From: Bradyrhizobium sp. DOA9
GTDB taxonomy: Bacteria; Pseudomonadota; Alphaproteobacteria; Rhizobiales; Xanthobacteraceae
Assembly (NCBI RefSeq): GCF_000617845.2
Contig: NZ_DF820425.1
Coordinates: 5,135,725 to 5,199,724 of the forward strand
Direction: 5' to 3'
DNA length: 64,000 bases
A model generated the notes under the pieces. The model did no database searches and was not told where the DNA came from. It worked only from the letters and a program-made list of their open reading frames with translations. The position numbers and the translations under genes were made by a program. Shown here piece after piece: positions 1 to 64,000 of the stretch. Within the stretch, counting starts at the first letter, position 1. The number at the start of each line of letters is the position of its first letter.

Positions 1-1
1 G

Positions 2-73
2 CGCGGCTTGACCGCCGTGCATGTCACCTCGCCGCGTGACGTCGGGAACGCATTGAAAGCGCTGGGGATCTGA
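2..73 (+). CDS. C-terminal end of an unidentified protein (5' part outside window)
   Basis: An open frame enters from the left edge and stops at TGA 71-73, giving about 23 residues that end in the motif NALKALGI. The fragment is too short to identify. The alternating hydrophobic segment TAVHVTSP followed by an amphipathic C-terminal helix resembles the end of a Rossmann-like (for example HAD-type) domain, but that is only an impression. Confidence 0.45.
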   Translation, partial: RGLTAVHVTSPRDVGNALKALGI

Positions 74-225
74 GCTGCGGAGGAGCGTGCTCGGTTCCAG
101 GAGCTAAATTTGGGTTCTGATGAGGAACCTAATCACTTTGTGCATTTTTATACAGAGTTCCGGGAACGGAATACCACCCTTCGGACTCATGAGTCTGTTG
201 GGACATCTACATTGGACTGATCGAC

Positions 226-429
226 GTGCTGGGCAAGACCTACCTCACCAAGCAAGCCTCTCTCCTGCTCGAATTCGCCAGAACCACCTCGGATTCTGAC
301 CTCTCCGCCAAGCTGATCAGCAAGGCAGCCGACCTGAAATCCCAGGCCGATCCGCTGCCCGACAAGGATCAAGGCCCCAAGGCGCCCGACGTCGCGGACA
401 TCAGTCCAGGCGGTCCGACGGGGCGTTGA
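226..429 (+). CDS. Small conserved-type hypothetical protein (67 aa)
   Basis: A 67-residue protein with a GTG start. The N-terminal 40 residues look helical and charged (LLLEFARTTSDSDLSAKLISKAADLK); the tail is Pro/Asp-rich and probably disordered. No known domain is recognised. Short proteins with an ARTTSD-x-x-L-x-x-KL-x-x-KAADLK core are familiar as uncharacterised proteins in Bradyrhizobium genomes (recollection, not searched). The frame is open back to about position 193, so an upstream ATT start is possible. No convincing ribosome-binding site was found. The stop lies 3 nt before a 30-codon hydrophobic ORF, which suggests a two-gene unit. Confidence 0.55.
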   Translation: MLGKTYLTKQASLLLEFARTTSDSDLSAKLISKAADLKSQADPLPDKDQGPKAPDVADISPGGPTGR

Positions 430-432
430 CCG

Positions 433-525
433 ATGTTGGCCGTGGCGCTCGTCATTCTCGTCCTGGCCATGGCTATCCTCGTTCCGGTCTGTCTCGCCTT
501 CCGCATCATGCCGCGGCGGAGTTGA
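433..525 (+). CDS. Possible 30-aa single-pass membrane peptide
   Basis: ATG at 433, TGA at 523-525. The product is one hydrophobic segment (residues 2-24, rich in Leu, Ala, Val, Ile) followed by a positively charged end MPRRS, as expected for an inner-membrane peptide with a cytoplasmic basic C-terminus. It starts 3 nt after the stop of the preceding small gene, so it may be translationally coupled. There is no separate Shine-Dalgarno. Chance occurrence in GC-rich DNA is possible, but the composition is strongly membrane-like. Confidence 0.35.
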   Translation: MLAVALVILVLAMAILVPVCLAFRIMPRRS

Positions 526-650
526 GCCGACCTCCTCCGTCCCGGCGATCATGCAGGGACAAATCATCCTGCGCGCTGCTTTGCCTCACGCCTCCGCTCG
601 GCTAGAACTCTCGCCGTCCATTGACTGATGCGCATAGCAGGAGTTCGCCC

Positions 651-1859
651 GTGGCCCTGATGCCGGTTTCTGACGCGCTCGCCGCGGTGCTGGCCGGCGT
701 CGAGCCGCTGGCTGAAGAGAAGGTCGGCCTCGACGAGGCCTACCACCGTGTGCTCGCGTACGATGTCGCGGCACGGCGCACGCAGCCGCCGGAGGCGATG
801 TCGGCGATGGACGGCTATGCCGTGCGCGCGGCCGACGCGGCGGTCGAGTCCAGGCTGACCGTCATCGGCGAGGTCGCGGCGGGTCGGCCGTTCGCGGGAA
901 GCGTCGGCCCCGGCGAAGCCGTGCGGATCTTCACCGGCGGCGTCGTTCCCGACGGCGCCGACGCCGTCGTGATCCAAGAGGACACGGCCGCCGACGGCAA
1001 GCATGTCACGATCAAGGAAGCCGCCATTTTCGGCCGGCACATCCGCCCCGCAGGCGTCGACTTCCGCGAAGGGGACGTGCTGCTGCGCAAGGGAATCCGC
1101 CTCACCGAGCGCGATCTCGCCCTCGCCGCCGGAATGAATCATCCGCAGCTCGCCGTGATCCGCCGCCCGAAGGTCGCGATTCTCGCCTCCGGAGACGAAC
1201 TGGTGATGCCCGGCACCACGCCTGGTCCCGGCCAGATCGTCTATTCCAACGGCTATGCCCTGCACGCGCTCGCCCGCAGCGAGGGCGCCGAGACCATCGA
1301 CCTCGGAATTGCCGCCGATACGCTGGAGGCGACGTCCGCCGGCATCCGCCGCGCGCGCGAGAGCGGCGCCGACATCCTGGTCACGACCGGCGGTGCCTCG
1401 GTCGGCGACCACGATCTGGTCCAGCAGGCGCTCAAGGGCGAAGGCATCGCCATGGCGTTCTGGAAGATCGCGATCCGGCCGGGGAAGCCGATGATGCATG
1501 GCCGTCTCGGCGCGATGCGCGTGATCGGCCTGCCCGGCAATCCCGTGTCGTCATACGTGTGCGCCTTCCTGTTCATGGTGCCCTTGATTCGCGCCTTGTC
1601 GGGCCGTTCCGTGATTCATCATCAGCGCGAGCGCGCCGTGCTCGCCTGCGATCTCGGCGCCAACGACCAGCGCGAGGATTATCTGCGCGCGCGGCTAGAA
1701 GTGCGCGACGACGGCACGCGCGTCGCGCTTCCCGTCAGCCATCAGGACTCCTCCCTGCTTGCGAATCTCGCTGCGGCACAGGTACTTCTCGTGCGCGCAC
1801 CGTTCGCGCCGAAGGCCGTGGCCGGCACGCCTTGCGAGGTGCTGCGGCTGCCCGTCTGA
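651..1859 (+). CDS. moeA: Molybdopterin molybdotransferase MoeA
   Basis: MoeA inserts molybdate into adenylylated molybdopterin to complete the molybdenum cofactor in the cytosol. The 402-residue product has the family length and landmarks: SAMDGYAVR near residue 51, the MoCF-binding motif TTGGASVGDHD in the middle, RPGKPMMHG and GLPGNPVSS downstream, and a C-terminal beta domain. The GTG start at 651 is chosen because AGGAG (639-643) sits 7 nt upstream. An in-frame TTG at 621 would add ten unconserved residues and has no ribosome-binding site. lexA follows in the same direction but has its own operator region, so the two are probably separate transcripts. Confidence 0.95.
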   Translation: MALMPVSDALAAVLAGVEPLAEEKVGLDEAYHRVLAYDVAARRTQPPEAMSAMDGYAVRAADAAVESRLTVIGEVAAGRPFAGSVGPGEAVRIFTGGVVPDGADAVVIQEDTAADGKHVTIKEAAIFGRHIRPAGVDFREGDVLLRKGIRLTERDLALAAGMNHPQLAVIRRPKVAILASGDELVMPGTTPGPGQIVYSNGYALHALARSEGAETIDLGIAADTLEATSAGIRRARESGADILVTTGGASVGDHDLVQQALKGEGIAMAFWKIAIRPGKPMMHGRLGAMRVIGLPGNPVSSYVCAFLFMVPLIRALSGRSVIHHQRERAVLACDLGANDQREDYLRARLEVRDDGTRVALPVSHQDSSLLANLAAAQVLLVRAPFAPKAVAGTPCEVLRLPV

Positions 1860-1915
1860 GCTGCCGAGCCACACGCATTCCGCGAGCTTCGCTTCGTTCA
1901 CCATAAATTAAGCAG

Positions 1916-1942
1916 TTGCGGAACACATATCGAACATATAGT
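1916..1942 (+). promoter_or_regulatory. lexA promoter with perfect LexA box
   Basis: GAAC-acatatc-GAAC (1921-1935) exactly matches the alphaproteobacterial SOS operator GAAC-N7-GAAC. It sits between a TTGCGG -35-like hexamer (1916-1921) and TATAGT (1937-1942), the spacer being a short 15 nt. LexA bound here would block RNA polymerase, the usual autorepression of lexA. The gene start is about 95 nt downstream. Confidence 0.85.
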
Positions 1943-1946
1943 GTCC

Positions 1947-1961
1947 GTTCATGATTTGTTT
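1947..1961 (+). promoter_or_regulatory. Second, near-consensus LexA site
   Basis: GTTC-atgattt-GTTT is the reverse-orientation operator (GTTC-N7-GTTC) with one mismatch in the last base. It lies 11 nt after the perfect box, near the expected transcription start, so it could help LexA bind cooperatively. Confidence 0.45.
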
Positions 1962-2035
1962 CGAGGATGTAGCGGCTTATCGCCGACTTCACCGTCTCGG
2001 AATCGAACGACATCAACCGGGGGACTTTGGTCGAG

Positions 2036-2737
2036 ATGTTGACGCGCAAACAATACGAGCTTCTGCGGTTCATCAGTGAACGTCTGAAGGAGAGCGGCGT
2101 GCCGCCGTCCTTCGACGAGATGAAGGATGCGCTCGACCTGCGCTCGAAGTCAGGCATCCATCGCCTGATCACTGCGCTCGAGGAGCGCGGCTTCATTCGC
2201 CGCCTGCCCAACCGCGCCCGTGCCATCGAGGTGATCAAGCTGCCCGAGCTCCAGGCCGCCGCCGGCAATCGCCGCGGCTTCACCCCGAGCGTCATCGAGG
2301 GCAATCTCGGCAAGGTGCGCGCGAGCTCGGGCCTGCCCGCGGACGAGGGCGAGCGCCCGGTCGCGGTGCCGGTGATGGGCCGCATCGCCGCCGGCACGCC
2401 GATCGAGGCGCTGCAGACCCGCAGCCACACCATCAGCGTACCGCCGGACATGCTCGGCGCGGGCGAGCATTACGCGCTCGAAGTGCGCGGCGATTCGATG
2501 GTCGAGGCCGGCATCCTCGACGGCGACATGGCGCTGATCCAGCGCAACGAGACCGCCAATACCGGCGACATCGTGGTGGCATTGATCGATGACGAGGAGG
2601 CCACGCTCAAGCGCTTCCGCCGCCGCGGCGCCTCGATCGCGCTCGAGCCCGCCAATGCCGCCTATGAGGTCCGCATTCTTCCGCCGAACCGCGTGAAGAT
2701 CCAGGGCAAGCTGATCGGGCTCTACCGGAAATATTGA
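2036..2737 (+). CDS. lexA: SOS transcriptional repressor LexA
   Basis: LexA represses SOS genes and self-cleaves when RecA filaments form. The N-terminal winged helix (about residues 1-65, [13 protein letters not shown] and [16 protein letters not shown]) binds DNA. The C-terminal S24-type peptidase domain carries the Ala-Gly cleavage site in [10 protein letters not shown], the nucleophile Ser in RGDSMVEAG and the general-base Lys in EEATLKRF. The 233-aa size fits rhizobial LexA. ATG 2036 is chosen because the family begins MLTRKQ; an in-frame TTG at 2027 is an alternative. The upstream region holds one perfect and one near-perfect LexA box, so it is autoregulated. Confidence 0.97.
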
Positions 2738-2760
2738 GCTGTCCGGCGGTCGCTCAACTA

Positions 2761-2782
2761 GGAGCGGACGCTTGTCCGCTCC
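2761..2782 (+). terminator. Hairpin downstream of lexA
   Basis: A perfect 9-bp stem GGAGCGGAC / GTCCGCTCC with a 4-nt gctt loop begins 23 nt after the lexA stop. There is no U-tract, so it could be a weak terminator or an mRNA 3' stabiliser. Confidence 0.45.
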
Positions 2783-3038
2783 GGCTGGATGGTCTCTCTG
2801 GTTCTGCGCCGACTGTCCGGCCCCTCTTCCCGCGCGACGTTCGCTCGCGCAGGCACGCAGCCGCTTCTGCTTCGCCGGTAGAGTTGTGCCGGCAGTGCTG
2901 ATGGTGCCGGCCGAATGCAAGGACGCGAGGTTTGTTCCTATCGTATCCGGGAAAGATAATGTGATCGCGTGCTGCGGATACGAGCCGCAGATTTGCCCAT
3001 AACCGAGCAGAGCGTTGCGGGCTTCCACTCTGATAGAG

Positions 3039-3062
3039 GCCCGCGCCTCGAAAGAGACGCGG
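3039..3062 (+). promoter_or_regulatory. GNRA-loop hairpin in leader of the 144-aa gene
   Basis: CCCGCG-c-CTC / GAG-a-CGCGGG closes on a GAAA tetraloop, a stable fold with one mismatch. It ends about 16 nt before the GAGGAG ribosome-binding site (3079-3084). It may be a leader element affecting translation or stability, or the terminator of an unrecognised transcript. Confidence 0.35.
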
Positions 3063-3090
3063 GTCGCTATCCCAGCATGAGGAGCACCCG

Positions 3091-3525
3091 ATGTGTGACT
3101 ACAGCCTGCATGCCGTCGCGACGCGCCCCGCCGAAGTCGGCGAGACGATCGTCACGACAACCTTCCGCGGCACCTCGACGCGCGGCTTCGCTTCCGAAGC
3201 CGATCCCTCCGTCGCGGTCTGTCTGCTGCCGGGGACGGAGCTCGCTTTCGCCGACAACGTCCGCTACGACAACCGCTGGATCTGGACGCGCACCGTCAAC
3301 TCCCGCGTCGGCAAGTTCGGCAAGATCGACCCGCACATTCCCGATCGCCATCATGACGCGATCGAATTCCCTGATGGCAAATACGTGCTGGTGACGCAGC
3401 TCGTCGAAGGCCAGCGCGCGACCGTGCTGCAACTGCCGGTGACGCAGCCGGCCCCCGAGCGCGAGCACAAGCCGCAGATCGTCGCCGACACGCGGCCCAC
3501 GATCACGCGCCTGCCGATCGGCTGA
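3091..3525 (+). CDS. Conserved hypothetical protein (144 aa)
   Basis: The product begins MCDYSLHAVATRP and has no signal peptide or membrane segment, so it is probably cytosolic. The sequence is dense in beta-strand patterns (TIVTTTFRGTSTRGF, AVCLLPGTELAF), with a cluster IPDRHHDAIEFPDGKYV and a Pro-rich C-terminus. No domain is recognised. The start is well supported: GAGGAG at 3079-3084 lies 6 nt before ATG. The gene stands alone between lexA and a GAF-like gene, with hairpins on both sides, so it is probably monocistronic. Confidence 0.75.
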   Translation: MCDYSLHAVATRPAEVGETIVTTTFRGTSTRGFASEADPSVAVCLLPGTELAFADNVRYDNRWIWTRTVNSRVGKFGKIDPHIPDRHHDAIEFPDGKYVLVTQLVEGQRATVLQLPVTQPAPEREHKPQIVADTRPTITRLPIG

Positions 3526-3567
3526 CGCCCTACGGCCTACAGGCCGAGGCAAGGATTGCAATTGCCG

Positions 3568-3587
3568 TCGCCGGCCGAGGCCGGCGA
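3568..3587 (+). terminator. Hairpin downstream of the 144-aa gene
   Basis: A perfect 9-bp stem TCGCCGGCC / GGCCGGCGA around GA, followed after 10 nt by a T-rich stretch (gggtttgtgttt). It lies 43 nt after the stop codon and is plausibly a terminator, although the U-tract is displaced. Confidence 0.45.
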
Positions 3588-3742
3588 GCCCGGCGGGTTT
3601 GTGTTTCAGGACATTTGATCGGCGAGCCCGCCGCCCCGCCTCGTCGCCGCACGAAGTTTGGGCCGCCCTGCCTGAATTTTGAACGTCCGCTCCGCAGCCA
3701 AATGACCGATGCTGCCGTGGTTTGAGCCGGCGGACACGCTCG

Positions 3743-4684
3743 ATGAAGACCTTCATTCGCGTCGTTGAACTCTGGGTACCCGACCGGACGCGCATGCGGC
3801 TGGAATTCGGCGGCGGCCTTTACGACGAAGGACTGTCCGCGTTCAAGGCCGTCAGCGAAGAGCTGCGCTTCGGATATGACGAGGGGCTTCCAGGCAAGGC
3901 CTGGGCCTGTGGCCACCCCGTCATCCTCACGAAATTCGCCAACTCCTATTTCAAGCGGACCGATCAGGCGCTTGCGGCCGGCCTCACCTGCGGCGTGGCG
4001 GTGCCCGTGTTCGCGGGCGAATTCCTGCAAGCCGTGCTGGTGCTGTTCTGCGGCGACGACGAGGCGCATGTCGGCGCGATCGAACTCTGGCACAACGATC
4101 CTGATCTCTCGCATGAGATGAAGCTCGTCGACGGCTATTACGGCACGGCGGACATGTTCGAATTCAACTCCCGCCACACCAGATTTCCGCGCGGCTTCGG
4201 CCTGCCCGGACGCACTTGGAAGGCGGGCCTGCCCCTGATCATCAAGGACCTGCACGACGCCAAGAGCTTCCTGCGCTGGGAGGACGCCGCCAAGGTCGGG
4301 ATCAATCTCGGCGTCGGCGTGCCCTACCGAACCGGCACCGACCAGACCTGGGTTCTGACATTCCTCTCCGCGCAGGCAACGCCGATTGCGCGACGCTTCG
4401 AGATATGGGTCCCGAACGAGGCCCGTTCGGCGCTGGTCTTTCGCGCCGGCGATTGCAGCGCGCAGACCGACCTCGCCGCACGCTATGCGGCGCAGTCCAT
4501 CGCCAGGGGCGAAGGCAGCATCGGCGGCGCCTGGGCCGCCGGCATGCCCGCGCTCAACGACGATCTCACCCGTGACGGCTCGATCGCCGGCTCCGAAGCC
4601 TGCGCAGCCGGGCTGAGCCGCATGGTGGCCCTGCCGGTCATCGACAACGCAAGGCTTGGCGCCGTGCTGGCCTGGTATCTGTAA
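3743..4684 (+). CDS. Triplicated GAF-like domain protein
   Basis: A soluble 313-residue protein built from three similar units of about 100 residues. Each starts with a strand VELWVPD, IELWHND or FEIWVPN (near residues 8, 108 and 208). The units then share a G-x-G-x-P/G-x-x-W-x-x-G-x-P segment (LPGKAWACGHP, LPGRTWKAGLP, IGGAWAAGMP) and, less clearly in the second, a closing GVAVPV/MVALPV strand followed by AVLVLF/AVLAWY. This fits small-molecule-binding GAF domains without any output domain. ATG 3743 starts directly at MKTFIRVVELW; an upstream TTG (3722) would add seven Arg-rich residues. No ligand can be assigned. Confidence 0.7.
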   Translation: MKTFIRVVELWVPDRTRMRLEFGGGLYDEGLSAFKAVSEELRFGYDEGLPGKAWACGHPVILTKFANSYFKRTDQALAAGLTCGVAVPVFAGEFLQAVLVLFCGDDEAHVGAIELWHNDPDLSHEMKLVDGYYGTADMFEFNSRHTRFPRGFGLPGRTWKAGLPLIIKDLHDAKSFLRWEDAAKVGINLGVGVPYRTGTDQTWVLTFLSAQATPIARRFEIWVPNEARSALVFRAGDCSAQTDLAARYAAQSIARGEGSIGGAWAAGMPALNDDLTRDGSIAGSEACAAGLSRMVALPVIDNARLGAVLAWYL

Positions 4685-4693
4685 TCGCCCGCG

Positions 4694-6973
4694 TCAATCG
4701 TCGGCCTGCAAGTCGGCCTCCGATGGCGTTGCGTCCCGGTTGCGGGGCGCGGCCGCCTTCGGCACAAGGCTGCCGTCGAAATCCCCTTCGCCGGCACCTG
4801 CCGGCAGCCAGGGACGGCTTGCTCCCCTCGCCCGCACCGCCTGCAGCGAAAAACCCTCTCCGCTGCGCGTCAGAGCCAGCGCGCCCTGACTGGCAAGGCG
4901 CGCCCGATCGACCACCATCGCCGCACAATCGGGCGGCGCGGGCCGCGCCGTCACCACCAGCGCGGCGCGGGCGCAATCATCAGCCAGCGCGTCGATGCGC
5001 GTCGCCAACGCGACCAGCCGTCCATCCGCAAGCGGCGCCACGCAACCGGACTCGTCGCACGATACGCCGCTCGCCAACGAGGCGTTGCCGGCATCGCGCG
5101 GATCGGCATCGGCAGCCAGCCACTCCTTCAGCAGGAAGCCGTCCTTGCCGGCGCGGATCACCTGCAAGCGCCCATCCCCGCCCCGGACCGCGACGCTCGC
5201 GCCATCCCCGGCAATCAGGATGTCGGGCTGCCGCACTGACAGACCCCAGAGGATCGCCGCCAGCAGCACCAGGGCGCCGGACCAGCGCAAGGGCGTGCGC
5301 AACAGGCCCATCACGATGAGCCCGAGGCTCGCGGCGATCAGCGGCGCGATCCCGAACGCCGGAATGCGGCCGACGGCGCCCGGCAGGGCCGCCACCCAGC
5401 GCGCGACCAGGACCATCCACTCGATGCCGATCCCCATCAGCCACCAGAACACGCTGTCGAGCCCGAACGGCGCCGCGAGCAGTCCGAGCAGACCGGCCGG
5501 CATCACCAGCACTGATACCACCGGCATGGCGCCGAGATTGGCGATGACGCCGTAGGGCGTCACGCGATGGAAGTGGAACGCGGCGTAGGGCGTGGTCGCG
5601 AGCCCCGCGATCAGCGAGGCCAGGAGCAGCATCGCGATCTCGCGGCCGCCCCACAGCGCGATCCGCGCCGTCGCGGAATGATCGGGTGAGGCGAGCAGGT
5701 TCGGCATGCCGATCTGCACCAGCGCCACCAGCCCGAGCGTCGCGGCGAAGGACATTTGAAAACTCGGATGCACCAGCGCTTCCGGCGCGACCGCGAGCAC
5801 GATCAGCGCCGCCACCGCCAGCGTCCGGAAGGTGATGGCGCGGCGGTCGACCATGACGGCGATCAGCACCACCGCCGTCATGAAGAACGAGCGTTGCGTC
5901 GCGACCTCCGCGCCCGACAGCAGCAGGTAGAACGCGGCCGCGACCAGCGCCGCCGCCGCCGACCATTTCTTGATGGCAAAGCCGGCCGCCAGCCCCGGGA
6001 TCAGGGCCAGCAGGGCGCGCACCGCGAAGAAGACGACGCCGGCGACGACCGCCATGTGATAGCCGGAGATCGACAGCACATGGCCGAGCCCCGAGACGAA
6101 CATGGCATCGTTCACCGGCGCGGTGATCGCATCGCGCCGGCCCGTGAGCAGCGCCGTTGCGATCGCGCGGTTGTCGCCATCGAGCGTTGCACGGATGCGC
6201 GCATCGATCGCGTCGCGCAGGCCCTGCATGAAGGCGGCGTAGCGCAGCCGCAAGCCGCCGGCGTCCGGCGGCGTGGACGCCGTGATCGCGCCCATCGCGA
6301 AGCCGGAGGCGCCGATGCCCTGGAAGAACATGTCGCGCGAGAAGTCATAGCTGCCGGGACGCACCGGCGAGATCGGCGGCATCAGCCGCGCCTTCAACTG
6401 CACGAAGCTGCCGACCTCGGGCGCCGTGCCCTTGCGCACCGAGAGGCGGACGCGTTCGAGCTTGACGTCGCTGCGTTGCGCCTCCATCGCGCTGACGCGC
6501 AGCACGAAGCGATCGGTGCGCTCGCGGATGTCGCGCGCTTCCACGAAGCCGGACAGCGACACCGAATAGAGCGGTTTTGCCAAAACGGTGTGCGCGATGC
6601 GCGCGGACTTCCCGGTCGCCACGGCAAAACCAGCCGCGACCGCCGCGAGCATGATGGCAGGCGCAAACAGCCGGCTCCGCCGCAGCAGCACCGCGCCGAG
6701 CATCAGCGCGATGGCCGTCGCGGCAACCACCCACAGCACTGGCTCATGATCGGCCGCGAAATAAAGCGCAATGCCGCCGCCGAAGGCGACCGGCACCCAT
6801 GGCAACAGCCGGCCGGGCCCGGCCTCGGCGCGCGCCCATTGGCGCAGCGTGTCGACGCTGGCCGGCCAGATGCCGAGGCCCGCTGGCGCCAAGCCGCCGG
6901 CCGGGGCGGCGCGGCCGACCGGCCACGTCCCCGCAACTCCCTGGGAGCGTCCTGGCCGCCCCGGCTCCGCCAT
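4694..6973 (-). CDS. comEC: ComEC/Rec2-family competence membrane protein
   Basis: A 759-residue polytopic membrane protein: an N-terminal DUF4131 part with membrane segments and an OB-like soluble region (about residues 60-250), then the Competence domain (about 265-540) with the family motif GHVLSISGYHMAVVAG and many hydrophobic helices. ComEC forms the inner-membrane channel for single-stranded DNA in transformation. The C-terminal part is beta-lactamase-like in position, but I find none of the HxHxDH-type metal ligands, so it looks degenerate. It converges on the upstream GAF-like gene with 9 nt between stops. No other competence gene is present. Confidence 0.88.
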   Translation of the reverse strand: MAEPGRPGRSQGVAGTWPVGRAAPAGGLAPAGLGIWPASVDTLRQWARAEAGPGRLLPWVPVAFGGGIALYFAADHEPVLWVVAATAIALMLGAVLLRRSRLFAPAIMLAAVAAGFAVATGKSARIAHTVLAKPLYSVSLSGFVEARDIRERTDRFVLRVSAMEAQRSDVKLERVRLSVRKGTAPEVGSFVQLKARLMPPISPVRPGSYDFSRDMFFQGIGASGFAMGAITASTPPDAGGLRLRYAAFMQGLRDAIDARIRATLDGDNRAIATALLTGRRDAITAPVNDAMFVSGLGHVLSISGYHMAVVAGVVFFAVRALLALIPGLAAGFAIKKWSAAAALVAAAFYLLLSGAEVATQRSFFMTAVVLIAVMVDRRAITFRTLAVAALIVLAVAPEALVHPSFQMSFAATLGLVALVQIGMPNLLASPDHSATARIALWGGREIAMLLLASLIAGLATTPYAAFHFHRVTPYGVIANLGAMPVVSVLVMPAGLLGLLAAPFGLDSVFWWLMGIGIEWMVLVARWVAALPGAVGRIPAFGIAPLIAASLGLIVMGLLRTPLRWSGALVLLAAILWGLSVRQPDILIAGDGASVAVRGGDGRLQVIRAGKDGFLLKEWLAADADPRDAGNASLASGVSCDESGCVAPLADGRLVALATRIDALADDCARAALVVTARPAPPDCAAMVVDRARLASQGALALTRSGEGFSLQAVRARGASRPWLPAGAGEGDFDGSLVPKAAAPRNRDATPSEADLQADD

Positions 6974-7069
6974 TCCCCTGCACCCTACGCGACGTGATCA
7001 GCGCCTAGGCTACCGGAACGTGCAAGCCGACGAATAGCGGTACAGATCGGGAACAGGCGACGGTGCGCC

Positions 7070-7303
7070 CTACTTTTCCTCTTCCATCGTCACGGCAACG
7101 TCCGCCTTGGCGGACAGCCGCACCTTGTTGCCCTCGACGTCGGCGACGAGGCCCTTGTCGATGAAATGATGATGGCCCTTGTGGCTGCCCTCGCCGCTGT
7201 CCTTTTTGGTCAGCTTGATGCGGTCGCCCTCGACCTTGTCGACCGTGCCGACATGGACGCCGTCGGCGCCGATCACTTCCATATGCTCTGCGATGTTCTG
7301 CAT
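7070..7303 (-). CDS. DUF2171-type small protein (77 aa)
   Basis: The product begins MQNIAEHMEVIGADG and contains the pattern V-x-V-G-x-VDKVEGDRIKLTK, a His/Lys-rich middle (HKGHHHFIDK) and a second strand set DVEGNKVRLSAKADVAV. This is the layout of DUF2171 proteins, PRC-barrel-like small cytosolic proteins common in rhizobia, often several per genome and linked to stress. The longer open frame to 7435 is rejected because conservation starts at ATG 7303, with AGAGGG about 7 nt upstream. Confidence 0.8.
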   Translation of the reverse strand: MQNIAEHMEVIGADGVHVGTVDKVEGDRIKLTKKDSGEGSHKGHHHFIDKGLVADVEGNKVRLSAKADVAVTMEEEK

Positions 7304-7386
7304 GGTGAGACCCTCTTTTGAGCCCACCCAACGCGCCGGACGCACCTTCGTTGCCATCGACGGGATGACAATGCCGTGCACGCCGA

Positions 7387-7782
7387 TCAGATCAACGGCG
7401 CCTTCGCCGAGGCGTGGTGATTGACGATCTTCCAATCACCGTCCTCGCGGATGATGACCCAGCTCATCTTGACGACGAGTTCCGGGCGTTCGCCGGCGAG
7501 ATCGAACGTGATGGTCGCGCCCATGTTGATGAGGCCCGGGCCGGCTTGCTCCGCGTTCACTTCGGAAAAGGTCGCGCTGGGTTTCCGCCAGCGGGGCAGG
7601 CCGTTGAAGTAATCGGCGACGCCGTCCCTGCCCCGATAGAGTTTTGGGTTCGAGCCGAAGAAGAACGCATTCTTCGCATAGAGCGACGAGAGCGCGGCTG
7701 CATCAAGCCTGCCGAAGCCGGTACACCATTTCGCGATGATGGCGGAAACGATAGCGTCGGCTTCACTGCTCATTGTCGTCAC
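7387..7782 (-). CDS. SnoaL/NTF2-like (DUF4440-type) protein
   Basis: A 131-residue alpha+beta-cone protein. An N-terminal helix pair (AIVSAIIAKWCTGFGRLDAA) is followed by SLYAKNAFFFGS and RGRDGVADYFNGLP, with terminal strands ELVVKMSWVIIREDGDWKIVNHH. That arrangement is typical of the SgcJ/EcaC or DUF4440 branch of the NTF2-like superfamily. The substrate is unknown. It starts with GTG directly after the glnS stop (AAAGG 4 nt upstream) or with ATG at 7773; either way it follows glnS on the same transcript. Confidence 0.78.
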   Translation of the reverse strand: MTTMSSEADAIVSAIIAKWCTGFGRLDAAALSSLYAKNAFFFGSNPKLYRGRDGVADYFNGLPRWRKPSATFSEVNAEQAGPGLINMGATITFDLAGERPELVVKMSWVIIREDGDWKIVNHHASAKAPLI

Positions 7783-9459
<1,677 letters not shown>

Positions 9460-9614
9460 TACGAAAATCCTGTAGGGAAATCAGCGGTTCTTCTGCCAAA
9501 TTCGCGTGGCCGCGCCAAGAGCTTAAGCAAGGCCAGTGAGGTCCGCCGTCGCCCTTTAGTTATGTCCCGTTCCTGCTATACACCACCGCCTCCAATGCAT
9601 AGGCCCTGCCAAGA

Positions 9615-11042
9615 ATGTCCGATTCCGTCGTCACGCGCTTCGCTCCCTCGCCGACCGGCTTCCTCCACATCGGGGGCGCCCGCACGGCGCTGTTCAACTG
9701 GCTCTACGCCAAGAAGCATGGCGGCAAGATGCTGCTGCGGATCGAGGACACCGACCGGGAACGCTCCACCGAGGCTGCGATCGGCGCCATTCTCGACGGG
9801 CTGAAGTGGCTGGAGCTCGGCTGGGACGGCGAGGTCATCTACCAGTTCGCCCGCGCCGCCCGCCACCGCGAGGTCGCCGAGCAGCTGCTGGCCGCCGGCA
9901 AGGCCTATCGCTGCTACGCCACCGCCGAGGAGCTCGCCGCCATGCGCGAGAAGGCGCGCGCAGAGGGCCGCACCCGCCTCTATGACGGCATGTGGCGCGA
10001 CCGCGATCCCGCGACGGCTCCGAGCGACGTCAAGCCCACCATCCGCCTGCGCGCGCCGCAGACCGGCGAGACCGTGATCGAGGACCAGGTCCAGGGCCGC
10101 GTGGTCTGGCAGAACGAGAACCTCGACGATCTCGTCCTGCTGCGCGGCGACGGCAATCCGACCTACATGCTTGCGGTCGTGGTCGACGACCACGACATGG
10201 GCGTCACCCATGTGATCCGCGGCGACGACCACCTGATCAACGCCGCCCGGCAGAAGCAGATCTACGATGCCATGGGATGGGCGCTGCCGAGCATGTCCCA
10301 CATCCCGCTGATCCACGGCCCGGACGGCTCCAAACTGTCCAAGCGGCACGGCGCGCTCGGCGTCGATGCCTACCGTGCCATGGGCTACCTGCCGGCTGCG
10401 CTGCGCAACTACCTGGTCCGGCTCGGCTGGAGCCACGGCGACCAGGAGATCTTCTCGACCGAGGAGATGATCGAAGCGTTCGATCTCGCCAGCGTCGGCC
10501 GCGCCGCCGCCCGCTTCGATTTCGCCAAGCTGGAAAACCTCAACGGCCATTACATCCGCCACGCCGACGATCAATCCCTCGTGAGGATGTTCGAGGACGT
10601 GCTCGACCACATCGTGCCGAGCCGCGACGAGATCAAGGCCAAGTTAAACGACACCACGCGCGCGCAGCTTCTCAAGGCCATGCCGGCCCTCAAGGAGCGC
10701 GCCAAGACCTTGATCGAGCTGATCGACGGCGCCCATTTCATCTTCGCCGACCGGCCGCTCGCGCCCGATCCCAAGGCGCAGGCGCTGCTGACGCCCGAAA
10801 ACCGCAAGCTGATCGGCCAGCTTCATTCCGCGCTGGAGAAAGTCGAGACGTGGAGCGGCGCCAGCACGGAGGCGGCGCTGCGCGCCTTTGCCGAGGAAAA
10901 TAGTCTCAAGCTCGGCGCGGTCGCCCAGCCGCTCAGGGCGGCGCTCACCGGACGGACGACGTCGCCTGGTATATTCGAGGTTTTGGACGTGCTCGGACGC
11001 CAGGAGAGCCTCGCCCGGCTCGAGGACCAGTCTACGACGTAA
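9615..11042 (+). CDS. gltX: Glutamyl-tRNA synthetase
   Basis: GluRS, 475 residues, charges tRNA-Glu. Class I motifs are clear: [18 protein letters not shown] (HIGH, near residue 10) and [10 protein letters not shown] (KMSKS, near residue 243), with a helical anticodon-binding C-terminus. Rhizobial genomes often have two gltX copies, one of which can mischarge tRNA-Gln; with glnS next door this copy may be the discriminating enzyme (inference). It reads toward gltA. Confidence 0.97.
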
Positions 11043-11186
11043 GTCGACCATGCGAGTGGCCATCTTGCAGCGCACATAGCAATAATATACCCATCTCCCC
11101 GTACATTCTGGAACATCCGGCCTGCCCCATTTCTCCCTTGGGGGACTCCGGCTCCGGCCCGTTTCACCACACATCGGGGACCTCTG

Positions 11187-12488
11187 ATGGACGCAAAAGA
11201 AAGCCCAAAGACCGCGACGCTGACGGTCGGAAACAAGAATTTCGATCTCCCGATCCTCAGCGGCAGCGTCGGGCCTGACGTCGTCGATATCGGCAAGCTC
11301 TACGGCCAGTCCGGCCTGTTCACCTACGATCCGGGCTTCACCTCGACCGCGAGCTGCCAGTCCAAGATCACCTATATCGACGGCGACGCGGGCGTGCTGG
11401 AATACCGCGGCTACCCGATCGAGCAGCTCGCCGAGCACGGCGACTTCCTGGAGACCTGCTATCTCCTGCTCTACGGGAACCTGCCGACCGCCGCCCAGAA
11501 GAAGGATTTCGACTACCGCGTGACCCATCACACGATGGTGCACGAGCAGATGGCCCGCTTCTTCCAGGGCTTCCGCCGCGACGCCCACCCGATGGCGATC
11601 ATGGTTGCGGCCGTCGGCGCCCTCGCCGCGTTCTATCACGATAGCACCGACATCAACGATCCGAAGCAGCGCATGATCGCCTCCATGCGCATGATCGCGA
11701 AGATCCCGACGCTGGCTGCGATGGCCTACAAATACACCGTCGGCCAGCCCTTCGTTTATCCCAAGAACTCGCTCGGCTTTGCCGAGAACTTCCTCAACAT
11801 GTGCTTCGCGGTGCCCTGCGAGGACTACAAGGTCAGCCCGGTTCTCGCCGACGCGCTGGAGAAGATCTTCATCCTGCACGCCGACCACGAGCAGAACGCT
11901 TCGACCTCGACGGTGCGCATCGCCGGCTCCTCGGGCGCCAACCCGTTCGCCTGCATCGCGGCCGGCATCGCCTGCCTCTGGGGCCCGGCCCATGGCGGCG
12001 CCAACGAGGCCGCGCTGAACATGCTCTATCAGATCGGCACGGTCGACAAGATCCCCGAGTTCATCGCCAAGGTGAAGGACAAGAACTCCGAAGTCCGCCT
12101 GATGGGCTTCGGCCACCGGGTCTACAAGAACTACGATCCGCGCGCCAAGATCATGCAGAAGATGTGTCATGCCGTGCTCAAGGAGACCGGCCATGGCGAC
12201 GATCCGATGCTGAAGGTGGCGATGGAGCTCGAGAAGATCGCGCTCAGCGACCAGTACTTCATCGACCGCAAGCTCTACCCGAACGTCGACTTCTATTCGG
12301 GCATCACGCTGAAGGCGATGGGTTTCCCGGTCTCGATGTTCACCGTGCTGTTCGCGGTCGCCCGCACCGTCGGCTGGATCAGCCAGTGGAGCGAGATGAT
12401 CGAGGATCCCCAGCAGAAGATCGGCCGCCCGCGCCAGCTCTACACCGGCGTCGCCAAGCGCGATTACGTGCCGATCGACAAGCGCTAA
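11187..12488 (+). CDS. gltA: Citrate synthase (type II, hexameric class)
   Basis: It condenses acetyl-CoA with oxaloacetate in the TCA cycle. The 433-aa product shows the family's catalytic elements: His in [11 protein letters not shown], His in [14 protein letters not shown] and Asp in NVDFYSGI. The N-terminal beta-rich segment ([14 protein letters not shown]) is typical of the Gram-negative NADH-sensitive form. GGGGA lies about 6 nt before ATG. A 145-bp leader separates it from gltX, and a strong intrinsic terminator follows. Confidence 0.97.
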
Positions 12489-12508
12489 CGTCAGCCATCA
12501 CGGCTTCG

Positions 12509-12543
12509 AAACGGCGTCATCGCAAGATGGCGCCGTTTTCATT
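12509..12543 (+). terminator. Intrinsic terminator of gltA
   Basis: A 13-bp stem AAACGGCGTCATC / GATGGCGCCGTTT (one G-U pair) with a GCAA tetraloop is followed by ttcattt, 20 nt after the gltA stop. It is a classic rho-independent terminator. Confidence 0.85.
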
Positions 12544-12641
12544 TGAGAGACGGAGCACGCCACCGATCCATGCTGCCGCGCACAACAACAAGTCCATGCT
12601 AACGGCGGCAGGCGCCTTGACAGCCCAAATGCTCCGCGCGC

Positions 12642-12662
12642 ATTCTTACACTAAGTAAGAAT
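12642..12662 (+). promoter_or_regulatory. Palindromic operator candidate at ROK gene start
   Basis: ATTCTTAC-actaa-GTAAGAAT is a perfect 8-bp inverted repeat with a 5-nt spacer, ending on the first bases of the putative start codon at 12661. A TTGACA hexamer lies at 12617-12622. The position suits autorepression by the ROK regulator encoded immediately downstream. Confidence 0.55.
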
Positions 12663-13851
12663 GACGACAGGGATGGAAATGCCGGAGCAGCCGAGAAGTC
12701 GGCGGCAGACGCGTGCTGCCATTTTGACTCATTTGCTTCAGTCGGGCGGCTCGTTTCGTCCGCCGCTGGCCAAGGCCGTGCGCCTGTCGGAAGCGAGCCT
12801 GTCGCGCATCCTGCTTGACCTGAAGGCCGAGGGCCTGATCGAGGAAGTGCGGCGCCCTGCCCCTTACGTCGGCGGCCCGACCGGCCTCGTGTTGCTCGAC
12901 GGCGCGGTGGCGCTTGCAGCCTTCGAACTGACGGCGCAGCGGCTCAGCGTCGGTGTCGGCGGCCTGTCGGGCGAATTGCACTACACCGAGCAGGTGCCGC
13001 TGCCGAAGACGCCGAATGCCGAGACCGTCGGCCGGGCGTTTCGCGAAGCGATGACGTTGCTGCGCGACTGGACGCGACGCCGCCGGATCACCCTGTCCCA
13101 GATCGGCGTCTCGATTCCCGGCCTCGGCCGCCTCAGCATCTCGGCCAATCCGATCATTCCCTGCGACGTCGCTCGCATCGGTGACATGTTCGGCGAGATG
13201 TTCGCCGGCGTGCCGCTCGAATTCACCAATTCTGTCGTCGCGCATGCCACCTTTCATCGCTGCCGCACGGAAAACTATCCGTTCAGCGACACGCATCTGT
13301 TCGTGCTCGTCAGCCACGGTGTCGCCGGCGCCTGGATGGATGATCCGGCCGAGGCCGATGCCCTGCAGCCGATCGAGCTCGGCCACATGGTATTCGGTCC
13401 TGACGGACCGCGCTGCCGCTGCGGACATCACGGCTGCGTCGAGGCCTACGCGTCGATCCCCGCGCTGGCCGAGCTTCTCGGCGTTTCCGAAATCGAGCTG
13501 CTCCAGCTCGGCAACGAATGGGTGAACACGGTCCCGATCCCATCGCGCGTGCGGCAGGAATTGCGCCGGCGGCTGTTCCGGCTCGGTCTTGCGATCGGCA
13601 ACACGCTGAACGTCAAGCCGTGCGGCGGCGTTGCGATCAGCGGCTGGCCGTCGCTTCTGTCGGACGAGGATCGGAAAGCACTGGTCGACGGGATCGACGC
13701 CTGCCTGCTGGGCGGACGCAAATTGGCGCAGGTCTCGCTCGCCTTCGTGCCGCCCTCGACCGGCAACGACCCGCAGGCTGCGCTCGCCTTCGCCGCCTTC
13801 TGTCTCGCCAGCCGCGGCGGCATGCCAACGGCATCGACGGAGGCGGCCTGA
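12661..13851 (+). CDS. ROK-family transcriptional regulator
   Basis: A 396-residue sugar-responsive repressor. The N-terminal winged helix-turn-helix (about residues 15-65, with SEASLSRILLDLKAEGLI) is followed by a ROK sugar-kinase-like domain with the zinc-binding signature CRCGHHGCVEAY. It heads the ABC importer operon and probably senses the imported sugar or its product (inference). The start is uncertain: ATG 12661 lacks a Shine-Dalgarno, whereas a later in-frame ATG at 12679 has AGGGA nearby. A perfect palindrome overlaps the 5' end. Confidence 0.88.
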   Translation: MTTGMEMPEQPRSRRQTRAAILTHLLQSGGSFRPPLAKAVRLSEASLSRILLDLKAEGLIEEVRRPAPYVGGPTGLVLLDGAVALAAFELTAQRLSVGVGGLSGELHYTEQVPLPKTPNAETVGRAFREAMTLLRDWTRRRRITLSQIGVSIPGLGRLSISANPIIPCDVARIGDMFGEMFAGVPLEFTNSVVAHATFHRCRTENYPFSDTHLFVLVSHGVAGAWMDDPAEADALQPIELGHMVFGPDGPRCRCGHHGCVEAYASIPALAELLGVSEIELLQLGNEWVNTVPIPSRVRQELRRRLFRLGLAIGNTLNVKPCGGVAISGWPSLLSDEDRKALVDGIDACLLGGRKLAQVSLAFVPPSTGNDPQAALAFAAFCLASRGGMPTASTEAA

Positions 13852-13911
13852 CATGCGCTGAGCCTGAACGACCCCACAAGGGCGAAAGATTTCACACCGG
13901 GAGGAACTGCC

Positions 13912-15198
13912 ATGCCGATCACAACAACAAGGCGTCGTCTGCTCGCTGGATCTGCTGCCGCGCTCGCATTTCCGCACCTTGCCCGCGCGCAAGGCGCGGC
14001 CAAGCCGCGACTGACCGCGATCTCGCAATGGTCTGCGGGCAGCGACGGGGCGGCCATTACGGCGCTCGGCAAGAAATTCGAGGAGAAGGGCGGGGTCTGG
14101 CAGCACTCGCCGGTCCCCGGCTTCACCACCGAGATGATGAACAAGCTGCGCGCGCAAATCATGGCCGGCGATCCGCCCGCCTGCTCGCAGCTCAAAGGTC
14201 CCGAGATTGCGGCCTGGTCGAAGATTGCCCCGACCGTCAATCTCGACGCTCTCGTCGCGGCCGCCGGCTACGAGAAGGTGGTCGCTCCGGACCTTGCAAA
14301 ACTGCACAAGCCCGGCGGCAAATGGATTGCGCTGCCGCTGCAGATCTACAGCACCAACATGCTGTTCCTGTCCAAGCGCGCGATGGACAAGGCCAAGGCG
14401 GACAAGGTCCCCGTCACCTGGGCCGACTTCAACGACCTCGCCGAAAAGATGAAGGCGGGCGGCGTCGCCTCTCCCATCGCCAACGGCGGCACCCGCCCTG
14501 ACGACGGACAGAAGTTCGAGGCCGCTCTCGCCGGCATCAGTCCCCTCGCCTATCGCGCGGCCATCATGAATCTCGATAAGAAGGCCCTCGAGGGTCCCGA
14601 GATCAAGGCCGCGTTCGCCCAGCTGCGCAAGATCGCCGACTGGATGGACCCCAACGTCGGCGCCCAGCATTTTTCGACCAACCTGAAGCGCTTCATCGAC
14701 GGCGACATGGGCATGATGATCATGGGCGGCTGGGCGCAGGGCGTATTGCGCAATGCCGGCTTCAAGCTCGAGGACTTCATGATTACGCCGGGTCCGAGCG
14801 ACAACGGCAAGCCAGTCTTCCTGTTGAATGCCGATGCCTTCATCTTCTGGCAACGCAAGGAGGCGGACCTGCAGGCCGGCCAGACGCTGATGGCCCAGCT
14901 CGTCATGGATCCGGCGATTCAGACGATGTATTCGCAGATCACTGGCTCCATCCCGGTGCGCACCGATGTCGACCTGTCCGGTGAAGGCTGGTCGGATGGG
15001 CAACGAACGACCGCAAAGGCCCTGAAGGACGCCATCGCCAGCAATCAGGCCGTCCTCAGCATGGCGCACAACATGGCGCAGGAAAACGGCATGACGGCCG
15101 CGATGATCGACGTGATCACGGAGTACGTGAAGAACAAGTCGATCAAGCCCGAGCAGGCGGCCACGCGCCTCGCCGAGGCCGTCGAGGGCGCGCGTTGA
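13912..15198 (+). CDS. Carbohydrate ABC transporter substrate-binding protein
   Basis: A 428-aa periplasmic protein of the family-1 (MalE/UgpB-like) solute-binding group. The N-terminus TTRRRLLAGSAAALAFPHLARA is a Tat-type signal (RRxLL followed by a moderately hydrophobic h-region and an AxA cleavage site). The mature part has the family's MSKLRAQ-like helix (MMNKLRAQIMAGDPP), WADFNDLAEKM and the GDMGMMIMGGWAQG ligand-lobe motif. It is followed by two permeases and an ATPase. The ligand is probably a mono- or oligosaccharide or polyol, not assignable from sequence alone. Confidence 0.9.
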   Translation: MPITTTRRRLLAGSAAALAFPHLARAQGAAKPRLTAISQWSAGSDGAAITALGKKFEEKGGVWQHSPVPGFTTEMMNKLRAQIMAGDPPACSQLKGPEIAAWSKIAPTVNLDALVAAAGYEKVVAPDLAKLHKPGGKWIALPLQIYSTNMLFLSKRAMDKAKADKVPVTWADFNDLAEKMKAGGVASPIANGGTRPDDGQKFEAALAGISPLAYRAAIMNLDKKALEGPEIKAAFAQLRKIADWMDPNVGAQHFSTNLKRFIDGDMGMMIMGGWAQGVLRNAGFKLEDFMITPGPSDNGKPVFLLNADAFIFWQRKEADLQAGQTLMAQLVMDPAIQTMYSQITGSIPVRTDVDLSGEGWSDGQRTTAKALKDAIASNQAVLSMAHNMAQENGMTAAMIDVITEYVKNKSIKPEQAATRLAEAVEGAR

Positions 15199-16118
15199 GC
15201 AATGCCGCTGCGATGAGACCGGGCCGGCCGGCGCTTCCCGAATGGGTACGCCGGCTGCCCGAATATCTGATGATCTGGGTGCCGCTGCTGCTGTCGGCCG
15301 CGCATCTGGTGTCGTTCTCGCTGTGGACGATCTGGATCTCGTTCACGCCGTCCACGCTGGTCCCCGTTACGGGCTGGGTGGGCTTTCGCAACTACACGGC
15401 GGTCGCGGCATCGCGGAACTGGCAGATCGCCTTCGACAATCTGCTGCTGTTCGGCAGCGCCTTCGTGCTGTTGAGCGCAGCGACCGGCCTCATCCTCGCG
15501 ATCCTGCTCGATCAGCGCATTCGCGGCGAGAACGTGCTGCGATCCATCTTCCTCTATCCCCTGGCGGTGTCGTTCGTGGTCACCGGCACGGTCTGGAGCT
15601 GGCTGCTCAATCCCGGGCTCGGCATCCAGAAGCTGGTCCACGACCTCGGCTGGACCTCCTTCAAGTTCGACTGGCTGATCGACCGCGACATGGCGATCTG
15701 GACCATCGTCGTCGCTGCGATCTGGCAATCCTCGGGCTTTGCCATGGCGCTCTTCCTTGCCGGCCTTCGCTCCGTCGATTCCGACATCATCAAGGCCGCG
15801 CAGATCGACGGCGCGGGACCGGTCCGAACCTACCGGCGCATCATCCTGCCGTCGCTGTGGCCAATCACTATCACGGTCGTCGTGATCCAGCTGCAGTTCG
15901 CGATTTCGACCTTCGATCTCGTGCGCGCACTCACCAACGGCGGGCCGGGAATCGCGACCCAGCTGCCGGCACTGGTGGTGTACGATCTGATGTTCCAGCG
16001 CAGCCTGCTCGGCCGCGGCGCGGCGGCGGCCGTGCTCATGTTGCTCATTCTTCTCGCGGTACTGCTGCCCTATGCGGCGTGGCGATATATCCAGCGACGG
16101 CGGGCCGCCCATGCCTGA
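15195..16118 (+). CDS. Sugar ABC transporter permease (MalF type)
   Basis: A 307-residue inner-membrane permease with about six transmembrane helices and the EAA-loop motif KAAQIDGAGPVRTYRRIILP that docks on the ATPase. The TTG start at 15195 overlaps the stop of the binding-protein gene and has GAGGG 6 nt upstream; an in-frame ATG at 15213 is an alternative. The 3' end overlaps the next permease by 8 nt, so translation is coupled. Confidence 0.9.
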   Translation: MSNAAAMRPGRPALPEWVRRLPEYLMIWVPLLLSAAHLVSFSLWTIWISFTPSTLVPVTGWVGFRNYTAVAASRNWQIAFDNLLLFGSAFVLLSAATGLILAILLDQRIRGENVLRSIFLYPLAVSFVVTGTVWSWLLNPGLGIQKLVHDLGWTSFKFDWLIDRDMAIWTIVVAAIWQSSGFAMALFLAGLRSVDSDIIKAAQIDGAGPVRTYRRIILPSLWPITITVVVIQLQFAISTFDLVRALTNGGPGIATQLPALVVYDLMFQRSLLGRGAAAAVLMLLILLAVLLPYAAWRYIQRRRAAHA

Positions 16119-16968
16119 TCGCAGCTTCGCACCAAGCCGGATCTTGATTTATCTCGCGGTTTTCTTGATCGCCGCGGCCTGGCTCGCGCCGCTGGTCGTC
16201 GTGGTGCTGAACTCGCTGCGGAGCAACGAGGAGATCGCGCAGGGATCGATGATCGGCTGGCCGCAGCATGTCGCCTGGCGCAATTACGCCGCAGCCTGGA
16301 GCGGCTTCTGCGTCGCCGAGACCTGCGCCGGCATCCGGCCCTACATGCTGAATTCCGCGCTGGTCACGATTCCCGCCACGATCTTATCGACCCTGCTCGG
16401 CGCAATCGCGGGGTACGCCGTGTCGCTCTGGCGCTTTCGCGGCGACAACTGGATCTACGGCATCGTGACGCTCGGCCTGTTCCTCCCCCAGCAGATGCGC
16501 CTGCTGCCCTGGACCATCGTGCTGCGCGACGTCGGCCTCATCAACACGCTGACCGGCCTCGTGCTGATCCACACCATCCAGGGCCTCTCCTTCACCACGT
16601 TGTTCTGCCGCAACTATTACGTCGCCATTCCCCCTGAATTGATCCGGGCCGCGCGCATCGACGGCGCGGGCTTCTTCCGCATCTTCTGGCGCATTATCCT
16701 GCCGCTCTCCGGCCCGATCCTGATCGTCACGGTGATCTGGCAGTTCACCCATATCTGGAACGAGTTCCTCTATGGCGTGACGTTCACCACCGGCCAGCAG
16801 CAGCCCGTCACCGCAGCGCTCATCGCGCTGTCCGCCGCGGTCGCCGATATCCCGCAGCATGGGGTGCAGAGCGCCGCAGTGATCATCGCCGCGCTGCCCA
16901 CGCTGTTGATCTACCTGCTCGCCGGCAAGTACTTCGTCCGCGGCCTGACTGCCGGGGCCGTGAAATGA
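16111..16968 (+). CDS. Sugar ABC transporter permease (MalG type)
   Basis: A 285-residue inner-membrane permease with six predicted helices and the EAA-loop RAARIDGAGFFRIFWRIILP. ATG 16111 (MPDRSFAPSR) is chosen over an upstream frame start because it precedes the first membrane helix and overlaps the previous gene, as is usual in these operons. With the preceding gene it forms the heterodimeric channel of the importer. Confidence 0.92.
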   Translation: MPDRSFAPSRILIYLAVFLIAAAWLAPLVVVVLNSLRSNEEIAQGSMIGWPQHVAWRNYAAAWSGFCVAETCAGIRPYMLNSALVTIPATILSTLLGAIAGYAVSLWRFRGDNWIYGIVTLGLFLPQQMRLLPWTIVLRDVGLINTLTGLVLIHTIQGLSFTTLFCRNYYVAIPPELIRAARIDGAGFFRIFWRIILPLSGPILIVTVIWQFTHIWNEFLYGVTFTTGQQQPVTAALIALSAAVADIPQHGVQSAAVIIAALPTLLIYLLAGKYFVRGLTAGAVK

Positions 16969-16993
16969 TGGAGTTGCCGTCAATGGAGTTGTC

Positions 16994-18103
16994 ATGGCAG
17001 CACTGAGCATCCGCGCCCTGTCCAAGCGTTACGCCAATCTGGAGGTGCTGAAGGACATCGCGCTCGACATCGAGAGCGGCGAGTTCACCGTGCTGGTCGG
17101 CCCGTCCGGCTGCGGCAAGTCCACGCTGCTCAACATCGTCGCCGGGCTCGACCGCCCGAGCGCGGGAACGATCGAGATTGGCGGGCGCGTCGTCAATGAC
17201 GTCGCGCCGAAAGACCGCGACATCGCCATGGTGTTCCAGTCCTACGCGCTCTATCCCTCGATGACGGTGCGCCAGAACATCACCTTCGGCATGGAATGCC
17301 GCCACGTTCCCAAGGCCGAGCAGGACGCTGCGGTCGGCAATGTCGCAAAGCTGCTCCAGATCGAGCCGCTGCTCGGCCGCAAGCCCTCGCAATTGTCCGG
17401 CGGCCAGCGCCAGCGCGTGGCGATGGGGCGCGCGCTGGTGCGCAATCCCCTGCTCTTCCTGTTCGACGAGCCGCTCTCCAACCTCGACGCCAAGCTGCGC
17501 GTCGAGATGCGGATGGAGATCAAGCGCCTGCACCAGCGCATCGGCGCTACCATCGTCTATGTCACCCACGACCAGATCGAGGCGATGACGATGGCGACGC
17601 GTATCGCCGTGATGCATCAGGGCAGCGTGCAGCAATTCGCCGACCCCGACACCGTGTACCGCTATCCCGCCAATCTGTTCGTCGCCCGCTTCATGGGCTC
17701 GCCGCCGATGAACACCATGCCGGCGCGGCTCGAGGCCGAAAATGGCGGCCCGGTCGTCGTGATCGGCGCGGGGCGGCCGGACGAGCTTCGTCTGCGCCTC
17801 GCGGGATACGACGCCGCAGCCCCCTTTGTCGGGCGCAAGGTGGTGTTCGGAATCCGGCCGGAATGCATTGCCGAGGGCAGCCGCACGTTTTCCAGCGAAG
17901 CGCCCGTCATCGTCGAGGCGCCGGTGGAGCTGGTCGAGCCGACCGGTGCCGAGACGATGGTGTTGCTGCGGCTCGCCGGCGAGCCCGCGATGGCGCGAAT
18001 CTCGCCGGATATCCGTCCCGCGTCCGGCGCGACCGCCGCCTTCGCGCTCGACACCCGCCGCATTTGCCTGTTCGACCCCGAGACGGAGCGACTGATCGCA
18101 TGA
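16994..18103 (+). CDS. Sugar ABC transporter ATP-binding protein (MsmX/UgpC type)
   Basis: A 369-residue ATPase that powers the importer. It has Walker A GPSGCGKST, Q-loop VFQSYALYPSM, signature LSGGQRQRV, Walker B LFLFDEPLSNLD and the H-loop VTHDQIEAM, then a C-terminal TOBE/OB regulatory domain (about residues 240-365). The last four bases form ATGA with the next gene, so the downstream dehydrogenase is translationally coupled. Confidence 0.94.
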   Translation: MAALSIRALSKRYANLEVLKDIALDIESGEFTVLVGPSGCGKSTLLNIVAGLDRPSAGTIEIGGRVVNDVAPKDRDIAMVFQSYALYPSMTVRQNITFGMECRHVPKAEQDAAVGNVAKLLQIEPLLGRKPSQLSGGQRQRVAMGRALVRNPLLFLFDEPLSNLDAKLRVEMRMEIKRLHQRIGATIVYVTHDQIEAMTMATRIAVMHQGSVQQFADPDTVYRYPANLFVARFMGSPPMNTMPARLEAENGGPVVVIGAGRPDELRLRLAGYDAAAPFVGRKVVFGIRPECIAEGSRTFSSEAPVIVEAPVELVEPTGAETMVLLRLAGEPAMARISPDIRPASGATAAFALDTRRICLFDPETERLIA

Positions 18104-18867
18104 CGAAGACGACCTATTCCAGCCTTGCCGGCCGCGTGGTCCTGATCACCGGAGGAGCCAGCGGCATCGGCGCCGCCTTCGTCCGGGCCTTCGCGGGCCA
18201 AGGTGCCCGCGTCGCCTTCCTCGACATCGACAAGGACGCCGGCGAAGCCCTGGTGCGGGAGATTGCGGCCTCGTCCGGGGCCGCGCCGCTGTTCGTGCCC
18301 TGCGATCTCCTCGACATCGATGCCTTGCGCAAGGCGATGGCAGAAATCCACCGTTCGCTCGGCGATGCCGCCGTTCTCGTCAACAACGCCGCCAACGATC
18401 AACGCCAGGTTCTCGCCGAGGTGACGCCGGCCGAGTTCGACTGGATGGTCGGCGTCAATCTCAAGCACGTCTTCTTCGCCGCGCAAGCGGTGGTGCCGCA
18501 GATGCAGGCGCGCGGCGGCGGCTCGATCATCAACATGTCGTCGATCGCATGGATGCGCGGCGCGCCGGCGCTGCCGGTCTATGCCGCGGCGAAAGCGGCG
18601 ATCGTCGGCTTCACCAACTCGCTGGCGCGGTCGGTCGGCCCCGATCGCATTCGCGTCAACGCGATCGCGCCGGGCATGGTGATCACCGAGCGCCAGCGCC
18701 GGCTGTGGTATCCGGACGATCGGGTCATCGCCGAGATGCGCTCCCGCCAGGCCGTTCCGGATGCGGTGACGCCCGAGGATATCGCCAACATGGCGCTATT
18801 CCTCGCTTCCGACGAAAGCCTGCGCATCACCAGCCAGTGTTTCAGGGTCGATGGCGGACTCGCCTAG
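18100..18867 (+). CDS. SDR-family dehydrogenase, probably acting on the imported sugar
   Basis: A 255-aa classical short-chain dehydrogenase. It has the nucleotide-binding GGASGIGA (residues 18-25), Asp in FLDIDKDAG (favouring NAD), NNA, the catalytic Ser in INMSSIAW and the YxxxK pair in VYAAAKAAIVG. The C-terminal stretch TERQRRLWYP resembles aldose 1-dehydrogenases of oxidative pentose/hexose pathways (recollection). The ATGA overlap with the transporter ATPase suggests oxidation of the transported sugar as the first catabolic step (inference). No kinase or hydrolase is in the operon. Confidence 0.88.
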   Translation: MTKTTYSSLAGRVVLITGGASGIGAAFVRAFAGQGARVAFLDIDKDAGEALVREIAASSGAAPLFVPCDLLDIDALRKAMAEIHRSLGDAAVLVNNAANDQRQVLAEVTPAEFDWMVGVNLKHVFFAAQAVVPQMQARGGGSIINMSSIAWMRGAPALPVYAAAKAAIVGFTNSLARSVGPDRIRVNAIAPGMVITERQRRLWYPDDRVIAEMRSRQAVPDAVTPEDIANMALFLASDESLRITSQCFRVDGGLA

Positions 18868-18935
18868 GGCGGGTCCGCATAAGACCGTTCGAGTCCTCTT
18901 TGCTTGGCCCTCCGTGGCTTTCGACAATAATGGTC

Positions 18936-18959
18936 GGAACCAGGAAACCTTGGGACGTT
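18936..18959 (+). promoter_or_regulatory. EcfG-like general-stress promoter candidate
   Basis: GGAAC (18936-18940), 15 nt, then CGTT (18956-18959). Alphaproteobacterial EcfG promoters have GGAAC and CGTT elements, usually quoted with 16-17 nt spacing, so this is one base short. It lies about 40 nt before a small exported protein gene with its own GGAGGAA site. Confidence 0.4.
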
Positions 18960-18997
18960 CGCGCGTTTAGGGGCCGGAGCAAGCGGTGGAGGAAGAC

Positions 18998-19315
18998 ATG
19001 CGAACAGCAATTCTCGCATTGATTGTAGTTGCCGGAAGCGCAATTGCTTTCCAAGCAACGGCCCAACAGCAAAAGGCCGCACCCAGTGAGCAAACCAAGG
19101 AGGAGATGAACCGGGATGTAGACCAGGGACTCAAGGCTGGCCAGCCCAATGAGCAGATGCAGCGCGAAGCAGACAAAGGGATCAAGACTCGCAACTCCGG
19201 AGAGTCCGGATACGTGGCCGATCAAGACAAGCCCGCCGCTTCCCCGCATCCACCGGGCCGACCGGGAAGTGAGCAGACCACCGGCTCGGGTGGTCAGACC
19301 GGCACTCCGAAATAG
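18998..19315 (+). CDS. Small exported hydrophilic protein (105 aa)
   Basis: The N-terminus MRTAILALIVVAGSAIAFQATAQ is a Sec signal peptide with an AxA-type cleavage site. The mature part is low-complexity and very hydrophilic, rich in Gln, Lys, Glu, Gly and Pro, with no fold recognised and probably disordered in the periplasm. ATG 18998 is chosen because GGAGGAA lies 3 nt upstream; an in-frame GTG at 18986 is less suitable. An EcfG-like promoter upstream hints at a stress role. Confidence 0.7.
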   Translation: MRTAILALIVVAGSAIAFQATAQQQKAAPSEQTKEEMNRDVDQGLKAGQPNEQMQREADKGIKTRNSGESGYVADQDKPAASPHPPGRPGSEQTTGSGGQTGTPK

Positions 19316-19358
19316 AGCATGTGGAGTGGCCTGGACGTGATTGCAGCCGTGAGAACGC

Positions 19359-19664
19359 TTACGTGAGCTCGTCCAACCATCTCTGAGCCAGTTTCGGCTC
19401 CCCCGGAGTGTTTGAAAGGCGAGTGCCCATCTGCAGGAATCGTGCATGAAGCGCGAAGGGCTCCAAGCCGCACTTGTCACGCAGGCGTTCGATTCTTGAG
19501 CCCAATTCAAGCAGTTCTTCCCTTGCCGGGCTGCGCAAGCCGACCCGTTCATACGAGCCGAAGAGACCCCATTCTCCCTTGGCGCACGCTTGCAAAGCGG
19601 GCAGAAGCAATTCGCCATATGCAGCTTCCAAGGCCGCGAGCTGCCGTTCGTACGAGGCTCTCAT
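19359..19664 (-). CDS. Hypothetical protein (101 aa)
   Basis: A soluble, mostly helical protein beginning MRASYERQLAALEAAYGELL, with the motif GEWGLFGSYE and a Leu-rich second half. No domain is recognised. The start codon overlaps the stop of the upstream 82-aa membrane protein gene as ATGA, so the two are translated as a pair. Confidence 0.6.
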   Translation of the reverse strand: MRASYERQLAALEAAYGELLLPALQACAKGEWGLFGSYERVGLRSPAREELLELGSRIERLRDKCGLEPFALHARFLQMGTRLSNTPGEPKLAQRWLDELT

Positions 19665-19909
19665 CGGCTCGAATAGGTTCTTGGGTCAAAAAATGCGGCG
19701 AGACCGGAGACGACTGCGACAACCGCCAAGAACAGGACCGTGGTAGGATCGATGAGCAAATACACGACTGCCATTATCCCGGCGATGGTCAGAGCTGGTC
19801 CAATGAGCACAGGGTGCGTCTTGAGCCAGTTGATCGCCCCGTGGCGGACCCGAGGGATGTAGGCCGTTGCGGCGAGGAGAGCGACAAGTACAACAAGCCA
19901 TTTTGGCAT
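19661..19909 (-). CDS. Small membrane protein (82 aa)
   Basis: Two or three hydrophobic helices: residues 3-16 (KWLVVLVALLAATA), 34-52 and 58-73. The basic loop RVRHGAINWLK separates the first two. ATG 19909 gives MPKWLVV; longer frames to 20179 are rejected because they cross the divergent gene's region with poor composition. It is coupled to the following 101-aa gene by an ATGA overlap. Function unknown. Confidence 0.6.
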   Translation of the reverse strand: MPKWLVVLVALLAATAYIPRVRHGAINWLKTHPVLIGPALTIAGIMAVVYLLIDPTTVLFLAVVAVVSGLAAFFDPRTYSSR

Positions 19910-20048
19910 GGGATGAAGCGTCTTATTTGCCCTGCACCACGATAGCCAGGCAGGCTTTCGTCCGCATGAAGAATACAGTTCAAATGATAGCGACTGCCCG
20001 GCCTCCGACTCTCTCCCCCATAGTAGGCGCTGCCGAAACGGAGAGAAC

Positions 20049-20219
20049 ATGAACGTGCCCGAAATCATTGGACGAGCCATCGAGATCGGTACACTTGACG
20101 GTAGGATTACCTTCGATGATCTGAACGAGCTTTGTGAGGGGGCGATGCTTGACCCCAAAGACATAGACCGCATTCTCAACGCCCTGAGCGAAGCAGGAAT
20201 TCGGATCGAAGGAGACTGA
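20049..20219 (+). CDS. Stand-alone sigma-70 region 1.1-like microprotein (56 aa)
   Basis: ATG 20049 with GGAGAG 3 nt upstream, TGA at 20217-20219. The whole protein matches the pattern of sigma-70 region 1.1: an N-terminal helix (IIGRAIEIGTLDG), the signature RITFDDLNELC, then DPKDIDRILNALSEAGIRI. In RpoD this acidic domain occupies the RNA polymerase main channel and blocks free sigma from DNA. Here it is the entire protein, with net negative charge and no DNA-binding regions. It may modulate RNA polymerase, or simply reuse the fold. It is divergent from the 82-aa membrane gene. Confidence 0.72.
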   Translation: MNVPEIIGRAIEIGTLDGRITFDDLNELCEGAMLDPKDIDRILNALSEAGIRIEGD

Positions 20220-20480
20220 CGCCCGCAATGGGGTCACAAGCCGGCGATCGCGGCTATCGACCAGGCCGCTTCTGTCGCACGCGGCATAGGCCGGTGCCGT
20301 TCTCGCCGGAGAATCGCGACCTGCCCCCGACCGTATTCACGGGCTGGTTGCGAAAATGAGGATTAATCCATTTGCGCGAAACAACCGCGGCTTGTGAAAC
20401 CCGGGAAAACAGGCTTAGCTAAGGGAACAGCGTCCAAACGGCGGCAAGGACCGACGCATCAGAGTGACCACGGAAACACT

Positions 20481-22304
20481 ATGGCCATCCCCCGTGAACC
20501 CGATGCCAGCCCGAGACCCGACGCGCTTGTAGGGCCGGACGCCGCGCGAGAGGTTGCTGCCGGCCAGCGCAAGCTGGTGGCCGTGCTCGCGGCCGACATT
20601 GTCGGCTACAGCCGATTAATGGAAGCGGACGAGGAAGATACCCACAAGCGGGTCCTCTCGCTCCGCGCGACAATTATCGACCCGACGATCGCAAAGCACA
20701 GGGGGCAAGTGATCAAGAACACCGGAGACGGTTTTCTTGCGGTGTTTGACAGCGCAAATGACGCCTCCCAATGCGCGCTCGCAATTCAGCACGGCGCCAA
20801 TGCGATGTCGGCGGAAGAACCGGAACATCGCTTCATCAGTCTCCGGATGGGAATCAACGTTGCCGACGCGATCTTTGAACGGGAGGATATTTATGGCGAC
20901 GGCGTGAACATCGCGGCCCGGCTTCAGACCTACTCCGAGCCCGGCGGCATCGTGGTCTCGGGCGCTGTCGCGGATCAGATCAGTGAGCAGGCCGGCGTCT
21001 CCGTCGTCGACTTCGGCGAGCTGCATCTTCGGAATCTGTCGCGTCCCGTGAAAGCGTTCGGGCTGCGCATCGAGCGGTCACCGCGTCCGCTGGCGGATAG
21101 TCCGGTCAGGGCGCAGGGACGGCCATCCATCGTCGTTCTGCCATTTCGCAATCTCGCCAGTCAGGATGATGCCTATTTCGCCGAGGGGATCGTCGACGAG
21201 ATCATTCACGCGCTTTCCGCGCTGAAGGAGCTGTTCGTGATATCGCGCGGATCGACGCTGGGTTATGGCAGCGAGATCATCGACGTCCGCGCCATCGGGC
21301 GCGAACTGGGCGTGCGCTATGTGCTCTACGGCAGCGTTCGCCGCTCCGGCGGGCGGCTGCGTATCAATACCGAGCTCAACGACACCGAGTCGGGCAACAT
21401 CATCTACTCCGATCGTCACGAAGGCGAGCTCAGCGAGCTGTTCGCGCTGCAGGAGCAAATCTCGACGCGCGTGGTCACGACGATCGCGCCACATGTTCGC
21501 GAGTGGGAGCGTGCACGGGCCCTGCGCAAGCATCCGCAGAATTTGACCGCCTACGATCTGGTTCTCCAGGCGCTGAGCTATCTGTACCGCATGGACTATG
21601 ACTCGTTCTCGCGGGCGCGCGGCTTGCTGCAGCAGGCCATCACGCATGATCCCAGTTATGCGCCGGCCTATTCATACCTCGCATACTGGTACATGTTCAG
21701 GGTCGGCCAGGGCTGGTCCACCGACGCCGCGGCCGACAGCATGGAGGCGTCGCGCAACGCCGCCAAGGCAATCGAGCGCGATGGCAACGATGCGCTCGCT
21801 CTGGCGATCGACGGTCACGTGCATTCGTTCCTGTTCAAGGATTTCGAGACAGCGACCCGCCTGTTGGACCGCGCGATCACGGTCGGACCCAATTCGGCCA
21901 TGGCATGGACGATGAGCAGTGCGACCTGCGGCTATCTCGGCGAAGGCTCGACCGCCGTCTTGCGCGCCGAACATGGCTTGCGCTTGTCGCCGCTGGATTC
22001 ACACGTGTTCTGGCACGAGCACCTGCTTTCCCAGGCCCACTACATCAACGGCAATTTCGATGAAGCGGCTGCCTGGGGTTGGCGAGCGGCGAAGCATAAT
22101 GAGCGCTTCACCTCGAACTTCCGCATCCTCGCAGCCAGCCTGGTGGCCATCGGAAAGTTTGTAGACGCGCGCCAGATCGCACAACGCCATATGCTGGTTG
22201 ATCCGAATTTCCATTTGCAGGCCTGGGCGGACCGCACGCCGCTCAACGCGGCCACCCGCGACAATCTTCGACAACGACTCAAGGCGGCAGGATTTCCAGA
22301 CTGA
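20481..22304 (+). CDS. Class III adenylate/guanylate cyclase with TolB-like and TPR regions
   Basis: A 607-aa soluble protein. The catalytic domain (about residues 25-195) shows the two metal-binding Asp residues in AADIVGYSRLM and KNTGDGFLAVF, plus YGDGVNIAARL. A middle segment (about 215-345) with VVLPFRNLASQDDAYFAEGI and VRYVLYGSVRRSG matches the TolB-N/FlgO-like region often fused to these cyclases. The rest is TPR-like repeats. It probably makes cAMP in response to a protein partner. ATG 20481 is chosen; an open frame runs back to a GTG at 20394, and neither start has a good ribosome-binding site. Confidence 0.85.
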   Translation: MAIPREPDASPRPDALVGPDAAREVAAGQRKLVAVLAADIVGYSRLMEADEEDTHKRVLSLRATIIDPTIAKHRGQVIKNTGDGFLAVFDSANDASQCALAIQHGANAMSAEEPEHRFISLRMGINVADAIFEREDIYGDGVNIAARLQTYSEPGGIVVSGAVADQISEQAGVSVVDFGELHLRNLSRPVKAFGLRIERSPRPLADSPVRAQGRPSIVVLPFRNLASQDDAYFAEGIVDEIIHALSALKELFVISRGSTLGYGSEIIDVRAIGRELGVRYVLYGSVRRSGGRLRINTELNDTESGNIIYSDRHEGELSELFALQEQISTRVVTTIAPHVREWERARALRKHPQNLTAYDLVLQALSYLYRMDYDSFSRARGLLQQAITHDPSYAPAYSYLAYWYMFRVGQGWSTDAAADSMEASRNAAKAIERDGNDALALAIDGHVHSFLFKDFETATRLLDRAITVGPNSAMAWTMSSATCGYLGEGSTAVLRAEHGLRLSPLDSHVFWHEHLLSQAHYINGNFDEAAAWGWRAAKHNERFTSNFRILAASLVAIGKFVDARQIAQRHMLVDPNFHLQAWADRTPLNAATRDNLRQRLKAAGFPD

Positions 22305-22346
22305 GTTTTTAGCAAGAGATAGGCGGCAAATCATTGGGAGGCTGCG

Positions 22347-23162
22347 ATGGCAGGCAACGCCGGGAATGCAGGAAACGCAGGCAACGCTGGGAATGCTGGA
22401 AACGTCGGCAATGCAGGCTCTGGCGGCGGTTGGATCTTTCCGGATCGCGTAGACCTGCCGTTCATCACGGAAACAGGCGTCAGCACCAACCGCACCACCG
22501 TCACCGAATTCCCGGAGCGCAACTGGACTCCGGACTGGTACGCCTGGCGGCTGCTGGCCGAATTCGCCATTAACGGTGGATGGAGCTCGATCACGGTTAC
22601 CGCCCCCAGTGCAAACACGGGAGCCGAGATCGACACGCTCGTCACAATGGCCAAAGACGAGCGGGCGGATGCGCTTGGCGAGATTTTTGCACAGAACGAC
22701 GAGTTTCTGAGCTACTTCATGGCGCTTCTCAACGTCACGCCAAACTCGCATCCAAACACCTGTCGCGTGATGATGACGGCAAGCCTGATCGCGCTCCAGG
22801 TCGCGATGCATTGGAAAGCCTACTACAAGCGGCCGCGACCGTCGCAAATCTGCCCCGCGCTGTTGCCGCCGATCCAGGTTCCCGGCCACGCGTCCTATCC
22901 CAGCGGGCACGCGACTCAGGCGCATCTGGTGGCGCTCTGCCTGAAGTTGGTCCTCCCGGCGTCGGTGAAGCCGATGGCGGATGATCTCACCGTGCTCGCA
23001 GGTCGGATTGCGCGAAACCGCCAGATCGCCGGTCTCCACTACCAGAGTGACACGGACGCCGGCGTTCGATTGGCCAGTGATCTCTTCGGTATTCTGGACA
23101 ACAAAACGTCCGTGCCAAGTTTCGATGACTTGGTCACAGCTGCCAAGGGGGAGTGGCCATGA
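22347..23162 (+). CDS. PAP2 / vanadium-haloperoxidase-type protein with Gly-Asn-Ala repeats
   Basis: A 271-aa protein. Residues 3-23 are seven G-N-A/V triplets. The C-terminal half carries all three phosphate/vanadate-binding motifs: KAYYKRPRPSQ, YPSGHAT and RIARNRQIAGLHYQSD. No signal peptide precedes the repeats and there are no clear membrane helices, so it resembles soluble vanadium haloperoxidases or acid phosphatases rather than membrane lipid phosphatases. GGGAGG lies about 6 nt before ATG. The stop overlaps the next gene as ATGA, implying co-production. Confidence 0.82.
   Translation: MAGNAGNAGNAGNAGNAGNVGNAGSGGGWIFPDRVDLPFITETGVSTNRTTVTEFPERNWTPDWYAWRLLAEFAINGGWSSITVTAPSANTGAEIDTLVTMAKDERADALGEIFAQNDEFLSYFMALLNVTPNSHPNTCRVMMTASLIALQVAMHWKAYYKRPRPSQICPALLPPIQVPGHASYPSGHATQAHLVALCLKLVLPASVKPMADDLTVLAGRIARNRQIAGLHYQSDTDAGVRLASDLFGILDNKTSVPSFDDLVTAAKGEWP
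22353..22415 (+). repeat. Seven 9-bp coding repeats (Gly-Asn-Ala), with 27-bp period
   Basis: Seven in-frame 9-bp units (GGCAACGCC-like) encode G-N-A six times and G-N-V once. Codon choice repeats every three units (GGC, GGG, GGA for Gly), giving a 27-bp higher-order repeat present about 2.3 times. This suggests expansion by slippage or unequal exchange, so copy number may vary between strains. Confidence 0.8.
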
Positions 23163-24223
23163 GCGCGCGCGCGAGTGGTCTCGAGCTGAGCAAGCTTCCT
23201 ACGCGGGATGAATTGAACGCGAGTCTGGGTCGGCAGATATTGCTGCCACCGCCACCGCCGCCCAAGAACTTCGACGCGCTGACTGCCGATGCGCGGGACC
23301 TCGAATTCTACCGGCTTCCGCCCAAGCCGCCCCCGGGCGCGGGACGCACGGCAGAGGCGTTATGGGCCAAGCTTTTTTCCAAGCCTATCGAAGTCCTGCC
23401 TATGATCTATCCGGGCTCCGCTCCCGACTTTCGTGTCAACCGCGGCCGTTTGGGCGCGGGCTATCCCGGCCGACACGAAACCAGCTTCAATTGGTCGGGC
23501 GCATGTATTGCGGCGACGGAGGGCACCCAGTTCACACAGGTGTGGGGGGCCTGGAAGGTCCCTACGCCAACCGCCCCCTCGCCCGCGCCGGGCGATTATC
23601 GCTGTTCGACCTGGATCGGGATCGATGGTCATCGGCGTTTCGATATTTCGCTGCCGCAGATCGGAACGACGCAAAAGATCGTGGTCGCCAACGACGGCAG
23701 CGTCGGCACGCCGACCGCGGAAGCATGGGTTCAATGGTGGTTTCGCGGTGACCGCGACACCGGTCCGTGGACACTTCCCAACTTTCCAGTGGACCCGGGG
23801 GACCACGTCAGATGTGTTCTGACCGTCATGGCGCCAGACCACGTCCGTTTTTTCATCAAGAATGAATCGAAGGGCGGAAAGTCGCTTTCGGTCGATCTCC
23901 TTGCGCCGACGATTCCGCTTCCCTCCCCGATCGGAATTCCGATCGAATTTCCGGCACGCGGCCGTACGGCGGAGTGGGTCACGGAGCGCCCCACCGTCCT
24001 GCATGCGACCGACCTCTATCGCTTGCCCAATTATGACGTGACGAAGTTCGTGGATTGCTTCGCGCTCGCGGGCACCGGCGGGATCGGCTTTCAGCCTCAA
24101 GATCTGGAGAATGCCAGGCTGATCAAGATGATCGAGGTCCGCGACAATCCGCATCGGACCGCGCCATTGTCGAAACCGGAAAAGCTGGACCAGCAAACCG
24201 TGCAAACCAGGTTCGTGGGCTGA
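23159..24223 (+). CDS. Peptidase G1 (eqolisin)-like protein
   Basis: A 354-aa protein. A Pro-rich N-terminus (LLPPPPPPK near residue 30) is followed by a beta-sandwich typical of G1 glutamic peptidases: NWSGACI, WGAWKVP, STWIGIDG, SLPQIGT and AWVQWWFRG. In fungal members the catalytic pair is Gln (in a Q-T-G strand) and Glu (in a Y-E-W-Y segment). Here the Gln is kept in LPQIGT, but the second position appears as Gln in VQWW, so activity is uncertain. No signal peptide is evident. ATG 23159 overlaps the previous stop as ATGA. Confidence 0.7.
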   Translation: MSARASGLELSKLPTRDELNASLGRQILLPPPPPPKNFDALTADARDLEFYRLPPKPPPGAGRTAEALWAKLFSKPIEVLPMIYPGSAPDFRVNRGRLGAGYPGRHETSFNWSGACIAATEGTQFTQVWGAWKVPTPTAPSPAPGDYRCSTWIGIDGHRRFDISLPQIGTTQKIVVANDGSVGTPTAEAWVQWWFRGDRDTGPWTLPNFPVDPGDHVRCVLTVMAPDHVRFFIKNESKGGKSLSVDLLAPTIPLPSPIGIPIEFPARGRTAEWVTERPTVLHATDLYRLPNYDVTKFVDCFALAGTGGIGFQPQDLENARLIKMIEVRDNPHRTAPLSKPEKLDQQTVQTRFVG

Positions 24224-24229
24224 ACTTTC

Positions 24230-25411
24230 TCAGCTCGTTTGCACGCCCTGGCGCATCGTCGCGAGCACGATGTCGGCGGCGAGCACGCTCGGCGACGTGT
24301 TGCCGGTCGACATGATCCGATCGAGCCGGGCGAAGGCCTCGACCTGCGCGCGGCGGAGCGGCGAATCCGTCAGCAGCGCGGACAGCGCAGGTGCCAGCTT
24401 TTCCGGCGTGCATTCCTCCTGCAAATACTCCGGAATGACATCCTTGCCGATCACGAGATTGGCGAGGATCACCGATGAGACGCGGATCGCGCGGCGCAGG
24501 ATGAAGGCCTCGATGGCGCCGACGCGATAGGCCGTCACCATCGGAATGCCCGACAGCGCGAGCTCGAGCGTCACCGTGCCGGATTTCGCCAGCGCCGCGT
24601 GGGCGATGCGGAAGGCGGCCCGCCTCTCGTTCTCGCCGACCACGATCTCCGGCTTGACCGGCCAGTTTGCGATGCCTTCGCGGATGGTGGCTTCGAGATG
24701 CGGCATGGTCGGCAGCATCAATTCGAACGCACGGCCCTCACCCCTCAAGCGGCCGAGCGTTGCGCCGAACACGTCGAGATGATGCCTGACCTCGCTGCGG
24801 CGGCTGCCGGGCAGCACCAGCAGCACCGGCGGCTCATCGTCTCGGCGCTTCTGCTCCTCCGCGCTCGGCCGCAGCGAGCCCAATTGCTCGATCAGGGGAT
24901 GGCCGACATAGCTGCAGGGCGGCCCGCCCAGCTTGCGGTATTCCTCCGGCTCGAACGGCAGCAGGCCGAGCACGTGGTCGACATAACCGAGCATGGTCCG
25001 CGCCCGTCCCGGCCGCCACGCCCAGAGCTGCGGCGAGACGTAATCGACGATCGGGATCGCCGGACTGCGCGAGCGCACGCGGCGGGCGACGCGGTGGGTG
25101 AAGTCGGGGCTGTCGATGATGACGAGCACGTCGGGCGCGGCCTCGGTCACCGCGTCGGCCGTCTGCCGGATCAGCCGCAGGATCTTCGGCAATTGCTGCA
25201 CCACCGCGGCAAATCCGACGATCGACAGCTCCTCGATCGGAAACAGCGAGTCCAGGCCCTCGCGCGCCATGGTGCGGCCGCCGACGCCGACGAACTGCAC
25301 ACCGCCGCCGCCGAGGCGCTGGCGCAGCACCTTCATCAGGGCGCTGCCGAGCCTGTCGCCGGATTCCTCCGTCGCGATCAGGAATATCTTGCGCTTGGGA
25401 TCGCGCGACAT
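24230..25411 (-). CDS. lpxB: Lipid-A-disaccharide synthase
   Basis: A 393-aa GT19 glycosyltransferase that joins UDP-diacylglucosamine and lipid X at the cytosolic face of the inner membrane. Family features are IFLIATEESGDRLG at the N-terminus (the family norm is AGExSGD), YVSPQLWAWRPGRA, SYVGHPLIEQ and LLVLPGSRRSEV. The ATG overlaps the lpxI stop by one base (TGATG). It is the last gene of the lipid A cluster and converges on the G1-like gene with 6 nt between stops. Confidence 0.96.
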   Translation of the reverse strand: MSRDPKRKIFLIATEESGDRLGSALMKVLRQRLGGGGVQFVGVGGRTMAREGLDSLFPIEELSIVGFAAVVQQLPKILRLIRQTADAVTEAAPDVLVIIDSPDFTHRVARRVRSRSPAIPIVDYVSPQLWAWRPGRARTMLGYVDHVLGLLPFEPEEYRKLGGPPCSYVGHPLIEQLGSLRPSAEEQKRRDDEPPVLLVLPGSRRSEVRHHLDVFGATLGRLRGEGRAFELMLPTMPHLEATIREGIANWPVKPEIVVGENERRAAFRIAHAALAKSGTVTLELALSGIPMVTAYRVGAIEAFILRRAIRVSSVILANLVIGKDVIPEYLQEECTPEKLAPALSALLTDSPLRRAQVEAFARLDRIMSTGNTSPSVLAADIVLATMRQGVQTS

Positions 25412-26280
25412 CACGCGGGCAGGCCGATGATGAAGAGATATTTGGCATCGGCGAGCGCGATCATCGCCTGCGGCTCGGCGGCGATGGTGTTGCCGGCGAT
25501 GACGGCGATGCCGGCAAGGCCGGCGGCCGCGACGCCCTCGATGGTGCGCGGACCGATCGTCGGCAGGTCGAAGCGCAGATCCTGGCCGCTCTTCGGCGCC
25601 TTCACCAGCACGCCGCGTCCCGTGGCGGCGCGGATGCGGCCCTCCTCGCGCAGCCGCGCGACGCGGGCGAGCAGCGCGTCGGTGCCCTCGATGTCCTCGA
25701 CCGCCACGACATGACCGTCGATCACGACCGCAGCCTGGCCGATGTCGAACGGACCAAGCGCGGTCAGCACCGCCCGGCCGCGCGCGATGTCGCTCTTGCT
25801 GGCGTCGCTCGGCCAGGCGCGGCTGATGCAGCCCTCGGGCATCAAGAGATCCGGCGCGACGTCCTTGATGCCGACCATGCGGAAGCCGTCCTGCTCGAGG
25901 ATGCGCCCGACACCCGACAGCAAATGATCGTCGCCGCCGCGGAAAGCGCGGATGACGTTGCCGAGCAGGCGCAGCGTCGTGACGTCGAAGCGGATCTCCG
26001 ACAGCGACGGCCGCACCAACGTGCCGATGAAAATCAGGTCGCGGCAGCCCTCCTCGCGAAACAGCCGCATCGCGCGGCCGAGCTGGCCGACCGATATCCA
26101 GCGATGGCGGAACTTCTCCACCCGTGCCGGATCGCAAGCCCCGCGCAGCGGAAACAGCACCGGCGTGATTCCGTGCGCGGCGAGCGACTCGGCGACCGCG
26201 AACGGCATGGCGCCGCCGCCGGCGACGATGCCGACCGGTGACGAAACCTGCAAAGCCGCCGATGTCGTGCCCTCGGCCAT
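25411..26280 (-). CDS. lpxI: UDP-2,3-diacylglucosamine pyrophosphatase LpxI
   Basis: A 289-aa DUF1009 protein that cleaves UDP-2,3-diacylglucosamine to lipid X, replacing LpxH in alphaproteobacteria. Seen: GIVAGGGAMPFAVAE at the N-terminus, GTLVRPSLSEIRFD, GGDDHLLSGV and a C-terminal GPRTIEGVAAAGLAGIAV. The start MAEGTTSAA at 26280 is chosen over a long upstream frame; it lies 7 nt from lpxA. The gene is placed between lpxA and lpxB as in other rhizobia. Confidence 0.94.
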   Translation of the reverse strand: MAEGTTSAALQVSSPVGIVAGGGAMPFAVAESLAAHGITPVLFPLRGACDPARVEKFRHRWISVGQLGRAMRLFREEGCRDLIFIGTLVRPSLSEIRFDVTTLRLLGNVIRAFRGGDDHLLSGVGRILEQDGFRMVGIKDVAPDLLMPEGCISRAWPSDASKSDIARGRAVLTALGPFDIGQAAVVIDGHVVAVEDIEGTDALLARVARLREEGRIRAATGRGVLVKAPKSGQDLRFDLPTIGPRTIEGVAAAGLAGIAVIAGNTIAAEPQAMIALADAKYLFIIGLPA

Positions 26281-26287
26281 CCCAGCA

Positions 26288-27079
26288 TCACTTCGCGATG
26301 GCGGGAAGACAGAGCGGGCGCTTGCCCTTGCCGATGAAGTCGAGGATCTCGGCGATGGCGGGATCCTCGCCCGCGAGCGGCCGCGCCGCCTCCAGCCGCG
26401 CGGCGAAGGTGCCGGCGCCATGGAAGAGCTTTTGATAGAACGCACGCACGGTGGCGAGCCGCTGCTTGGTGAACTTGCGCCGCTTCATGCCGATCAGATT
26501 GAGGCCTTCGAGCACGGCATATTGGCCGTTGACGAGACCGAACGGAATGATGTCGTCGCGCACGCCGCACACGCCGCCGACCATGACCTGCGCCCCGATG
26601 CGGGTGAACTGGTGCACGGCGGACAGCCCGCCGATGAAGACGAAATCGCCGATCTCGCAATGGCCGCCCAGCGTTGCCGAGGTCGCGAAGATCACGTCGT
26701 TGCCGACATGGCAGTCGTGGCCGACGTGGCTGCAATTCATGAAATAGCCGCGGTCGCCTACCGAGGTGACGCCCCCGCCGGCGACGGTCCCTGCGTTCAT
26801 GGTCACGGATTCGCGGATGGTGCAGCCCGAGCCGATCTTCAGCTGCGTCAGCTCGCCACGATAGCTGAGCGATTGCGGGGGCGTGCCGAGCGAAGCGAAC
26901 GGATAAATGGTGCAGCCGTCGCCGATCGTGGTCTGCGCCGTGACGTGCACATGCCCGATCAGCTTGCAGTTCGCGCCGATCACGACGTTCGGGCCGATGA
27001 TGCAATAGGGTCCGATCTCGGTACCCTCGCCGATCACGGCGCCGTCCGCGATCCGCGCGGTGGGATCAATCTTGCTCAT
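26288..27079 (-). CDS. lpxA: UDP-N-acetylglucosamine acyltransferase
   Basis: First enzyme of lipid A synthesis; it transfers a hydroxyacyl chain from ACP to UDP-GlcNAc. The 263-aa product has a left-handed beta-helix of hexapeptide repeats (IADGAVIGEGTEIGPYCIIG), the catalytic His in NCSHVGHDCHVG and a helical C-terminus. The start MSKIDPTARI at 27079 is chosen as the family start; an in-frame GTG at 27100 is possible. Unlike in most relatives, fabZ is not directly upstream: a plus-strand gene intervenes, so lpxA-lpxI-lpxB probably needs its own promoter in 27080-27255. Confidence 0.95.
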   Translation of the reverse strand: MSKIDPTARIADGAVIGEGTEIGPYCIIGPNVVIGANCKLIGHVHVTAQTTIGDGCTIYPFASLGTPPQSLSYRGELTQLKIGSGCTIRESVTMNAGTVAGGGVTSVGDRGYFMNCSHVGHDCHVGNDVIFATSATLGGHCEIGDFVFIGGLSAVHQFTRIGAQVMVGGVCGVRDDIIPFGLVNGQYAVLEGLNLIGMKRRKFTKQRLATVRAFYQKLFHGAGTFAARLEAARPLAGEDPAIAEILDFIGKGKRPLCLPAIAK

Positions 27080-27255
27080 CAAGCCAATCTTACTCGTCAA
27101 GAAGGTCTGGTTATGTATTGAAGTCGCTCGGTTTTCGGGTGGTTAGCGCGACTATGCCCGATCTGTCCAGTGACGTATCATCTCGGCGTGTTTCAAGTGC
27201 TGGATGAGGCGGCCTTCCCCGCCCATCAACAAGTTCATGCGGAGCTTCAACGATC

Positions 27256-27576
27256 GTGGTCAGGGCCCTGGTCCTTCTGCTGGCACAGCTCGCGAGCACG
27301 CCGATCGTGTCGGAGGCGGTCGAGACCGGCGAAGACCGCCTGGTCGATCTCCGAACCTTCGAATGCCGGGACATCACCCGCAGCACGGTGCTTCAGCGCG
27401 TCTGTTACGATCGCGCGCAGCAGGACCTGATCGTCGCGAGCAACGGCGCCTATCACCGCTATTGCGGCGTGCCGGCGGACACGGTCGAGCGCCTCCTCGG
27501 CGCGCCGTCCATGGGCCAGTTCTTCAACCGAAACATCAGGCGCGAGGCGGCCGGCAGCCGCTACGATTGCACCTGA
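27256..27576 (+). CDS. Exported KTSC-domain-like small protein
   Basis: A 106-aa protein with an N-terminal hydrophobic stretch (VRALVLLLAQLASTPIVSEA) that looks like a signal peptide. A core with three Cys follows, ending in YHRYCGVPADTVERLLGAP and SMGQFFNRNIR, the pattern of the KTSC domain (Y-x-Y-x-x-VP, L-x-A-x-S-x-G-x-(F/Y)F-N). Start GTG 27256 with GGAG 11 nt upstream. It sits on the opposite strand inside the lpx cluster, ending 12 nt from the fabZ stop. Function unknown; it could be an insertion into the operon. Confidence 0.72.
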   Translation: MVRALVLLLAQLASTPIVSEAVETGEDRLVDLRTFECRDITRSTVLQRVCYDRAQQDLIVASNGAYHRYCGVPADTVERLLGAPSMGQFFNRNIRREAAGSRYDCT

Positions 27577-27588
27577 GTCCGGGGCCGC

Positions 27589-28050
27589 TCAGTCGGTCAG
27601 CATGGCGCCGACGTCGGCTTCGGCGACGACCTGCCCGTTGACCTTGGCGTCGCCGTGAAACCACCACATGGCCTTGCGTCGGCCGAGCGAGCGCATGTGA
27701 TACTCGATCGTGTCGCCCGGCAGCACGGGCTTGCGGAATTTGCACTTGTCGATGGTGAGGAAATAGACCGCCCGCGGCTTCTCGGTGCCCTCGACCGACT
27801 TGATGCCGATCACGCCCGCGGTCTGCGCCATCGCCTCGATCATCATGACGCCGGGATAGACCGGACGCTCGGGGAAATGCCCCTGAAACGCCGGCTCGTT
27901 GAAGGTGACGTTCTTAATGCCGATGCCGCTGTAATCGGCGCGGATGTTGATCACGCGGTCGATCAGCAGCATCGGAAAGCGGTGCGGCAGCGTCTGCAGA
28001 ATCGCGTTGATGTCCACCAGCTCGAACTTAACAGGTGATTCCGCCGTCAT
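27589..28050 (-). CDS. fabZ: 3-hydroxyacyl-ACP dehydratase FabZ
   Basis: A hot-dog-fold dehydratase of fatty-acid elongation (153 aa). The catalytic His is in [13 protein letters not shown] and Glu in [23 protein letters not shown] is typical. ATG 28050 overlaps the lpxD stop as ATGA. The shared 3-hydroxyacyl-ACP pool links fatty acid and lipid A synthesis, explaining the clustering. Confidence 0.97.
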
Positions 28051-29114
28051 TCCCGTCCCTCGTCCTTCGGATCGGCCTTGCTGTCGCGTACCAGGCGCTC
28101 CACCGCGATGATCTCCTTGAACCATTGCTTGGTCGGTTTGGCGAAGAAGCCACCCCAACGGCCATTCGGCGGGATGTCGTCCTTGACCCCGCTCATCGCG
28201 GTAACCTGGGCGCCATCACCGATCTTGAGGTGATTGTTGATGCCGACCTTTGCTCCCAGCGCCACGTTGTCGCCGATCGTCAGGCTGCCCGCGAGGCCGA
28301 TCTGGGCCGCCAGCAGGCAATTCCGGCCGATCGTCACATTGTGGCCGATCTGGACCTGATTGTCGATTTTGGTGCCCTCCCCGATCACGGTGTCGCGCAA
28401 GGAGCCACGGTCGATGGTGGTGCCGGCCCCGACCTCCACGTTGTTCTGGATCAGCACGCGGCCGGTCTGGGGGACCTTCAGATGCCCCTCGGGGCCGAAA
28501 AAGATGAAGCCGTAGCCGTCCTGGCCGATCGAGCAGCCGGGATGGATCAGCACGTTGTTGCCGATCAGGGCGCATTGGATCGCCGTGCGGGCGCCGACAT
28601 TGCAGTCCCGACCGATCTTGACGCCGGGGCCGATGACCGCGCCGGCGCCGATCACCGTGCCGCTGCCGATCTCGACGTCGGGGCCGATGACCGCCAGGGG
28701 CTCGACGATGACGTCGTCCTCAAGCCGGGCCGAGGGATCGATGATGGCGGACGGTGCAACACCCTCGATGCCGAACCAGGATTGCGGCCGCAGCGCATCG
28801 GCGTGCCATTCCCGTGCGATCCGGACGAAGGCGCGGAAAGGCTGCGCCACCCGCAGCACGGCCACGTGGGCAGGCACCTGGGCCTCGAAGCGTGGACTCA
28901 CCAGGCAGGCCCCGGCGCGGGTCGCTTTGAGTTCCTCGAGATATTTGAGGTTGTCGAAAAAGGCCAAATGCATCGGACCCGCTTCGCCCAGCGAAGCAAG
29001 GCCCGAGATGACGTGGCCGCCCCGCGCGGGGTCGACAAGCTGCGCCTGGGTCAGCGTGGCAATGTCGGCCAACGCTGCGGCAGGCGGTTTTGTGAAGAAG
29101 GTCGGCTGCGCCAT
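28047..29114 (-). CDS. lpxD: UDP-3-O-acylglucosamine N-acyltransferase
   Basis: Adds the second hydroxyacyl chain in lipid A synthesis. The 355-aa product has an N-terminal uridine-binding domain, a long hexapeptide-repeat beta-helix ([20 protein letters not shown]), the catalytic His in QIGHNVTIG and a C-terminal helix. ATG 29114 (MAQPTFF) is chosen with a GGGGTGGA Shine-Dalgarno. It overlaps fabZ by 4 nt. Confidence 0.96.
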
Positions 29115-29180
29115 TCCACCCCGTCGCGGTCCGGCTTCGGCATGAAGCGGTCGGGCCGCATCATGCCTCATGTCTTGGAT

Positions 29181-29228
29181 CGGCACGATCCCTTTCGGAA
29201 ACCGGCTCCGGTGGCCCGGATCGTGCCG
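29181..29228 (-). promoter_or_regulatory. Inverted repeat between bamA and lpxD
   Basis: CGGCACGATCC and GGATCGTGCCG form a perfect 11-bp inverted repeat enclosing a 26-nt GC-rich arm (29192-29217), 11 nt after the bamA stop. No U-tract follows on the minus strand. It may be an intercistronic processing or stability element that sets lpxD below bamA expression (inference). Confidence 0.45.
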
Positions 29229-29239
29229 TGCTGATCGAA

Positions 29240-31768
29240 TTAGAACGTGGTGCCGCCGCCGAACCGGAATTCCTGCGTACGGTCGTATTTGCCCTTGCTG
29301 AGCGGCACGGCGTAGTCGAAGCGCAGCGGTCCGAACGGCGACTGCCAGATCACGCCGACACCGACCGACGAGCGAACGACCTTGCTGTCGTCATACACGA
29401 GACCGGTGCAGGTCCCCGTGCTCGAGGGATTGATGCTCGACGGGATACAGCCCGGCGCGTTGACCTCGTTGGTGGCGGTCCAGCTCGTCGGTCCCCTGTA
29501 ATCGTAGAGGCCGCCGGCGTCGGCATAGACCGCGCCCTTCAGACCCACTTCCTTGGGCAGGAACCAGAACGGCATCTGCAGTTCGAGCGAAGCGCCCCAG
29601 TATTTGGTGCCGCCGAGCGCATCCTGCGTGCCGAAGGGGTTCAAGTCGCGCGGACCGATGCCGTTGGGCGAAAAGCCGCGGACGAGGTTCGGGCCCATCT
29701 GGAAGTGGTCGAGCATGCGCAGATCGGTGCTGCCTATCTTGTTCAGCATACCGCCTTGCAGGCGAACGAGGCCGACGATGTCGGACACGAGCGGAGTGTA
29801 GTACTTCGCGTCGACGACCGACTTCAGATAGGAGACGTCGCCGCCGACGCCCGCGAAGTCCTGCCGGAAGTCGACGAGCAGACCGTCGGTCGGGTTCTTG
29901 TTGTTGTCCAGCGTATTGTAGGTCAGCGTGTAGCCGAGCGCCGAGGTCAGCGTCTTGCCGTTGGCGAGCTCCTTGCGCACCGGCAGCGAAGCTTCGCCAT
30001 CGTTGTAGCAGCCGAGACCGTTGGTGGACGGATCCAGAGGTATACCGGTGGCAGCGGAGAAGGCCGGGCTGGGGTTGAAAGCAGACGAACCAACGACGTT
30101 GTTACAGTTCGCCAGATAGGACGGCAGGGTGATTTCCTGCCGATAGATCGAGTAGCGCAGCTGGAGCGAGAGATCTTCACGCAAGGAGAAGCCGAGGCGC
30201 GGCGAGAAGCCGAGCGTCTTGGTGCCGTAGGAGATGTAGCTGTTGGACTTCTGCTCACGCTGATAGAGGTCGAGGCCGAGCGCGACGCGATAGTCGAGCA
30301 GGTACGGCTCGACGAACGACAGCGAGTAGCCGCGCGCATACTGGCCATAGGTCACCGCAGCCTTGGCGAACAGGCCGCGACCGAGCAGGTTGCGCTCTGA
30401 CACCGAGACTTCGGCCAGCGCGCCGTCGGTCGTGGAGTAACCGCCCGAGACCGAGAAGTCGCCGGTCGATTTCTCTTCCATGTCGACGATCAGGATGACG
30501 CGGTCGCTCGACGAGCCCGGCTCGGTCGTGATCTTGACGCTCTTGAAATAGTCGAGGTTCTTCAGGCGCCGCTCGGCACGGTCGACCAGCGCGCGGTTGT
30601 AGGCATCGCCTTCCGAGATGTCGAACTCGCGGCGGATCACGTAGTCGCGCGTGCGGGTGTTGCCGCGCAGGTTGATGCGCTCGATATAGGTGCGCGGGCC
30701 CTCGTCGATGTTGAACACGACGGACACGGTATGCGCTTCGAAGTTGCGGTCGCCGCCCGGCCGGACCACGGCGAAGGCATAGCCGCGGCGGGAGGCCTCG
30801 ATCTGCATCTCCTCGACCGACTTCTCGACCGATTCGACGTTGTAGAGCGAGCCGACATTGACGCGCGAATAGCCGCGCATCGAGGTCGGGTCGAAGTTCG
30901 GAATAGAGCTGCGGAAATCGACCGCGCCGACGCGGTATTGCGCGCCTTCCTCGATCTTGAAGGTGACGTTGAAGCCCTTCTTCTCCGGATCGTACTCGGT
31001 CAGCGCTGCGACGACCTGCACGTCGGCGAAGCCGTTCTTGAGATAGAATCGGCGGATCAGATCGCGATCGGCTTCGACGCGATCGGGATCGTAGACGTCA
31101 CCGCTGCCGAGGAAGCTCAGCAGGTTCGTCTCGCGGGTCTTGATCACGTCGCGGAGGCGGTAGGACGAGAAGGCGTTGTTGCCGACGAACTCGATCGACC
31201 GGACGCCGGTCTTGACGCCCTCCTCGATCGTGAAGATCAGGTCGACGCGGTTGTTCGGCTGCTCGATGATCTCGGGCGTGACGCGCACGTCGTAGCGGCC
31301 GGAGCGGCGATAGATTTCGGCGATACGGAGCGTGTCCGACTGCACCATGGCGCGGGAGAAGGTGCCGCGCGCCTTGGATTGGACTTCAGCGGTGAGTTGC
31401 TCGTCCTTGATCTTCTTGTTGCCCTCGAAGGCGATGCGGCCGATCACCGGGTTTTCCACCACGGAGACGATCAGCTGGCCGCCGGAGCCGCGGTTGATCC
31501 TGACGTCCTGGAACAGGCCGGTCTCGATCAACGCCTTGAGGCCGTCGTCGATGGCGGCCTGATCCAGCCGGCCGCCGGGACCCGGCTTGAAATAGGAGCG
31601 GATCGTCTCCACCTCGACGCGGCGATTCCCTTCGACGGAAATCGACTGGACGGTCTGAGCGAGCGCAGACGAAGACACGAAAACAGCCCCAACCGGGGCA
31701 ACCACCGGCGCGCCGAACAAGATCAGGGTTGCGATCAAGCCCCCCCGGAGTCGCAGTCCAAACTTCAT
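29240..31768 (-). CDS. bamA: Outer membrane protein assembly factor BamA
   Basis: An 842-aa Omp85 protein that inserts beta-barrels into the outer membrane. The signal peptide ends at SSALAQ (about residue 37). Five POTRA domains follow (about 40-420; for example [15 protein letters not shown] and [12 protein letters not shown]). The C-terminal barrel carries the family's VRGF-type lid-loop motif ([14 protein letters not shown]) and ends in Phe (FGGGTTF), as barrel substrates and BamA do. ATG 31768 is chosen over 31789 because it begins the signal peptide directly. Confidence 0.96.
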
Positions 31769-31909
31769 CGCGCAACGCGCCCTTATCATTCCGTGCCAGA
31801 CCCAACCCCAACGCCGGTCCGGAGATTCCCCAAGTTCAGGCCGCTTGTAGCCAATTTCGCCGACGCCGCAAACGGCCGAAAGCGCCGTAATTTCAAATTC
31901 ATTGCAAGA

Positions 31910-31927
31910 CGTTGCTCAACAGCAACG
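31910..31927 (-). terminator. Hairpin between rseP and bamA
   Basis: A perfect 7-bp stem CGTTGCT / AGCAACG with a 4-nt loop, 18 nt after the rseP stop on the minus strand. A T-run lies before rather than after it, so at best it attenuates transcription into bamA. Confidence 0.3.
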
Positions 31928-31944
31928 CCACAAAAAAGCCCCAC

Positions 31945-33096
31945 TCAGGAGGCGGCCATCCGCAGGATGTCGTTGTAGGTCGCAAACACCATCAGCATCA
32001 GCACCAGGCCAAGCCCGATTCGGAACCCCATTTCCTGGGTCCGCTCCGACAACGGCCGGCCCCGGACCACCTCGGCCGCATAGAACATCAGGTGGCCGCC
32101 ATCGAGCAGCGGGATCGGGAACAGGTTCAAAAGGCCGATCGAGACCGACAGCACCGCGCAGAGATTGATCACGAACTGGAACCCGGCGCTGGCCGCCTGC
32201 CCCGACATTTTCGCGATTCCCAGGACGCCACTGACCTCGTTCGGATTGCCCTGGCCAACGAACAGGGCACCCAGGAACTTGAAGGTGCTGGTGATGATGA
32301 ACCAGACCTGCTCAACCCCGATTTTGAGCGCTTCGCCGACGCCGACCGCGGTGGTCGAGGCCTCCCCGGCCTGCGACTTGTGCTCGACGCCGAGCACGCC
32401 GAGACGGTGACTGTTGCCGAACGGGTCCTTGCGCTCCAGCAGCGCCGGGGTCGCGGTCAGTGAGACGATGGCGCCGTCGCGCTTCACCTGGAAGGTAAGC
32501 GCCGAACCGGCGTTCATCGCAACGATTCGCTGCATGTCGGCAAAGCTCTCGATCGGCTTGCCGTCGATCTGGATGACGACGTCGCCGACCTTGAAGCCGG
32601 CCGCCGCCGCCGCGCCATCGGCGACGACACCGTCGACCCGGGCGATCGTGCTCGGCTTGCCGTAATAGAGGGCCATTCCGGCAAAGATCAGAGCACCCAG
32701 AATGAAATTGGCGATCGGCCCGGCCGCGACGATCGCCGCCCGGGGGCCGACCTTCTTGTGGTGGAAGCTGCCGGCGCGCTCCTCGGCCGACATCGAAGCC
32801 AACGCCTGGGCCGACGGGGTCGAGGCCTCGCTCTCGTCGCCGAAGAACTTGACGTAGCCGCCGAGCGGGATCGCCGAGATCTTCCAGCGGGTGCCATGGC
32901 GGTCGTTGAAGCCGACCAGCTCGGGGCCGAAGCCGAGCGAAAAGGTTAACACGCGCACGCCCGCCCAGCGCGCGACCAGGAAATGGCCGAGCTCGTGGAA
33001 GAACACCACGATGGTCAGGACGAACAGGAAGGGAACCGCGTAGCCGAGGAGCCCATGGCTCAACGTATTGAAACTATGGACGAAAAAGTCGATCAT
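31945..33096 (-). CDS. rseP: RIP metalloprotease RseP
   Basis: A site-2 protease of the inner membrane (383 aa). The zinc motif HELGH is in the first helix (VVFFHELGHFLVARW), the second zinc ligand is in the LDGGH motif (PIPLLDGGHLMF) near the C-terminus, and one PDZ domain (about residues 125-210) lies between, whereas E. coli RseP has two. It cleaves membrane-bound anti-sigma factors and remnant signal peptides. It lies between dxr and bamA, the common alphaproteobacterial order. Confidence 0.95.
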   Translation of the reverse strand: MIDFFVHSFNTLSHGLLGYAVPFLFVLTIVVFFHELGHFLVARWAGVRVLTFSLGFGPELVGFNDRHGTRWKISAIPLGGYVKFFGDESEASTPSAQALASMSAEERAGSFHHKKVGPRAAIVAAGPIANFILGALIFAGMALYYGKPSTIARVDGVVADGAAAAAGFKVGDVVIQIDGKPIESFADMQRIVAMNAGSALTFQVKRDGAIVSLTATPALLERKDPFGNSHRLGVLGVEHKSQAGEASTTAVGVGEALKIGVEQVWFIITSTFKFLGALFVGQGNPNEVSGVLGIAKMSGQAASAGFQFVINLCAVLSVSIGLLNLFPIPLLDGGHLMFYAAEVVRGRPLSERTQEMGFRIGLGLVLMLMVFATYNDILRMAAS

Positions 33097-33141
33097 CGAA
33101 TTCCCTCATCCAGCACCGCAAAGGCCCTGGTCCCGAACCAA

Positions 33142-34365
33142 CTAGGATGCCTTTAAGGCAATTTGAGGCAATAGGGCGGCAGCCCTATTTCGCGCAACAT
33201 GGTCAACAGAGATTGCATCGTCCGCGGACGCCAAGGGTGCCTGGTTGCCCCCCTTGATCCAATCCTCAAGGGTCGCCTCGACCAGCCGGGCGATCGCGCC
33301 GAACCGGATCTTGCCGGCGATGAAGGCCGCCACCGCGACCTCGTTGGCGGCGTTGTAGACCGTGGTCGCCCCCTTCCCGGTCCGGAGCGATTCGTAAGCC
33401 AGCCGCAGTCCGGGGAAGCGCTCGAAGTCCGGCGCCTCGAAGGTCAGCTGGCCGATCTTGGCGAGGTCGAGCTTGGCCGCCGGGCCCTTGATGCGATCGG
33501 GCCAGCCGAGGCAATGGGCGATCGGCGTCCTCATGTCGGGCGCGCCGAGCTGAGCCACCACCGAGCAGTCAGAAAACTCGACCATGCCGTGGATGATCGA
33601 CTGCGGATGAACCAGCACGTCGATCTCGTCGGGCGAGAGCGCGAACAAATAGGACGCCTCGATCACCTCGAGGCCCTTGTTCATCATCGAAGCCGAATCG
33701 ATCGTGATCTTCTGACCCATGCTCCAGTTCGGATGCTTCAGGGCCTGCTGGAGCGTCGCCTGCTCGATGTCTGCGGGCTTCCAGGTCCGGAACGGGCCGC
33801 CGGAGGCCGTGATGATGACGCGAACGAGCTCGTCGCGATTGCCTGAACTCAGCGCCTGGAACAGCGCGTTGTGCTCGGAATCGGCCGGCAGGATGCAGGC
33901 GCCCGCTTTTGCCGCGCGCTGCATGAAGAAGTCGCCGGCGCAGACCAGGCACTCCTTGTTGGCGAGCGCGACATGCGCGCCGCGATCGACCGCGGCGAGC
34001 GCCGGCTTCAGCCCGGCAGCGCCGCTCACCGCCGCCATCACCCAGTCCGCCGGACGCGCACCGGCCTCGATCACCGCGCTTTCGCCGGCGCCGCATTCGG
34101 TGCTGGTGCCCGCGAGCGCGTCCTTCAGCTCGGCGAGCCTGGAGGTGTCGGCGATCGCGACATAGCGTGCGTTGAATTCCTTGGCGAGCTTGGCCAGCGC
34201 CACGACATTGCCGTTCGCCGTCAGCGCCTCGACACGGTAGCGCTCGGGCGAGGCGCGCAAGAGATCCATCGTGCTGTCGCCGATCGAGCCGGTGGCACCG
34301 AGGACTGTGACGCTGCGAATGTCGGACGCAGCAAGCCTGTTGTTACGCAAGGGAACGGCGCTCAT
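33142..34365 (-). CDS. dxr: 1-deoxy-D-xylulose 5-phosphate reductoisomerase
   Basis: Second step of the MEP isoprenoid pathway; it supplies precursors for undecaprenyl and quinones. The 407-aa product has the NADPH motif [15 protein letters not shown], the substrate region [13 protein letters not shown] and SGGPFRTW, and the metal ligands in [18 protein letters not shown]. The start MSAVPLRNN at 34365 is preceded by GAGG. The gap to cdsA is 4 nt. Confidence 0.96.
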
Positions 34366-34369
34366 ATCC

Positions 34370-35212
34370 TCACCAAACCATAAGACCGCTTCCGGCGCTA
34401 TGCACACCATGGCGGAAAAAGCCGATAATCCAGGCCGCCAGGATGGCGGCGACAAAACCGTCCAGGCGGTCCATAAGCCCGCCATGGCCGGGAATTAAGT
34501 GACTGGAATCCTTGACACCGAAGCGCCGCTTCACAGCGGATTCGAAGAGATCGCCGAGCTGCGACACGACCGACAGGACGGCGCCGACGACCAGCAGTGG
34601 AACCGCTTTTCCGATCCCGCAGGCGGCAAAGCCGGCCGCGACCGCAAGGCTCGCCGCAAGGCCGCCGAGCGCGCCGGCCCAGGTCTTTTTCGGGCTCACG
34701 CGAGGCCATAATTTCGGACCGCCAATGCTGCGTCCCGCGAAATAGCCGCCGATGTCGGTCGCCCAGACCACGAGCAGCACGAACATCAGCGCGGAGAAGC
34801 CGTTGACGAGATCCTTCCGCACCAGGATCGAGGCCAGCAGCGCCGCCGCCGCGTAGGCGAAGCCGGTGGCCGCCCACACGAACTTGCCCCGCGCGATCAG
34901 CGTCACGATGGCGCCGCCGATGAGGCCGGTGACGACGGAGGTCTTCAGCGCGCCGAACGCGACGGAGGCTCCCATCATGGCGATCACGACCGTCCCTGCC
35001 CCGGTCAGCGCGGCCGATGCTGCGCCCACCACCATCAGCCATTCCGCAAACAGCCCGATCGAGACCAGGGTGACGAGAAGCGCCCACAACCATCCGCCGG
35101 CATAGGCGATCGCGATCGCCAGCGGCGCCAGCACCAGCGCTGCGAGGATCCGCATCACCAGATTGCTCGGGGCAGGCTTGGCGCCCGCCGATGCAGGATC
35201 CGGTTCGTTCAC
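34370..35212 (-). CDS. cdsA: Phosphatidate cytidylyltransferase (CDP-diacylglycerol synthase)
   Basis: An integral membrane enzyme that activates phosphatidic acid with CTP for phospholipid synthesis. The 280-aa product has about eight hydrophobic helices. Its signature is near the C-terminus: [14 protein letters not shown], then [20 protein letters not shown] and [14 protein letters not shown]. The start is GTG, overlapping the uppS stop as GTGA, so it is coupled to uppS. Confidence 0.95.
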
Positions 35213-35967
35213 GAGGCGGTCTTTGCGACCAGGCCGCCGAAACGGCGTTCACGCCTGGCAAATTCGGCGATCGCGCTTTCCAGCGCCGCCTTGTCGAAGT
35301 CGGGCCAATGGATCGGCACGAACACGAGCTCGCTATAGGCGGCCTGCCACATCAGGAAGTTCGACAGGCGCTGCTCGCCGCTGGTGCGGATGATGAGATC
35401 GGGATCGGGAATGTCGGGCGCATCGAGATAGGCGCCGAGCGTCTCGGCATCGATCGTGGCAGGATCGCGCCTGCCATCCGCGACCTCGCGGGCCAGCTTC
35501 TGCGCCGCCTTCGCGATCTCCTGCCGCGAGCCGTAGTTGAAGGCGACGACGAGCGTCAGTCGCGTATTGTCGCGCGTCAGCTCCTCGGCCTCGTTCAGCA
35601 AAGTGCAGATGTCGCTCTCGAGCCCCTCGCGCTCGCCGATGATGCGGACCTTGACGCCGTCACGGTGCAGGCTCGCCAGATCGTTGCGGATGAAGCGCCG
35701 CAGCAGGCCGAACAGATCACCGATCTCGCTCGCCGGGCGCGACCAGTTCTCCGACGAGAACGAGAAGATGGTGAGATAGCGGATGCCGAGCTCGTGCGAT
35801 GCGCGCACGACGCGGCGCAGCGCGTCCACGCCGCGGCGATGCCCCTCCGCACGCGGCAGACCGCGCGCGGCCGCCCAACGCCCGTTGCCGTCCATGATGA
35901 TGGCGACATGCGCGGGCGCCTCGGACCTGTCGGGCCCTTCCGTTGCGGGCGCGGCGGCGTTGGACAT
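35209..35967 (-). CDS. uppS: Undecaprenyl diphosphate synthase
   Basis: A cis-prenyltransferase that makes the C55 carrier for peptidoglycan and O-antigen. The 252-aa product shows the five conserved regions: [13 protein letters not shown] (catalytic Asp), [28 protein letters not shown] and [19 protein letters not shown]. It lies 12 nt from frr. Confidence 0.97.
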
Positions 35968-35979
35968 GAAGGCGATGCC

Positions 35980-36543
35980 TTAAACGGTGAGGATTTCTTT
36001 TTCCTTGGCGGCCAGCAACTGGTCGATCTCGGCGATGGTTCCGTCGGTCGCCTTCTGCACCTCGTCGGCGTGACGCTTCTGGTCGTCCTCCGACATCTCG
36101 TGATTCTTCTCGAGCTTCTTGAGCACGTCGAGACCGTCGCGGCGGACGTGGCGCGCGGCGACCTTGGCGGCTTCGGCATATTTGTGCGCGACCTTCACCA
36201 GCTCCTTGCGGCGCTCCTCGTTGAGCTCGGGAATGCGCAGGCGCAGCACCTGGCCCTCGGTCGCGGGCGACAGGCCGAGATTGGAATCGACGATCGCCTT
36301 CTCGACGGCCTTGACCATCGACTTGTCCCAGACCTGCACCGAGATCAGCCGCGGCTCCGGCACGCTGACGGTGGCGAGCTGATTGAGCGGCATGTGGCTG
36401 CCATAGGCCTCGACCTGCACCGGATCGAGCATCGAGGCCGAGGCGCGTCCCGTGCGCAGGCCGCCGAGCTCGTGCTTGAGCGAGGCGACGGCGCCCTGCA
36501 TGCGGCGCTTCACTTCGTTGAGGTCGAAATTACCCGTGGCCAT
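35980..36543 (-). CDS. frr: Ribosome recycling factor
   Basis: Splits post-termination ribosomes together with EF-G. The 187-aa product has the usual length and motifs ([50 protein letters not shown]). The start is ATG 36543, with a GTG immediately before it as an alternative; AAGGAG lies upstream. Confidence 0.97.
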
Positions 36544-36612
36544 CACGTTCTCTCCTTCAAAATCCCGGCGACCGCTCCGCGCCGTTCCCTTTCGGGCGCG
36601 CCAGATGAGCCG

Positions 36613-37329
36613 TCAGCCGGCGACGATGGTTCCGTGGCCGACGCCACGCAGAATCGCGCCGATCGAGCCCGGCTCCGCGATCGAGAATACGATGATAGGC
36701 AGCGATGTCTCGCGGGCAAGCGCGAAGGCGGTCGCATCCATCACCTTGTAGCCGCCCTCGATCGCCTGCGAATGCGTCAGGCGGTCGAACCGCGTGGCGG
36801 CCGGATCCTTCTTCGGATCGGCCGAGTAGACCCCGTCGACATTGGTGGCCTTCAGGACCGCCTGCGCACCGATCTCGGCGGCGCGCAGCACCGCGGTCGT
36901 GTCGGTGGTGAAGAACGGATTGCCGGTGCCGCCGCCGAGCAGCACGATCCGGCCCTCGGCCAGGTATTTGTGTGCCGCGGTGCGGGTGAACAGCTCGGAA
37001 ATCTCGGGCATGACGAAGGCCGACAGCGTCCGTGCCGGCGTGCCCTTGCGCTCGATCGCCGCTTCCAGCGCGAGGCAGTTCATCATGGTGGCGAGCATGC
37101 CCATGGTGTCGCCGGTGGTGCGCGACACCCCGCGGGAGGAGACCTCGACGCCGCGGACCATGTTGCCGCCGCCGATCACGACCGCGACCTCGGTGCCGAG
37201 ATGGCGGGCCGCGATCAGGTCGTCCGCAACCCGGTCCACGGTCGGCTGATCGATGCCAAAGCCTTGCTGTCCCGCGAGATATTCGCCGGACAGCTTGATC
37301 ACGACGCGACGATAGACCGGATCAGTCAT
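36613..37329 (-). CDS. pyrH: Uridylate kinase
   Basis: Phosphorylates UMP to UDP. The 238-aa amino-acid-kinase-fold protein contains [39 protein letters not shown] and [20 protein letters not shown] 37329 has GGAAGG upstream. It sits between tsf and frr, the near-universal bacterial order. Confidence 0.97.
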
Positions 37330-37389
37330 GAGCACCTTCCTTGTCCGGGCGCCGCTTCCGGCGGCTTGCCGGAAGGAACGTTCCGGCGC

Positions 37390-38313
37390 TTACTTCTTGC
37401 CGCTGGCCGCGGCGACCTCGGCCGCGAAGTCGCTTTCCTGCTTCTCGATTCCCTCGCCGAGAGCATAGCGCACAAAGCCGGCGATCTTCACGGTGCCGCC
37501 GACCTTGCCCTCGGCCTCCTTCACCGCCTGCGCCACCGACTTGCCGGTGTCGTGGATGAAGGCCTGCTCGAGCAGGCAGACTTCCTTGTAGTAGGTCTTG
37601 AGGCCGGACTCGACGATCTTCTCGATCACGTTCTCTGGCTTGCCCTGCTGACGGTACTTGTCGGCGAGCACGTCCTTCTCGCGCTTGACCACGGCCGGAT
37701 CGAGGCCGGACGGATCGAGCGCCAGCGGGTTGGCAGCCGCAACGTGCATCGCGATCTGACGGCCGAGGCTAGCGAGCTCGTCGGCCTTGCCGGGCGATTC
37801 CAGCGCCACGATCACGCCCATCTTGCCAGCGCCGTCGATGACGGCCCCGTGGATGTAATGCGAGACCACGCCCTGGCTCACCTCGAGCTGGGCGGCACGG
37901 CGCAGCGTCATGTTCTCGCCGATGGTGGCGATCGCATCATTGATGGCGGTTTCGATCGTGACGTCGCCGACCTTGGCGGCCTTGATCTTCTCGACGTCCG
38001 CTCCGACGTCGAACGCGACCTGCGCGATCATCTTGACCAGGCCCTGGAACTGGCCGTTGCGCGCCACGAAGTCGGTCTCGGAGTTGACCTCGACCACGAC
38101 GCCCTTGGTGCCCTTGGTGAGCGCGCCGATCAGGCCCTCGGCCGCGACGCGGCCCGACTTCTTGGCGGCCTTGGACAGGCCCTTCTTGCGCAGCCAGTCC
38201 TGCGCCGCTTCCATGTTGCCGTCGTTTTCGGTGAGCGCGGCCTTGCAGTCCATCATGCCCGCGCCGGTCGATTCGCGCAGGTCCTTGACCATCGCAGCTG
38301 TGATCGTTGCCAT
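37390..38313 (-). CDS. tsf: Elongation factor Ts
   Basis: Nucleotide exchange factor for EF-Tu. The 307-aa product has the conserved N-terminal UBA-like domain and TDFVARN region ([32 protein letters not shown]) and a C-terminal dimerisation domain. The start [10 protein letters not shown] at 38313 has AAGGA 8 nt upstream; the longer upstream frame is discarded. Confidence 0.97.
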
Positions 38314-38445
38314 CGTTGAAATCCTTTGTGCCTGCTGGTTTGCAGCGGCGCGGCATCGAAGCGCCCCGCCGCGGTCCATCTCAGGGATTCGCGTCAACTG
38401 AAATGGTGGCCGGATCCTATCCGGCCAACCCATCGCTCTTTTTGA

Positions 38446-39441
<996 letters not shown>

Positions 39442-39554
39442 CGTTCTAATTCTCCGGTTGGTTCCTCCGGAAACGTGTGAGCAAAACGGAGCGTTCTCGC
39501 CCCGGCTGCCACCGGACGGCCTTGTGAGCCATGTTTCCGTGTGAGATGGCGCGC

Positions 39555-39582
39555 TATATAGCGCCATTTCGGCCAGAAGCAA
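39555..39582 (-). promoter_or_regulatory. Predicted rpsB-tsf promoter
   Basis: On the minus strand TTGCTT, 16 nt, then TATATA, about 115 nt before rpsB. An interrupted palindrome (ATGGCGC / GCGCCAT, 39546-39567) overlaps the -10 region and could be a control site or a leader hairpin for ribosomal feedback. Confidence 0.5.
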
Positions 39583-39598
39583 GGAAATAACGGCCTTT

Positions 39599-39636
39599 GG
39601 GGACGCCTCTAGGCTGCGTCGCTTCCCAGCGTCCCC
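39599..39636 (-). terminator. Inverted repeat downstream of the pseudo-caspase gene
   Basis: GGGGACGC / GCGTCCCC, a perfect 8-bp inverted repeat with a 22-nt loop, 15 nt beyond the stop of the upstream minus-strand gene and just before the rpsB promoter. No U-tract; it may insulate rpsB from readthrough. Confidence 0.35.
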
Positions 39637-39651
39637 TGCCCCTTAGGCCTC

Positions 39652-42249
39652 CTAGCACTTTGGCTGGCCCGGCGGGCAGCTCTTCGGTGGCGGGCCGGCC
39701 GGTCGCGGAGGCGGATGCGGCGCGGCGGCCATCGGCGGCGGCGCTGGGCGGGCCACCGGCGGCGGAGGTGGTGCCGGCCGCGCCATCGCTGGCGGAGGCG
39801 GAGGCGGCGCCGGCCGGGCGACAGGCGGCGGTGGCGCGGGCCGCGCTACCGCCACGGGCGGAGGTGCAGCCCGCGGCGGCGGAGGCGGCGCAACCCTCGG
39901 CGGAGGCGGCGGCGTCGGCCTTGCCAGGGCCTGAGGATGCGGAGGTGCAGCGGAAGGCCTGGCGGCCTGCGGCGATGGCGGTGGCCGACGGTCCTGGGCT
40001 CCGGACGGTGTCCGCGCCGCCACTGGTGGCGGCGGCGGAGGTATCGTGGGCCTGGCCGCGGTCGGGGCGGCGGGCTTGCCGGTGGCCGCGCTCGGCGGCG
40101 GCAAAGCGCCCGGCTGGGGCCCGGCCGGCCGGCCGCGGAGGTCAGGGGCAGGCGCGGTCGTTGTCCCCGGCGGTCTGGGCAAGGCCGCGGACGGGTTCGT
40201 CGCGCTTCCGGAAGCCGGCGGGAGATTGGGCGTCGTCGCCGCGTTCGGCCGGGCCGGCGGGATGTTGCCGCTCGGCGCTGTCGCTGTCGCGGCGGGCCTG
40301 CCAGGGGGCGGGACAGTCCCGGGCGCGGCCCCTGCCCCCGCCGGCGGCGGCCCGCCGGGTGTGCCGGGCACAGGGAGCGTATTGGCCTGCGGCAGCTTGG
40401 TCGGCGCCAGCGCTTGCGGGGGTGCCGCAGCGGTACCGGCGGGAGCGGTCGCGGTCGGACGAGGTGCGCCGGCCGGTGTCGCAGTCCCGGGCGCCGTTCC
40501 GGCCGGCGGGCTGCCGGGAGCTCCCGGCGCCGGCGCGATAGTGGTCTGCGGCAGCTTGGCGCCTGCGGGCGGCGGCGCTGTCGCGCCAGGCGCGACATTG
40601 GCGGGAGCCGGTGTCGCGAGACCCGGCCTCGCCATCGGCTGGATCGTCGCACTCGGCGGCATCGGCGCCTTGCCCTGCTGGATCAAGGCGGCGCGCTGGA
40701 CGACCGCCTGCGGCACGGCCGGACCTGCCGGCGTGGCGCGGCCGGCAACGGCCGGCGCCAGATTGCCCGGTCCGGGCGCCGGTCCCGCAGCCGGAGGCGG
40801 CGCCGGCGGCGGCTGGTTGATCACGGTGTTGATGACCGTCGTGTTGTGGATGTTCTGATAGATGATGTTGTTCGGCGGCGGCGCGACATAGACCGGCGGC
40901 CTGACGAACACCGGGATCGGCACGAACACCGGCTGCGGCAGCACGAACAGGCCGACCACGGGCAGCGGCGGCGGCAGCACGACGAAATCCGGCGGCGGCG
41001 GCGGCAGATAATAGACCGGCGGCGGCGGTGGCGGCGCGAAGCCGAAATCGGGATCGCTGAAATACAGCACGGGACGGTCGACATAGACCACCTCCTCCGG
41101 CGGCGGTGGCGGCACGTCGTAGTCGATCATCGCGAAGCTCGGCGGCGGCTCGGGCGGCGCGGTCAGGATCGCAAGGCGGCGCCGTGCGTCCGCCGCGTGC
41201 GGCCCGCGGGGATAGCGGCGCAGATACGACCAATAGGCCTCCGGCGTGTCGGTCCGGTAGGTTCGGCGCCAGGTGATGGCTTCGCGGCGCGCGGCAACGA
41301 TCGCCATCACGCGCTTGGCGAGCGGATCGCTCGGATAGGCCGCGAGAAACTCCTCATAGGCCGGCAGCGTGTCGCGCTCGAGCGCGGCGGCATAGGCGTC
41401 CTGCACGCCGAGATCGCGGATCGGCTTGTTGCGAATGGCGGCAACCTGGTCGGGCGCGGCCGCCGGCGGCGGCGCATCGGGCGCGCGCTCGAAGAACGAG
41501 AACGGCGCCGAGATCTTCTGCTCGTTCCAGGGCACCTGCGCGCCCTTGGAGGCTTCGTTGACGCGCAGGCGGACGCGGTCGAACACCTCGGGCAGCGGCA
41601 GGCCGCCGGTGCGGATCATCTCGGCGAGCGACTGCGCGTAGATGCCGTAGGGGCCCGGCTCCTCCGGTGCGACCGTGCCGGGCGCGGCGTTGAAGGCGAT
41701 CAGCATGTTCGCCTCGGGCTCGACCAGCGCAAGGCCGCTCGCGATCGGCTGTCCGCCCTCGATGAAGGGCTGCGCCCGGGCCGCATCGAGCACGACGATG
41801 TTGGCCTTGAGCGGAATCGCTGCGAGCTGGCGCACATAGTCACTGACGCGCAAGGCCTCGGTCGGAATGTCGGTGTCGCGGCTGATGTTGGAATCGACCG
41901 GGATGAAATAATTCTCGCCGGCGAGCTGCACGCCGTAGCCGGCAAGATAGATCATCGCGACGGTGCCCGGCCCCGACGCCTGGGCCTTCTGGATGAAATC
42001 GCGCAAGCTCTTGCGCAGCGTGTCGCCGTCGAGATCACGCGCGCCGACCACGTCGAAGCCCGCCGCCTGGAGCGTCTGTGCGATCAGACCGGCATCGTTC
42101 GCGGTGGTCGCCAGCGGCGATTTGGCATAGGCGCCGTTGCCGACCACGAGCGCGATGCGCTTCTCCTGCTGCTGGGCGCGGACCGGGCTTGCGGCAAGGA
42201 CAACGATCGGGAGGAGAAGGCAGATGAAGGCTTTGAGCGTCCCACGCAT
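39652..42249 (-). CDS. Secreted caspase-fold (C14) pseudoprotease with long Pro-rich tail
   Basis: An 865-aa protein. A signal peptide (cleavage near ASPVRAQ, residue 26) is followed by a p20 caspase-like domain (about 30-260). Active bacterial caspase homologues have AGHG and DACR; here the equivalents are YLAGYG (His replaced by Tyr105) and VVLDAARAQPF (Cys replaced by Ala157), so proteolysis is not expected. A helical region with RYPRGPHAADARRRL follows (about 320-390), then more than 400 residues rich in Pro, Ala, Gly and Thr, and a terminal CPPGQPKC. Likely a periplasmic or surface scaffold. The start at 42249 gives the signal peptide directly. Confidence 0.85.
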   Translation of the reverse strand: MRGTLKAFICLLLPIVVLAASPVRAQQQEKRIALVVGNGAYAKSPLATTANDAGLIAQTLQAAGFDVVGARDLDGDTLRKSLRDFIQKAQASGPGTVAMIYLAGYGVQLAGENYFIPVDSNISRDTDIPTEALRVSDYVRQLAAIPLKANIVVLDAARAQPFIEGGQPIASGLALVEPEANMLIAFNAAPGTVAPEEPGPYGIYAQSLAEMIRTGGLPLPEVFDRVRLRVNEASKGAQVPWNEQKISAPFSFFERAPDAPPPAAAPDQVAAIRNKPIRDLGVQDAYAAALERDTLPAYEEFLAAYPSDPLAKRVMAIVAARREAITWRRTYRTDTPEAYWSYLRRYPRGPHAADARRRLAILTAPPEPPPSFAMIDYDVPPPPPEEVVYVDRPVLYFSDPDFGFAPPPPPPVYYLPPPPPDFVVLPPPLPVVGLFVLPQPVFVPIPVFVRPPVYVAPPPNNIIYQNIHNTTVINTVINQPPPAPPPAAGPAPGPGNLAPAVAGRATPAGPAVPQAVVQRAALIQQGKAPMPPSATIQPMARPGLATPAPANVAPGATAPPPAGAKLPQTTIAPAPGAPGSPPAGTAPGTATPAGAPRPTATAPAGTAAAPPQALAPTKLPQANTLPVPGTPGGPPPAGAGAAPGTVPPPGRPAATATAPSGNIPPARPNAATTPNLPPASGSATNPSAALPRPPGTTTAPAPDLRGRPAGPQPGALPPPSAATGKPAAPTAARPTIPPPPPPVAARTPSGAQDRRPPPSPQAARPSAAPPHPQALARPTPPPPPRVAPPPPPRAAPPPVAVARPAPPPPVARPAPPPPPPAMARPAPPPPPVARPAPPPMAAAPHPPPRPAGPPPKSCPPGQPKC

Positions 42250-42439
42250 GGCTTGTGCCCGCTTTTGTCGTTGAGGTGGCCACCGCATATCAGGCGCGCG
42301 GCCAGCTGAATGGCGCTTGAACGAGAAGCGCGGATTGAGGCGACGGCATGGCGCCGCCACCCCAGTCGACTCCACGTCGAACCTCCACGTCAGGTGCAAG
42401 CCTCGCGACCGCACCGCGGCAGGAGGCTGCTCGGCCCGT

Positions 42440-43210
42440 TCAGCCCTGGACGATCAGATCGACCGTGCCCGTCGTCAGCCGATAGATGCCGCCGACGACC
42501 TTCACCTTGCTCTGCTCCACGGCCGCATTGAGAATTGGCGCGGCCGCCTTCAGCTTGGCGACGTTGTCGACCACGTTCTGCCGGATCGCGTTCTTGAGCA
42601 CATCCCCGCCCTGCTGCATCGCCGCCTTTGCGGCGGGCGCGATCGCATCGACCAGCGAGGGAATGTGCCCCGGCGGCGAGGTATTGTCCTTGATCGCCTT
42701 CAGCGTCGCATCCACCGCGCCGCAGGCATCGTGGCCGAGCACGAGGATCAGCGGCGTGTTCAGCACCGCCACCGCATATTCCATGCTTGCGATCGTCTCG
42801 GTGCCGGCAAAGTTTCCGGCGACGCGACAGACGAACAGGTCGCCGCGACCGGTGTCGAACGCATATTCCGGCGCGATGCGCGAGTCGGCACAGCTCAGCA
42901 CGGCCGCGAACGGATTCTGACCGCCGACCAGCGCCTCGCGCTCGTGCTTGAAATCGTGGCGCCGCGACACGCCGGCGACGTAGCGCCCATTGCCCTCCAT
43001 CAGCCGCTTCAGCGACGCGTCGGGCGACAGCACGTTCTGCGGCTTCGGCGGCTGCTTGGCGTCCTTGGCCAGGGCGCCGCTGGCGAAAGCTCCACCGGCG
43101 AAGGCCATGCCGAACGCGGCGGCGCCAAACAGCATCGCCGATCGCCGCGACGGCGCGATGTCTCGGCGCAGAGATTCGTGATGCAGCGAGTCAGAACACT
43201 TGTCGCACAT
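42440..43210 (-). CDS. Exported beta-carbonic anhydrase
   Basis: A 256-aa protein that interconverts CO2 and bicarbonate. The N-terminus has a twin-arginine type signal (SRRSAMLFGAAAFGMAFAGG with an AxA site), which fits export of a folded, zinc-loaded enzyme. The zinc site is complete: Cys and the Asp/Arg dyad in SCADSR, His and Cys in LGHDACGAV. ATG 43210 (MCDKCSDS) follows GAGGAG at 8 nt. Beta-class enzymes are mostly cytosolic, so periplasmic location is notable. It lies upstream of the pseudo-caspase on the same strand. Confidence 0.9.
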   Translation of the reverse strand: MCDKCSDSLHHESLRRDIAPSRRSAMLFGAAAFGMAFAGGAFASGALAKDAKQPPKPQNVLSPDASLKRLMEGNGRYVAGVSRRHDFKHEREALVGGQNPFAAVLSCADSRIAPEYAFDTGRGDLFVCRVAGNFAGTETIASMEYAVAVLNTPLILVLGHDACGAVDATLKAIKDNTSPPGHIPSLVDAIAPAAKAAMQQGGDVLKNAIRQNVVDNVAKLKAAAPILNAAVEQSKVKVVGGIYRLTTGTVDLIVQG

Positions 43211-43460
43211 GTGACATCTCCTCGGGGTCAATGGAAACGATGCGTCGCGAAGATAGGAGCGCCGATATGAAGAAAGAACAAATGCCAGTTGATGCAACCG
43301 ATGATTGCTGCACTGCGCGCCATGCTGCAAGCCGAAATGCGTGCCCATCGCGCGCCCGACGATTGCACGGACATGCGTCCGCCAGCATGCATTCGAGATC
43401 AGCCCGCCAAGGACCCCCTGTGCCCGGCGCGATCAGAGACACGTCGTCGTAGCGCGCGCC

Positions 43461-43988
43461 CTACTCGACGGCTTCCAGCTCCGCGAGCTTCGTGCGCGCG
43501 GTTGCCTCGTCCAGCGCGACGAGCTCGCCCGGCCCGAGATTGGCCTCGCCCGCCGTCGCGACGGACACGACCGCAAGTCCGGCCAAACCGCCGAGCACGG
43601 CGCCGCCCATGGCGGCATCGTGCCTGGCGCTGCTCTTGATCAGGTAGAAATGCGTCCGGCCCGCCTCCATGACGATCTCGCGCTTGGTCTCGCCCGGAAA
43701 CATCAGCTCAGTGAGCAGCACGTCGTGACGTCCGGCAGGCCGGTCGGCATAGGCATATTTGCCGGCCACGATTTTTCCGAGCGGCGCACCGTCGAGCTTC
43801 ACCTCGCAGCCGCAAATGGCCATGCTCAGGCCGCTCCTCTTGTCCTGCAGGAACACCACACGCGCGTACCCTGCGCGTGGAGGACCAACCTTTTTCGACA
43901 CCGACGCAAAGTCCGTTCCGACCTGATTGCTGACGCACCCCGTCAGCATGGCACAAACGGCCAACAACAACGCACCCTGTCGCAGCAT
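43461..43988 (-). CDS. DUF2846-like lipoprotein
   Basis: A 175-aa protein with a lipoprotein signal and lipobox MLTGC (Cys at about residue 18). The mature domain, with ARVVFLQDKRSG, VKLDGAPLGKIVAGKYAY and PAGRHDVLL, is a beta-sandwich pattern like DUF2846. A glycine-rich hydrophobic stretch (GGAVLGGLAGLAVVSVA) near residue 135 may insert into membrane. ATG 43988 is chosen because the signal peptide starts there. Function unknown. Confidence 0.78.
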   Translation of the reverse strand: MLRQGALLLAVCAMLTGCVSNQVGTDFASVSKKVGPPRAGYARVVFLQDKRSGLSMAICGCEVKLDGAPLGKIVAGKYAYADRPAGRHDVLLTELMFPGETKREIVMEAGRTHFYLIKSSARHDAAMGGAVLGGLAGLAVVSVATAGEANLGPGELVALDEATARTKLAELEAVE

Positions 43989-44095
43989 TACAGCCCCATT
44001 CCATTCCCCGGGGCACATGCTAATCGGAATCAGCGCTGGGTTGCAACCGATGCAGCATGACAACTTTGCAAAAACCGGAACGCGCGGCGAAGAAG

Positions 44096-47000
44096 CTAAA
44101 GCTGTTGCACGTCCACCACGCCCGCGACCGCCTTGATCGCGCCGGCGATCTGCGGCGAGACCTTGAAGCGGCCGGGCAGCTTCATCTCCACCTCGGTCTC
44201 GAGGTCGAGCATCAGCACCAGCGAGACCTCGCCGTCGCCGCTTCCGCGCGGTGCGATGCCGGGACTGCCGACCTTCGGCGCGCCGCCGTTGGAGGCCGCC
44301 ATGTCGGGCCCGGCGAGACGCTTGGCGATCGAGTCCAGCGGCTTGGTATCGCGCAGGAAGATGCGCAGGCCCTTCTGCGTCTTGGCCGCGGCGTCATCGA
44401 GCGGCTCGGCGTGCAGCACGCGGGCGCGGACGTCCTCGCCCTGCAGCTCGGCCCCCAGCTGCAGCAGCACGGCCGCACCCGGCTCCAGCACGTCGCGATA
44501 TTGCGCAAGGCCTTCGGAGAACAGCACCGCCTCGAAATGGCCGGTGGGATCGGACAGCCCCATGATGCCCATCTTGTTGCCGGTCTTGGTGCGGCGCTCC
44601 ATGCGCGAGACAACGGTCGCGGCGACCTTGCCGGCGGTGGCGCCGGTCTTCACCGCGCGCGAGAACTCGGCCCAGCTCTGCACCCGCAGCCGCTTCAGCA
44701 CGGTCGCGTAATCGTCGAGCGGATGTCCCGACAGGAAGAAGCCGATCGCGTCGTATTCGCGGCGCAGCCGTTCGGCCGGCAGCCACGGCTCGACCTGCGG
44801 CAGCATGATGGTCGGTGCATCCGCCGACATGCCGAACATGTCGTTCTGGCCGATCGTCGCAGCTTCATGCGCGCGCTGGCAGGCGGCGAGGATCGCGTCC
44901 GCACCGGCAAAGACACGCGCCCGGTTCGGCTCCAGCGTGTCGAAGGCGCCGGCGGCGGCGAGACTTTCGATGATGCGCTTGTTGATCGCGCGCGGCGAGA
45001 CGCGCGCGGCGAAATCGGCGAGCGAGGTGAACAGGCCGCCTCGGCTGCGCTCCGCGATGATCTGCTCGATCGCCTGGATGCCGACGCCCTTGAGCGCGGC
45101 GAGCGCGTAGTAGATCGTGTTCTCGCCGACCTCGAAGGTCGCGCCCGACCGGTTGATGTTCGGCGGCTCGACCTTGATGCCGAGACGCTGCGCCTCGGAG
45201 CGGAATTCGGACAGCTTGTCGGTGTTGTTCAGATCGAGCGTCATGGACGCTGCGATGAACTCGACCGGGTAATGCGCCTTCATATAGGCGGTATGGTACG
45301 ATACCAGCGCGTAAGCCGCAGCGTGACTCTTGTTGAAGCCGTAGTCGGCGAATTTTGCCAGCAGCTCGAAGATGGTCTCGGCCTGCCCCTTCGGCACGCC
45401 GTTCTTCACCGCGCCCGCGACGAAGATGTCGCGCTGCTTGTCCATCTCGGCGCGGATCTTCTTGCCCATGGCGCGGCGCAAGAGGTCGGCGTCGCCGAGC
45501 GAATAGCCCGACATCACCTGCGCGATCTGCATCACCTGCTCCTGGTAGATGATGACGCCGAAGGTCTCCTTCAGGATCGGCTCCAGCACCGGATGCAGAT
45601 ATTCCGGCTCCTCGTCGCCGTGCTTGCGCGCGCAATAGGTCGGGATGTTCGCCATCGGGCCCGGCCGATAGAGCGCGACCAGCGCGATGATGTCCTCGAA
45701 ACGGTCCGGCCGCATGTCGATCAGCGCCCGCCGCATGCCCTGGCTTTCAACCTGGAACACGCCGACCACGTCGCCGCGCGCCAGCATCTGGTAACTCTCG
45801 GCATCGTCGATCGGCAGCGTGGCGAGATCGACGTCGATGCCGCGCGGTTTGAGCAGCTTGCAGGCGACGTCGAGCACGGTGAGGGTCTTCAGGCCGAGGA
45901 AGTCGAACTTCACGAGCCCCGCCGGCTCGACCCATTTCATGTTGAACTGGGTCACCGGCATGTCGGATTTGGGATCGCGGTAGAGCGGCACGAGCTCGCT
46001 CAGGGGACGATCGCCGATCACGATGCCGGCTGCGTGGGTCGAGGCGTGGCGGGTCAGGCCTTCCAGACGCTGGGCGATGTCGAAGGCGCGCGCCACCACG
46101 GGATCTTCGTCGCGGAACGCCTGCAGCTTCGGCTCGCTCTCGATCGCGGCGGCCAGCGTCACCGGCGCCGCCGGATTTTGCGGCACCAGCTTGGTCAGCT
46201 TGTCGACCTGGCCATAGGGCATCTGCAGCACGCGGCCGACGTCGCGCAGCACGCCGCGCGCCTGCAGCGTGCCGAAGGTGATGATCTGCGCGACCTGGTC
46301 GCGGCCGTAGCGCTGCTGCACGTAACTGATCACCTCGCCGCGGCGATCCTGGCAGAAGTCGATGTCGAAGTCCGGCATCGAGACGCGTTCCGGATTGAGG
46401 AAGCGCTCGAACAGCAGGCCGAACCTGATCGGGTCGAGGTCGGTGATGGTCAGCGCCCACGCCACCAGCGAGCCAGCGCCGGAGCCGCGGCCCGGCCCGA
46501 CCGGAATGCCCTGGCTCTTCGCCCATTTGATGAAGTCGGACACGATCAGGAAGTAGCCCGCGTATTTCATGCGGGTGATGACGTCGAGCTCGAAGGCGAG
46601 CCGCTTGGCGTAGGTCTCGTCCGTCGTGCCCGGCGACAGGCCGTGCACGCTGAGCCGCTTGGCGAGCCCCTCCTCCGCCTGCCGCTTCAATTCCGCCGCC
46701 TCGACTGCGGCGGCATCCGAGCTCTGCGCAGCACCGACGGTGAAGAACGGCAGGATGGGCTTGCGCGTCATCGGCCGGAACGAGCAGCGCTCGGCGATCT
46801 CCACCGTCGAGGCCAGCGCCTCCGGAATGTCGGCGAACAGCAGCGCCATCTCCGCGCGCGTCTTGAAGCGATGATCCGGCGTCAGCTGCACGCGGTCGGT
46901 CTCGGCGATCAGCCGGCCGCCCGCGATGCACAGCAGCGCATCATGCGCTTCGTAATCGTCGGTGGTTGCGAAATACGGCTCGTTGGTCGCAACCAGCGGC

Positions 47001-47599
47001 AGCCCCTTGGCGTAGGCGATGTCGATCAAGCCGCCTTCGACGCGCCGCTCCTTCTCGGCGTTGTGGCGCTGCAGTTCGATGTAGAGGCGGTCGCCGAACA
47101 GAGCGGCCAGACGCTCGCAGCGCGCGCCGGCGAGCTCGGTCATGCCACCGACCAGCGCCAGCGAGATCGGCCCGTCCGGTCCGCCCGTCAGCGCGATCAG
47201 GCCCTCGGTCTCGCCCTCGAGCCAGTCGAGCTTGATGAACGGAGCATGACTGTCGGGCGATTCCAGGAACGCGCGCGAGTTCAGCCGCATCAGGCTGCGA
47301 TAGCCGCGCTCCTGCGCCGCCAGCAGCACCACGCGCGACGGCCCCATCGCGTTGCGCGCATTCGGATCCTGATCGCCGAAATCGATCGCAAGCTCGCAGC
47401 CGACGATCGGCTGGATGCCGGAGCCCGCCATCTTGTCGGAGAACTCCAGCGCGCCGAACAGATTGTCGGTGTCGGTCAGCGCCAGCGCCGGCTGGTGGTC
47501 CTTCTTGGCAAGCTCGGCGAGCTTGGCGATCTTGATCGAGCCCTTGAGCAGCGAATAGGCCGAGTGAACGTGAAGGTGGACAAATCCGGCGCTCGGCAT
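44096..47599 (-). CDS. dnaE: DNA polymerase III alpha subunit DnaE1
   Basis: The main replicative polymerase, 1167 aa. The N-terminal PHP domain starts FVHLHVHSAYSLLKGS. The polymerase palm Asp residues are in PDFDIDFCQDRRGEV. GPGRGSGAGSLVAW, the tandem helix-hairpin-helix region, an OB fold (GIMGLSDPTGHFEAVLF) and the C-terminal tau-binding part follow. ATG 47599 starts MPSAGFVHLH. A LexA-controlled 32-aa ORF lies 182 nt upstream on the same strand with no clear terminator between, so SOS readthrough into dnaE is possible. Confidence 0.97.
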   Translation of the reverse strand: MPSAGFVHLHVHSAYSLLKGSIKIAKLAELAKKDHQPALALTDTDNLFGALEFSDKMAGSGIQPIVGCELAIDFGDQDPNARNAMGPSRVVLLAAQERGYRSLMRLNSRAFLESPDSHAPFIKLDWLEGETEGLIALTGGPDGPISLALVGGMTELAGARCERLAALFGDRLYIELQRHNAEKERRVEGGLIDIAYAKGLPLVATNEPYFATTDDYEAHDALLCIAGGRLIAETDRVQLTPDHRFKTRAEMALLFADIPEALASTVEIAERCSFRPMTRKPILPFFTVGAAQSSDAAAVEAAELKRQAEEGLAKRLSVHGLSPGTTDETYAKRLAFELDVITRMKYAGYFLIVSDFIKWAKSQGIPVGPGRGSGAGSLVAWALTITDLDPIRFGLLFERFLNPERVSMPDFDIDFCQDRRGEVISYVQQRYGRDQVAQIITFGTLQARGVLRDVGRVLQMPYGQVDKLTKLVPQNPAAPVTLAAAIESEPKLQAFRDEDPVVARAFDIAQRLEGLTRHASTHAAGIVIGDRPLSELVPLYRDPKSDMPVTQFNMKWVEPAGLVKFDFLGLKTLTVLDVACKLLKPRGIDVDLATLPIDDAESYQMLARGDVVGVFQVESQGMRRALIDMRPDRFEDIIALVALYRPGPMANIPTYCARKHGDEEPEYLHPVLEPILKETFGVIIYQEQVMQIAQVMSGYSLGDADLLRRAMGKKIRAEMDKQRDIFVAGAVKNGVPKGQAETIFELLAKFADYGFNKSHAAAYALVSYHTAYMKAHYPVEFIAASMTLDLNNTDKLSEFRSEAQRLGIKVEPPNINRSGATFEVGENTIYYALAALKGVGIQAIEQIIAERSRGGLFTSLADFAARVSPRAINKRIIESLAAAGAFDTLEPNRARVFAGADAILAACQRAHEAATIGQNDMFGMSADAPTIMLPQVEPWLPAERLRREYDAIGFFLSGHPLDDYATVLKRLRVQSWAEFSRAVKTGATAGKVAATVVSRMERRTKTGNKMGIMGLSDPTGHFEAVLFSEGLAQYRDVLEPGAAVLLQLGAELQGEDVRARVLHAEPLDDAAAKTQKGLRIFLRDTKPLDSIAKRLAGPDMAASNGGAPKVGSPGIAPRGSGDGEVSLVLMLDLETEVEMKLPGRFKVSPQIAGAIKAVAGVVDVQQL

Positions 47600-47781
47600 G
47601 GTCGCGTGACGGCCTCTTGCAGATGAGATGGAGCGGTCGCCAACACCTTAGGGCATCGTGCCCCCGTCCAGCCGACTCGCTTCCCGATGGTGGGGTGCAG
47701 CGCCGCCAGAGTCCACGCCGCAGCGGCCACTTCGCACCGCCATCCCGCTTTTCCCCAACCAGCCACGCATGACGCCTGGAC

Positions 47782-47880
47782 TCAAAGCTGCGGTATCACT
47801 TGGGCCCAGATCGCGATCATCCCGACGAACAGCGTGATCGACGCCAATGCAGCGGCCTCTTCGACGAAAACCCTGAACAT
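47782..47880 (-). CDS. SOS-regulated 32-aa membrane microprotein (novel candidate)
   Basis: ATG at 47880, TGA ending at 47782, with AAGGAG (47887-47892) 6 nt upstream. The peptide starts MFRVFVEEAAAL, has one hydrophobic segment (about residues 9-26, including TLFVGMIAIWAQ) and ends VIPQL. Two perfect LexA operators and a sigma-70-like promoter lie immediately upstream. By size, topology and control it resembles SidA of Caulobacter (29-aa SOS division inhibitor) or TisB of E. coli (29-aa SOS toxin); sequence kinship is not established. It could instead be a leader peptide for dnaE. Confidence 0.72.
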   Translation of the reverse strand: MFRVFVEEAAALASITLFVGMIAIWAQVIPQL

Positions 47881-47897
47881 GTCTCGCTCCTTGCTTA

Positions 47898-47941
47898 GAA
47901 CGTATGAAGAACATTGTTCTCATTTTGTTCTTAGGAGTCAA
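47898..47941 (-). promoter_or_regulatory. Double LexA operator and promoter of the 32-aa gene
   Basis: On the minus strand: TTGACT (47936-47941), 17 nt, AACAAT (47913-47918), with expected start near 47905. Two exact SOS boxes overlap it: GAAC-N7-GAAC (minus strand, plus-strand coordinates 47916-47930) and GTTC-N7-GTTC (47898-47912), separated by 3 nt in mirror arrangement. LexA would cover both the -10 and the start site. No plus-strand gene begins here, so the promoter serves the microprotein. Confidence 0.85.
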
Positions 47942-47990
47942 GCGCAGCCGGTGACCTCACGACACAATGGTTAACTCGCTGAATTCACGC

Positions 47991-48020
47991 AATAAAAAAG
48001 CCCCGGCCAAGGCCGGGGCT
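47991..48020 (-). terminator. Intrinsic terminator of the Omp25-type gene
   Basis: Minus-strand hairpin GCCCCGGCC / GGCCGGGGC with a T6 tract directly after it, 33 nt past the stop. A textbook rho-independent terminator. Confidence 0.92.
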
Positions 48021-48052
48021 TTCGACGACCGCTCCAGTTGGAGCGATCAGGA

Positions 48053-48778
48053 TCAGTAACGGCCGAGCATCGGGCCGCCGAACTTGTAGTTCAGGCGGAC
48101 GAGGCCCATGTCGACGTCCTGCTTGACGTTGACCGCCAGGACACCGCCGGCGCCGGTCAGATTCTTGTCGCTGCCACCCAGGAAGATGTGGTCGTACTCG
48201 ACGCCAACCGACCAGTTCGGGGCGAAACCATATTCGAGGCCTGCGCCGACGGTGCCGCCCCAACGGGTGTCGTCGCCCGACGCCAGCGACACGCCGCCGA
48301 ACGAGGCGTCGTACTTGGTGCTGGCCACAGCCGCACCGCCCTTGACGTAGATCAGGACGTTGTTCCAGGCGTAGCCGACCTGACCGGTGATCAGACCGAA
48401 CGCATCGATCTTGGTGTTGTTGGTCAAGCCGGAGATCGCGCCGACATGGCTGCCTGAGAAGTCGGCCCAGTTGCCCTGGCCTTCAACACCGAACACCCAC
48501 TGGCCGGCCTGCCAGCGATAGCCGATCTGACCACCGACCGTGCCGCCGGTCGCGTCGTGCGAACCATCACGGCCGAAACCGACCAGGTCCCATTTCGCGT
48601 TCGACGAACCGCCGCCGCCGTTGAGACCGATGTAGAAGCCGCTCCAGTCGTAAACGGCGGCGATCGCCGCCGGCGGAGCCTTGGTGTAAGGCCGCGCCGC
48701 GAGATCGGCAGCCAGCGCCGGCGCAGCCGCGCTGAGCGCGACAAGGCTGACAGCGGCGAGCAACAACTTCTTCTTCAT
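48053..48778 (-). CDS. Outer membrane beta-barrel protein (Omp25/Omp31/RopB family)
   Basis: A 241-aa protein. The signal peptide MKKKLLLAAVSLVALSAAAPALAA is followed by the family start DLAARPYTKAPP and YDWSGFYIGLNGGG, then eight alternating strands ending in GLVRLNYKFGGPMLGRY. Such porin-like proteins are abundant in rhizobial outer membranes. Codon use is strongly biased, suggesting high expression. It has its own strong terminator and a long upstream intergenic region. Confidence 0.92.
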   Translation of the reverse strand: MKKKLLLAAVSLVALSAAAPALAADLAARPYTKAPPAAIAAVYDWSGFYIGLNGGGGSSNAKWDLVGFGRDGSHDATGGTVGGQIGYRWQAGQWVFGVEGQGNWADFSGSHVGAISGLTNNTKIDAFGLITGQVGYAWNNVLIYVKGGAAVASTKYDASFGGVSLASGDDTRWGGTVGAGLEYGFAPNWSVGVEYDHIFLGGSDKNLTGAGGVLAVNVKQDVDMGLVRLNYKFGGPMLGRY

Positions 48779-49270
48779 TTGATTCCCGTTCCAGTTTCTT
48801 CAGAGGCCCCCGGGCCGTGGCGTGGTCATAACAGCGATCGACGGAATTGCTGTAACCGCGACGCCACAGTGCGATCGAAAGGACTTTGCTCATTAACGAA
48901 TGTTAATCGGAAGCTGCGCAGAAACCCTATGAAACAAGAGTTTTCAGCAATTCCAATGTCGTCGACGCGAGACAAACTGCATGCGCGCGGAACAACGTCG
49001 CGCGCACATTCGCGTGAATGAGAAGCGCAAAAGCGCGGGCGAGGTCCTCATCCCATTGTCGCCATATTTTCGCTCGCATTCATCACATTCGTGGAGCGTC
49101 AATCAAAATCGCCCGCACGTAATGAGGCCAATCGGCGTCAGTGCCTTTCGAAGCTGCAGCCCCACACACCGTCATCGTCCCAAAAGCCCGCCGGAAGCGC
49201 GCATCTCAAGGGATGGCCGCAGGGAACAGCTCTCAATGCGATAGCCCTGCGGTGAGCGCGCTACGTCTGC
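48779..49270. other. Long intergenic region upstream of the Omp25-type gene (about 490 bp)
   Basis: AT-richer near 48890-48960 (the omp promoter and leader side). It contains a strong inverted repeat at 48982-49006. No open frame has a convincing start and composition. An unannotated small RNA is possible but not shown. Confidence 0.5.
48982..49006. repeat. Perfect 8-bp inverted repeat
   Basis: TGCGCGCG-gaacaacgt-CGCGCGCA, able to form a very stable hairpin, in the gap between the omp gene and the HD-domain gene. There is no U-tract on either strand. It could be an operator or a structural element of an RNA. Confidence 0.4.
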
Positions 49271-49909
49271 TCAGCTTTGCCAGGGCGTATTTCGGATGCG
49301 CGTGCACGCGTTCGGCTTGCGGAAGCTCGGATCGTGATCTTCGATGTAGTCGAAGTTGACCGTCCCGAACGTCGTCTGCGGCTTCTTCAGCGCCGAGCAG
49401 GTCTGTACCTTCACGAACTCGTTCTTGAAGTCCCCGCGCGGGAACGCCGCGATCACCTGCTCGCGCTGGTGAGGCGTGTAATCGTCATACCCGATGCCCA
49501 CCACATCCACCAGAACGCCTGCGTTGGTGAGCGCGATCTCCGGTCTCATATATTGCGGAATGCCGGGCGTGGTGTGCAGGGCGATGGCCTCCCACACCAG
49601 ATCGGCCTGCGGATCAGCGATGCCGCGTGCCCGCAGAAACTCGCGCGCTGCATCGGCACCGTCGACCTCAAACCGCCTGGTCTCGGAATGGTAGTGATCG
49701 ACGAGACCGAGGTCGTGAAACAGCGCCGCGACATACAGGAGTTCGGAATCGAACTTCATCTTTTGGCGCAATCCCCTCAACGCGCCGAACACGTAGACGC
49801 GAACCGAATGGTTGAACAACATCTCGTCTTCGTAACTGCGCACCAGCTCGGCGGCCTCGCGTGCCAGTTTGCTGTCGGGAATTTTGACGCCGGAGATCAC
49901 GCTGGTCAT
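49271..49909 (-). CDS. HD-domain phosphohydrolase-like protein (cyanamide hydratase-like)
   Basis: A 212-aa soluble metal-dependent protein. The metal-binding pattern is His in LFNHSVRVYVFG, HD in YVAALFHDLGL and later His in EAIALHTTPGIP. The order and the LVDVVGIGYDD segment suit the HD subgroup that includes cyanamide hydratase-like proteins; the substrate is unknown. AGGAG lies about 8 nt before the ATG. It follows the AhpD-like gene by 42 nt and is probably co-transcribed with it. Confidence 0.82.
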   Translation of the reverse strand: MTSVISGVKIPDSKLAREAAELVRSYEDEMLFNHSVRVYVFGALRGLRQKMKFDSELLYVAALFHDLGLVDHYHSETRRFEVDGADAAREFLRARGIADPQADLVWEAIALHTTPGIPQYMRPEIALTNAGVLVDVVGIGYDDYTPHQREQVIAAFPRGDFKNEFVKVQTCSALKKPQTTFGTVNFDYIEDHDPSFRKPNACTRIRNTPWQS

Positions 49910-49951
49910 TTTCAGGCTCCTGCTTTCTGTTTCGGCTGTTTCCCTTCGCGG

Positions 49952-50413
49952 TCAGGCGGCCATTTCGAGCGCGGCTTGGGGCGTATTTCGGAAGCTGATC
50001 GACATGCGATTGTACGCGTTCATCAGGCTGATCGCGATCGTGAGATCGACCAGCTCGCGCTCGCCGAAGACCTTGCGCGCCGTTTGATAGGCTTCATCCG
50101 GGACGTTCGTCTCCGCGACGCGGGTGATCGTCTCGGCCCATGCGAGGGCCGCACGCTCGCGCTCGTCGAAAAGATGACCCGCCTCGGGCCAGGCCTGGAC
50201 CAGCGCGATCTTTTCGATTTTCACGCCGCTCTTCAGCAGGTCGCGTGTGTGCACATCGAGGCAGTAGGCGCAATTGTTGATCTGCGACACGCGAAGATAG
50301 ACCAGGGTGACCAGCGTCGCGGAAAGTCCGCTCTGCATGACATAGCCGTAGACACCGCCCAGCGCCTTCATGCCTGCCGGTGCGACGTGGTTGTAGTTGA
50401 GCCGTTCGCTCAT
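49952..50413 (-). CDS. AhpD-like carboxymuconolactone decarboxylase family protein
   Basis: A 153-aa all-helical protein with the redox motif CAYC (NNCAYCLDVHTRDLLKSG), typical of AhpD-like alkylhydroperoxidases, and the family start LNYNHVAPAGMKALGGV. It probably reduces peroxides or works as a thiol-disulfide partner. It is first in a two-gene unit with the HD protein and divergent from a MocR-type regulator, an arrangement that suggests direct control by that regulator. Confidence 0.88.
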   Translation of the reverse strand: MSERLNYNHVAPAGMKALGGVYGYVMQSGLSATLVTLVYLRVSQINNCAYCLDVHTRDLLKSGVKIEKIALVQAWPEAGHLFDERERAALAWAETITRVAETNVPDEAYQTARKVFGERELVDLTIAISLMNAYNRMSISFRNTPQAALEMAA

Positions 50414-50528
50414 CTGGCTGCTCCTTGATGATCGGGGGATGAACGCTCCCTCTCGCCCCCTTTAGGTGCCCCTGCACTGGTCCACAAAAAAGCACCAAGA
50501 ACGCACAAAACTCGTGTACCACGCAGGC

Positions 50529-51941
50529 ATGACGAGGCCGCTGCATCTGGAGCTCGATCGATCGGCAAAGACGCCGCTGGCCGAGCAGATCCACAAGGGG
50601 ATCAGAACCGCGATCGAAAGCGGCGTTCTCGCCCCGGGCGCACGCCTGCCCTCCTGGCAGGATCTCGCCGCCCAACTCGGCGTCGCACGCGGCACCGTAC
50701 GGACGGCATACGAAAAGCTTTCATCCGCCCAACTGATCGTCGCAAGCCGCGCGACTGGAACCCATGTCGCCGACCGGCCCTCGTTCCCGGTACGGCGGGA
50801 CAAGGCCCCGTCGCCTGGCTCGTTCATGGAGATGTACCAGGAACTGACGGCGGGGCCGGCGATCTTCCAGATGGGCGTGCCTGCGCAGGCGACCCTTCCC
50901 GCGACGTTGCTGGCGCGGATGCGCGCGCAGGCCGTTCGGGCGGAGGTGACCGCACCGGCGATCTACCCCGATCCACGCGGAGAGCCGGCGTTGCGGCGCG
51001 AGATCGCGGCCTACCTTGCGCTGGCGCGCGGGATCGAATGCGCGCCGTCCCAGATCATCGTCACGGCCGGTTTCAGCGGCGGCCTTGGCCTGGCGCTCCG
51101 CGTCCTCGGGCTTGAGCAGAAGAAGGCCTGGATGGAGGACCCTGGCTTTCCCTTTACCCGGCACGGTCTCGCGTTTGCGCGATTGACGGTTGCACCGATC
51201 CCCGTTGACGCGGATGGTATCGATGTCGATTACGGCCTGAAACATGCTCCTGATGCGGCACTGGTGGTCGTGACACCGGGCCAGCAGGCGCCGCTGGGCT
51301 CGACACTGTCGCTCGTGCGGCGCTCACGCCTGCTCGACTGGGCAGCGCAAAGCAAGGCATGGGTGATCGAGGATGACTATCTCAGCGAGCTTCAGCTCAA
51401 GGGCCGGGCGACGCCGGCGCTCGCATCGCTCGACCGCGCCGGCCGCGTCATTCACATCGGCTCTTTCAGCAAGACGGTGACGCCTGCCCTGCGGCTCGGC
51501 TTTGTCGTCGCACCAGCCGCCCTGGCGTCGCAATTTGCCGAAGCTGCTGCGTGCCTTGCGCCCGCGCCTGGGCCGGCGGTGCAGCTCGCGATAGCCGACT
51601 TCATGCGCGAGGGCCATTATCTGCGGCATCTTCGGCGCACGAAGCGGATTTACGCCGCGCAAGGCGATGCATTGCTGAAGTACCTTCGCGCGCGCACTGC
51701 GAACATTGCGCTTGCCGGGTTGGCGGCGGTCCTGCAATTGACGGACGGAGCACCCGACCTGGCCGTCGCCAGGGAAGCTGCACGGCTGGGACTTGCGCCT
51801 ACGCCGCTATCACTCTGGTATGCGTCGAAGGGATCGGTGCGCCCGGGACTTTTGCTCGGCGTGGCAACGTCTCCGCTGAAACGAATCGAGGCGTCCTGCG
51901 ATCGACTGCTGCAAATCATCGATCGTCTGACGCGGTCTTAA
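50529..51941 (+). CDS. MocR/PdxR-type PLP-dependent transcriptional regulator
   Basis: A 470-aa protein. An N-terminal GntR winged helix (about residues 10-75, AEQIHKGIRTAIESG and GVARGTVRTAYEKL) is fused to a fold-type I aminotransferase domain. The PLP-binding Lys is in GSFSKTVTPALRLGF, and VIEDDYLSEL supplies the pyridine-contacting Asp. ATG 50529 (MTRPLHLELD) is chosen over an upstream frame start. It is divergent from the AhpD-like gene across 115 bp that includes a GGTGC / GCACC inverted repeat (50465-50496). Confidence 0.9.
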   Translation: MTRPLHLELDRSAKTPLAEQIHKGIRTAIESGVLAPGARLPSWQDLAAQLGVARGTVRTAYEKLSSAQLIVASRATGTHVADRPSFPVRRDKAPSPGSFMEMYQELTAGPAIFQMGVPAQATLPATLLARMRAQAVRAEVTAPAIYPDPRGEPALRREIAAYLALARGIECAPSQIIVTAGFSGGLGLALRVLGLEQKKAWMEDPGFPFTRHGLAFARLTVAPIPVDADGIDVDYGLKHAPDAALVVVTPGQQAPLGSTLSLVRRSRLLDWAAQSKAWVIEDDYLSELQLKGRATPALASLDRAGRVIHIGSFSKTVTPALRLGFVVAPAALASQFAEAAACLAPAPGPAVQLAIADFMREGHYLRHLRRTKRIYAAQGDALLKYLRARTANIALAGLAAVLQLTDGAPDLAVAREAARLGLAPTPLSLWYASKGSVRPGLLLGVATSPLKRIEASCDRLLQIIDRLTRS

Positions 51942-52080
51942 GCTGACGGACGCAGCACGCCCCGCATGGATTCGTTGCATGAACGAATAGACGTGCCCCG
52001 GCCGGCTATGAAACGTTGTGATAACGGCGATCCTCATATAGGTTCGAACCTCTTCCTCGCCGTGCGTGGTCGCTTGCTGC

Positions 52081-53394
52081 ATGCTCGCCCGTATCCTGCT
52101 CCTCCTGGCCTCGCTCTTGCCTGCAGGCACTTTGCGCGCCGAAGCAACGCCGGTCGAGAAAGCCGGATTTGCCTCCAGGCTGACGATCTATCTCGCCAAG
52201 GGGCCAGCTGACGCATGCGGCCCGGGTTGCGATCGCTGGATCGCCATCGAGGGCGAGATCGATCGGGAGGCTGCGCTGCGCATTCGCCGCTTCCTGGCCG
52301 CCGTCAAGGACCTGCAGCACCCGATCTACCTCCACTCGCCCGGCGGCAACGTCGAGCAGTCCTACGCGATCGGGCGGTTGCTGCGCAGTCGCAAGGCGAT
52401 TGCCAGGGTCGGCCGGACGATCGCGACCGGCTGCGCCGCGGGCACGCAGGTGGACGCTGCCTGCCTGAAGCTCAAGAACGCAAGGGGTGAGGTCGAGGCC
52501 GAGCTCACCACGGCGCGTGCCATGTGCAACTCGGCCTGCGCATACGTCTTTCTCGGGGCGACATCGCGCGAGGTCGCCCCCGACGCCGCAATGGCGGTGC
52601 ATAATTCCAGGCTGGTGCTCGCCTTTGACGGACGGCCCGATCCGGCGGCCGTCGCGGAATACAGGCGGCGCCGGTTGATGGCGGCCGATCGCGATCGCGC
52701 CGCGTTCATTGCGGCGATGGGAATCAGCCGCGAGCTCGATTCCCTGATCCGGACGGTGAAGTTCGAAAGCCTGCACGTGCTGACGCGAACCGAGCTCTAC
52801 GGTTTCGGGATCGACACGCGAACGCTCGCCGAGACGAGCTGGACGCTGGAGAAAGAGGCCCGGCCGTTCGTCCGCAAGATCGCGACCGCAAAGAAGGATA
52901 ACGCCTCCACGTTCCGAACGATGGAGCTGCGCCTGTCTTGCGAAAGCAGCAAGGGCGCGCCGCTGACGTTTGCGGCCGAGGTCGACGAGGCGGCCGCCGG
53001 CAAGAGCACGATCCTGATCGCGGCGGATGCCGACAAGGCGGCCGGAGGATCTCCGCTGCGGACCGGCAAGTACGAGGTCTGGCGCGGCAACATCGATGCC
53101 GACATGGTCAAGGCGATACTCACCTCGCGCTCCCTGCAGGTCCGCGAAACCACGCCGATGGCGGACGACAAGACGGACATCACGAGGTTCGAGCTCGGCC
53201 TGGCCGGGCTGCCATCGCAGTGGGCCCGGCTCAAGGCATCCTGCACGTCGGCGACGCCGGGCCCGACAAGCTCCTGGCCGGTGACGCCTGGGCAAGCGGT
53301 TCCCTGGCAGGCCGCTCATTGGCCCGAGAGCCCGTGGACGCCCGCCCCCCAACCAACCGTCAGCACAGACCGTCCGCCCGCTCCGACGCCTTGA
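52081..53394 (+). CDS. Periplasmic ClpP/crotonase-fold protein (COG3904-like)
   Basis: A 437-aa protein with a signal peptide (MLARILLLLASLLPAGTLRA). The ClpP-like core (about residues 45-190) has YLHSPGGNVEQSYAIGRLLR, the Ser region AMCNSACAYVFLGATSREV and a His in MAVHNSRL, consistent with a Ser-His serine-protease-like site. The C-terminal half is a beta-rich region of unknown fold and a Trp/Pro-rich tail. ATG 52081 is chosen; an in-frame GTG 15 nt upstream exists. Substrate unknown; envelope quality control is a reasonable guess. Confidence 0.72.
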   Translation: MLARILLLLASLLPAGTLRAEATPVEKAGFASRLTIYLAKGPADACGPGCDRWIAIEGEIDREAALRIRRFLAAVKDLQHPIYLHSPGGNVEQSYAIGRLLRSRKAIARVGRTIATGCAAGTQVDAACLKLKNARGEVEAELTTARAMCNSACAYVFLGATSREVAPDAAMAVHNSRLVLAFDGRPDPAAVAEYRRRRLMAADRDRAAFIAAMGISRELDSLIRTVKFESLHVLTRTELYGFGIDTRTLAETSWTLEKEARPFVRKIATAKKDNASTFRTMELRLSCESSKGAPLTFAAEVDEAAAGKSTILIAADADKAAGGSPLRTGKYEVWRGNIDADMVKAILTSRSLQVRETTPMADDKTDITRFELGLAGLPSQWARLKASCTSATPGPTSSWPVTPGQAVPWQAAHWPESPWTPAPQPTVSTDRPPAPTP

Positions 53395-53441
53395 AATGCC
53401 GCCGGACATCGCCCCGGGGTGATTCAACTCGCAACATTTAT

Positions 53442-56400
53442 TCAACGCTCGTCGAGCAGGGAGCGGACCTTCGCGGCCAGGTCCTCGATCGCAAAGGGCT
53501 TGGACAGCAAATGCTTGCCGGCATCGAGCACGCCATTGTGGACGATCGCGTTGCGCGTGTAGCCGGTGGTGAACAGCACCTTCAGGTCCGGGTAACGTCT
53601 CGACAGTTCGGCCGCGAGCTCGGCGCCGGTCATGTCGGGCATGACGACGTCGGTGAACAGCAGATCCGGAATGAAACCGCTCTCGATTTTGCCGATCGCC
53701 TCCCGGGCGCTCGCGGCCTCGACGACGGTATAGCCAAGCTCGCGCAGGCTTTCGGACGAGATGCTGCGGACCCGCTCGTCGTCCTCGACGACGAGGATGG
53801 TCTCGCTCTGCAGGCTTGCACCGGGATGCGGCACGCCTTGCGACGGAGCTGAGACCGCCTCTTCGCCCGCAAAGCGTGGCAGATAGATCTTCACGGTCGT
53901 GCCGACGTCGACCTCCGAATAGATTTTGACGTGGCCGCCCGATTGCCGCACGAAGCCGTAGACCTGGCTGAGGCCAAGTCCAGTCCCCTTGCCCACGACC
54001 TTGGTCGTGAAGAACGGATCGAAGACCTTTCCCAGCACGTCCGCCGCAATGCCCGTGCCGTTGTCCGTCACTGCAATGAGAACGTACTGCCCCGGCTGCA
54101 GCGCGTATTCGCGGGCATATTTTCGATCTATCGAGGCGTTGGCGGTTTCGATCGTCAGCCTGCCGCCCTTCGGCATGGCATCGCGTGCATTGACCGCAAG
54201 ATTGACGAGCGCGCTTTCGAGCTGGGCAGGGTCTGCCTTGACGCGCCACAGGCCAGCCGCCAGGACCGCCTCGAGACGGACGAGCTCGCCGAGCGAGCGC
54301 TCGAGCAGCTCACTCATCTCACCGACCATCCTGTTGATGTCCACGACCTCGGGCGCAAGAGGCTGCTGTCGCGAGAACGCCAGCAATCTCTGCGTCAATG
54401 TGGCGGCACGGTTTGCACCATCCATGGCGCTCTCGAGGAAGCGGTCAATATTGGGCTCTCCCTTGGCGAGCCGCCGTTTGGCGAGATTCAGGCTGCCGAG
54501 GATCACGGCCAGCATGTTGTTGAAGTCGTGGGCGATCCCTCCCGTCAACTGCCCGACGGCTTCCATCTTCTGCGATTGCCGCAATTGCTCCTCGGCCTTC
54601 ATGCGCTCGGCGATCTCGTCGGCGACACGTTGCTCGAGCTCGGCATTGAGCGCTTCGAGCCTGGTCAGCAGCCGGGCATTGTCGATCGCGGTTGCGGCGT
54701 GGCCGGCAATGCCGAGCAATGCGGCCTCGTGCGCGTCGTGAAATCGACCGACCTCCGCATGGCCGAAGAAAAGCCCACCGAGCACTTCGCCGCTTCGCGA
54801 GATCACGGGGACCGCGAGGTAGGACCGGACCGGAAGATGGCCCTCGGGCATGCCCTTCCGCGGCGCATTCTTGCCATAACGCGGGTCTTGCAGGATGTCG
54901 TCCGACCGCACCACGCCCGTGCCCTTGAAGGTCGGCTCGAACACGGCGGTGTTGCGCGGCATCGGGAAGTTTTCGAAAGCCGATCGCGGCGCGCCGGACA
55001 GCGAATACAGCATGTAGCTGCCGCCGTCCGCGGCCAGGACGTTATAGAAGAAGGCTCCGAACTGCGCCCCCGTCAGCTCGACGCCGGCATCCGTCACGAT
55101 CTGGACGATCCGCTCGAGATCGCGTTCCCGGGCAACCGATGCTCCCGTGTCGTTGAGGATCCTCAGATGACCTTCGGTCTTCTTTTGCGCGGAGATATCC
55201 AGCACGGTCCCGATGAACCGGCTGGCCTGGCCGTCGGAAAAGATTGCGTGACCCGTTGCGGCGATCCAGCGCTCGACGCCATCCTCGATGCCGACGGTCC
55301 GGTATTCGATGTTGTAGTTTGCCGGAGCATGCGGCTTCAGAGCTGCCGAGACGGCCTCATGGGCGCGCTGCCTGTCGTCGGGATGGATACCCTTCAGGAA
55401 TGAGCCCTCATAGCTGACCTCGGCATCCGGTGGGAGACCGAACACCTCCTTGCAGCGGCTATCCCATCGAAGGATATCGTTGACCGGATCGTAGTCCCAG
55501 GTGCCGATTCCGGCGGCCTTGTTGGCGAGGACCAGCCGCTCGGCGGCTTCGCGCGCCGCCTGCTCGGATCGGACGCGCTCGATGTGCGCCCATGATCGCT
55601 CCGTCACCTCGGTGAGCAAGGCAAGTTCGCGCGGCGTCCAAAGATGCGGACCGCGGTGATGAATGGCCATCAAGGCGGTCAGGCGCCCTTCCTTCACCAA
55701 GGGCATGCAGATCGTCGAACCGATCCCGATGCTCTGGAAAGTGGCCGCTTCCTCGGGGGCGATCTCCTTCAGATTGTCGTTGATGATGAGGGGCCGGCCG
55801 GCGCCCAGCTCCCGCACCGCCTTCTCGCCGAAGTCGGCAAGGCTGTAGTGCCCCACGATGTGCATCGCACCGGGGGCCGCCCAATCCCCGCGGATGGTGA
55901 AGCCGTCCTGATCAGGATCCATGTCGGCATAGGCGCAATTGGAGACGCCGAGATACTCACCGACCATTTTCGTCGTCACCGCCATGACGCCGTCCGCATC
56001 GCGCGTCTTGGCCGTTTCCTTGTTGAGGGTGTCCAGGAAGAGCAGCCGCGCTTCGTTCTCGCGCACCGCGCTCTCGGCGCGGCGGCGTTCGACGGCGGTG
56101 CGGGTGCGTTCGGCAACCTCGCGGATGAGCTCCAGCTCCGCTGGGCTCCATTCCCGCGGCGTGGCATTGTTGAGGTAGAGCAGCGCCACGACCCCGTCGG
56201 GCTCGGAGATCGGCATGTTGACCAATGCGCGGGCCGAGATCGCCTCGAGAGCTCGGGCGCGGTCGCCGACGCGAGGGTCCCTTTCTGCATCGGCGCAGAT
56301 GACCGTCTCACCCCGCTTCAAGTCCTCGATATAGCTGCCATAGTCGCGAAAGCGCAGCACGCCGGCCAGGCTCGAGATCCCCGGCGCATTCCAGTCGCGC

Positions 56401-56591
56401 GCGATCGTGATGGTCTCGGCTGAGATATCGACGGTGCCGTAACCTGCCCGGCTGACCTTGAGGCTGCGGCCCAGCAGCTCCGCCGCCGCATAGGCGAGAT
56501 CGTCGGGGTTGCCGATCTCTCGAATATGATCGCCGAGGGTGGCTAGGACGGCGTTGCGGTCGGCCGAAGGTCCGCCGGTCGCTGTCGTCAT
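53442..56591 (-). CDS. GAF/PAS hybrid sensor histidine kinase with receiver domain
   Basis: A 1049-aa cytosolic signalling protein without transmembrane segments. Domain order: GAF (about 17-170), GAF (about 190-350), PAS with PAC (about 360-475), GAF (about 490-650), a short coiled coil, HisKA with phospho-acceptor His in GIAHDFNNM, HATPase with DNGTGIAADVL and KGTGLGLSQVYG, and a C-terminal receiver with Asp in LLFTDVVMPDM and Lys in LLSKPFAI. It is likely a redox, light or small-ligand sensor; no chromophore Cys can be assigned. No separate response regulator is adjacent. Confidence 0.93.
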   Translation of the reverse strand: MTTATGGPSADRNAVLATLGDHIREIGNPDDLAYAAAELLGRSLKVSRAGYGTVDISAETITIARDWNAPGISSLAGVLRFRDYGSYIEDLKRGETVICADAERDPRVGDRARALEAISARALVNMPISEPDGVVALLYLNNATPREWSPAELELIREVAERTRTAVERRRAESAVRENEARLLFLDTLNKETAKTRDADGVMAVTTKMVGEYLGVSNCAYADMDPDQDGFTIRGDWAAPGAMHIVGHYSLADFGEKAVRELGAGRPLIINDNLKEIAPEEAATFQSIGIGSTICMPLVKEGRLTALMAIHHRGPHLWTPRELALLTEVTERSWAHIERVRSEQAAREAAERLVLANKAAGIGTWDYDPVNDILRWDSRCKEVFGLPPDAEVSYEGSFLKGIHPDDRQRAHEAVSAALKPHAPANYNIEYRTVGIEDGVERWIAATGHAIFSDGQASRFIGTVLDISAQKKTEGHLRILNDTGASVARERDLERIVQIVTDAGVELTGAQFGAFFYNVLAADGGSYMLYSLSGAPRSAFENFPMPRNTAVFEPTFKGTGVVRSDDILQDPRYGKNAPRKGMPEGHLPVRSYLAVPVISRSGEVLGGLFFGHAEVGRFHDAHEAALLGIAGHAATAIDNARLLTRLEALNAELEQRVADEIAERMKAEEQLRQSQKMEAVGQLTGGIAHDFNNMLAVILGSLNLAKRRLAKGEPNIDRFLESAMDGANRAATLTQRLLAFSRQQPLAPEVVDINRMVGEMSELLERSLGELVRLEAVLAAGLWRVKADPAQLESALVNLAVNARDAMPKGGRLTIETANASIDRKYAREYALQPGQYVLIAVTDNGTGIAADVLGKVFDPFFTTKVVGKGTGLGLSQVYGFVRQSGGHVKIYSEVDVGTTVKIYLPRFAGEEAVSAPSQGVPHPGASLQSETILVVEDDERVRSISSESLRELGYTVVEAASAREAIGKIESGFIPDLLFTDVVMPDMTGAELAAELSRRYPDLKVLFTTGYTRNAIVHNGVLDAGKHLLSKPFAIEDLAAKVRSLLDER

Positions 56592-56757
56592 CGGTCACCC
56601 CCGAACACGTCCCTCGCTCCACCTGCACACCGATAAAACAGTAACCGTAGGAAGACGGTTAGGTTCCCGGCCGGGGGACGGCTCTGCATCAAGACGCCTC
56701 TCGGCCCCGGCCGAGGCGAGTGATGCGGGTGGTCAAGTGCCTTCAATGACGACGGAC

Positions 56758-57531
56758 TTAGACCGGCGTATAGATCACGAGCTTCAAGGCGGGATCGTCG
56801 TTGGCCTGAAAGCTGGTGTGCTCGAAGTGCAGCACGCCCTTGGTCGGATGGTTCATGGTCTTGCGGCCCGAGATGGTGCTGCGGACGTCGTGTGCCTCCC
56901 ACCATTCGGCGAATTCCGGACTGCCCTCGCGCAGTCGCGTCAGCAGCTCCGTGAAGGCGGGATCGCCGGCCCAGACGTCGTGATTGGCGCGAAACATCGC
57001 CACCATGGCCTTGGCAACGTCCGTCCAGCCGGCGCCGTACGATTTTCGCGTCTGCTTGTTGGTCATCATCAGGAGCAACGTGTTGCGGTCCTGCTCCGGC
57101 AATCGCCCGAAGCCGAAGACCTCCTCGGCCGCATCGTTCCAGGCCAGCACGTCCCACCGCCGCCCGGTGATGTAGGCCGGCTGGTGCAGGCTCTCGATCA
57201 TCCGCCGAATGGGCGGAGGCACGATCTCGCGCGTGAACGGGCTTCTTGCGCGCTCGCGCGCCAGCGCCTTGAGGTGCGCGTGCTCGGCCTTGCTGAGACG
57301 GAGCGCCCGGGCTAGCGCATCCACGGTGGTGACGGACGGGCTCACGGTGCGGCCCTGTTCGAGCCGGATGTACCAGTCGACGCCGATGCCGGCGAGCTGC
57401 GCGACCTCCTCGCGGCGCAGTCCCGCGGTGCGCCGGCGCCTGCCGATCGGGAGCCCGACGGCTTTGGGCGACAGCTTTTCGCGACGCGACCTCAGGAAGT
57501 CGCCGAATTCGACGCGGCGAGGATCGGCCAT
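56758..57531 (-). CDS. XRE-family regulator with MmyB-like ligand-binding domain
   Basis: A 257-aa protein. The N-terminal helix-turn-helix (GLRREEVAQLAGIGVDWYIRLEQGR, about residues 35-60) is followed by a domain with PAYITGRRWDVLAWNDAAEEVF and a C-terminal VLHFEHTSFQANDD, the layout of MmyB-type regulators that bind a small or fatty-acid-like ligand. It is divergent from an MDR oxidoreductase across 111 bp, so it probably controls that gene and itself. Confidence 0.88.
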   Translation of the reverse strand: MADPRRVEFGDFLRSRREKLSPKAVGLPIGRRRRTAGLRREEVAQLAGIGVDWYIRLEQGRTVSPSVTTVDALARALRLSKAEHAHLKALARERARSPFTREIVPPPIRRMIESLHQPAYITGRRWDVLAWNDAAEEVFGFGRLPEQDRNTLLLMMTNKQTRKSYGAGWTDVAKAMVAMFRANHDVWAGDPAFTELLTRLREGSPEFAEWWEAHDVRSTISGRKTMNHPTKGVLHFEHTSFQANDDPALKLVIYTPV

Positions 57532-57642
57532 GACGGATGTCCCTGCGATGGAGGGTCTATGGAATACTAGGATAATACCAGGCCTTCATGTCTTCCGCCA
57601 AGGCGGCGCATACGGATTTCACCCCACCTCGAGGTGAACATC

Positions 57643-58722
57643 ATGAAAGCTGCCGTACTCAAATCCTTCGGCTCGCCGCTGGCGATCGAGACTGTCCCGG
57701 AACCGGTGCTCGGCACCGGCGAAATCATCATCGACGTCGTCGCGACGCGCGTGCTGTCCTACATGAACGAGGTCTTCGACGGCACGCGCAATTATGCGCT
57801 CGACCTGCCGATCGTCCCCGGCCCTGGCGGTATCGGCCGGGTGCGCGCGATCGGTCCGGACGCGACCAGGCTTGCCGTCGGCGACTGGGTGTTCTGCGAT
57901 CCGACGGTGCGCTCGCGCGATGACGCCGTGGCGCCCGACATCGCCCTGCAGGGCCTGACCGCCGCGGGGCCCGGCGGCATGCGCCTGCAACGGCACTTTC
58001 GCCACGGCTCGTTCGCCGAGCAGATGCGCGTCCCGACCGAGAACGTCAAACCCCTCGGCCCGATCACGTCCGAACAGGCGGCGCAATGGTGCGCGCTGGG
58101 CACGCTGCTGGTGCCCTATGGCGGCTTCCTCGCGGCAAACCTCCGCCCCGGCGAGACCGTGCTGGTGAGCGGCGCCACCGGCAATTTCGGCAGCGCCGCC
58201 GTCTCCGTCGCGCTGGCGATGGGCGCAGCCTGCGTGGTCGCGCCGGGCCGCAACGAAAAGATCCTCGCCGACCTCGTCCGCCGCTTCGGCGGCCGCGTCA
58301 AGCCGGTCAGGCTCACCGGCACTGAGGACGACGACCGCGAAGCGATGAAGCGCGCCGCACCGGGGCCGATCGACTGCGTGTTCGACATCATGCCACCCTC
58401 GGTGAGCCCGAATGTGGTGCGGGCTGCCGTCATGACGGTACGCGCTTACGGCCGCGTCGTGCTGATGGGCGGCGTCGGCATGGCCGGCGGCGCGGGCCTC
58501 GAGCTGCCCTACCCCTGGATCATGCGCAACTGCATCAGCATCCACGGCGTCTGGATGTATCCGCCGGATGCGGCGAGCCGCCTGATCGCGCTGGTGCGCG
58601 CCGGTTTGCTGCGGCTCGACGAATACGAGACCACGGCCTTCGATCTCGACCACGCCAACGAGGCCGTGGCGCATGCCGCGGCCCATGGCGGGCCGTTCAA
58701 ACTGACGGTGATCAGGCCCTGA
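57643..58722 (+). CDS. MDR-family (zinc-independent) oxidoreductase
   Basis: A 359-aa medium-chain dehydrogenase/reductase. It has an N-terminal GroES-like fold (KAAVLKSFGSPLAIETVPEP, GPGGIGRVRAIG) and an NAD(P)-binding domain with VLVSGATGNFGSAAVSVALAMG. The zinc ligands of classical alcohol dehydrogenases are absent, so a quinone- or enoyl-reductase-like chemistry is possible. ATG 57643 is chosen because GAGGTGA lies 5 nt upstream. Its probable regulator is the divergent XRE gene. Confidence 0.85.
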   Translation: MKAAVLKSFGSPLAIETVPEPVLGTGEIIIDVVATRVLSYMNEVFDGTRNYALDLPIVPGPGGIGRVRAIGPDATRLAVGDWVFCDPTVRSRDDAVAPDIALQGLTAAGPGGMRLQRHFRHGSFAEQMRVPTENVKPLGPITSEQAAQWCALGTLLVPYGGFLAANLRPGETVLVSGATGNFGSAAVSVALAMGAACVVAPGRNEKILADLVRRFGGRVKPVRLTGTEDDDREAMKRAAPGPIDCVFDIMPPSVSPNVVRAAVMTVRAYGRVVLMGGVGMAGGAGLELPYPWIMRNCISIHGVWMYPPDAASRLIALVRAGLLRLDEYETTAFDLDHANEAVAHAAAHGGPFKLTVIRP

Positions 58723-58767
58723 TTCCTGAAGAGACGGCGGAACGCGGTCGCCGATTTTTTTCGGAAG

Positions 58768-58806
58768 CCCCACCAAGCACTTGGCTACTGTGCATGGGGT
58801 TGTTTT
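58768..58806 (+). terminator. Terminator-like hairpin after the MDR gene
   Basis: CCCCA-ccaa-GCAC / GTGC-a-TGGGG followed by ttgtttt, 46 nt past the stop: a bulged 9-bp hairpin with a U-rich tail. It ends 11 nt before the convergent lolD stop. Confidence 0.45.
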
Positions 58807-58816
58807 CGAACTTTTG

Positions 58817-59530
58817 TTAGTCGAGCTCGACCACCTGTCCGTGCGACAGCGAGACCCGCCGGTCCATGCGGCCGGCGAGCTCCATGTTGTGGGTCGCGAT
58901 CAGCATCGACACGTGCGTCGCCTTGACCAGCTGCATCAGGGCCTGGAACACGTGCTCGGCAGTACCAGGGTCGAGATTGCCGGTCGGCTCATCCGCAAAC
59001 AGCACGCGCGGAGCGTTGGCCACCGCGCGGGCGATGGCGACGCGCTGCTGCTCGCCGCCGGACAGCTCGGCGGGGCGATGGGTGATGCGGTCGCCGAGGC
59101 CGAGATAGCCGAGGATCTCCTTGGCACGCTTGACGGTCTCGGACTTCTTCAAGCCGCGGATCATCTGCGGCAGCATGACGTTCTCGAGCGCCGAGAACTC
59201 CGGCAGCAGCCGGTGCGACTGGTAGACGAAGCCGATATCGGTGCGGCGCAGCTGGGTGCGCTCGATGTCGGGCAGCTGCGAGGTCGGCGCGCCCGAGACA
59301 TAGACCTCGCCGGAATCGGGCGCTTCCAGCAGCCCCGCGATGTGCAGCAGCGTCGACTTGCCCGAGCCCGACGGCGCCACCAGCGCGACGGACTGGCCGG
59401 CCCACAGCGCCAGCTTGGCGCCGTCGAGGATCGTCAACGGCACCTCGCCCTGCAAGTACTGCCGCTTTATCTCGTGGAGATAAATGACCGGTACATCTTC
59501 CGCCCCATGCTCAGCCCCTTGGCTCTCCAT
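58817..59530 (-). CDS. lolD: Lipoprotein-releasing ABC transporter ATPase LolD
   Basis: Powers extraction of lipoproteins from the inner membrane to LolA. The 237-aa ATPase has Walker [10 protein letters not shown], the LolD-type region [16 protein letters not shown], signature LSGGEQQRV and Walker [13 protein letters not shown]. It follows lolC on the same strand with 7 nt between, so it is one operon. Confidence 0.95.
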
Positions 59531-59537
59531 CAGCCCC

Positions 59538-60818
59538 TCACTCGTACCGGAGCGCTTCGACGGGATCGAGGCGCGCGGCGCGCCACGACGGATAGAGCGT
59601 CGCCAGGAACGACAGCGTCAGCGCCATGATGACGACGGCCGTGGTTTCGCCGACGTCGATCTCGGCGGGCAGTTTCGACAGGAAGTACAGTTCCGGCGAG
59701 AACAGCTCGGTGCTGGTCAGCCACGAAAGAAACTGCCGGATCGATTCGATGTTGAGGCAGATCACGAGGCCGACGCAGAAGCCGACCAGCGTGCCGACCA
59801 CGCCGATCGACGCGCCCGTGATCAGGAAGATCCGCATGATCGAGCCTTGCGAGGCGCCCATGGTGCGCAGGATCGCGATGTCGCTGCCCTTGTCCTTGAC
59901 CAGCATGATCAGGCCGGAGACGATGTTGAGCGCGGCGACCAGCACGATCATGGTCAGGATCAGGAACATCACGTTGCGCTCGACCTGGAGCGCGTTGAAG
60001 AAGGTCGAGTTGCGCTGCCGCCAGTCGACCAGGAACACCGGCCGGCCCGCCGCCTCCGTCACCGCCTTGCGGAAGGCGTCGATCCTGTCGGGGTTGGCGG
60101 TGAACACCTCGATCGAGGTGACGTCGTTGCTGCGGTTGAAATAGGCCTGCGCTTCGGCGAGCGGCATGAACACGAAGCCGAGATCGTATTCGGACATGCC
60201 GATCTCGAACACCGCGACGATCTTGTAGGGCTTGATCCGCGGCGTCGTGCCCATCGGCGTCACCGCGCCCTTCGGCGCCACCAGCGTGATGCTGTCACCG
60301 GCATGCAGCGACAGCTGGTCGGCGAGCCGGCGGCCGATCGCCACGCCCTGCCCTACGTCGAATCCTTCGAGCGAGCCCTGCTTGATGTTCTTGGCGATCG
60401 AGGTGAGGTTGTTGAGGTCGTCGGAGCGGATGCCGCGCACGAGGACGCCCGAGGCGTTCCAGGGAGATGACGCCAACGCCTGACCGTCCACCACGGGCGC
60501 AGCGAGCCGGATGCCCTCGACCTGGCTGAGGCGGTCGGCGACGTCCTTCCAGTCGGTCAGCGGCGATTCCAGGGGCTGGACCAGGATGTGGCCGTTCAGG
60601 CCCAGGATCTTGTCGAGCAACTCTTTGCGAAACCCGTTCATCACGGCCATGACGATGATCAGCGTCGCGACGCCGAGCATGATGCCGAGAAAGGAGAACC
60701 CGGCGATGACCGAGATGAATCCCTCCTTGCGGCGCGCCCGCAAATAGCGCGCCGACAGCATCCACTCGAAGGGCGCAAAGGGCGCGGTTTGCACGGTTTC
60801 GGTCATGGTCTCATCCAT
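59538..60818 (-). CDS. lolC: Lipoprotein-releasing permease LolC/LolE
   Basis: A 426-aa inner-membrane protein with four transmembrane helices. The first is followed by a large periplasmic domain (about residues 50-270); three more helices lie in the C-terminal 160 residues, including the FtsX-type segment [21 protein letters not shown] single LolC/E gene is present, as usual in alphaproteobacteria where it forms a homodimer (often named LolF elsewhere). ATG 60818 is used; an in-frame ATG at 60806 is an alternative. Confidence 0.94.
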
Positions 60819-60908
60819 CGCTCGATAATCCCATGATTCGGGGTCAATTGTGGCCGGATTGGCGGCCGCGATATCGCGCGATGAACAATATTCGGCCGAC
60901 CGGCCTGG

Positions 60909-62228
60909 TCAGCCCACAAGTCGTGCGACCGCGTCCGCAGGCGACATGGTCTCGCGCGCGCCGTCGCTGCGCCGCTTGATCTCGACCTTGCCGTCGGCAA
61001 GGCCCTTCGGCCCGATCATGATCTGCCAGGGGATGCCGATCAGGTCGGCGGCGGCGAATTTGGCGCCGGCGCGCTGGTCGGTGTCGTCGTAGAGCACGTC
61101 GACGCCCTTGGCCGTGAGCTCGGCATAGAGCTTCTCGCAGGCCGCATCGACGGCCGCATCGCCCTGCTTCAGGTTGAGGATCGAGACGCGAAACGGCGCC
61201 ACCGCCTCCGGCCATTTGATGCCGGCATCGTCATGGCAGGCCTCGATGATGGCACCCAGCAGGCGCGAGACGCCGACACCGTAGGAGCCGCCATGGATCG
61301 GCACGTCGACCCCGTCCGGTCCCGCCACCAGCGCCTTCATCGGCTCGGAATATTTGGTGCCGAAATAGAAGATCTGGCCGACCTCGATGCCGCGGGTGTT
61401 CACCCGCTTGTCCATGGGCACCTCCTGCTCGAAGCGCGCGGCGTCATGGACGTCTTCCGTCGCTGCGTAGAGCGAGGTCCACTGCTTGATGATCGGCGTC
61501 AGGTCGCTCTCGTAGTCGACATCCTCGCCCGGCACCGGCAGGTCCAGCACGTCGCGATTGATGAACACGCCCGATTCGCCGGTCTCGGCGAGCACGATGA
61601 ACTCGTGGCTGAGATCGCCGCCGATCGGGCCGGTCTCGGCGCGCATCGGGATCGCCTTCAGTCCCATCCGCGCGAAGGTGCGCAAATAGGCGACGAACAT
61701 CTTGTTGTAGGCAACGCGCGCCGCCGCTTCGTTGAGGTCGAACGAATAGGCGTCCTTCATCAGGAACTCGCGGCCGCGCATCACGCCGAAACGCGGACGC
61801 TGCTCGTCGCGGAATTTCCATTGGATATGATAGAGATTCAGCGGCAGGTTCTTGTAGGACTTCACATAGGCGCGGAAGATCTCGGTGATCATTTCCTCGT
61901 TGGTCGGCCCGTACAGCAGCTCGCGCTTGTGGCGGTCGGCGATGCGCAGCATTTCCGGACCATAGGCATCGTAGCGGCCGCTCTCGCGCCAGAGATCGGC
62001 GAGCTGCAGCGTCGGCATCAAGACCTCGATCGCGCCGGAGCGGTCCTGCTCCTCGCGCACGATCTGCTCGATCTTCTTCAGCACGCGGAAGCCGAGCGGC
62101 AGCCAGGCATAGATGCCGGCCGCCTCCTGCCGGATCATGCCGGCGCGCAGCATCAGCCGATGCGAGACGATCTCCGCCTCTTTCGGATTTTCCTTCAGAA
62201 TGGGCAGAAAGAACCGCGACAGCCGCAT
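60909..62228 (-). CDS. proS: Prolyl-tRNA synthetase (short, editing-domain-less type)
   Basis: A 439-aa class II synthetase. Motif 2 is in [21 protein letters not shown] and motif 3 in [12 protein letters not shown], with a C-terminal anticodon-binding domain. The E. coli enzyme is about 570 aa because it carries the INS editing domain between motifs 2 and 3; here motif 2 runs straight into the core, so mischarged Ala-tRNA-Pro must be cleared in trans. ATG 62228 ([10 protein letters not shown]) is chosen; an ATG two codons upstream is possible. Confidence 0.96.
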
Positions 62229-62393
62229 GGTCATACTCTGGGAATCAGTGATCGCCTGCAGTGAAACCGGATTGGGAGCGAAAACACAAGACGGGAATGA
62301 GGAAAAGCCGCTAACGCGGCGAAATTCCTCGTCATTTTTCCGTTGCCTTCAGGTTTGACTCGAGGCGCAGCGTGCTCTTCAAAGCCGACGAGC

Positions 62394-63956
62394 CTAAGGC
62401 GGCGGCACCTCGAGTTCATCCGCAAGCGTGATCTTCTCGAAATCGCTCACAAGCGCCTCGATCCCGACGCGCCAGCGGCCGGCGAAGGGCAACTCGACCT
62501 CGCGTACGTGCCAGTAGCCATCCGGCCCGAGCAAGGCGCCCCGTGCCATCGGCTCGATGCCGCGCCCGGGCGAGCTGAGGGTCAATGTCACCTCTTTGGC
62601 CGCCAGCGGCGTCCCCTCGCCGGTCATGAGCTGGAGCACGAAATCGTCCTTGCCGACCTTTCCAGGAGACACCAACACCTGGAACATCGCCTTGTCGCTG
62701 TGGATGTGGATCGCCAAAGGCGTCTCCGGAACAATCGTTCGCGGCGGCGGCGTGAAGCGCCAGCCGGCGACGACGGCAAAGATGGCGAGGGCGATCACGC
62801 ATTCGAGGAGGATCGAGCGCTTGAGAATGGCCTCGGCTCCGCGATCACGTGCGAGTGCCGGAGTGAGACGGAAGCGGTTGAGCGCCGCAAGTGCGAGCAG
62901 CATGAGGACCAGCGCGAGCTTGATCGAGAGAATGAGGCCGTAGCGGGTCTCGACCAACGCCGAAGCCTTTTCGACCTGAACGATGGCAAGGGCCAGACCC
63001 GTCAACGCCAGCACGCCGATGGCCGGCATGGCGATGGCCGAAAAGCGGTTCACGACCGCAAGTGTTGATGCCGTCGGCTTCGACAGCAAAGCCGCGAGCG
63101 GAGCGAGAGCGCCGATCCACAGCGCAACGCACAGGCCGTGAAGAAACATCGCCGGTCGCATCATCATCTGAGGCGGCGCCGTTGCGGCGTGCCCGCTCAG
63201 GGCGAGCGACGAGCCCACACCGACCACCGCCATCATCGCAAGAGCTCGCGAATACCACGTGCTGCGCAGCGCCAGGCCAGCGAACAGCATCGCGGCGGCG
63301 GCAACAAGAAATGCGCGGCCGGCACTGGTCGCGAACGCGACCTTCCAAGGCGCGGCAGTCGCGAGCCCCGCCAGTGGCAGTCCGAGCAGATCAAGACCCA
63401 GCGCACCGAAGGACACCACCGCGCTCGGAAGGCCGACCACGAGCGCCGCGCGCGGCACGGTCATCCCAGTCTGAGACCGCGATATCCAACGCGCGAACAA
63501 CACACCGCCGACGCCAACGAACAGCCCGAGATAGAGGCCAACGCGCGTTAGCCAGATCAGCGCGCCCAACCAGTTGCCCGGACTCACGGGCAGCTTCGTC
63601 TCCGACTGTATACCGATCGAAAACATCACCGATCCCACGACCGGATGCCCATCCTGCGAGATCACGCGATAGCTGACGACCGCGGTCCCCTCAGGCATAT
63701 CCGCCGGCATCGCCATGGAAATCGTCTCGCCCGACGCCCTGACAGGCGGATCGTCCCGCGCCCTGCCTGCCCCGTCGATCAGCCGGATCGCGCCAGGCGT
63801 CACCGGCTCGCTGAACCGCAGCACCACCGCCTGCGGCGCGGCCGCGAGCGTGCTGCCGCTCGCCGGCTCGACCGAGACCAGCGCCGCATGCGCGAGCGCG
63901 CCGCTCGCAAAGCCCGCAGCGAACAGCAGCGTCGCGAGCGCGGCGAGGAGGCGCAT
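62394..63956 (-). CDS. CopC-CopD fusion copper resistance/uptake protein
   Basis: A 520-aa protein. The signal peptide (cleavage near SGALAHA) exposes an N-terminal His, followed by a CopC domain (about 23-120) with HAALVSVEPASGS and YRVISQDGHPVVG, which together hold the Cu(II) ligands. Next come about eight transmembrane helices of the CopD family (about 130-400) and a C-terminal periplasmic YtkA-like beta domain (about 410-515). It probably moves copper across the inner membrane. It overlaps the upstream gene by one base (TGATG). Confidence 0.9.
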   Translation of the reverse strand: MRLLAALATLLFAAGFASGALAHAALVSVEPASGSTLAAAPQAVVLRFSEPVTPGAIRLIDGAGRARDDPPVRASGETISMAMPADMPEGTAVVSYRVISQDGHPVVGSVMFSIGIQSETKLPVSPGNWLGALIWLTRVGLYLGLFVGVGGVLFARWISRSQTGMTVPRAALVVGLPSAVVSFGALGLDLLGLPLAGLATAAPWKVAFATSAGRAFLVAAAAMLFAGLALRSTWYSRALAMMAVVGVGSSLALSGHAATAPPQMMMRPAMFLHGLCVALWIGALAPLAALLSKPTASTLAVVNRFSAIAMPAIGVLALTGLALAIVQVEKASALVETRYGLILSIKLALVLMLLALAALNRFRLTPALARDRGAEAILKRSILLECVIALAIFAVVAGWRFTPPPRTIVPETPLAIHIHSDKAMFQVLVSPGKVGKDDFVLQLMTGEGTPLAAKEVTLTLSSPGRGIEPMARGALLGPDGYWHVREVELPFAGRWRVGIEALVSDFEKITLADELEVPPP

Positions 63957-64000
63957 CAGGGTTTCGGCAGGAGCTTCACGCCAGGCGCCGGCGACTTGCC
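63956..64000 (-). CDS. C-terminal end of a gene preceding copC-copD (5' part outside window)
   Basis: Fourteen codons ending GVKLLPKP and TGA, overlapping the copC-copD start by one base. The position fits a periplasmic copper-related partner (for example a YcnI/DUF1775-type protein), but the fragment is too short to identify. Confidence 0.55.
   Translation of the reverse strand, partial: GKSPAPGVKLLPKP

Follow-up and report, generated by a model that had tools for sequence, protein, structure and literature searches.

Many metacaspase homologues of alphaproteobacteria lack the catalytic His-Cys dyad, mostly with Tyr in place of His, and Ser is given as the commonest replacement of Cys in prokaryotic metacaspases with a substituted dyad (Asplund-Samuelsson et al. 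2012, PMC3501461). A p20 domain with a replaced dyad defines the pseudo-orthocaspases as set out in Klemencic et al. 2019 (PMC6426788), where the Tyr-Ala (YA) type appears as a common one in Rhizobiales and is described with a prolonged C-terminus devoid of identifiable domains. The same source proposes a link between alphaproteobacterial pseudo-orthocaspases and anoxygenic photosynthesis. The sole functional study of a bacterial pseudo-orthocaspase that was found in the open-licence literature concerns SyOC from Synechocystis, the deletion of which raised tolerance to H2O2 (PMC7889975); none was found there for the YA subgroup, which is not proof of absence. Unlike these dyad-less proteins, the MALT1 paracaspase is an active arginine-specific protease, described as reading the P1 arginine of its substrates through Asp365, Asp462 and Glu500 (PMC4357240).

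The protein analyzed here belongs to a class that is already described, since it corresponds to the YA pseudo-orthocaspases of Rhizobiales in PMC6426788 by its p20 domain, the Tyr-Ala pair at the dyad positions and the prolonged, domain-less C-terminus, as well as by the pair of S1 aspartates reported there as conserved. A terminal cysteine pair, a helical module, the decay of a third S1 acid and the dnaE-rpsB locus go beyond the account given in the available parts of that source. The Ala at the Cys position differs from the Ser that prevails according to PMC3501461. SyOC, as described, is similar in being a bacterial dead p20 protein whose hosts often lack an active relative (PMC7889975), but it is cyanobacterial.

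The gene lies on the minus strand at positions 39652..42249 of a 64,000-nucleotide stretch from Bradyrhizobium sp. DOA9 (positions 5,135,725 to 5,199,724 of NZ_DF820425.1, the larger contig of the genome), hereafter the window, and is delimited by its reading frame, the Pfam C14 match and the orthologues within the genus. The frame is open from an ATG at 42249 and encodes 865 residues followed by a stop codon. This translation contains AGYG at residues 103-106, including Tyr105, and DAAR at residues 155-158, including Ala157, and it ends in KSCPPGQPKC. The start codon is uncertain, as the frame runs upstream to a GTG at 42414, and no clear ribosome-binding site was seen by eye. Residues 1-25 (42175..42249, minus strand) have the features of a signal peptide, judged by eye, with a hydrophobic core and an A-x-A sequence before residue 26, and cleavage would occur before Gln26. 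This region diverges fast (25-88% identity to orthologues), and the AQQ just after it is conserved. Between 39300 and 42500, no promoter-like site was detected, and the single terminator-like site compares with 1.2 expected; positions 38000-44500 gave no Rfam match. An 864-residue open frame is also found antisense to the gene (39715-42309, plus strand), which is probably a by-product of the high G+C content and of the Pro, Ala and Arg codons.

The caspase p20-type domain comprises residues 30-249 (41503..42162, minus strand), as delimited by Pfam, AlphaFold2, the match to MALT1 and dN/dS. Pfam Peptidase_C14 matches these residues over model positions 1-231 of 233 with an E-value of 2.1e-38 and 132.7 bits, well above the cut-off of 21.4, and the score for the EACC1-associated caspase family (NF047832) is 24.4 bits against an NCBIfam cut-off of 140. 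A first AlphaFold2 model, based on 57 close relatives, was poor (pLDDT 59), and its structural comparison yielded solely caspase-type matches. The model of residues 25-262 obtained with 41 more varied sequences, an alignment widened with 17 of the 22 viral-contig relatives found by a His/Cys query, reached a pLDDT of 92.7 and a pTM of 0.91. A Foldseek search of solved structures with this model revealed the MALT1 paracaspase as the nearest one (E 3.0e-16, TM-score of 0.79 by query length), and a sequence-profile search also placed MALT1 first among solved structures (E 3.7e-19). The model superimposes on MALT1 chain 8v4x_E with a Z score of 26.0 and a root mean square deviation of 2.5 Å over 208 residues, and aligns with the catalytic domain from 337 to 563. 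On the lack of a separate p10 domain, a further trait of pseudo-orthocaspases in PMC6426788, two observations diverge: no second Pfam domain is present, but this alignment takes in the C-terminal half of the MALT1 domain. The resemblance lies in the fold and in two of the three S1 acids at aligned positions, whereas the identity is about 20% and the Bradyrhizobium protein has neither Ig nor death domains. Tyr105 (codon 41935..41937) and Ala157 (codon 41779..41781, both minus strand) occupy the columns of the MALT1 catalytic residues, which we take to be H415 and C464, a numbering consistent with the spacing of the alignment. Based on the C14 match, the AlphaFold2 model and the MALT1 match, an intact caspase fold is a high-confidence prediction, and the two columns are the catalytic ones. 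An earlier sequence-only reading had described the replacement of both residues within an intact fold and proposed structure prediction as a check, and the alignments and the model agree with it on both counts.

The Tyr-Ala pair is nearly invariant among close relatives. The close set is made up of the best 80 of 152 related loci; nearly all have Bradyrhizobium in their titles, and there is one Frankia record and one Bradyrhizobiaceae MAG. The pair is Tyr-Ala in 79 of them and Tyr-Gly in one (L070), with His or Cys in none. The 30 best loci from a search of 149 genomes of the family are all Tyr-Ala. At larger distances the positions drift: the 23 loci of an order-level search carry YA, YG, YS, QA, EA or HG, and a member from a viral contig (L198) carries RA. 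Further variation is seen in 67 representatives with less than 90% identity, all selected among rows lacking an intact His-Cys pair; that none of them has the pair follows from the definition of the set. Their His position is occupied by Tyr (56), His (4), Phe (2), Gln (2), Val (1), Glu (1) or Arg (1), and their Cys position by Ala (54), Gly (5), Ser (5) or Thr (3). Fixation of Tyr and Ala, a point that the sequence-only reading had put up for checking, therefore holds nearly without exception close to the window sequence, but not across the family, where seven residues alternate at the His position. His remains in four rows, whereas Cys is never found with another residue at the His position (0 rows), a pattern that hints at, but does not prove, a loss of the nucleophile before that of the His. 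Two contrary cases had been named at the outset, close orthologues with His/Cys and a different catalytic pair, and both were looked for: the former is absent from the best 80 of 152 loci, and position 157 shows no conserved substitute nucleophile in the 67 representatives. An alternative catalytic pair was rejected because the dyad positions drift. With Tyr105 and Ala157 in place of the dyad, the protein falls outside the active orthocaspases and within the pseudo-orthocaspases as defined in PMC6426788, and to judge from these alignments it is most likely non-proteolytic.

The age of the loss was assessed with an unrooted tree of 100 p20 rows from which the dyad columns were removed. The rows comprise 10 of the 80 close loci together with the distinct p20 rows of loci L081-L174 that have at least 180 aligned residues, excluding own-genome duplicates and loci fetched later. 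Beyond one branch with a support of 100/98 lie 64 dead rows and not a single His/Cys row, and the neighbouring group is formed by 21 His/Cys rows (support 100/100). The His/Cys label requires two changes on the tree, the second of which sets apart another dead group (FS, YS, VS). The loss of the dyad is old and common to one clade; the absence of His-Cys rows inside this clade is based on the tree and on the 23 order-level rows.

The pseudo-orthocaspase gene is nearly core in the genus and resides at a fixed locus in Bradyrhizobium. Orthologues were found at E<=1e-100 in 22 of 25 genus genomes, and the closest orthologues of the window protein reach 96% identity. A same-strand dnaE is present in all of the best 80 of 152 loci, upstream of the gene in those listed in detail, and rpsB in each of the 62 among them that have at least 3.2 kb of downstream sequence. 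Three of the 25 genomes lack the gene, and reading through the dnaE-rpsB interval in two of these, G451 (a single contig) and G448, revealed no copy, from which it follows that the gene is dispensable, not essential. In the window, positions 38446-39441 encode a 331-residue protein, which we take to be the rpsB product and which presumably extends far past the C-terminus of a typical S2 protein. Near the pseudo-orthocaspase gene, 67 of the best 80 of 152 loci carry a gene, located at positions 42440-43348 in the window, whose product begins with a signal-like sequence and which we take to be carbonic-anhydrase-like; its presence and place vary. The record titled Frankia sp. RB7 (L043, JAUEPE010000002.1) contains an orthologue of 91% identity and a Bradyrhizobium-type dnaE at the same locus, and looks mislabelled or contaminated. 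The search of viral contigs yielded one member of the family, L198, which combines the Arg-Ala dyad positions with a terminal cysteine pair; its neighbours resemble ordinary bacterial genes by eye, and the contig may be partly chromosomal.

The C-terminal half of the protein is Pro-rich and ends in CPPGQPKC, as the sequence-only reading had described, and comprises roughly 500 residues, where that reading gave over 400. What follows the p20 domain can be divided into four parts on the minus strand. The first, at residues 279-365 (41155..41415), is a helical repeat-like module (RREAxxWRR ... AYWSYLRRYP) recognized by its conserved columns and model helices: all 23 pseudo rows share the same residue in fourteen columns, and the helices have a block pLDDT of 77-95 in the first, poor model. 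The module resembles the stretch that follows the p20 domain in two active paralogues of the window genome (E 2.0e-6 and 7.7e-5) and, for this reason, probably derives from an active ancestor. Matches of the module elsewhere, to BamD (whole protein), TPR_14 and CpoB, are all below threshold, TPR_14 scoring 13.4 bits against a cut-off of 23.5. The approximately 600 residues after the p20 domain have no Pfam match in a whole-protein search at E<=1, with weak TPR-like hits in the helical part, in accordance with the domain-less C-terminus of the YA subgroup. The second part, a Pro- and aromatic-rich segment at residues 366-485 (40795..41154), was delimited by its coverage in pseudo and in His/Cys rows; the mean coverage of residues 366-430 is 91% in 15 distant pseudo rows versus 46% in four His/Cys rows, and a search of its own genome with the segment matched only itself. 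Pro accounts for 33% of residues 366-500 and 34% of residues 501-866, the latter with an additional 24% of Ala.

The third part is a low-complexity Pro/Ala-rich tail of variable length at residues 486-855 (39685..40794), distinguished by its composition, tandem repeats, dN/dS and many gaps; its length is free to change while its end stays. The end, residues 858-865 (39655..39678), holds the cysteine pair of CPPGQPKC. Since Cys10 lies within the signal peptide, Cys858 and Cys865 are the two cysteines of the mature protein. Leaving out loci that end before the stop codon, two cysteines occur within the final 25 residues in 76 of the 81 close rows that are complete and in 14 of the 15 distant dead rows, and the full pair is missing from 5 of the 81; the sole distant exception is the N-terminal piece of a split copy (L169), the C-terminal piece of which was counted as having the pair. 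The conservation of the pair fits a disulfide, which the sequence-only reading had suggested beside a tail that may span the periplasm or cell wall. His/Cys orthocaspases from this genome and family (for example L081 and L083) belong to the neighbouring tree group and share a related helical stretch, but they have an intact dyad, the four rows that were aligned lack most of the Pro-rich segment, and just 8 of the 32 rows carry at least two cysteines within the final 25 residues.

The substrate groove is, to judge from the alignments, kept in part and not whole. The residues aligned with Asp365, Asp462 and Glu500 of MALT1 are Asp52 (42094..42096), Asp155 (41785..41787) and Glu196 (41662..41664, all minus strand). 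Asp52 is found in all 66 ungapped representatives and Asp155 in all 67, and both are present in all 23 order-level rows. Ranked by conservation among 228 columns, Asp155 is 3rd and Asp52 8th, whereas the dyad columns are 85th and 87th. By contrast, the Glu500 position is acidic in 36 of 67 representatives and Asp in 33 of 33 His/Cys rows. The position of residue 202 is Ser in all 33 His/Cys rows, and Gly takes its place in 95% of the 117 close dead rows and in 83% of the 18 distant ones. The groove is regarded as incomplete because the third S1 acid is largely lost and the Ser at 202 replaced. Retention of a complete S1 pocket was rejected, the third acid being unconserved in the 67 representatives. 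The partly kept pocket may hold a basic group, or Asp52 and Asp155 may now be structural.

Decay of the gene is an alternative reading with next to no probability. A distant copy (L169) is split into two frames, representing either a broken gene or an assembly error, and the gene is missing from 3 of 25 genus genomes, but there is no stop within the match in the 22 genus genomes that carry it, the C-terminal end is conserved, and the p20 domain is under purifying selection. The median dN/dS relative to the window sequence is 0.11 over residues 26-255 (p20), 0.13 over residues 256-365, 0.30 over residues 366-485 and 0.36 over the tail, each from 14 pairs that share the window sequence and are not independent. 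Recent decay was rejected because the best 80 of 152 loci contain no His/Cys and because of this selection, and the maintenance without a protease dyad that the sequence-only reading had proposed is supported by the old loss, seen in the tree and in those loci, and by the low p20 value. That the protein is still a hydrolase using other catalytic residues is scarcely more credible: in 8 of 67 representatives Cys has given way to Ser or Thr, whereas the other 59 have Ala or Gly, and the His position accommodates seven different residues. A function in anoxygenic photosynthesis, proposed in PMC6426788, is also very improbable for this protein. The orthologue, defined by at least 53% identity in presence sets compiled by hand, occurs in 4 of 20 genomes with a reaction centre versus 35 of 129 without (Fisher p 0.59, with no phylogenetic correction), and the wider dead clade in 6 of 20 versus 46 of 129 (p 0.80, likewise uncorrected). 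The window genome has no reaction centre, and of the two genus genomes that have one, G444 carries the gene and G442 lacks it. The distribution of reaction centres lends no support to the link for this subgroup, a result that applies to neither the cyanobacterial nor the other dead types.

Two further alternatives assign a binding role to the dead domain, and both are unlikely, though not to the same negligible degree as the preceding ones. In one of them, the groove would be a receptor for basic peptides, binding Arg/Lys peptides through Asp52 and Asp155 and holding or protecting them. It draws on the alignment of these residues with the S1 aspartates of MALT1, on their invariance in the dead clade and on the high conservation of the two aspartates in prokaryotic pseudo-orthocaspases reported in PMC6426788; the loss of the third acid in 31 of 67 representatives, set against its presence in 33 of 33 His/Cys rows, the Ala at the Gly416 position in 10 of 67 and the loss of Ser at 202 make it a doubtful candidate. 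The other, which we consider slightly less plausible still, is a regulator of the cFLIP or TbMC4 kind, in which the dead domain would pair with active orthocaspases of the same cell, or be processed by them, and thereby control them. The window genome (G000) offers potential partners, with 17 C14 domains of which 13 are His/Cys and four dead (YA, YS and two FS); dimerisation is described for caspases and MALT1 (PMC4357240), and PMC6426788 provides precedents in cFLIP-L and TbMC4. In 8 of the 17 genomes chosen, however (G106, G139, G127, G132, G101, G039, G037 and G003, six of them at least 98% complete), no C14 domain other than the dead protein was found; the 17 were picked for few homologues or distant members, so that the proportion is not a frequency. 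Genomes of this kind make it unlikely that the protein serves in general as a partner of active orthocaspases. The three further dead C14 proteins of the window genome (L119, L125 and L088; two Phe-Ser and one Tyr-Ser) form a separate dead group in the tree together with a Val-Ser relative.

The reading that we favour, and that is probably but by no means certainly correct, is that of a secreted dead orthocaspase kept at a fixed Bradyrhizobium locus as a protein-binding scaffold of the envelope. The protein would be exported through its signal peptide, and the dead caspase domain, along with the conserved helical module, would bind a partner protein or peptide. With two S1 aspartates still in place, the groove could accommodate a basic side chain, the long Pro/Ala tail would serve as a flexible spacer, and the tip of the tail, closed by a disulfide between its two cysteines, may dock in the envelope or serve as an anchor there. 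The protein acts without active relatives in several genomes, given that it is the only C14 domain found there. A bolder version would make these proteins stand-alone envelope adaptors, in which the S1 aspartates capture basic peptides or protein ends, the module binds a second partner and the disulfide-tipped tether reaches another layer. Taken jointly with an old Hyphomicrobiales family, loss of the nucleophile at the base of the clade and a tether of several hundred residues, this adaptor arrangement is speculative and, as a whole, improbable.

The computations show the predicted fold, the missing dyad, the age of its loss, the selection on the domain, and that some hosts carry no active relative. 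What they add to the described class is that one clade lost the dyad long ago, that the cysteine tip and the helical module are conserved, that the groove is kept in part, that the locus is fixed and that in some hosts the protein is alone. Bacterial caspase homologues without catalytic residues are widespread, and the present one constitutes a clean case, with one old loss, no His-Cys row in the clade of this tree, strong selection and a fixed locus in Bradyrhizobium. The hosts in which the dead protein is the only C14 domain allow a direct test of what the caspase fold does when it neither cuts nor has active partners. If the adaptor arrangement were true, the caspase fold would be a recognition device workable in cells that have no active caspase homologue.
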